From a virus: a DNA stretch of 20,435 bases. The position numbers were made by a program, and so were the translations under genes. The notes under the pieces are model-generated. The model had not been told where the DNA came from, made no database searches, and saw only the letters and a program-made list of their open reading frames with translations. Positions 1 to 20,435 of this stretch are shown piece after piece (position 1 is the first letter of the stretch; each line of letters starts with the position of its first letter). The stretch lies in IMG/VR virus record IMGVR_UViG_3300000239_000023, positions 1 to 20,435 of that record, one strand, 5' to 3'.

Positions 1-2205
1 CTTAGAGATCGTTTGATCTTAAGAAATCGTACTTTCATCGGTAATAAATACTATTCACCAGTTGATCTTGGATTAAGTGTCACCACAGGCACTAACCTTG
101 ATCTCATGGGTATCTCACCAACTCTTAATGTTATTTCAACCCGTACTTCGGTTCTCGACAACCCTAGTTTAAGGCTTACAGTAGGTTGGGATGAGATTTC
201 TAACGATACCTATATCCCATCTAAGAAGTTCTACGATGGTACAGGGGCTGAAGATGCTAACCAAGTTCTTTCGCTCACCATTGATGGGACACCAGTATCT
301 GTTACTATGACAGCAAATGGTGCAGGAACAGACCTTGATATCCAAGACATTGTGACTCTCTTGAATCATGGTGTAGACGGACTTCTTACAGCTACTGCTC
401 ATGTTGAAGGTCAGTACATTCGTATTGTAAGCGACACGAATACGACCACCTCTTACATCAAAGTTGGAGCAGGCACTGCGAACACAGCATTTGGTCTAAC
501 CGAAGGTACTGTGGTTGCTACTAAGGGTCTTTCAGCACAGTCTCTTTCAGACGCTCTTATGAGTAGTCTTGAAGCAGGTGGTGCTCTTTCATTAGCTCTT
601 TTCTCAGTCGATCAGACAGGAGGAGATGTAACCAAGTTTGGTACTAACGCTGTTGCTCTTATTCACACTGACGCTGTAGGAAAACAGTATCTTGGTTTTG
701 AATCCCTTGAAGCAGGTGTTGATAGTATCCTTGATGTGACAGGTGGTAATGTTGCTACTACTAAGGGTACAGGTCTAAAGATCACTACTGATTCGGGTGC
801 TGTAGGCGAAGCCGCTTATCAAGGTTATAACCTTTCATCGAATAACCCTAAAGGCACAGGTTCAGCAGGTACTTCTACCCTTAAGGATGCTGTTGGTGCA
901 GATGGGCGAGTGAGTCAAACTTATGTTGACTCGGTGACAGGTTTCACAATCACCATTCTTCCTAGAGAGGGTGGTGTAGCTTACCCAACAGGTGCAGATG
1001 CGACTATGACCTTTAATGTAAGCTCTAGTCTCAAGACTAATGCGAACATTGCACAGTACGCTATTCCAGGTGTTTCTTTAAGAGTAACTAATACTCTTGA
1101 TACAGCGATTGGTGATAACGCTCTTGTAGAGACATACTATAAGGGAGGTAAAGAGCCTACTGTCGGTCAGACTTATTACATCGACTTCACTAGAGATCGT
1201 TCGAGTTTCAATACGAGGACTTTCACTAACCTTGCCGATGTTGTTCGTACTTATGGTGAGATTTCTCTTGAGAACACCTTGTCAATGGGTGCGTTCCTTG
1301 CGTTCTCTAATGGAGCGACAGCACTTGCTTGTAAGCAAATCCAACTCGATACAGGAGTAGTTTCACCTACTGAAGATCAGATGTTGATTGCAGTTCAACA
1401 GATTGAGGGTGAGATTGTACCAGGTCTTTCGCCAAGTGTGATCGTACCTCTGATGCCAGCTTCGACAGCACTTCTCTCAGCGATTTCTAATCACTGTGAT
1501 GTTCAGTCATCATTGCGTTATCGTTCAGAGCGTAGGGCTGTTCTTGGTTGTGCTGTAGGTACTCAGCCTCGTGATGCTCAAGCACTAGCTCAAGCAACAG
1601 GGAACTCTCGTATATGTTTGGTATATCCAGATATTGCTAACATTCGTTTTACAGACTCTCAAGGTGTGGCTCAAAGCTACTTTGTTGGTGGTGAGATGGT
1701 TGCAGTTGCAGTTGCTATGGCTACCTCCAATCCTACGATTGACTCAGCAGAGCCTTGGACAAACAGGGTTATTAATGGGTTTACTGATCTTGGTCGTATC
1801 CTTGATGATGTTGACGCTAATACAACAGCTAACGCAGGTATCACCGTTCTCAAGCAGACCCCACAAGGTATTCAAGTTAGACATGGTTTGACCACTAACA
1901 TGACTTCTGTCCTTACCAAGACTCCGACTGTTGTTCAGATTGCCGATGATGTTCACTTGCGTGTTCGTAATCTTTGTAATCGCTACATCGGTACTAAGTT
2001 TGTTCCGAATACGATTTCTCAGATCGAGGGTCGTGTGAATGGACTCTTTAAGCAACTGGTTAGAGATCAGATCATCTCGACTTACACAGGTCTTACTGTA
2101 GCCACCGACCCTAACGACCCAACAGGTCTTTTGGTTGATGTGTTTTACAAGCCTGTATTCCCTCTCCTTTACATTCAGTTCACCTTTACTGTACAAGGTA
2201 GCTAA
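1..2205 (+). CDS. Contractile tail sheath protein, 5' partial
   Basis: The reading frame is open at the left edge (codons before the first TTG at 13 are also in frame), so the true N-terminus lies outside the window and at least 734 residues are present. The product would polymerise around the tail tube and contract to drive DNA injection. The C-terminal third (about residues 470-730) has the sheath look: a segment with VYPDIANIRF, then GGEMVAVAVAMA, then a region with ITVLKQTPQGIQVRHGLTT, a VRNLCNRYIGTKF helix and the final strand PVFPLLYIQFTF. The N-terminal part is Thr/Gly/Ser-rich beta-type sequence, compatible with the surface-exposed inserted domains of large sheath proteins. It ends in TAA just before paired hairpins. 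Assignment rests on recalled family patterns of phage sheath C-terminal domains, not on a search. Confidence 0.8.
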   Translation, partial: LRDRLILRNRTFIGNKYYSPVDLGLSVTTGTNLDLMGISPTLNVISTRTSVLDNPSLRLTVGWDEISNDTYIPSKKFYDGTGAEDANQVLSLTIDGTPVSVTMTANGAGTDLDIQDIVTLLNHGVDGLLTATAHVEGQYIRIVSDTNTTTSYIKVGAGTANTAFGLTEGTVVATKGLSAQSLSDALMSSLEAGGALSLALFSVDQTGGDVTKFGTNAVALIHTDAVGKQYLGFESLEAGVDSILDVTGGNVATTKGTGLKITTDSGAVGEAAYQGYNLSSNNPKGTGSAGTSTLKDAVGADGRVSQTYVDSVTGFTITILPREGGVAYPTGADATMTFNVSSSLKTNANIAQYAIPGVSLRVTNTLDTAIGDNALVETYYKGGKEPTVGQTYYIDFTRDRSSFNTRTFTNLADVVRTYGEISLENTLSMGAFLAFSNGATALACKQIQLDTGVVSPTEDQMLIAVQQIEGEIVPGLSPSVIVPLMPASTALLSAISNHCDVQSSLRYRSERRAVLGCAVGTQPRDAQALAQATGNSRICLVYPDIANIRFTDSQGVAQSYFVGGEMVAVAVAMATSNPTIDSAEPWTNRVINGFTDLGRILDDVDANTTANAGITVLKQTPQGIQVRHGLTTNMTSVLTKTPTVVQIADDVHLRVRNLCNRYIGTKFVPNTISQIEGRVNGLFKQLVRDQIISTYTGLTVATDPNDPTGLLVDVFYKPVFPLLYIQFTFTVQGS

Positions 2206-2207
2206 GT

Positions 2208-2222
2208 AGAGGAAAGTCCTCT
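2208..2222 (+). other. Short hairpin after the sheath stop codon
   Basis: AGAGGA and TCCTCT pair as six base pairs around a three-base loop, starting three bases after the sheath stop codon. It could stabilise the mRNA 3' end or contribute to termination. No T-run follows. Confidence 0.35.
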
Positions 2223-2229
2223 CTAAGAG

Positions 2230-2251
2230 CAATCTAGGGGCAATCTAGGGG
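2230..2251 (+). repeat. Tandem 11-bp direct repeat
   Basis: CAATCTAGGGG occurs twice head to tail with no spacer, between the sheath stop codon and the intergenic hairpin. Function unknown; it may be a replication-slippage product or a protein site. Confidence 0.6.
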
Positions 2252-2257
2252 TTACCT

Positions 2258-2296
2258 TTACAGCCTATAAGAATATTATGTTCTTATAGGCTGTAA
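2258..2296. terminator. Hairpin between convergent genes, probable bidirectional terminator
   Basis: TTACAGCCTATAAGAA pairs perfectly with TTCTTATAGGCTGTAA (16 bp) around a seven-base loop. It lies between the plus-strand sheath gene and the minus-strand gene ending at 2276, whose stop codon falls inside the loop. No T-tract follows on either strand, so it may act by processing or by blocking exonucleases rather than by intrinsic termination alone. Confidence 0.6.
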
Positions 2297-2599
2297 GAAT
2301 AATTCTTCAACCTGCTCGTATTGAGCGAGAGCAATCGCCTTGAGGAAGTCTGCTCTAGTCGAAAGGTTCTTGCGAACCCAATCTTTTGCATCCTTGAGTG
2401 TGTTCATTGTGGTTGAAGACAGTATGATCGAGTTATCCCTGTGTGTACTCGTAAGACCAAAGACAGTATACTCTGAATAAAGGCGGGTTGTGTCTGATAT
2501 GTGGGTCTGGTGTTTGTCGATATATCCAACAAAACAACCATCAAGAAAGATGTTCCATTGCCATCTCTTGTTCGGGTTTTGATTACAGATTAGAAGCAT
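2276..2599 (-). CDS. Small protein of unknown function (107 aa)
   Basis: Not recognised. The start is ATG with AAGGAG about nine bases upstream. The first half looks like a small beta domain (RWQWNIFLDGCFVGYID, later YTVFGLT), and the second half is helical (MNTLKDAKDWVRKNL, then ADFLKAIALAQYEQVEELF). It is the last gene of a three-gene minus-strand group with 2637-3137 and 3172-3255; all three have similar leaders with an AGGAG box preceded by a CC-rich segment. Its stop codon sits in the loop of the intergenic hairpin. Two stretches of this gene (2340-2355 and 2399-2437) recur at 6430-6445 and 6534-6570, where the frame is broken. A plus-strand transcript there would be antisense to this mRNA. 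Confidence 0.75.
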   Translation of the reverse strand: MLLICNQNPNKRWQWNIFLDGCFVGYIDKHQTHISDTTRLYSEYTVFGLTSTHRDNSIILSSTTMNTLKDAKDWVRKNLSTRADFLKAIALAQYEQVEELFLQPIRT

Positions 2600-2636
2600 T
2601 TTTCTTCTCCTTGTTGGAAGTGGTTGGCGAGGGGTT

Positions 2637-3137
2637 TTAAGACTGAACCTGAACCCTTTTGATATAGTGTTTGAGGAAACTGCTCATGTCACTTGTGCAT
2701 CGCTCTAAGTGGTCTTTAACCAACTTAGTATGCTTACGCTTTACACTAGCGTCTGAGGAGGTGCAGGAGTATCGGCTCAACATCGGTTGAGTGAACTTAA
2801 ACTGCTTTACCAAGTGCCTTTCACCACTCATGGTCATAGCGTTTAAGTTCACTACCCATTGATTGCCCCAGACCCCTGATGAGATCGAGTCCCCACCTAA
2901 ATTCGTCCCAAGCGTTTCTTTACCCTCCCGACTTGAATAGAGACTGAAGTCAAGAGAGATCACATCACCTTTTGCGAGGTCGATTCGACCTAAACTCATG
3001 CCCTCAGATTGCAAGTCTGATCCTGATTCTGAGACACAGTGAGCCACGAGATCTTGGATCGAAAAGATCCGATCTGTGGTTGCTTGTTGGTAGTATCCTA
3101 GTGCATTTTTGTTTGTGGTTTTAAAAGTAAAACTCAT
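2637..3137 (-). CDS. Protein of unknown function (166 aa)
   Basis: Not recognised. The frame stays open upstream to 3218, but the ATG at 3137 is chosen because AAGGAG lies ten bases before it and because the upstream extension would overlap the separate small gene at 3172-3255. The protein begins MSFTFKTTNKNALGYYQ. It has a polar middle with many Ser, Gly and Asp residues (roughly 45-85) and a basic helical C-terminus with KRKHTKLVKDHLERC and KHYIKRVQVQ. Three Cys residues occur (one near residue 35, two in the C-terminal half). No signal peptide or membrane segment is seen. It is probably cotranscribed with the genes on either side of it on the minus strand. Confidence 0.7.
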   Translation of the reverse strand: MSFTFKTTNKNALGYYQQATTDRIFSIQDLVAHCVSESGSDLQSEGMSLGRIDLAKGDVISLDFSLYSSREGKETLGTNLGGDSISSGVWGNQWVVNLNAMTMSGERHLVKQFKFTQPMLSRYSCTSSDASVKRKHTKLVKDHLERCTSDMSSFLKHYIKRVQVQS

Positions 3138-3171
3138 AGTTGTTCTCCTTGTTGGGAGTAGGTGGGGGGTT

Positions 3172-3255
3172 TCAATATGGTTCAGAGAGCATCCACGCCA
3201 ACCTGAGCAGGCTGGCAAGGATGATCGGTAATGAGAGAAAAAAGATAACTTCCAT
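3172..3255 (-). CDS. 27-residue hydrophobic peptide
   Basis: A very short frame beginning MEVIFFLSLPIILASLLRL and ending WMLSEPY, then TGA. AGGAG lies eight bases upstream of the ATG, in a leader closely resembling that of the next gene (CTCC, six bases, GGAG). Residues 3-22 form one apolar segment long enough to cross a membrane, with Arg at 18. It is the first gene after the promoter-like cluster at 3311-3384. Function is unknown; single-span peptides in phages include lysis regulators, superinfection blockers and inhibitors of host membrane enzymes, but nothing here decides between them. Confidence 0.55.
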   Translation of the reverse strand: MEVIFFLSLPIILASLLRLAWMLSEPY

Positions 3256-3310
3256 GATGTTCTCCTAGTGGGGAGTAGGTTAGTGGAGCGATCATGCTCA
3301 CATTAAGTAT

Positions 3311-3384
3311 ATAGATAAGGGGTTACAGTATTGTAAGTATTTGATAGATAAGGGGCTTAGTGAAAGCGTAACCCCTTATCTATC
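3311..3384. promoter_or_regulatory. Divergent class B element: three copies of ATAGATAAGGGG
   Basis: This intergenic region separates the minus-strand gene at 3255 from the plus-strand gene at 3425. The 12-mer ATAGATAAGGGG occurs at 3311-3322 and 3344-3355, and inverted at 3372-3383. Read outward, copies become AACCCCTTATCTAT pointing left (about 55 bases before 3255) and right (about 40 bases before 3425). Copies two and three also form a 13-bp inverted repeat (3343-3355 with 3372-3384). This could be a divergent promoter, a paired operator or a transcribed hairpin. The same element recurs before 3647, 7817 and 19520. Confidence 0.5.
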
Positions 3385-3424
3385 GTCTAGTGTAGCCCGA
3401 ACAACTCTTGAAAGGAGAAACAAA

Positions 3425-3595
3425 ATGGCTAGTAAGAAACAAGACTCCCATAAGGCTCAAAAGGCTTCTCTTCGTAAGGCTCACTTCGCAAATGGAGGTA
3501 GCACCAATGTTTGGTGTGGGAAGTCAAATGCCCACCAAGACCGTAAGAAGGCTCGCAACAAAAAGGCTTGCCGACAGAAAGTTCGAGGTTGGTGA
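3425..3595 (+). CDS. Basic Lys/Arg-rich small protein (56 aa)
   Basis: The ATG at 3425 is used rather than the upstream in-frame ATG at 3341 because the leader CTTGAAAGGAGAAACAAA directly precedes it; the same leader is used by the next two genes. The product is strongly basic: it starts MASKKQDSHKAQKASLRKAH, has a central GGSTNVWCGKSNAH and ends with RKKARNKKACRQKVRGW. Two Cys residues and no long hydrophobic stretch. A nucleic-acid-binding or ribosome-associated role would suit the charge, but this is inference only. First gene of the plus-strand run that includes the DNA ligase. Confidence 0.7.
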   Translation: MASKKQDSHKAQKASLRKAHFANGGSTNVWCGKSNAHQDRKKARNKKACRQKVRGW

Positions 3596-3607
3596 TGGGG
3601 TGTTCGT

Positions 3608-3622
3608 GACCCCTTATTTATT
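3608..3622 (+). promoter_or_regulatory. Class B promoter-like element
   Basis: GACCCCTTATTTATT matches the AACCCCTTATCTAT element with two differences and lies about 25 bases upstream of the gene at 3647, just before its CTCTTGAAAGGAG ribosome binding leader. Confidence 0.4.
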
Positions 3623-3646
3623 AAATCTCTTGAAAGGAGAACACAA

Positions 3647-3961
3647 ATGAAAGAGTTATCAAAAGCAGAGGCCATCTTTGAAACAATAAAAAATGCTATT
3701 AATAGCATTGACATCAATGCCTTAAACACCATCAATTTTGGTGGTTATCAAACAGAGGTTGATGGGGGTGAGATACTCGTATCTTGGGATAATGGAGATT
3801 TTATTGTTGGGTATGATCCTCATTGTCTCATCTTTGGAGTAAAAGAAATAGCAAGAGCTCTCCCTAAAGCAGAGAGCGACACCCCATTTAACCTCACCCC
3901 CTCTTATTGTAATGGGATAATCCAACTGATCACCATCGGTGATTGGTGTTATGACGCTTAG
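3647..3961 (+). CDS. Acidic protein of unknown function (104 aa)
   Basis: Not recognised. ATG preceded by CTTGAAAGGAGAACACAA. The N-terminal 30 residues are helical and Ile-rich (AEAIFETIKNAINSIDINAL). They are followed by short strands with Gly turns (INFGGYQTEVDGGEILVSWD, then DFIVGYDPHCLIFGVKEI) that suggest a compact alpha-beta fold. No metal site, signal or membrane segment is evident. It lies between the basic peptide gene and the DNA ligase; all three share nearly the same translation leader, which suggests coordinated expression. Confidence 0.7.
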   Translation: MKELSKAEAIFETIKNAINSIDINALNTINFGGYQTEVDGGEILVSWDNGDFIVGYDPHCLIFGVKEIARALPKAESDTPFNLTPSYCNGIIQLITIGDWCYDA

Positions 3962-3981
3962 TCTCTTGAAAGGAGAAAACA

Positions 3982-4941
3982 ATGCCAAAGAAAATCGAAA
4001 AGACATCATCATGTGGAACTTATGACTTCCTCCGACCTCAACTCGCCAAAGGCTCTCACAAGGGCAAGAATGTCCTTGAGAAGATCGCAGGGTCAAGTCA
4101 ATGGGTGGGCGAGATGAAGCTAGACGGACACCGTATGCTCGTTGGTCAAACCTGTGCTTGGAGTCGTATAGGCAAGGACATCGCTCGTATGGATCATATC
4201 CAAAACGAGTGTCCAGTAGGCACTTTACTCGATGGGGAGATTTTGCCGAAGCAAGGAGCAGAAGGTTCTGATCGAGTCTCTAATCTCAGAGCAGAAGACC
4301 CCACATCGCTTGGGTTCGTGGCTTTCGACATCCTCTACCATGAGGGTCAGTATGTCGGTGATCTATCTTGGGATAAGCGTAGGGCTATCCTTGAGTCTGT
4401 AATCCAGTGCAATAACATGGAGCATATCAGTTTGAGTCAGCTCTACTACATGAACGAGTGGACAACTGAAAACCTCATGGAGATCGCTTCTGATCGGGGG
4501 CATGAGGGTATCATGCTCAAGAAGGTGTCTGAACCATACAAGGCTAATAGTCGTAGTGCATGGGTGAAGCATAAGTTCACTGACACCCACGATGTGGTGA
4601 TCGTTGACGCAAATGCAAAGCCTAGTGAGTGGCGAGTACGACCAGGAGAGGTCTATCGTCAAGATGGAAAACTCTACCCAGAGGGGCTTCACACTGATCC
4701 TTGGGTCAAGGGATATGTGGGATTAAACTATGGTTTCTATGACTCAAAAGGAAAGCTCCGTATCGTTGGATCTCTTGGAGAGACAGGACCTCGTGAAGAC
4801 ATGGAGCAATATGTAGGTCAAGTAGCTGAGATCAAGGCTTACGGTCAATACCCTACAGGAGCGTTGCGACACCCTGTGCTTGAGCGTTGGCGTGAAGATA
4901 AGCTACCAGAGGAATGTACCTTTGAGTTTGGAGTGATCTAA
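3982..4941 (+). CDS. ATP-dependent DNA ligase
   Basis: Seals 3'-OH/5'-phosphate nicks in duplex DNA through an enzyme-AMP intermediate, presumably in phage replication and repair. The nucleotidyltransferase motifs are in order: motif I EMKLDGHRM with the adenylated Lys at residue 46, motif III LDGEI at 83-87, motif IIIa FVAFDILY around 112-119, motif IV EGIMLKK at 175-181, and motif V WVKHKF at 194-199. Residues about 200-319 would be the OB-fold domain. At 319 residues it belongs to the small two-domain viral/bacterial ligases without a large N-terminal DNA-binding domain. Start ATG has the CTTGAAAGGAGAAAACA leader. Its TAA overlaps the next gene's ATG, so the two are probably translationally coupled. 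An RNA or mRNA-capping substrate is less likely but not excluded. Confidence 0.9.
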   Translation: MPKKIEKTSSCGTYDFLRPQLAKGSHKGKNVLEKIAGSSQWVGEMKLDGHRMLVGQTCAWSRIGKDIARMDHIQNECPVGTLLDGEILPKQGAEGSDRVSNLRAEDPTSLGFVAFDILYHEGQYVGDLSWDKRRAILESVIQCNNMEHISLSQLYYMNEWTTENLMEIASDRGHEGIMLKKVSEPYKANSRSAWVKHKFTDTHDVVIVDANAKPSEWRVRPGEVYRQDGKLYPEGLHTDPWVKGYVGLNYGFYDSKGKLRIVGSLGETGPREDMEQYVGQVAEIKAYGQYPTGALRHPVLERWREDKLPEECTFEFGVI

Positions 4942-5240
4942 TGGGAAAGCCGAGTCTTTTAGTAGTCAAGAGCAGAGTGAAGATCGACCCTACATTTGAG
5001 AACCATATAGGGTACATCGACTTTAGTTTTGCGAATCGAGAACACAAAAAGTTTGAAGGTGTCTTTCTCCAGATCTTTGGTTCTACTGACCGAAAGACAC
5101 CGATACTTAGGAGTAGTATGACTCAAAGCCAGACCAAGCTCACAAATAACATCTCTATGAACTTAGTTGACTACGATGGGCTTGATGTAGGCTCGTTCTT
5201 AGAGAGCTTAGAGGCAGTCTTCAATGTGGTCGAGGGCTGA
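4941..5240 (+). CDS. Unknown protein translationally coupled to DNA ligase (99 aa)
   Basis: Not recognised. The ATG shares its A with the ligase stop codon (TAATG), and there is no independent strong ribosome site, so translation is probably by reinitiation after the ligase. The protein has an N-terminal beta-like region (SLLVVKSRVKI, then IGYIDFSFANREHKKFEGVF) and an acidic C-terminus ending in a short helix, SFLESLEAVFNVVEG. Coupling to the ligase hints at a partner or accessory role in DNA metabolism, but nothing in the sequence proves this. Its 3' end overlaps the converging gene 5208-5477 by 33 bases. Confidence 0.65.
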   Translation: MGKPSLLVVKSRVKIDPTFENHIGYIDFSFANREHKKFEGVFLQIFGSTDRKTPILRSSMTQSQTKLTNNISMNLVDYDGLDVGSFLESLEAVFNVVEG

Positions 5241-5477
5241 CTTAGAGACATAAACAGGTGTATGCTCACCCCAATATGCACCGAGTACATTAAACTCAAA
5301 CCATTCAATAGCCATTGTGTGAGCTTCCTCTTCTGAGGTTTCTTTGTCTTGAAACTCTTTAACCCAGTGAGAAATCATAGCGTCTAGGTCATAAACGAGT
5401 TTGGGAGTTCCTTCTGCCACTCCGAGAATCATCGTGTCGAATGTTGATCGTGGTTCAAGATATATAAGTTCTTCCAT
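5208..5477 (-). CDS. Acidic protein of unknown function (89 aa)
   Basis: Not recognised. Start ATG with AAAGGA about ten bases upstream. The product is acidic and aromatic: MEELIYLEPRSTFDTM, then a helix with DAMISHWVKEFQDKETSEEE, then AIEWFEFNVLGAYWGEHTPVY. It converges with and overlaps the 3' end of 4941-5240. Its upstream region is shared with the promoter for the first Arg tRNA in the other direction, so the intergenic segment 5478-5574 is divergent. Confidence 0.6.
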   Translation of the reverse strand: MEELIYLEPRSTFDTMILGVAEGTPKLVYDLDAMISHWVKEFQDKETSEEEAHTMAIEWFEFNVLGAYWGEHTPVYVSKSALDHIEDCL

Positions 5478-5482
5478 TTTTG

Positions 5483-5512
5483 TTGTTCCTTTGAGGGTCT
5501 TTTTTGTATAAT
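5483..5512 (+). promoter_or_regulatory. Sigma-70-like promoter for the tRNA-Arg(CCT) region
   Basis: TTGTTC (5483-5488) and TATAAT (5507-5512) are separated by 18 bases and point toward the tRNA starting at 5575. The perfect -10 box and good spacing suggest transcription by host RNA polymerase. Distance from the -10 box to the tRNA is about 60 bases. Confidence 0.6.
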
Positions 5513-5574
5513 ACCTTTGTGAGTGTTGTTGAACGCTTCAAAGATCTTTGAAATCTCGATATGAACTTAACTTT

Positions 5575-5646
5575 ACATTAGTAGCTCAGTGGAAGAGCAA
5601 CACTTTCCTAAAGTGTAGGTCGTAGGTTCGATCCCTACCTAGTGTA
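5575..5646 (+). tRNA. tRNA-Arg, anticodon CCT
   Basis: Complete cloverleaf: acceptor ACATTAG with CTAGTGT, D arm GCTC/GAGC, anticodon stem ACACT/AGTGT with loop TTCCTAA (anticodon CCT at 5607-5609), T arm GTAGG-TTCGATC-CCTAC, and A as discriminator. CCA is not encoded. It reads AGG codons. One G-U pair in the acceptor. It follows the promoter at 5483-5512 and is followed three bases later by a long GC-rich hairpin. Confidence 0.95.
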
Positions 5647-5648
5647 TT

Positions 5649-5708
5649 ACCCCCCTCTACTTTCTTTTATTTTGCCTTGGATGAAAGAAAGAATGGGTAG
5701 AGGGGGGT
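5649..5708 (+). terminator. Strong GC-rich hairpin after tRNA-Arg(CCT)
   Basis: ACCCCCCTCTAC (5649-5660) pairs perfectly with GTAGAGGGGGGT (5697-5708), and the inner TTTCTTT and AAAGAAA can extend it. It lies directly behind the tRNA 3' end. It may terminate, or mark the 3' boundary for tRNA processing; no T-tract follows, so readthrough to the next gene is possible. Confidence 0.5.
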
Positions 5709-5848
5709 CTAACACAAGGACGGTAAACTCACAAAAGCCCTTGATCGTGAGGAACTGAGAAAGAACAAGGTAGGTCAAACTCTTAGACCTAAGAAGCTAA
5801 GGAACTTCTCCACCACACTTAAGAGTACAACATTGAAATAGGAGTATA
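5709..5848. other. Gap between hairpin and the 25-residue peptide gene
   Basis: An open frame runs through this gap (reading KDGKLTKALDREELRKN and ending at a TAG before 5848), but it contains no ATG, GTG or TTG start and is closed upstream by TAA. It may be a remnant of a coding sequence. Nothing else is clear here. Confidence 0.3.
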
Positions 5849-5851
5849 GTC

Positions 5852-5929
5852 ATGGGAAACCCTAACTATCCATCTTCGACTGGTCGCCCTAGTGGCGGTG
5901 GTCGAGGTAACGCACCAAAGTCTAAATAG
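5852..5929 (+). CDS. 25-residue Gly/Pro/Ser-rich peptide
   Basis: A complete micro-gene reading MGNPNYPSSTGRPSGGGRGN then APKSK and TAG, with GGAG ten bases before the ATG. The composition (Gly, Pro, Ser, Asn, basic end) predicts a disordered peptide. Clean ribosome site, uniform coding-like composition and its place between the two Arg tRNAs support a real gene. The function is unknown; binding to RNA or to a host protein is possible. Confidence 0.55.
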   Translation: MGNPNYPSSTGRPSGGGRGNAPKSK

Positions 5930-5959
5930 TTTAGATTTTGAGGAGATTCGTTGTATAAT
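5930..5959 (+). promoter_or_regulatory. Sigma-70-like promoter for the tRNA-Arg(TCT) region
   Basis: TTTAGA (5930-5935) and TATAAT (5954-5959) are spaced by 18 bases. The -10 context TTGTATAATA matches that of the promoter at 5507. It points to the tRNA at 6033 and the structured region beyond. Confidence 0.55.
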
Positions 5960-6032
5960 AACTCGCCCTTCACCTTTCTCATAGGTGTCTCCACTTTGTT
6001 GTTCCGTAAAGTAGGGCAAAACGGAGCTTTTA

Positions 6033-6104
6033 GCACCAATAGCTCAGTGGAAGAGCATCGGCCTTCTAAGCCGCAGGTCGTAGGTTCAAATCCTACTTGG
6101 TGTG
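6033..6104 (+). tRNA. tRNA-Arg, anticodon TCT
   Basis: Complete cloverleaf: acceptor GCACCAA with TTGGTGT (first pair G-U), D arm GCTC/GAGC with the same loop as tRNA-Arg(CCT), anticodon loop CTTCTAA with TCT at 6065-6067, T arm GTAGG-TTCAAAT-CCTAC. The anticodon stem has a T-C mismatch at its outermost pair, as does the tRNA-Lys at 8822. No encoded CCA. Reads AGA codons. The next tRNA-like element begins two bases downstream. Confidence 0.93.
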
Positions 6105-6106
6105 CT

Positions 6107-6198
6107 CGCTTAATTGGTATTCTCCTCTAGTGATTCTCTTTATAGGGGTTTTGTCTCTTCGAGGTGGGATTCTGGTTCGATTCCAGATTGAGCGACCA
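6107..6198 (+). tRNA. Non-canonical tRNA-like element with encoded CCA
   Basis: The ends are tRNA-like: acceptor CGCTTAA (6107-6113) pairs with TTGAGCG (6188-6194), followed by A and an encoded CCA at 6196-6198, and the T arm TCTGG-TTCGATT-CCAGA is canonical. No D arm can be drawn. Instead 6119-6127 pairs with 6161-6170 as nine pairs with one bulge (6165), enclosing 33 bases. Within these a four-pair stem could present the loop GTTTTGT (Lys-type TTT), but this is weak. The identity is therefore left open. It is the only element of the cluster with genome-encoded CCA. It could be an unusual tRNA, a decayed tRNA or a tRNA mimic that sets the 5' border of the structured region. Confidence 0.5.
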
Positions 6199-6429
6199 TT
6201 TTCTGTTCTTTTATAGGAACTCTTCAAACAGACGCATAGGGAGAATGGAGAAACAGATAAGCGTTTGCTTTGGTCTTGTCTGGGGGTTGTTTACGCCTCT
6301 TATTGCCACCGTTAAAGAGGATAATAGCTCTTGGGGAACTATGAGTTCGCAACATAACCTAACCAAGAGGGGTGCAACCCATAAATGTACAATGGTGGAG
6401 TAGGGCATTACGCTGATGCGGACAAGGCA

Positions 6430-6570
6430 TTGAGGAAGTCTGCTCATTCCTCTCGTTCACCTATTCTTTATCTTGTTATAAAGAATAGGTGAGCCTATAA
6501 CCTCTTGGTTGGGGAGATAACTAGACCCTGTATTGTGTTCTTCGTGGTTGATGGACACAGTATGGTTATC
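6430..6570. pseudogene. Broken partial copy of the gene at 2276-2599
   Basis: 6430-6445 is identical over 16 bases to 2340-2355, and 6534-6570 aligns with 2399-2437 with small gaps (TGTGTTC, GTGGTTGA, AGTATG and GTTATC shared). On the minus strand the first block still reads ADFLNALSASA like ADFLKAIALAQ of the intact protein, but then hits a stop, and the interval between blocks is about 45 bases longer than in the intact gene. Most of the excess equals the long hairpin at 6455-6494. This looks like a decayed duplicate interrupted by a palindrome. If the plus strand is transcribed it could also pair with the intact gene's mRNA. Confidence 0.45.
6455..6494. repeat. Long near-perfect palindrome (17-bp stem)
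   Basis: TCACCTATTCTTTAT (6457-6471) pairs perfectly with ATAAAGAATAGGTGA (6478-6492) around a six-base loop, extended by one G-U and one G-C pair. No T-run follows. It lies where the copied gene segment is longer than the original, so it may be an inserted element or part of the structured RNA. Confidence 0.65.
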
Positions 6571-6596
6571 GCTAGATTTCTAGTAAGGGTCGCTTA

Positions 6597-6670
6597 TGTA
6601 CCATGTAGCTTAACGAATAAAGCCTTGTCATAGTAGGCAAGAGAACTAGGTGTGAGTCCTAGCGGGTACA
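6597..6670 (+). tRNA. Degenerate tRNA-like element, possible CAT anticodon
   Basis: Spans 74 bases. TGTACC (6597-6602) pairs with GGGTACA (6664-6670) in six pairs, and the T arm CTAGG-TGTGAGT-CCTAG is well formed, although its loop lacks the usual TTC. A D-like stem GCTT/AAGC (6608-6611, 6620-6623) has no GG in its loop. Two mutually exclusive anticodon stems are possible: GCCT/AGGC, presenting GTCATAG (CAT at 6629-6631 with U33 and A37), or CTTGT/GCAAG with an eight-base loop. It could be a tRNA pseudogene, a minimal tRNA, or a domain of the surrounding RNA. Confidence 0.35.
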
Positions 6671-7053
6671 CTTTGTATTGGCGAAGATCATTTGTCTGCT
6701 GTAAAAGTTTGGCTGGCATTAGTCTTACAGAAGTTCCTCTTTTACTACTCGGTCGAAATCTGCAAACTAGAGGGGCGTAAATGACGAATGTTCTTCGTAG
6801 CGGGGATAATCAAATTTTGATACTTCCTAACACCCTCTTGAAAGAGAGGGCGTTAAAATTACTAGGTATAACGCCAGTGTTGTGGCTCTACGCTGATCGC
6901 AGTATGCACTTGGAGGGTCTAAGCCTACCCTACCCTAAGACTCATTCAACCCTTACTCGTTTAAGGGGGGCGAGCTTACCATAGCAGACCGAAAATTGCC
7001 CTGTGGTTTTCGTGGGGCATAACTTACTATAGGGATAGGAAATCTAGCCCTTT

Positions 7054-7129
7054 GGACAGGTACTCCTAAGACATCAGACTGTAAATCTGACCTCTTAGGA
7101 GTACGCAGGTTCAAATCCTGCCCTGTCCA
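7054..7129 (+). tRNA. tRNA-Tyr-like element (GTA) with D arm replaced by a long helix
   Basis: Acceptor GGACAGG (7054-7060) pairs with CCTGTCC (7122-7128), with A as discriminator. The anticodon arm TCAGA-CTGTAAA-TCTGA carries GTA at 7081-7083 with U33 and A37, and the T arm GCAGG-TTCAAAT-CCTGC is canonical. No D arm exists. Instead TACTCCTAAG (7061-7070) is perfectly complementary to CTTAGGAGTA (7094-7103), the position of the variable region, giving ten extra pairs stacked under the anticodon arm. CCA is not encoded. It may be a divergent functional tRNA-Tyr or a mimic. It ends one base before the stop codon of the converging minus-strand gene. Confidence 0.6.
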
Positions 7130-7414
7130 TTATAAATGACGCCAGTTTAATGTAAACCTTGTCCTACCGTCCACAGCGTGAACCATGATTTTTTTATTTC
7201 TTGAAATCGCTCTTCTTACATCATTCGGATGTGGAGCATGGACTTTAGTGCCTAAATCTCTTGTATTATAATCAGAAAGAATTTCTATTTTATTATACCT
7301 TTCGAGTCCTTCCATAACATTATCAAGATAGTTAATCCTTTGTCCTGCTGACTTCTCAAGACGAGCAACCCTCATCTCAAGCTCATTAATGATTTCTGAA
7401 GCTGATCTTCTCAT
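7130..7414 (-). CDS. Protein with ASEII-x-ELE N-terminal helix (94 aa)
   Basis: Not recognised by function. The frame is open further upstream, but the ATG at 7414 is chosen because GGAG lies eight bases before it and because the sequence from here matches the N-terminus of the protein at 13813-14307. Shared part: MRRSASEIINELEMRVARLE here, MKRLASEIISELETRIARLE there. The remainder (residues 30-94) is unrelated: polar helix, then DVRRAISRNKKIMVHAVDG and a short strand FTLNWRHL. The shared segment is an amphipathic, probably coiled-coil helix containing an I-x-E triad. The ribosome site lies in a small hairpin (7415-7429), and a class A promoter-like motif is 48 bases upstream. Confidence 0.7.
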   Translation of the reverse strand: MRRSASEIINELEMRVARLEKSAGQRINYLDNVMEGLERYNKIEILSDYNTRDLGTKVHAPHPNDVRRAISRNKKIMVHAVDGRTRFTLNWRHL

Positions 7415-7429
7415 AATGGTTTCTCCATT
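7415..7429 (-). promoter_or_regulatory. Hairpin containing the ribosome binding site
   Basis: On the minus strand AATGG and CCATT pair around AGAAA directly before the ATG at 7414, so the GGAG is partly paired. It may limit translation initiation. Only five pairs. Confidence 0.35.
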
Positions 7430-7461
7430 GTAGTTAAGGTTAAAGAGATCACTTATGAGAA

Positions 7462-7477
7462 GAGATAAATAAACTAT
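7462..7477 (-). promoter_or_regulatory. Class A promoter-like motif
   Basis: Minus-strand reading ATAGTTTATTTATCTC, one of eight sites sharing TAG-N4-TTTAT. It lies 48 bases upstream of the minus-strand gene starting at 7414. Being in a divergent gap, a plus-strand role for 7493 cannot be excluded. Confidence 0.45.
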
Positions 7478-7492
7478 TAAAAGGAACTTCAC

Positions 7493-7768
7493 ATGAGTAC
7501 AAAGTCTACAATCACACATGGTGATGAGTTTCATATCTACCAAGAGATGTTTGAGGGTGAGAATGCCTACCTCCAAATAGATAAACATGGAGGGTTCGTT
7601 CAGATCATCGGTAATGGGGTCACTGTAAGCCTCCCTCCTAGCCTTTTAGACCAGATCGCAAGGGGTTGGCTAGAGAACCGAGAAAAGTTCGACACAGAGA
7701 CAAACTACGACTCCCTTATGGAATCTCGTCATATAGAGAGTTTGAAGAAGCTACGGCCTGAGTCGTAA
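7493..7768 (+). CDS. Conserved hypothetical protein, MSTKSTI family (91 aa)
   Basis: AAAAGGA lies eight bases before the ATG. The protein begins MSTKSTITHGDEFHIYQEMF and continues NAYLQIDKHGGFVQI then VTVSLPPSLLDQIARGW. I recall a family of small bacterial and phage proteins starting MSTKxTIxxGxxFHxYxE and ending with a helix after a Pro-rich strand; its function is unknown. The fold is probably a small beta sheet with a C-terminal helix. The stop codon TAA is the start of the class B element that precedes the next gene, so the two are spaced by only 48 bases. Confidence 0.75.
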   Translation: MSTKSTITHGDEFHIYQEMFEGENAYLQIDKHGGFVQIIGNGVTVSLPPSLLDQIARGWLENREKFDTETNYDSLMESRHIESLKKLRPES

Positions 7769-7780
7769 CCCCTTATCTAT
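7766..7780 (+). promoter_or_regulatory. Class B promoter-like element
   Basis: TAACCCCTTATCTAT matches the copy at 3369-3383 exactly, and what follows is also alike (TAGTATAAGCAACTCTTAAAGG here, TAGTGTAGCC then CAACTCTTGAAAGG there). It begins with the stop codon of the preceding gene and lies 36 bases upstream of 7817. Confidence 0.5.
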
Positions 7781-7816
7781 TGAGTAGTATAAGCAACTCT
7801 TAAAGGAGAACCAACT

Positions 7817-8044
7817 ATGTCAGATCACATCAGCCCAATCGTTTGGTCTAAGCCTGTAGGCAAGGCCGCTGAGACTAACGCATCTCGTATCGCTCGCATC
7901 AAGTCATACCGAGATGAGCATACCACAATCCTTGCAAACGGGGTTCGTCCAATCCCTAAGATCGAAACTATCCTCAACATCCTCAAATGCCACGATATGT
8001 TTGAAGCTCGCCTCATTGTTGAGATGGACGACTTCCGAGTGTAA
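7817..8044 (+). CDS. Small protein of unknown function (75 aa)
   Basis: Not recognised. ATG with AAAGGAG ten bases upstream in the shared leader. Sequence is mostly helical: MSDHISPIVWSKPVGKAA, a basic patch with ASRIARIKSYRDEH, and a C-terminal helix IETILNILKCHDMFEARLIV. One Cys. No membrane segment. It lies 22 bases before the next plus-strand gene, which has a similar leader, so the two are likely coexpressed. Another frame overlaps its second half, but that extension belongs to the gene starting at 8067. Confidence 0.7.
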   Translation: MSDHISPIVWSKPVGKAAETNASRIARIKSYRDEHTTILANGVRPIPKIETILNILKCHDMFEARLIVEMDDFRV

Positions 8045-8066
8045 CCCCTTAGAAAGGAGAAACAAG

Positions 8067-8435
8067 ATGGCATACGACTTAACATATAACCACTTTGAGT
8101 GGGTTCGGAGCTTTGAGCGTGAGATCAAGTCTCACCTTGAGAACCCGAACCTCCCCTACCTTGCTCGTCAGTTTGCGATGATGGGTTGTGGGAGAAACTA
8201 TCTTGATGGAACGATGGTTTGGCCCCATGAGAGTCTTGATCAGCAGTTCAACGAGATGGCTCATCACCTCCTCCAAGAGTACAATCTCTTGGACACGCTG
8301 AGAGGCTTCTTCGAGTTCGACTGTATTCTCGATGAGGACAACCCTAGCAAGCTACTTAGTAAGGGTGCAGACAAGGATATCGTAGCGTTCCTTGTCGGTG
8401 AACCTGATCCTCGATACTTCACCCTCCCAGACTAA
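8067..8435 (+). CDS. Protein of unknown function (122 aa)
   Basis: Not recognised. Upstream in-frame ATG at 7914 is rejected because it lies inside the previous gene; the ATG at 8067 has GAAAGGAGAAACAAG directly before it. The protein starts MAYDLTYNHFEWVRSFEREI, is helical throughout (ARQFAMMGCGRNYLDG, DQQFNEMAHHLLQEYN, LLDTLRGFFEFD), and ends with an acidic Pro-containing tail. Two Cys residues. It precedes the tRNA-Glu gene; the intervening 62 bases hold only a weak GAGCT/AGCTC hairpin that could end transcription. Confidence 0.7.
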   Translation: MAYDLTYNHFEWVRSFEREIKSHLENPNLPYLARQFAMMGCGRNYLDGTMVWPHESLDQQFNEMAHHLLQEYNLLDTLRGFFEFDCILDEDNPSKLLSKGADKDIVAFLVGEPDPRYFTLPD

Positions 8436-8497
8436 AAAAAGAGCTTGCAAGGTAGCCTCTAGCTCATATAAAAGGTTTACCCCCACCACCCAAATGA

Positions 8498-8570
8498 GGT
8501 CCATTCGTCTAGTCGGTTAGGACGCCAGACTTTCACTCTGGTAACACGGGTTCAAATCCCGTATGGATCA
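8498..8570 (+). tRNA. tRNA-Glu, anticodon TTC
   Basis: Complete cloverleaf: acceptor GGTCCAT with ATGGATC (one G-U), D arm GTCT/GGAC with GG in the loop, anticodon stem CCAGA/TCTGG with loop CTTTCAC (TTC at 8532-8534), T arm ACGGG-TTCAAAT-CCCGT, discriminator A. No encoded CCA. Confidence 0.95.
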
Positions 8571-8597
8571 TACAAGTTAAGTTTATCGACTATATCA

Positions 8598-8603
8598 TAT
8601 AAT
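8598..8603 (+). promoter_or_regulatory. Possible -10 box
   Basis: TATAAT lies 35 bases before the small gene at 8638. No convincing -35 box at 16-18 bases (AGTTAA is the nearest). It could serve this gene and the tRNA-Lys behind it. Confidence 0.3.
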
Positions 8604-8637
8604 AATCTCATCACATTACCTTTAAGGGGATCAGATT

Positions 8638-8778
8638 ATGTATGATAACAAGAGTATTTATTGTGTGAGATGTAAAAAAGATCGTTGGGTAGGAGCAAGG
8701 TGTTCTTCTAGTAGAAAAAATGAAGTCTGCGTTGATAAGCTTCTTTATAAAGTCAAAAGACTTGAAAAGAAGCTCTAA
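8638..8778 (+). CDS. 46-residue Cys-containing basic protein
   Basis: Complete short frame between tRNA-Glu and tRNA-Lys. It reads MYDNKSIYCVRCKKDRWVGA, then RCSSSRKNEVC and a basic helix ending KVKRLEKKL. Cys 9, 12, 22 and 31 (CxxC, then two single Cys) could bind one zinc ion, as in small ribbon or knuckle peptides. The C-terminal 15 residues are a strongly basic helix, which suggests nucleic acid binding. A purine-rich site AAGGGGA precedes the ATG by about eight bases. I recall nothing closely similar; Zn binding is inference. Confidence 0.55.
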   Translation: MYDNKSIYCVRCKKDRWVGARCSSSRKNEVCVDKLLYKVKRLEKKL

Positions 8779-8821
8779 AGAGGGATAGAAGATGACTCCA
8801 ATCATATAAGGTATTACATGA

Positions 8822-8894
8822 GGGCTGTTAGCTCAATTGGTAGAGCATCGGACTTTTAATCCGCAGGTTCTGGGTTCGAGTCCCAGACGGCCCA
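8822..8894 (+). tRNA. tRNA-Lys, anticodon TTT
   Basis: Complete cloverleaf: acceptor GGGCTGT with ACGGCCC (one G-U), D arm GCTC/GAGC with loop AATTGGTA, anticodon loop CTTTTAA (TTT at 8855-8857), T arm CTGGG-TTCGAGT-CCCAG, discriminator A. Outermost anticodon-stem pair is a T-C mismatch, as in tRNA-Arg(TCT). No encoded CCA. Confidence 0.95.
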
Positions 8895-8924
8895 TAACTT
8901 TAGATTCTTTGATCGAGGAACATA

Positions 8925-9746
8925 ATGGAAAAAGAACTTAAAATGCTCTGCAAGGTAAGAAATACTTTATTACCCAATAAAAATGACTCGTTCATTCAGA
9001 CGATGATCTCCAATTTGGATTCTAAGATCCTGTCTATACAGAAAGAGACAGGTCTTGTGGAGGACACCTCAGATACCTATAAGATGAGACAGAAGACCAC
9101 CGAATATGATCAATCTGATCGAGATTGTGTCAACTTGCAAATTGACTCCTACGACTTTGTAAGGGGGAAGATTCGTAAGAAGTTTCCTGAAACTCTGAGG
9201 CCGATGACGGAAGCCCTCGTGAAGACCTGTAGGAGTTGCGACAAATACTTAGCCACAGTAGACCCTTCAGAGAGTGACTATTGGTATGACTGTCACTGTG
9301 TTGCGGGGGAAAACCCCTACGACAATCTTGAGAATTGTAGAGCACATTGGATGAGAGAGAATCGAGAAGACGGTTTTGACGCTAGTTATTGGTGGAGGAG
9401 AGAACCAACATTAGATCGTAAAATCTCTCGTCTTAAAAAGGAGTTGGCAAAATGCTGGGAAAACACACATTGGATCGACACTGGCGGCTCGAAAGTCACC
9501 ATCCAAGATGTTTTATGGCGACTAAAAGATGAGCCTATCATTAGTGTTGAAATTAGCACTATTTGCCGTAGTAACAAGGTCTTGATTGAAACCAATAGAA
9601 AAGACCAAGCAGACACTACAAAGTTTATCTTGCTCCATAAATCTCTTGTCTTGCTTGATGGATACCATAGAGTAGCGAAGGCACTAGAGATGGGGGCGAC
9701 CCACATACCAGCCAAAATATTAAAAACTGACATATTTAGTGGGTAA
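8925..9746 (+). CDS. ParB/sulfiredoxin-like protein with a Cys cluster (273 aa)
   Basis: Start ATG with GAGGA seven bases upstream, 30 bases after tRNA-Lys. The C-terminal 70 residues resemble the ParB/Srx nucleotide-binding fold: a strand EPIISVEIS, then KFILLHKSLVLLDGYHRVAK with the DG-x-HR signature at 245-249, then MGATHIPAKIL. In such proteins this motif binds nucleotide phosphates (CTPase or kinase-like activity). The middle has C-x-x-C (102, 105) and C-x-C (123, 125), a probable zinc site, surrounded by Trp/Arg-rich helices. The N-terminal 60 residues are helical. This combination of domains is unfamiliar to me. An orphan tRNA 3' half begins right after the stop codon, suggesting the gene arrived by recombination at a tRNA gene. 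Confidence 0.7.
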   Translation: MEKELKMLCKVRNTLLPNKNDSFIQTMISNLDSKILSIQKETGLVEDTSDTYKMRQKTTEYDQSDRDCVNLQIDSYDFVRGKIRKKFPETLRPMTEALVKTCRSCDKYLATVDPSESDYWYDCHCVAGENPYDNLENCRAHWMRENREDGFDASYWWRREPTLDRKISRLKKELAKCWENTHWIDTGGSKVTIQDVLWRLKDEPIISVEISTICRSNKVLIETNRKDQADTTKFILLHKSLVLLDGYHRVAKALEMGATHIPAKILKTDIFSG

Positions 9747-9747
9747 G

Positions 9748-9779
9748 GTCGGTCGAGGGTTCAAGTCCCTCCGAGTCCA
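9748..9779 (+). pseudogene. Orphan 3' half of a tRNA
   Basis: A perfect T arm GAGGG-TTCAAGT-CCCTC (9755-9771) is followed by CGAGTCC and discriminator A (9772-9779), exactly as in a tRNA 3' end. The matching 5' acceptor strand GGACTCG is not found in the expected place; the preceding bases are the end of the ParB-like gene. So only the 3' half survives. It could be a recombination scar or an attachment-type sequence matching the 3' end of a host tRNA. Confidence 0.65.
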
Positions 9780-9815
9780 CTTACACAAAACACACCTTAA
9801 AAAGGAGTTAAACAA

Positions 9816-9995
9816 ATGAAGTATAAAATCTTAACAGCGGATAGCGTTGAAGAACTCGAAGAGTTAGTGAATAATCACATGGTGATGATTAATAACTGGA
9901 GACCACTTGGCGGGGTGAATGTTCGTCATATCTCTATTGCTCCTTATGAGTCTAAGACTGAGTTTGTACAAGCAATGACTTGTAATACACATTAA
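9816..9995 (+). CDS. DUF1737-like small protein (59 aa)
   Basis: Complete frame with AAAAAGGAG ten bases before the ATG. It starts MKYKILTADSVEELEELVNN, continues with NNWRPLGGVNV and ends in KTEFVQAMTC. This is the pattern of the DUF1737 family (KYKIL, ELExxVNxxL, GWxPxGGV, FxQAM), small alpha-beta proteins of unknown role found in bacteria and phages. Length is close to the family's usual 50-60 residues. The gene follows the tRNA fragment and lies five bases before a short membrane protein gene. Confidence 0.7.
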   Translation: MKYKILTADSVEELEELVNNHMVMINNWRPLGGVNVRHISIAPYESKTEFVQAMTCNTH

Positions 9996-10000
9996 TCAAA

Positions 10001-10108
10001 ATGACTTTGTTCCCCCTCCCGATAGATGATGTAGAGTTTGCAGTCTACCTTTCTGTTTTGATAATCCTCACAATCTACCTTTACAAACCAAAGGGCGAAA
10101 AAAAATGA
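10001..10108 (+). CDS. 35-residue single-span membrane peptide
   Basis: Reads MTLFPLPIDDVEFAVYLSVL, then IILTIYLYKPKGEKK and TGA. Residues 13-28 form an apolar segment followed by a basic tail, so the C-terminus is probably cytoplasmic. No ribosome site is seen before the ATG, which lies five bases after the previous stop codon, so translation may be coupled. Its own stop overlaps the next start as ATGA, a strong sign of a coupled pair with 10105-10308. Confidence 0.5.
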   Translation: MTLFPLPIDDVEFAVYLSVLIILTIYLYKPKGEKK

Positions 10109-10308
10109 AGAGAAATATCTTTGACCGATTAGGCTACTTTAAGTGGTCAATCCATAATCTTGTCGCACATCCAATCATGGAGATCCTTCATCTCATTGGG
10201 CTGTCTTCATGGGGGGATAAGTTACACGACTTTACAATCCCCGAACCCTCTCACACCTTAGAGCATGAACATGAGATTGATTTTGACGAGGGTCATTCAC
10301 CGAGATGA
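10105..10308 (+). CDS. Conserved hypothetical protein with SIHNLVAHP motif (67 aa)
   Basis: Starts MKRNIFDRLGYFKWSIHNLV and continues AHPIMEILHLIGLSSWGDKL, then an acidic His-rich tail (HTLEHEHEIDFDEGHS). I recall small phage and bacterial proteins with WSIHNLVAHPLMEILHLIG; their function is not known. The helical segment 12-32 could associate with a membrane. His and Asp/Glu residues are frequent, so metal binding is possible. The start overlaps the stop of the membrane peptide gene (ATGA), and only a weak AAGGG precedes it. Confidence 0.7.
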   Translation: MKRNIFDRLGYFKWSIHNLVAHPIMEILHLIGLSSWGDKLHDFTIPEPSHTLEHEHEIDFDEGHSPR

Positions 10309-10347
10309 TTGGAGACAAAGTACTCTTTTGAACACCTCATGTAGTGA

Positions 10348-10677
10348 TTAAGGTTGTGTGTCTTGTAAAAAGCATTGACACTTAAACTGCTCTTGACTAA
10401 CAGAGCAAACAGCAGTCCTACTTTCTGGAGGTATCTCTCTTGGGTCTCCTGGTTCTAAGTATCTGCATGGTGTCTTGATAGGCTCTTCAAATAGATCAAG
10501 CACATCACGACTCAAAATGGATTCTAAAAGTTCATCTTGATATTTTCCTTGTTCAAGGTGGCAAAGTGGATTAGGGTCGATTTGGATTTCTTGATGTGGT
10601 TCTTCTTTGTTTTTAGGTAGTGAGGTTGACCCACATGAGATTAAAATTAGTGAGATGGCAGTTAGTGATATTTTCAT
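10348..10677 (-). CDS. Cys-rich lipoprotein (109 aa)
   Basis: The N-terminus MKISLTAISLILISC is a lipoprotein signal peptide with lipobox L-I-S-C; Cys 15 would be lipidated and the mature protein anchored to a membrane outside the cytoplasm. The mature part is acidic and contains six further Cys residues, the last three close together (AVCSVSQEQFKCQCF), suggesting disulfides. Candidates are a superinfection-exclusion lipoprotein or an outer spanin, but it lacks the Pro-rich pattern of many spanins and no adjacent holin or endolysin is visible. AAGGAG precedes the ATG, and a class A motif lies 30 bases upstream. Confidence 0.7.
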   Translation of the reverse strand: MKISLTAISLILISCGSTSLPKNKEEPHQEIQIDPNPLCHLEQGKYQDELLESILSRDVLDLFEEPIKTPCRYLEPGDPREIPPESRTAVCSVSQEQFKCQCFLQDTQP

Positions 10678-10707
10678 TTTTGTCTCCTTATACTTTAACT
10701 ACCCTTG

Positions 10708-10723
10708 CATATAAAAGGTCTAT
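10708..10723 (-). promoter_or_regulatory. Class A promoter-like motif
   Basis: Minus-strand reading ATAGACCTTTTATATG, sharing TAG-N4-TTTAT. It lies 30 bases upstream of the lipoprotein gene and touches the leader of the plus-strand gene at 10726. Confidence 0.4.
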
Positions 10724-10725
10724 AA

Positions 10726-10995
10726 ATGAAACCCGAATATGAATACGGTGATATACTAATTAGACGAGTGAGGAATGGCTGGCTTGTTTGTACGGGTAGT
10801 GAAGTCATTGAGGGTGCGGTTGAGACATATGTCTATGAAGATAAAGAAAACCCCAACTGGCTTGCCGAATCGCTATATAACTTATTATCCGATCAGTTTG
10901 CCCCTTATATGCAATCAAAGAGGTCGGCTGGTATTAAGCTAGGGTTTTCGCATAAGACAAGGGAGGAAGAAGATGAAGATAACGAAGCAGGTTGA
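10726..10995 (+). CDS. Conserved phage hypothetical protein (89 aa)
   Basis: ATG with AAAAGG ten bases upstream. The protein begins MKPEYEYGDILIRRVRNGWL, has beta-strand-like stretches (GWLVCTGSEVI, ETYVYED), then a helix with WLAESLYNLLSDQFAPYMQS, and a very acidic C-terminus (TREEEDEDNEAG). I recall similar short proteins in bacterial and phage genomes with an NGW-V strand and a following helix, but no function. It overlaps the next gene by 23 bases. Confidence 0.65.
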   Translation: MKPEYEYGDILIRRVRNGWLVCTGSEVIEGAVETYVYEDKENPNWLAESLYNLLSDQFAPYMQSKRSAGIKLGFSHKTREEEDEDNEAG

Positions 10996-11230
10996 AGAGT
11001 TTGAAGCTGTTCAATACATAGGCGATAACGCAGATGAAGTAATCGGATTCATCGGCATTGAAGCTAAGGTCAACGACACCTGCATTACTGTACTTGATCC
11101 ACAAGGTGAGTGGTCAGTGTTAGTTGACCAATGGGTCTTGAGGACTCTTGACGGTCAAGAAATCTTAGGTACTGTGGACAAAGATCTTTTTTGGGATAGC
11201 TTTGCTACAGTGGATGAAGATTTAGACTAG
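10973..11230 (+). CDS. Acidic small protein, phage hypothetical (85 aa)
   Basis: Start ATG lies inside the end of the previous gene, with GGGAGGAAGAAG before it serving as ribosome site. The sequence begins MKITKQVEEFEAVQYIGDNA, continues DEVIGFIGIEAKVNDTCITV, then a strand-turn region WSVLVDQWVLRTLDGQEILG and an acidic end. This pattern (FEAxQYxGDN at the start, followed by a short beta domain) is common in small phage proteins of unknown role. Its last nine bases overlap the converging gene 11222-11785. Confidence 0.65.
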   Translation: MKITKQVEEFEAVQYIGDNADEVIGFIGIEAKVNDTCITVLDPQGEWSVLVDQWVLRTLDGQEILGTVDKDLFWDSFATVDEDLD

Positions 11231-11785
11231 CTCATCGTCCATCTCACGCATCTTTCGATACTCTTCTGGATCTTCCCACTCGGTTTTGCCATAGTCTCTG
11301 CTCTCAAGGTAAGACATCTGAAGATCTTCATCTCTGAGGTCTTTCTTTAGAGCACGATCATTGAGGTGTTCAAATCCACCAGCCTCAAGGTGCTTCTTCA
11401 AGAGATCCTTCTTTGAGTCGTTTTCACGACCTACGATGAACTTTTCAACTTGAGGTCTTTTACCTGACATATCAACAAGTGCAAAAGCATTATTGGTGTA
11501 ACTACCTCCTTGACTCTCGTACATATCGGGAGCTTCGACTTGGTATGTAGCACCTACACCAAAGACCACGACATATTCTTGTCTTTTGGAGACAGCGACA
11601 ATTTGAGGGTCAATTAAGTCCTCAAATGGCTTTGGTGCGAAGGCTTCACCCTCCACATCCATATCCTCGAAGCGTTCTCGTCCAAGAACTTCAAGTTGCT
11701 TGAAAGAACTTCGCTTGTAAGAATGGTCGTAGAAGGTTTCTACAGCACTGGTGATTTGTTTGATGATTTTACGATTAATGTTCAT
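11222..11785 (-). CDS. Protein of unknown function (187 aa)
   Basis: Not recognised. ATG with GAGGAG eight bases upstream. An N-terminal helix (INRKIIKQITSAVETFYDHS) leads to a central beta-rich part with RQEYVVVFGVGATYQVEA and NNAFALVDMSG. The C-terminal 60 residues are highly charged helices (SKKDLLKKHLEAGGFEHLND, then EDPEEYRKMREMDDEL). It could be a virion-associated or scaffolding-type protein on composition, but that is only a guess. A class A motif sits 38 bases upstream of the start. Confidence 0.65.
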   Translation of the reverse strand: MNINRKIIKQITSAVETFYDHSYKRSSFKQLEVLGRERFEDMDVEGEAFAPKPFEDLIDPQIVAVSKRQEYVVVFGVGATYQVEAPDMYESQGGSYTNNAFALVDMSGKRPQVEKFIVGRENDSKKDLLKKHLEAGGFEHLNDRALKKDLRDEDLQMSYLESRDYGKTEWEDPEEYRKMREMDDELV

Positions 11786-11822
11786 AGGGATCTCCTCAGT
11801 TAGATTGCCACCTCAATTGTTG

Positions 11823-11838
11823 ATTATAAACGACCTAT
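11823..11838 (-). promoter_or_regulatory. Class A promoter-like motif
   Basis: Minus-strand reading ATAGGTCGTTTATAAT. It lies between the stop codon of 11848-12564 and the start at 11785, 37 bases before the latter. Confidence 0.5.
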
Positions 11839-11847
11839 TGAGATATT

Positions 11848-12564
11848 TTAGATTCGGTATTGCAAACGCAGTGCTTTGTAGGTTGATTGTTCTTGTCGAG
11901 AGGGTGCGATACCATCACGAGCTTTTAGACCTAAGTCTTTGATGATGTCCATGTCGTCACGATAGCCTTCGGATCGAGCTTTGCGATAAAGATCACGCAA
12001 CTTAGATACATCGAGAGTGTTTGATGGAGTGGTGGATTGGGTGCGACTAGATCTCACAGAGTCTAGGATATAACGCTCTTGGTTAGCCCATAGAACGCCC
12101 CCACCCTCAAGGGTGTCTCGGCTCTTGATGATCTCTCTATCAGACCCTCCGTTAGGTAGGGAGTCGATCATACCGAGCCATTTGGTCTTGTATCCTTGTC
12201 TGTCAGCGATCTTCTCATAAAACTCGTCCTTGTCCTCATAGATGCTGATCCAGTGATCAACACCTTTCTTCCAAGTCTTTTTCCAGTTGGTTGTGCGTTG
12301 GAAGTATCTTCGATCTCTCGCCTTACGATTAAGAAGTTTACCATCAACTCGACTCACAAGGCTAAGATTCATAGAAGCATTACCTTTAGAGACTGCTCCT
12401 CCACTATCTTTTTGGGTCGATGAGAGCTTCACAGCCACACGATCCGAAAGTTCGATAAGGTATACACCAGCTTTGCCTACAACTCGACTCCATGAGCCAA
12501 AGTTTGAGTCAAGCCACTCTTCTAGTTCGTGGCGAGTGATGTTTACATAGTCTTGTCGTGCCAT
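11848..12564 (-). CDS. Basic protein of unknown function, MARQDYVNIT type (238 aa)
   Basis: The leader CTTGAAAGGAGAAACAAG precedes the ATG, identical to that of plus-strand genes in the ligase region. The N-terminal domain begins MARQDYVNITRHELEEWLDS and continues with strands (VYLIELSDRVAVKLSST), then NLSLVSRVDGKLLNRKARDR. A Trp/Lys-rich helical middle follows (TTNWKKTWKKGVDHWISIYE). The last 90 residues are basic and helical, with a conserved-looking GGGVLWANQERYILD. I have an impression of related phage proteins with the same opening, but no function is known to me. No catalytic motif is evident. Confidence 0.65.
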   Translation of the reverse strand: MARQDYVNITRHELEEWLDSNFGSWSRVVGKAGVYLIELSDRVAVKLSSTQKDSGGAVSKGNASMNLSLVSRVDGKLLNRKARDRRYFQRTTNWKKTWKKGVDHWISIYEDKDEFYEKIADRQGYKTKWLGMIDSLPNGGSDREIIKSRDTLEGGGVLWANQERYILDSVRSSRTQSTTPSNTLDVSKLRDLYRKARSEGYRDDMDIIKDLGLKARDGIAPSRQEQSTYKALRLQYRI

Positions 12565-12601
12565 CTTGTTTCTCCTTTCAAGAGTTATCTACAAGGATAT
12601 A

Positions 12602-12639
12602 TTTAAAGGGTTACAGTTAATCTTTTATAAATAAACTAT
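12602..12639 (-). promoter_or_regulatory. Class A motif followed by a class B-like element
   Basis: Minus-strand reading ATAGTTTATTTATAAA at 12624-12639 is followed by GTAACCCTTTAAATATA (about 12602-12614), a degenerate class B element, then the leader of the gene starting at 12564. The gap is divergent with the gene at 12719. Confidence 0.45.
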
Positions 12640-12718
12640 TAAAGATCCCATCTGAGGGTAGAGTGTTTGGTGTAGAAGTCATATAATGTATATAGTTTAA
12701 CCTTTTATGGAGCTACTT

Positions 12719-13417
12719 ATGGTTCACTACTTATTTTCTATTCTCTTGCTTTTAACGACTGTTTCAGCTCACGCATTGGAGTGTGTGGGTGATGCAGAAG
12801 TGTTGAAGACCACATCCACCTGTCAATCTTCTTATTTCAAATATGCACCGAGCTGTGAGTTCGGTGACAGCCTTTGTCTTTCACTTGTCCTTCAAGGTCT
12901 TGTGGGGAAGAATCTTTTTGACTACCGACCCGACATTAGGAGGGTTTACAATACCCCATTGAAGAGGAAAGTGTTTTCGAGGACAGATGAGTACAAGAGT
13001 CTCTACCGATCCATGCTCTCTGATTTAAGAGGTGCATCAAATGCAGAGTTCTGTTCGGTCATGGACACTTACTGGCTTTATTCTGTTGACTTTGAGGGGT
13101 TTACTTTTCTACCCCACACGCTCATCCCCAAAGGCAGGCTTTATCGATTGACTAACATACCAAAGAGGGCAAGTTATGACCTTGTTCAGATACCTGAGTC
13201 ATCAGCAATCGACATAGAGGCTTGGGAGACTCACTCCTCAATGAAGATAGTTTTCTTTAAACTCGTCAAACAAACGAGTGGTTTTATAGATGTTGCTCTG
13301 ACTCACTTTGTCTGGCTTACGCCTACTGTTTCTTATGATTATGAGGGTCAAGGACAGGTTTCTTATGAAGAGGGTTGTCGGACACCTTCTTTTTATACTT
13401 ACAAGGTGAGTCCATGA
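12719..13417 (+). CDS. Exported protein with signal peptide (232 aa)
   Basis: ATG at 12719 is preferred over the in-frame ATG at 12707 because GGAG lies six bases before it. The N-terminus MVHYLFSILLLLTTVSAHA is a Sec signal peptide with a likely signal peptidase I cut after AHA (residue 19). The mature protein starts LECVGDAEV and has several Cys residues, so disulfides are likely. No known domain is recognised; it has mixed beta content (GRLYRLTNI, MKIVFFKLV, VALTHFVWL). The stop overlaps the next start as ATGA, pairing it with 13414-13812. Both proteins would act outside the cytoplasm, perhaps at the infected-cell envelope. TATAAT at 12682 may be its -10 box. Confidence 0.7.
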   Translation: MVHYLFSILLLLTTVSAHALECVGDAEVLKTTSTCQSSYFKYAPSCEFGDSLCLSLVLQGLVGKNLFDYRPDIRRVYNTPLKRKVFSRTDEYKSLYRSMLSDLRGASNAEFCSVMDTYWLYSVDFEGFTFLPHTLIPKGRLYRLTNIPKRASYDLVQIPESSAIDIEAWETHSSMKIVFFKLVKQTSGFIDVALTHFVWLTPTVSYDYEGQGQVSYEEGCRTPSFYTYKVSP

Positions 13418-13812
13418 AAAACCAAAACGCAGTCTTTGCTATAATGATGATTTCCCTTATGACGATGTTGTTTTTATTTACCTCTAAAACAACACCCTCA
13501 TCTCGGTTCGTTTTTTTGAATGTTCCAGAGTCCAAAGGTTGTGGTTGGCCAGTAAAGGAAATCAAATATATCAAGACTGAGATTAAGCATATTGTACCCA
13601 TCGCTCAAGTCTATAAATGTACTTATGACAAGAGACATCGCTTAGTGAAGGTCAGTACCTTTAACTTTGAGCGTGGTTATCAAATGAAGATGCCCACAGA
13701 AGAGGTATTGTATAAGTGGAACAGTATCCGACTTGCTCAATACTCTATCCGTAAGGCATCTCATGGGAATGGTGAGGTAGATGTAGAAATCTTCACTCAC
13801 ACCAATCGCTGA
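13414..13812 (+). CDS. Membrane-anchored small protein coupled to the exported protein (132 aa)
   Basis: The ATG at 13414 overlaps the preceding TGA (ATGA), with AAGGTGAG upstream; an earlier in-frame ATG at 13375 lies inside the upstream gene. Residues 6-22 (AVFAIMMISLMTMLFLF) are a membrane anchor or uncleaved signal. The rest (about 105 residues) is basic and polar with two nearby Cys (GCGW, YKC). No family recognised. The coupled arrangement implies equal amounts of the two exported products. It ends one base before the converging gene 13813-14307. Confidence 0.65.
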   Translation: MKNQNAVFAIMMISLMTMLFLFTSKTTPSSRFVFLNVPESKGCGWPVKEIKYIKTEIKHIVPIAQVYKCTYDKRHRLVKVSTFNFERGYQMKMPTEEVLYKWNSIRLAQYSIRKASHGNGEVDVEIFTHTNR

Positions 13813-14307
13813 TTATCCTCTGTTGCAAGGACCACTCCCACCACCAGGTTTTGGACAGGTTTTTCTTTGGATACTTGGTGAGTCCATGAAGTTCTCACGA
13901 TACTTTTTATTGTACTTTTGTCTTGCTGATGATCCTGGTTTTCCAGAGTTTGCTTTTCCATATTCATGGTGGAGTCGGTAACAAGTCACCCCATCACCAG
14001 GCTTACCGAGACCTTCAAGGTTGTCTTCGGTGTAGCAATCTGCTTGGTTCTTAGGAGCAGGTGGGCTGTTGTAATCTTTTTGAGTTTCATTCGACCACCC
14101 TTGACCATCAGGATTTCTCCCTGCTTGAAACTCATTTGCCATGTGCATACCGTCATCAATGTCAGATTGTAGTTCAGCCAAAAATGGGTCTGCGTATCGA
14201 CTTGAGGCTCTGCGACTTGAGGCTCTGCGACTTGAAGTAGCTTGTTTTTCAAGGCGAGCAATACGAGTTTCTAACTCACTTATGATTTCTGAGGCTAATC
14301 TTTTCAA
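13813..14307 (-). CDS. Disordered basic protein with ASEII-x-ELE N-terminal helix (164 aa)
   Basis: The TTG at 14307 is chosen as start: AAGGAG lies six bases before it, and from there the protein begins MKRLASEIISELETRIARLE, the same helix as the protein at 7130-7414. It is followed by a Ser/Arg repeat (RRASS three times) encoded by a tandem 15-base repeat. The rest is Gly/Asn/Pro-rich with conserved-looking YRLHHEYGKANSGKPGSS and a Cys-containing tail. The shared head resembles short targeting leaders on phage internal proteins. The ribosome site is buried in a perfect 11-bp hairpin, and a class A motif lies just upstream, so expression is probably late or conditional. Confidence 0.65.
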   Translation of the reverse strand: MKRLASEIISELETRIARLEKQATSSRRASSRRASSRYADPFLAELQSDIDDGMHMANEFQAGRNPDGQGWSNETQKDYNSPPAPKNQADCYTEDNLEGLGKPGDGVTCYRLHHEYGKANSGKPGSSARQKYNKKYRENFMDSPSIQRKTCPKPGGGSGPCNRG

Positions 14308-14313
14308 AGCAAT

Positions 14314-14340
14314 CTCCTTTGTGTTGTGGACACAAAGGAG
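14314..14340 (-). promoter_or_regulatory. Perfect 11-bp hairpin sequestering the ribosome binding site
   Basis: On the minus strand CTCCTTTGTGT (14340-14330) pairs with ACACAAAGGAG (14324-14314) around CCACA. The AAGGAG of the gene starting with TTG at 14307 is the end of the 3' arm. The class A motif is immediately upstream, so the whole leader is essentially this hairpin. Confidence 0.65.
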
Positions 14341-14342
14341 CA

Positions 14343-14358
14343 ATTATAAAGAAACTAT
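14343..14358 (-). promoter_or_regulatory. Class A promoter-like motif
   Basis: Minus-strand reading ATAGTTTCTTTATAAT. It overlaps the stop codon of 14355-14615 and lies 35 bases before the TTG start at 14307. Confidence 0.5.
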
Positions 14359-14615
14359 AAATCTTCTTTAGCCATGTAGGTTAAAGACTTCATGGATCTG
14401 ATCTCATCAACAAAGGTAAGAGCAGGTACTCTTGAGGTACGGTTAAAGTATTCTCTTTTAAGGTCTTTGAAACTATGGTGCTTTTCAAATACGAAGATTA
14501 CTTTACGACCATCTAGTTCTGTCTTTAATAGTTCCATACCTGTGGTCTTTAAATAAGCCGCAAAGTATAGATCAGAGGTCTTGTAAAGAGGCTCTGGTTT
14601 AATCTCGGTATCCAT
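14355..14615 (-). CDS. DUF5659-like small protein (86 aa)
   Basis: The ATG at 14615 is used because AAAGG precedes it by eight bases; an upstream in-frame TTG at 14636 has no ribosome site. The protein has YKTSDLYFAAYLKTTGMELL, then GRKVIFVFEKHHSFKDLKRE, then YFNRTSRVPALTFVDEIRSM. This matches a family I know as DUF5659: a beta strand set with FVFE, a YFN segment and a C-terminal helix, length about 80-90. No biochemical function is established. It lies between a class A-driven gene and 14668-14889 in the minus-strand block. Confidence 0.7.
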   Translation of the reverse strand: MDTEIKPEPLYKTSDLYFAAYLKTTGMELLKTELDGRKVIFVFEKHHSFKDLKREYFNRTSRVPALTFVDEIRSMKSLTYMAKEDL

Positions 14616-14667
14616 AGTATACGCCTTTGGTTTCAAGGGTGTTAATGCAATCCTATAATACCAAAGA

Positions 14668-14889
14668 CTACTCTAAAAGAGTCTCTAAAGCCGACAGTGC
14701 CTTGCGTACACCCTTATCACTAGATTGGATTTGAATGAGTTTATCTTTCTTATCCCATTTAGCAATAAGGGGTAAGTTGCCCCATGTTCCTCTTAACTCA
14801 TTACCATCTGTTTTTAAAACACGACCTTCAAATGAGTTTCGCTTTAAAAAAGCACCTAAGACTTTCTTATCTGATAGGGCAATCTTCAC
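14668..14889 (-). CDS. Basic small protein of unknown function (73 aa)
   Basis: Not recognised. The start is GTG with AAGGAG nine bases upstream. The protein reads MKIALSDKKVLGAFLKRNSF, then strands GRVLKTDGNELRGTW and LPLIAKWDKKDKLIQIQ, and a final helix SDKGVRKALSALETLLE. Lys-rich, with a compact alpha-beta look and no Cys. It follows the virion-like block 31 bases after the start-distal end of 14921-15577 and may be its last cotranscribed gene. Confidence 0.65.
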   Translation of the reverse strand: MKIALSDKKVLGAFLKRNSFEGRVLKTDGNELRGTWGNLPLIAKWDKKDKLIQIQSSDKGVRKALSALETLLE

Positions 14890-14920
14890 CTTGTCTTACT
14901 CCTTATGTGTATAAATATGA

Positions 14921-15577
14921 TTACTGAGCAACGCCAGTTCCATCATATACTACCACATAAGGGTCTAGAACCACACCATTAACGGTACGAGAACTTTTAA
15001 GTCCAAGAAGGTCTCCCTGTGCTAAAGAAATCCAAAAACTAGAATCTTCTTCAACAATAGGATTATGGTGAGAGGTAAAGAGGTTCGCTTGAGCCGCTTC
15101 CGTCTGATAGGTATTAAGTACAAGAGTTGCCGCAGGAACAGTAAATGGAGCACCTCCAAGAATCTGAAGGATGTTATTTACAGTTGCAGTAGATAACCCT
15201 GTACCAAAAGTACCTGTACCTGCAACAACACCAGCTAAAGCTCCATTTATGTTGAGAAGACTAAGTTCACCACCCGCCCTCATAATAACGATAAGAGCGT
15301 CAGCCATTGATTTAGCTTGTGCAGGTGTAGGGTTAATACCATTGGCTCCTGTATCAACAGTGACTAAAAGGTAAGCGGCTAAACCACTTACTTCAACAGA
15401 TACGGTATTAGCGGCTACTGCTGGAAGCACATTCTGAACAACACGAAGATAGCGAGGACCTTGTGGTGCAGGGTCTACAACAGGGTTCGCCTGTGAGCGA
15501 TTCGGCCACATATCTTTGACCATAAGAGATCCATTTGTAATAGATGCGTCACGAATACAAATTACTGGACTAGCCAT
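14921..15577 (-). CDS. Virion-like protein, tandem paralogue C (218 aa)
   Basis: Third member of a tandem family with 15589-16317 and 16331-17041. Family landmarks: an N-terminal block (LMVKDMWPNRSQAN here), then PAPQGPRYLRVV, a central VSGLAAYLLVTVDTGAN followed by a helix (AQAKSMADALIVIMRAG) and LSLLNINGALAG, and near the C-terminus EDSSFWISLAQGDLLGL. The beta-rich, Thr/Gly/Asn-containing sequence and absence of a signal peptide suit a capsid decoration, neck, baseplate or fibre component. ATG preceded by AAGGAG. Function is inferred from style and context only. Confidence 0.6.
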   Translation of the reverse strand: MASPVICIRDASITNGSLMVKDMWPNRSQANPVVDPAPQGPRYLRVVQNVLPAVAANTVSVEVSGLAAYLLVTVDTGANGINPTPAQAKSMADALIVIMRAGGELSLLNINGALAGVVAGTGTFGTGLSTATVNNILQILGGAPFTVPAATLVLNTYQTEAAQANLFTSHHNPIVEEDSSFWISLAQGDLLGLKSSRTVNGVVLDPYVVVYDGTGVAQ

Positions 15578-15588
15578 GTTTATTCTCC

Positions 15589-16317
15589 TTATTTAACGAC
15601 AGAACCATCATCGTCATAAGCAACGAGGACAGGGTGGTTGTTTGAGTTTAAGTTTAGTTGTGCAGTTTTGATCTGACCACTGCGAGCAGACATATAAAAA
15701 CTGTCATGTGTAGAAGGGATACTTGTGTATCCTGTTACCGCAGTGAAAGCAGCCGCTTGAGTGTCTGCGTTTACAAATGGTGTGAAAGCGTTTTGGTTTC
15801 CATTATCACCAACAGAGTGTCCTACAGGAAGAGTAAAAGTCTTAGCTCCACAAAGGATCTCAAGAACTTCTAAAACAGAACCTGTTGACTCTGAACCACC
15901 TGCGTTAGTCAACTCACTGCCAGGACCGACAATACCTACAATACTAGTGTTAATGTCAGAGAGGGTAAGAGGACTACCAAATTGCATATTAGCAATCATA
16001 TCTGAACCAATGTCTCTTGCTTGAGCAGGCGAGATGTGAGTCGTGCCTGCATCATCCTCAACAACAGCGAGGAAGTAAGCGGCAAGCCCACTAACTTCGG
16101 TTGTGATGTCGAGAGCAACATCGAGAACAGGCAGATCAACTAAAGCACCTGCTGACTGTGCGTCAACAGGTCTGAAGTTGTAAGGACCTTGAAAACGAGG
16201 GGTGATGACAGCGTTTGACTGACTCTTGTTAGGGAAGAGGTCAGTAATCTGTAATCTTGAGTTGCCTTTTGAATCGAGGCCAAACTCAGAGTATCTAATA
16301 GTAGTTAGAAATGGCAT
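15589..16317 (-). CDS. Virion-like protein, tandem paralogue B (242 aa)
   Basis: Second member of the tandem family. It has LQITDLFPNKSQSN near residues 22-35, RFQGPYNFRPV, then VSGLAAYFLAVVEDDAG followed by SPAQARDIGSDMIANMQ and LTLSDINTSIVGIVG. Its C-terminal segment (HDSFYMSARSGQI) is more diverged than in the other two, and the end VAYDDDGSVVK matches the YNDDGTI of paralogue A. AGGAG precedes the ATG. The 11-base gap to the next gene suggests one transcript and similar expression. Likely a structural subunit; paralogue divergence suggests heteromeric or position-specific roles. Confidence 0.6.
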   Translation of the reverse strand: MPFLTTIRYSEFGLDSKGNSRLQITDLFPNKSQSNAVITPRFQGPYNFRPVDAQSAGALVDLPVLDVALDITTEVSGLAAYFLAVVEDDAGTTHISPAQARDIGSDMIANMQFGSPLTLSDINTSIVGIVGPGSELTNAGGSESTGSVLEVLEILCGAKTFTLPVGHSVGDNGNQNAFTPFVNADTQAAAFTAVTGYTSIPSTHDSFYMSARSGQIKTAQLNLNSNNHPVLVAYDDDGSVVK

Positions 16318-16330
16318 AGTTTATCTCCTA

Positions 16331-17041
16331 TTATCCTGCGTAGATTGTACCGTCATCATTGTAGACAGTAAGAAGTGGGGTAGCAGAGTTAACTCCACCA
16401 AAGGTTTTCTTTGGATCTTGAGCACCTACAAGCCCACCAAGAGTTCCTTCAGCGAAAGAAATCTTCCAAGAGCTGTCGTTAGGTACGAGATTTCTCATGG
16501 TCGAACCAAGAGTTCCAGGGTCGATACCGTTTGTAAAGTCTCCACCTGCGTCTTGGATAGGAACACCTGCATTTACTGTGTACTCTTCTCCCGCAAGGAT
16601 AGAAAGGATTGATGAAACAGACCCTGTAGAGTCACCTTGGTCTAAGCCCGAAGCATTACTAACACCATTACAGACTGCATTGATGTTTGCGAGTGTTAGG
16701 GTTTGACCTGCACGAACTCTAGCGAGGAGTCCATTTGCAATCTCTTCTGCTTCGGGTACAGTGAGTGCGTCATCATCACCACCGACATCTGCTTCAACAT
16801 TAGCGATGAGGTAAGCAACAAGACCATTACATTGTTGTAGGAACTCAAGAGAACCATCAACATTAGTCTTGATGAAAGGTCGAGTCCTACCTGTTGCACC
16901 CATATTTGAGATACGAACATAGAAGGGGCCTTGACCTGCGGGGTCATTTACGAGGTTTCTTTGCGAAACATTAGGGAAGAGGTCTGTGATCTGAATAGAC
17001 CCATTTTGGATCTCGGATCGTCTTGCGAGAATGAAAGGCAT
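16331..17041 (-). CDS. Virion-like protein, tandem paralogue A (236 aa)
   Basis: First member of the tandem family in transcription order, directly behind a class A motif (17086-17101). Landmarks: MPFILARRSEIQNGSIQITD, LFPNVSQRN, PAGQGPFYVRIS, NGLVAYLIANVEADVG, then PEAEEIANGLLARVRAG and LTLANINAVCNGV, and C-terminal DSSWKISFAEGTLGGL with YNDDGTIYAG at the end. AAGGAG lies ten bases before the ATG. The three proteins share order and spacing of these blocks over their full length, so they arose by tandem duplication. Structural role inferred. Confidence 0.6.
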   Translation of the reverse strand: MPFILARRSEIQNGSIQITDLFPNVSQRNLVNDPAGQGPFYVRISNMGATGRTRPFIKTNVDGSLEFLQQCNGLVAYLIANVEADVGGDDDALTVPEAEEIANGLLARVRAGQTLTLANINAVCNGVSNASGLDQGDSTGSVSSILSILAGEEYTVNAGVPIQDAGGDFTNGIDPGTLGSTMRNLVPNDSSWKISFAEGTLGGLVGAQDPKKTFGGVNSATPLLTVYNDDGTIYAG

Positions 17042-17085
17042 TGTCTTTCTCCTTAATAGTTAGGGGTTCACCTATATACATATAA

Positions 17086-17101
17086 ATTATAAATAGACTA
17101 T
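17086..17101 (-). promoter_or_regulatory. Class A promoter-like motif before the virion-like block
   Basis: Minus-strand reading ATAGTCTATTTATAAT, the clearest class A copy. It lies 44 bases before the ATG at 17041, in the gap after the stop of 17117-17845. AACCCCTAACTATTAAGGAG follows in the leader, a class B-like segment merging with the ribosome site. Confidence 0.55.
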
Positions 17102-17116
17102 TAAGGAAGATGTCAT

Positions 17117-17845
17117 TTAACCTCTATTAACTACAGAACATCGGATAGTGAACAAAGGATCTCCTGTTTGCCCTGCTAAAAAGAACTCCCCGACAGCACC
17201 CGATGTTAAAGTCAATGCTTCTCCTGGTCTTAGGATAGAGGGAGACATTCCTGGATTAAAAGAGATGAACATATTAGACCCTCCTTGAGGAGAATCAAGA
17301 TTTTGAATGTTCAAAGTCTGACTGAAACTAGGGAGGTGGAAGTTCATTGCCCCTGTACTAAGAGTATCGGGAATACCATTGCCTGCATCTAGGTTTGGTG
17401 CATTACCAATAGTCGTGAAGATAGGAGCAGTTAGTGAGAAGAAATCGTAAGGTACAACCCCCACAACTGGTCCAAAGTCTGAGTTCTCTTGGGTGGCTCG
17501 GAGCCGACCTCTGACTCTAAGATAGAGCATTTGGTCATCATTTGGAATACGAGGGGTATTTGCCTTGAATGTAGTAGCATATTCACTAGGGTTAAATACA
17601 AATCGAGTTTGATCTCTTTGTGATTCTTCAACACCTAACTTTGCCTGAGTGATAAACTGACTTCTAAAAGTTCTATCATAAGGCACAGAAAACATCTCCA
17701 CAGGGTTGTTATGTGCATCATTGAGGTTAGATGCACCATAAATAGTGATTTGATCCATACCTCTTAGGTTTGCGTTGTGTACTACCATATCTACTAGACC
17801 TTTTGATCTGTAGATAAGGCTTGGTATTAAGCGACCTCTACTCAT
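17117..17845 (-). CDS. Virion-like protein, non-paralogous (242 aa)
   Basis: Not recognised by family. The protein begins MSRGRLIPSLIYRSKGLVDM, then has VHNANLRGMDQITIYGASNL, EMFSVPYDRTFRSQFI, a long beta-type central part with Pro/Asn turns (YATTFKANTPRIPNDDQMLY) and a C-terminal region APNLDAGNGIPDTL then FISFNPGMSPSI. This composition is typical of phage neck, baseplate or decoration proteins. The start overlaps the preceding stop (ATGA, 17842-17845), so it is coupled to the zinc-ribbon protein upstream. No membrane segment or signal. Confidence 0.55.
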   Translation of the reverse strand: MSRGRLIPSLIYRSKGLVDMVVHNANLRGMDQITIYGASNLNDAHNNPVEMFSVPYDRTFRSQFITQAKLGVEESQRDQTRFVFNPSEYATTFKANTPRIPNDDQMLYLRVRGRLRATQENSDFGPVVGVVPYDFFSLTAPIFTTIGNAPNLDAGNGIPDTLSTGAMNFHLPSFSQTLNIQNLDSPQGGSNMFISFNPGMSPSILRPGEALTLTSGAVGEFFLAGQTGDPLFTIRCSVVNRG

Positions 17846-18228
17846 TTCTTACTCTCTTTCTCTTTTGCTATCATTGGTTCATAAGATTCTGTACTCTTGC
17901 CTTTTGATTTGGCGAGTTTTTGAGCGTCTGACCAAGAGTCTACACGCTCCCCATCAACATTAGGGGCGAGAGTGACATTAGGAGCATCACGCTTCATTTC
18001 ATTTGTTCTAGCGTCTAGCTTCTTATTTTTAGCTCTCATCTGTTGGTTTATGCGACTATTTTTACCCGCCCAACCATCACCTTTAAGAATGAAGTTTCGA
18101 GTGGGTCTGAACAACTTTTCATTCTTAACCCCACACTCAGGGCAGGGTTGGGGTATTTTGTAATCGTCCATAGGTATAGAACAGATATATTCATGCTCGC
18201 ATTTTGAACATTTATATGGGTATTGCAT
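17842..18228 (-). CDS. FmdB-type zinc ribbon protein (128 aa)
   Basis: The ATG at 18228 is used: GGAG lies nine bases before it, and FmdB-family proteins start at this point (here MQYPYKCSKCEHEY). An in-frame TTG at 18243 would add five residues. Cys 7, 10, 29 and 32 form two CxxC knuckles (CSKC, CPEC) that bind one zinc ion. The rest is a basic disordered tail (NKKLDARTNEMKRDAPN and so on). FmdB-like proteins are putative regulators; in phage genomes such genes sit near structural genes and their role is not settled. Stop overlaps the next start as ATGA. Confidence 0.75.
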   Translation of the reverse strand: MQYPYKCSKCEHEYICSIPMDDYKIPQPCPECGVKNEKLFRPTRNFILKGDGWAGKNSRINQQMRAKNKKLDARTNEMKRDAPNVTLAPNVDGERVDSWSDAQKLAKSKGKSTESYEPMIAKEKESKK

Positions 18229-18232
18229 AAGG

Positions 18233-18607
18233 TCAAGCTCCAAAGAAATCCCTCAAGACCGCATAGGCGTGTTTACACACTTTGTGAGTACCTTTAGGGT
18301 CTTTTTTGGTTGGTTGTTCTGCTGTACCTCTCACTTTACCAAACAAGTAATCGTTTTGGACTGCATGATACTCAGGCCCTTGATACTGCCAATAGTTACA
18401 GGAGCAAGTGAGGTGAAGGTCTGGATTCGATCTCTCTCCTGTTGCTTTAACAGTAATAATGTAATCCCCTACCTTAAACTCGATAGGCTCTTTAAGCACC
18501 TTCTCTTCAAAGCCATTAACAACAGCTTTGATTGAAGAAGCGTTCGACTTAATTTTTGAGTCCAGTTTGCTTGTTATCTCATTTAAATACGCTGATGATC
18601 TATACAT
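18233..18607 (-). CDS. SWIM zinc-finger protein (124 aa)
   Basis: The C-terminal half has the SWIM pattern C-x-C-x(n)-C-x-H: LTCSCNYWQYQG with Cys 68 and 70, then HKVCKHAYAVL with Cys 111 and His 113. The domain binds zinc and often mediates DNA or protein contacts. The N-terminal 30 residues are a helix (SAYLNEITSKLDSKIKS), followed by strands (PIEFKVGDYIITVKATG). The loop between metal ligands is longer than in many SWIM domains. GAGAGG precedes the ATG and is partly paired in a 7-bp hairpin. A class A motif is 38 bases upstream. It ends five bases before the zinc-ribbon gene. Confidence 0.75.
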   Translation of the reverse strand: MYRSSAYLNEITSKLDSKIKSNASSIKAVVNGFEEKVLKEPIEFKVGDYIITVKATGERSNPDLHLTCSCNYWQYQGPEYHAVQNDYLFGKVRGTAEQPTKKDPKGTHKVCKHAYAVLRDFFGA

Positions 18608-18619
18608 GATGCCTAGCCT

Positions 18620-18639
18620 CTCTATTGTTGTTAATAGAG
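18620..18639 (-). promoter_or_regulatory. Leader hairpin next to the ribosome binding site
   Basis: On the minus strand CTCTATT and AATAGAG form seven pairs around AACAAC, and GAGAGG of the gene starting at 18607 overlaps the 3' arm. Together with 14314-14340 it suggests leader-based control. Confidence 0.45.
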
Positions 18640-18644
18640 GTTAG

Positions 18645-18660
18645 TTCATAAACAGACTAT
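18645..18660 (-). promoter_or_regulatory. Class A promoter-like motif
   Basis: Minus-strand reading ATAGTCTGTTTATGAA, overlapping the stop codon of 18660-18950 and lying 37 bases before the ATG at 18607. Confidence 0.45.
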
Positions 18661-18950
18661 TACATCACAGCGACAAACTTAACCTTATCCCCGAACCGTT
18701 CCATCCTAAAGTGTCCAGGAAACTTGAAGGTTTTACCCTTGAGGTCAACTACAGACACCTCTGTAATTCTCTCTTCTACAATCGCTGATCCTTCGGGCAG
18801 AACCTCTTGCTTAAGAGAGAAATCTTTAACTTCACCTTTAAAATTAAATTCTTCCCAAACAAGGTTCTCTTGTTCTACTAAAGGTTTTTGTTCCCGTACA
18901 GGATTAAGAATAGCGTCAACTAGATCCTGTACTTTAACTTCTTCGCTCAT
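18660..18950 (-). CDS. Acidic protein of unknown function (96 aa)
   Basis: The ATG at 18950 is chosen because AAAGGGG lies about ten bases upstream; the in-frame ATG at 18968 has no ribosome site. The protein starts MSEEVKVQDLVDAILNPVRE with an N-terminal helix. It continues with strands (LVWEEFNFKGEVKDFSL, EVSVVDLKGKTFKF) and ends FGDKVKFVAVM. Acidic first half, beta-type second half. No family recognised. A class A motif is found upstream at 19020-19035. Confidence 0.65.
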   Translation of the reverse strand: MSEEVKVQDLVDAILNPVREQKPLVEQENLVWEEFNFKGEVKDFSLKQEVLPEGSAIVEERITEVSVVDLKGKTFKFPGHFRMERFGDKVKFVAVM

Positions 18951-19019
18951 TTTAATGACCCCTTTCATTTTATAGTACCCTACCGACTAAAGGTTTAAAT
19001 GACGATCTTAGCATCAGAA

Positions 19020-19035
19020 GATATAAAGAAACTAC
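19020..19035 (-). promoter_or_regulatory. Class A promoter-like motif, weaker copy
   Basis: Minus-strand reading GTAGTTTCTTTATATC. It overlaps the stop codon of 19032-19463 and lies 69 bases before the ATG at 18950, farther than the other copies. Confidence 0.35.
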
Positions 19036-19463
19036 AAACTACAAGCCCAAGTTCTTCTGATATTGTGAGGTAGGTCGAACCAATGCTTCCCATCGGGTTG
19101 TCTCTTGATAGATGTTTCGTATATAATAGTTTTAAACCCAGTTACTTCGCCCATGATACGGATATCATACCCTTGTTCGTGGACAAAAGCAAAGGTCTCT
19201 CCAGGGTTTGGGGTTATGTAAGGACACCTATTCCAACCGCAAGCATCTGTTGGGCATTGAATAGCGACCACGATCTTACGAGAATCGAGGTGGGTGAATA
19301 AGATAGGACTGTCCCATCTAGTCTTGCCACACCCGAAAGTCATCTCCCCTAGCATATCCATGAGAACACCATCCTTGCAATCAAGGGGGGCAATTTTAAA
19401 GTCATTTTTAGCACTGTCTGTAAAGCAAGTTTTACCCCGTTTATTTTTAGTTCTATAGCTCAT
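19032..19463 (-). CDS. Cys-containing protein of unknown function (143 aa)
   Basis: Not recognised. ATG at 19463 is used because GGAGGAAAGT lies right before it; an ATG 12 bases upstream overlaps that ribosome site. The protein starts MSYRTKNKRGKTCFTDSAKN, has LGEMTFGCGKTRWDSPILFT, IVVAIQCPTDACGWNRCPYI, and a C-terminal part with GYDIRIMGEVTGFKTIIYE and DLPHNIRRTWACSL. Seven Cys residues, three of them in CPTDACGWNRC, may form a zinc site. No signal peptide. The first gene read on the minus strand after the metalloprotease pair. Confidence 0.65.
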   Translation of the reverse strand: MSYRTKNKRGKTCFTDSAKNDFKIAPLDCKDGVLMDMLGEMTFGCGKTRWDSPILFTHLDSRKIVVAIQCPTDACGWNRCPYITPNPGETFAFVHEQGYDIRIMGEVTGFKTIIYETSIKRQPDGKHWFDLPHNIRRTWACSL

Positions 19464-19482
19464 ACTTTCCTCCATGAGTGTG

Positions 19483-19540
19483 TAACCCCTTATATGATAT
19501 ATAAGTAAAGGAGAACAGTATGTTTAATGGGACTAGATAG
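19483..19540 (+). promoter_or_regulatory. Class B element and leader ahead of a six-codon frame
   Basis: TAACCCCTTATATGA (19483-19497) is followed by AAAGGAG and an ATG at 19520, the layout of a normal gene start, but the frame reads only MFNGTR before TAG at 19538. It could be a leader peptide, a gene remnant, or a short regulatory RNA reading into the antisense of 19542-20040. Confidence 0.35.
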
Positions 19541-19541
19541 A

Positions 19542-19667
19542 CTAGCGAGTAGACTTATATGCAAAGTATAAGATGGTACAGATGAGTAAGAATCCTACAA
19601 TAAAGGCTCCGACCCCTCCATTTGAGCTTTGCTCTAGGTATTTCCACCCTATGTAGTATTTAAACAC
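19542..19667 (-). CDS. 41-residue membrane peptide overlapping the metalloprotease gene
   Basis: A GTG start at 19667 lies within the last codons of 19660-20040 (overlap of eight bases), with AGGGGGAG just upstream. It reads MFKYYIGWKYLEQSSNGGVG, then AFIVGFLLICTILYFAYKST and R. Residues 19-37 form a single membrane span with a basic end. Overlap and a purine-rich site support coupled translation with the protease-like gene, making a two-gene membrane unit. Function is unknown. Confidence 0.5.
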   Translation of the reverse strand: MFKYYIGWKYLEQSSNGGVGAFIVGFLLICTILYFAYKSTR

Positions 19668-20040
19668 TCTCTCCCCCTAAAGGGTATCCTCTCCAAGCGA
19701 ATCTTTGGCGAGTCTCTAAGTAGTTCTCGTAGTCATCGCATTGCCATGCTTCTTGTTCAAATCGTATAGCGAGATATGAGTCTCTTGTAAATCCTTTACG
19801 CTTGATGATGGCGGCATATAAGAAATCAAACACATAGATGGCAAGGAAACCCACGAACAACAGTTCAATATACTGCTGATAGTGGATTGTTTCGTGTCGT
19901 TTTGTTTTCTCTGAGATAACACCCCTTGAGAAAACTAGAGGTCCAAGTGTTATAGCAGAGATCTCGATAGGTGCTAACTTTGAGAGCCAAACTGGTACTT
20001 TTGAGTTCTCAAAGAAAAATGGTTTTGCGTTCTTGAACAT
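19660..20040 (-). CDS. Mini zinc-metalloprotease-like membrane protein (126 aa)
   Basis: Residues 49-53 are HETIH, the HExxH zincin motif (two His ligands and catalytic Glu 50). Downstream FEQEAW (Glu 95, Glu 97) can supply a third ligand, as in gluzincins. Between them lies a hydrophobic segment (LLFVGFLAIYVFDFLYAAII, 60-79) that is probably membrane-inserted. The C-terminus has NYLETRQRFAWRGYP. I recall small phage and bacterial proteins with this order (HExxH, helix, RFEQEA), usually without known substrate. AGGAG precedes the ATG. Activity is inferred from motif only; a structural zinc role is possible. Confidence 0.65.
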   Translation of the reverse strand: MFKNAKPFFFENSKVPVWLSKLAPIEISAITLGPLVFSRGVISEKTKRHETIHYQQYIELLFVGFLAIYVFDFLYAAIIKRKGFTRDSYLAIRFEQEAWQCDDYENYLETRQRFAWRGYPLGGESV

Positions 20041-20146
20041 ATTTAACTCCTAAGTGCGAAGGTTAATCTTATATATGTATAGGTACATTTAACTTTTACA
20101 AATGGTATAGATGATCTACGCACTACCTTAAAGGAGATGAAAGATC

Positions 20147-20395
20147 ATGGGGAAACCAAAGAAGAACAAGAAGGCAGAAATCAAATCGAGGCGTAAGACT
20201 CGTAAGGCAAATCAGCGTATTGAAGATTTAAAGCGTAGGGAGAAGATGATTAAGTCATACCTTAAGGTTATCGCAGAGAACGCTCAGACTTTACAAAAAC
20301 TCGCAGACTCAGAAGCGACTGAAGAGGGTACTCCTACTGATCTTGACGAGTCTTCTTCTCAAGACGATCAAAGTATCCAATCGACTTCCGAATAG
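20147..20395 (+). CDS. Lys-rich coiled-coil protein with acidic tail (82 aa)
   Basis: ATG with AAAGGAG eleven bases upstream. The first 40 residues are strongly basic (MGKPKKNKKAEIKSRRKTRK, then ANQRIEDLKRREKMIKSYLK). They form a likely helix that continues with heptad character to about residue 55. The last 25 residues are acidic and Ser/Thr-rich (EATEEGTPTDLDESSSQ). Such charge-segregated small proteins can bind nucleic acids or act in head assembly, but nothing more specific can be said. Its stop is followed by 40 bases to the window end with no further gene. Confidence 0.7.
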   Translation: MGKPKKNKKAEIKSRRKTRKANQRIEDLKRREKMIKSYLKVIAENAQTLQKLADSEATEEGTPTDLDESSSQDDQSIQSTSE

Positions 20396-20435
20396 TATAA
20401 AGACATTTAGCACACATACCAGCACCGTCATGCCA

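Follow-up and report, generated by a model that had tools for sequence, protein, structure and literature searches.

An anticodon-less, CCA-ending tRNA-like structure linked to a large structured RNA in a clade of huge phages

What is an element with the two ends of a tRNA, and with no parts for decoding between them, in a phage genome? The question is raised by the stretch of DNA analysed here (the window), a 20,435-base IMG/VR virus record (IMGVR_UViG_3300000239_000023) which carries a tail sheath gene and an ATP-dependent DNA ligase gene. A sequence-only reading of the window had described a tRNA-like element at 6107-6198 with an encoded CCA and a helix in place of the D arm. It had joined this element in one family with a second one at 7054-7129, the two bracketing a structured region. 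The first element is called the tRNA-like structure (TLS) below, and its parts and neighbours are collected in Table 1.

Table 1. Features of the TLS locus in the window (positions from the first base of the window)
Feature	Position	Strand	Remarks
Sigma-70-like promoter match	5930-5959	+	upstream of tRNA-Arg(UCU); weak, 10/12; not conserved in the alignment of relatives
tRNA-Arg(UCU)	6033-6104	+	2 nt upstream of the TLS
TLS, anticodon-less tRNA-like structure	6107-6198	+	acceptor stem, D-loop-like UUGG, long rod, T arm, encoded CCA
TLS acceptor, 5' strand CGCTTAA	6107-6113	+	pairs with 6188-6194, 7 bp
UUGG, D-loop-like single strand without D stem	6114-6117	+	invariant in 5/5 copies
Rod base P2, 5' strand	6119-6127	+	pairs with 6161-6170, one bulge
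Upper rod P3/P4 and terminal hairpin CUCU/AGGG (6135-6139 with 6144-6148)	6129-6158	+	
Rod base P2, 3' strand	6161-6170	+	
T arm UCUGG-UUCGAUU-CCAGA	6171-6187	+	direct sequence reading
TLS acceptor, 3' strand TTGAGCG	6188-6194	+	pairs with 6107-6113
A73 (A6195) and encoded CCA (6196-6198)	6195-6198	+	kept in 5/5 copies
Large structured noncoding RNA, ~0.85 kb	6199-7053	+	conserved block starts 4 nt past the CCA in all five copies; fold z -4.1 (window)
Further tRNA-like domain, of divergent type, within the large RNA	6597-6671	+	cloverleaf; D loop without GG, T loop UGUGAGU
tRNA-Tyr(GUA) in which a copy of the variable arm stands in for the D arm	7054-7129	+	downstream boundary of the large RNA

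Direct reading of the element bore out the 7-bp acceptor, the canonical T arm, the CCA and the lack of a D stem. The nine-pair helix with one bulge that had been proposed in place of the D arm was right in coordinates and pair count, and it is the minimum-energy fold of the window copy when acceptor and T arm are imposed (-24.7 kcal/mol). Its outer pairs are A6119-U6170, U6120-A6169, U6121-G6168, C6122-G6167 and U6123-G6166, followed past the bulged U6165 by C6124-G6164, C6125-G6163, U6126-A6162 and C6127-G6161. With the tRNA ends imposed, the upper rod of the window copy adds the pairs 6129-6130/6157-6158 and 6132-6134/6153-6155. Both strands of the window were scanned for a perfect 5-bp T stem with a tRNA-type loop together with a 7-bp acceptor. 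Six such elements (five tRNAs and the TLS, one of the six with two acceptor options) were found on the plus strand and none on the minus strand; the same scan returned no element in each of 20 shuffled windows. Only the TLS among the six is followed by a CCA, in agreement with the sequence-only reading.

Folded without constraints, the window copy reaches a z of -0.98 and its T arm is not formed. With the ends imposed, its interior energy is matched by 33% of shuffles, and at least nine outer spanning pairs are obtained in 4.8%. The constrained-fold z is -0.8 for L007, -2.2 for L011, -3.6 for L009 and -4.4 for L013. Taken alone, the window and L007 copies are thus no better than shuffles, and the significance of the fold rests on the relatives and on covariation. 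The TLS was found on eight IMG/VR contigs, which hold five distinct sequences with the window copy counted: the window (identical to L005 and L006), L007 (identical to L008), L009 (identical to L010), L011 and L013. As the L009 and L013 copies differ at two bases, these represent about four lineages, which limits all of the statistics that follow. Overall length varies from 91 to 102 nt, and the CCA and T arm are the best-conserved parts.

The rod that replaces the D arm is kept by compensatory change in all five distinct copies, and the pairing of 6119-6127 with 6161-6170 is conserved in the relatives. From a plain MAFFT alignment, RNAalifold recovered the acceptor, T arm and rod unprompted, and six of the 28 pairs had changed in both bases. 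When the alignment was fitted to the TLS structure, 96.9% of cells across the five copies formed standard pairs and five pairs were doubly changed; on this same model-fitted alignment, one shuffle in 500 attained the covariation score. With the partner shifted by one to three columns, pairing falls to 33-56%. All seven acceptor pairs are formed in every cell of the five copies, two of them having changed on both sides, and compensatory changes are likewise present in the T stem and the rod. In the plain alignment the P2 strands of the window and L007 are set one column out of place; after alignment by hand, 29 of the 30 cells of the six shared P2 pairs hold standard pairs, the exception being one C-A mismatch in L011. 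The outermost shared pair reads C-G in the window, U-G in L007, A-U in L009, G-C in L011 and A-U in L013. The rod arms pair well within a copy (-10.9 in the window, -10.9 in L007 and -17.8 in L011), whereas combinations across clades give -5.3 (window with L011) and -4.7 (L007 with L011). Some cross-clade combinations also pair well (L009 5' arm with window 3' arm, -16.7), and in the L009 copy a competing two-hairpin fold beats the rod by 2.2 kcal/mol.

Could the TLS be a decayed tRNA pseudogene with no function? The weak fold of the window copy on its own is consistent with decay, and this clade does remodel tRNAs, as the D arm of its tRNA-Tyr illustrates below. The compensatory changes in acceptor, T stem and rod argue against it, as do the CCA, retained in each of the five copies next to tRNAs that have none, and the presence of the TLS in all eight contigs that carry the large RNA. 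A pseudogene is therefore considered very improbable.

The linkage to the large RNA is strict. The gapped TLS pattern matched eight contigs of the 2.9 million in IMG/VR, and four separate patterns drawn from the large RNA each matched those same eight contigs (8/8). In all five copies the order is tRNA-Arg, 2 nt, TLS, 4 nt, large RNA, with spacers that differ in their letters. The hosts of this module appear to be related huge phages. The closest named tail sheath belongs to a 485-kb uncultured phage (39.7% identity), and records with relatives of the ligase reach 375,691 bases. In this 375-kb record the nine tRNA-model matches (E up to 0.01) all fall within 173,376-180,000, which marks a tRNA island. 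With model R1, strong matches were obtained in six of 11 ligase-relative records and in none of eight further ones, where the best match had an E of 0.009 on a 6.2-kb fragment with no ARAGORN tRNA call. With model R2 the strong matches fell in the same six of the 11 records, and again in none of the eight. By R1 and R2, records with 61-70% identical ligases are without the TLS/large-RNA module. In LR745208, R1 gave 27.7 bits at a place overlapping a tRNA that ARAGORN calls without assigning a type and reads with a four-base anticodon; this match was treated as an ordinary tRNA. Against named phages, a 948-nt query of TLS plus large RNA found 4 matching records among 50,697 (E up to 10), none with an E better than 1, and for an L011 query only the tRNA part was matched, among the matches listed. 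The TLS pattern was absent from the bacterial and archaeal genomes searched. From these searches the module appears confined to one phage clade, no homologue having been found outside it. The matches listed by word-based literature searches, which are not proof of absence from print, included no description of the TLS.

With tRNAs of the canonical (RF00005), class II and selenocysteine types the TLS shares the 7-bp acceptor, the T arm, the discriminator A, the CCA and the UUGG of the D loop; it differs in having neither D stem nor anticodon arm, and in scores below the model cut-offs. Several observations could nevertheless be taken for a real but unusual decoding tRNA, such as a class II tRNA or a stop-codon suppressor. 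Near the tip of the rod, 7-nt loops with U33 can be drawn in all five copies on stems of 4-5 pairs, reading CUCUAAU (anticodon CUA) in L009, L011 and L013 and CUUUAUA (UUA) in the window and L007. ARAGORN run with introns names the L011 copy tRNA-Pyl(CTA), and weak Rfam scores are obtained with the tRNA model for L009 (20.9 bits) and with the tRNA-Sec model for the window (17.9 bits). However, these scores lie under the cut-offs of 29 and 47 bits, respectively, and the window copy drew no RF00005 match. Between the clades the two loops are shifted by one base relative to each other, and their stems are mostly G-U or mismatched while the competing rod pairs covary. In the consensus fold there is no D stem, UUGG being followed by the rod in 5/5 copies, and no anticodon arm with a 7-nt loop at a conserved place, as the candidates have weak stems out of register and the consensus prefers the rod. 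ARAGORN identities are discordant, with Lys(CTT) and a 6-nt intron in L007 and L008, Pyl in L011 and nothing in the window, L009 or L013; no class II or intron-containing tRNA fold fits the copies consistently. The stop codons of 35 chosen ORFs of the window comprise 21 TAA, 8 TGA and 6 TAG; with all three in use as terminators, no recoding is evident. The identification as a decoding, suppressor or class II tRNA was rejected on the scores, the unregistered loops and the discordant identities, and such a tRNA is judged improbable.

A similar plan is known from the tRNA-like domain of tmRNA, which consists of an acceptor, a D loop without a D stem, a long P2 helix before the T arm, the T arm and an encoded CCA. 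The TLS has the same plan, with no D stem and a P2-like helix ahead of the T arm. In contrast to tmRNA, no mRNA/tag part or pseudoknots were seen, and position 3:70 is C-G rather than the alanine G-U. The tmRNA model RF00023 (cut-off 47 bits) had no match at the TLS in 6/6 records and weak sub-cut-off matches elsewhere, and ARAGORN called no tmRNA in the window; a tmRNA identity was rejected on these grounds. The bacterial Y RNA YrlA is a noncoding RNA with a tRNA-mimic module. It resembles the present case as a noncoding RNA bearing a tRNA-like part, and it differs in that no Rfam match was found here. A Y RNA/Ro identity was also rejected, since no TROVE/Ro protein (PF05731) was present in any of five related records, which may be incomplete.

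At the downstream boundary, the bracketing arrangement held in one respect. The region between the two elements is a covarying RNA of ~0.85 kb, but 6107 and 7054 do not belong to one family, because the relatives carry a normal tRNA-Tyr at the second place. Ordinary class II tRNA-Tyr(GTA) genes were found at 10015-10098 in L009, 10506-10590 in L011 and 8588-8672 in L013. The odd plan that the two elements had been said to share is of different kinds: the TLS has a rod and no anticodon arm in every copy, whereas the D arm of tRNA-Tyr is replaced in the window and L007 only, where the anticodon arm is retained. In these two the arm, shorter by seven bases, has the sequence TACTCCTAAGA, which is exactly the reverse complement of the variable arm, TCTTAGGAGTA, of the tRNA-Tyr. 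The D arm may have been replaced through a template switch in a quasi-palindrome, which would leave the anticodon arm on a long helix.

Consensus folds of the large RNA have doubly changed pairs in both its 5' part (5 of 70) and its 3' part (18 of 134). The window and L007 are 98% identical over the large RNA with the tRNA-Tyr at its end, and 91% over a longer stretch including the flanks. In L009, L011 and L013 the RNA consists of two conserved blocks separated by a small ORF and a tRNA-Asn, with a tRNA-Gly in addition in the linker of L009 and L013. The window has a short spacer at the linker position, without ORF or tRNAs. The linker ORF, with hydrophobic stretches, lies at about 8945-9214 in L009 and about 9573-9848 in L011, and is also present in L013 and absent from the window. 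Counterparts of the internal cloverleaf exceed the Rfam tRNA cut-off of 29 bits in L009 (35.2), L013 (34.0) and L011 (30.1), while the window copy has no row. A model of the 3' domain of the large RNA matched its own 5' part (21.8 bits, E 6e-4; window 6399-6564 and 6879-7054), which suggests that the RNA is internally duplicated.

In size, structure and place the large RNA recalls GOLLD and ROOL, being hundreds of nt long, structured and located within phage tRNA islands. GOLLD is made up of a 5' and a 3' region with a variable linker between them that is able to hold tRNAs (PMC12286853), and a 5' block, a variable linker with tRNAs and a 3' block are what is seen in L009, L011 and L013. The Rfam models gave no match. 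The GOLLD model RF02032 was silent in 11 of 11 records at E up to 10, with a sensitivity that is unproven given only sub-cut-off matches in 14 controls, and the ROOL model RF03087 was silent in six of six records and in its controls. No other Rfam family fits, and the large RNA was left without an Rfam identity. The available portions of the GOLLD and ROOL descriptions contain no mention of a 5' TLS. GOLLD forms a homo-oligomeric cage. The RNA described here resembles the ornate phage RNAs in its layout and, on the model search, is not assigned to GOLLD.

Upstream of the tRNA-Arg(UCU) gene, a 25-codon ORF, MGNPNYPSSTGRPSGGGRGNAPKSK (window 5852-5929), with a purine-rich upstream site, is conserved at 25 codons in all five sequences. 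A long imperfect hairpin (window 5638-5719; 23-nt arms, 83% complementary) directly follows tRNA-Arg(CCU), without a T run. Sigma-70-like sites number five in the region against 2.7 expected, and no terminator-like site was found in 5400-7300. Farther downstream, an apparent tRNA 3' half, with a T arm GAGGG-UUCAAGU-CCCUC and a 3' acceptor strand, lies at 9733-9779, directly past the stop of the ORF at 8925-9746, and may be an attachment-site or insertion scar.

The islands of the relatives hold further tRNA-like pieces. A 54-nt mini element with acceptor, D arm with GG and T arm, and no anticodon arm, is located upstream of tRNA-Arg(UCU) at 8304-8357 in L009, 8968-9021 in L011 and 6876-6929 in L013. 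It shows compensatory acceptor changes and is absent in the window and L007, its pattern matching four of the eight TLS contigs; in the predicted minimum-energy fold its acceptor and D arm are formed and its T arm is not. L011 also has a 68-nt tRNA-like RNA (8199-8266) with a 5-bp anticodon stem and a 4-nt loop, just upstream of tRNA-Arg(CCU). Pieces of this kind without a usable anticodon are a wider theme of the relatives' island, with the cloverleaf of the large RNA as a third. Such company would suit a tRNA decoy or sponge, in which a CCA end and T arm without an anticodon loop to cut would titrate a tRNA-targeting host defence or tRNA-handling enzymes, and it is the CCA and T arm of the TLS that are conserved best. 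A free decoy would require neither the fixed 2- and 4-nt spacers nor the strict linkage to the large RNA, and this reading is regarded as unlikely.

The reading preferred here, with a probability of roughly 0.55, is that the TLS is an anticodon-free module for processing and 5' capping (punctuation) that heads the large RNA. It retains the acceptor/T-arm half of a tRNA together with UUGG, which could dock on the T loop in the manner of G18/G19 of a tRNA, and a single long rod stands in place of the D, anticodon and variable arms. tRNA-Arg(UCU), TLS, large RNA and tRNA-Tyr would be made as one transcript. RNase P favours a 3' RCCA; it would recognise the acceptor/T-arm stack and ACCA and cut at 6107, thereby freeing tRNA-Arg with its 2-nt trailer and making the 5' end of the TLS, and a further RNase P cut at tRNA-Tyr would set the 3' end of the large RNA. 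RNase Z would trim the phage tRNAs that lack CCA and would be blocked by the encoded CCA at the TLS, so that the TLS is proposed to remain on the ~0.85-kb RNA and form its compact 5' domain, with a possible role in protection or docking.

One source bears on the RNase Z step in both directions. CCA slows the B. subtilis enzyme 1520-fold in Mg2+ (PMC7479834), and the enzyme of the phage host may differ from it. RNase Z is not always blocked by CCA, as that of T. maritima cuts after it and that of E. coli can process CCA-bearing precursors under some conditions (PMC7479834). The usual route for CCA-encoding bacterial tRNAs is RNase E plus exonucleases (PMC7479834). Action of RNase E at this place would set the TLS free as a small RNA of its own, which counts against its retention. 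The TLS may then serve punctuation only, being excised as a small stable RNA by RNase P and RNase E or exonucleases, its job limited to setting the 5' end of the large RNA. This shares all the support of the capping model and has the normal release of CCA-encoding bacterial tRNAs in its favour (PMC7479834). Under it, the TLS and its unique CCA would probably be redundant, because the tRNA-Arg directly upstream could already set the 5' end of the large RNA; we consider it unlikely.

Extending the preferred reading of a retained 5' module, it is tentatively suggested that the locus belongs to a new class of large phage RNA. Such an RNA would have an anticodon-free, CCA-ending tRNA mimic as its permanent 5' domain and a second, degenerate tRNA-like domain inside, be excised by RNase P from a tRNA operon and be exempt from RNase Z through its CCA. 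A possible task of the mimic would be to hold the RNA at tRNA-binding machinery, for example the CCA-adding enzyme, a synthetase, EF-Tu or the ribosome.

A group of huge phages thus carries a tRNA-shaped piece which has tRNA ends, a rod in place of the decoding parts and a constant position directly 5' of a large RNA. The large RNA is previously undescribed and adds a large phage RNA family with covariation support. The giant phage RNAs GOLLD and ROOL adjoin tRNAs for reasons that, to our knowledge, are not known. A non-decoding TLS that is locked to a large RNA at fixed spacing and bears the sole local CCA offers a testable reason for the tRNA neighbourhood. If the proposal is true, the large RNA would be excised, capped and perhaps delivered by tRNA processing enzymes, and the CCA would serve as a signal to stay attached rather than for aminoacylation.
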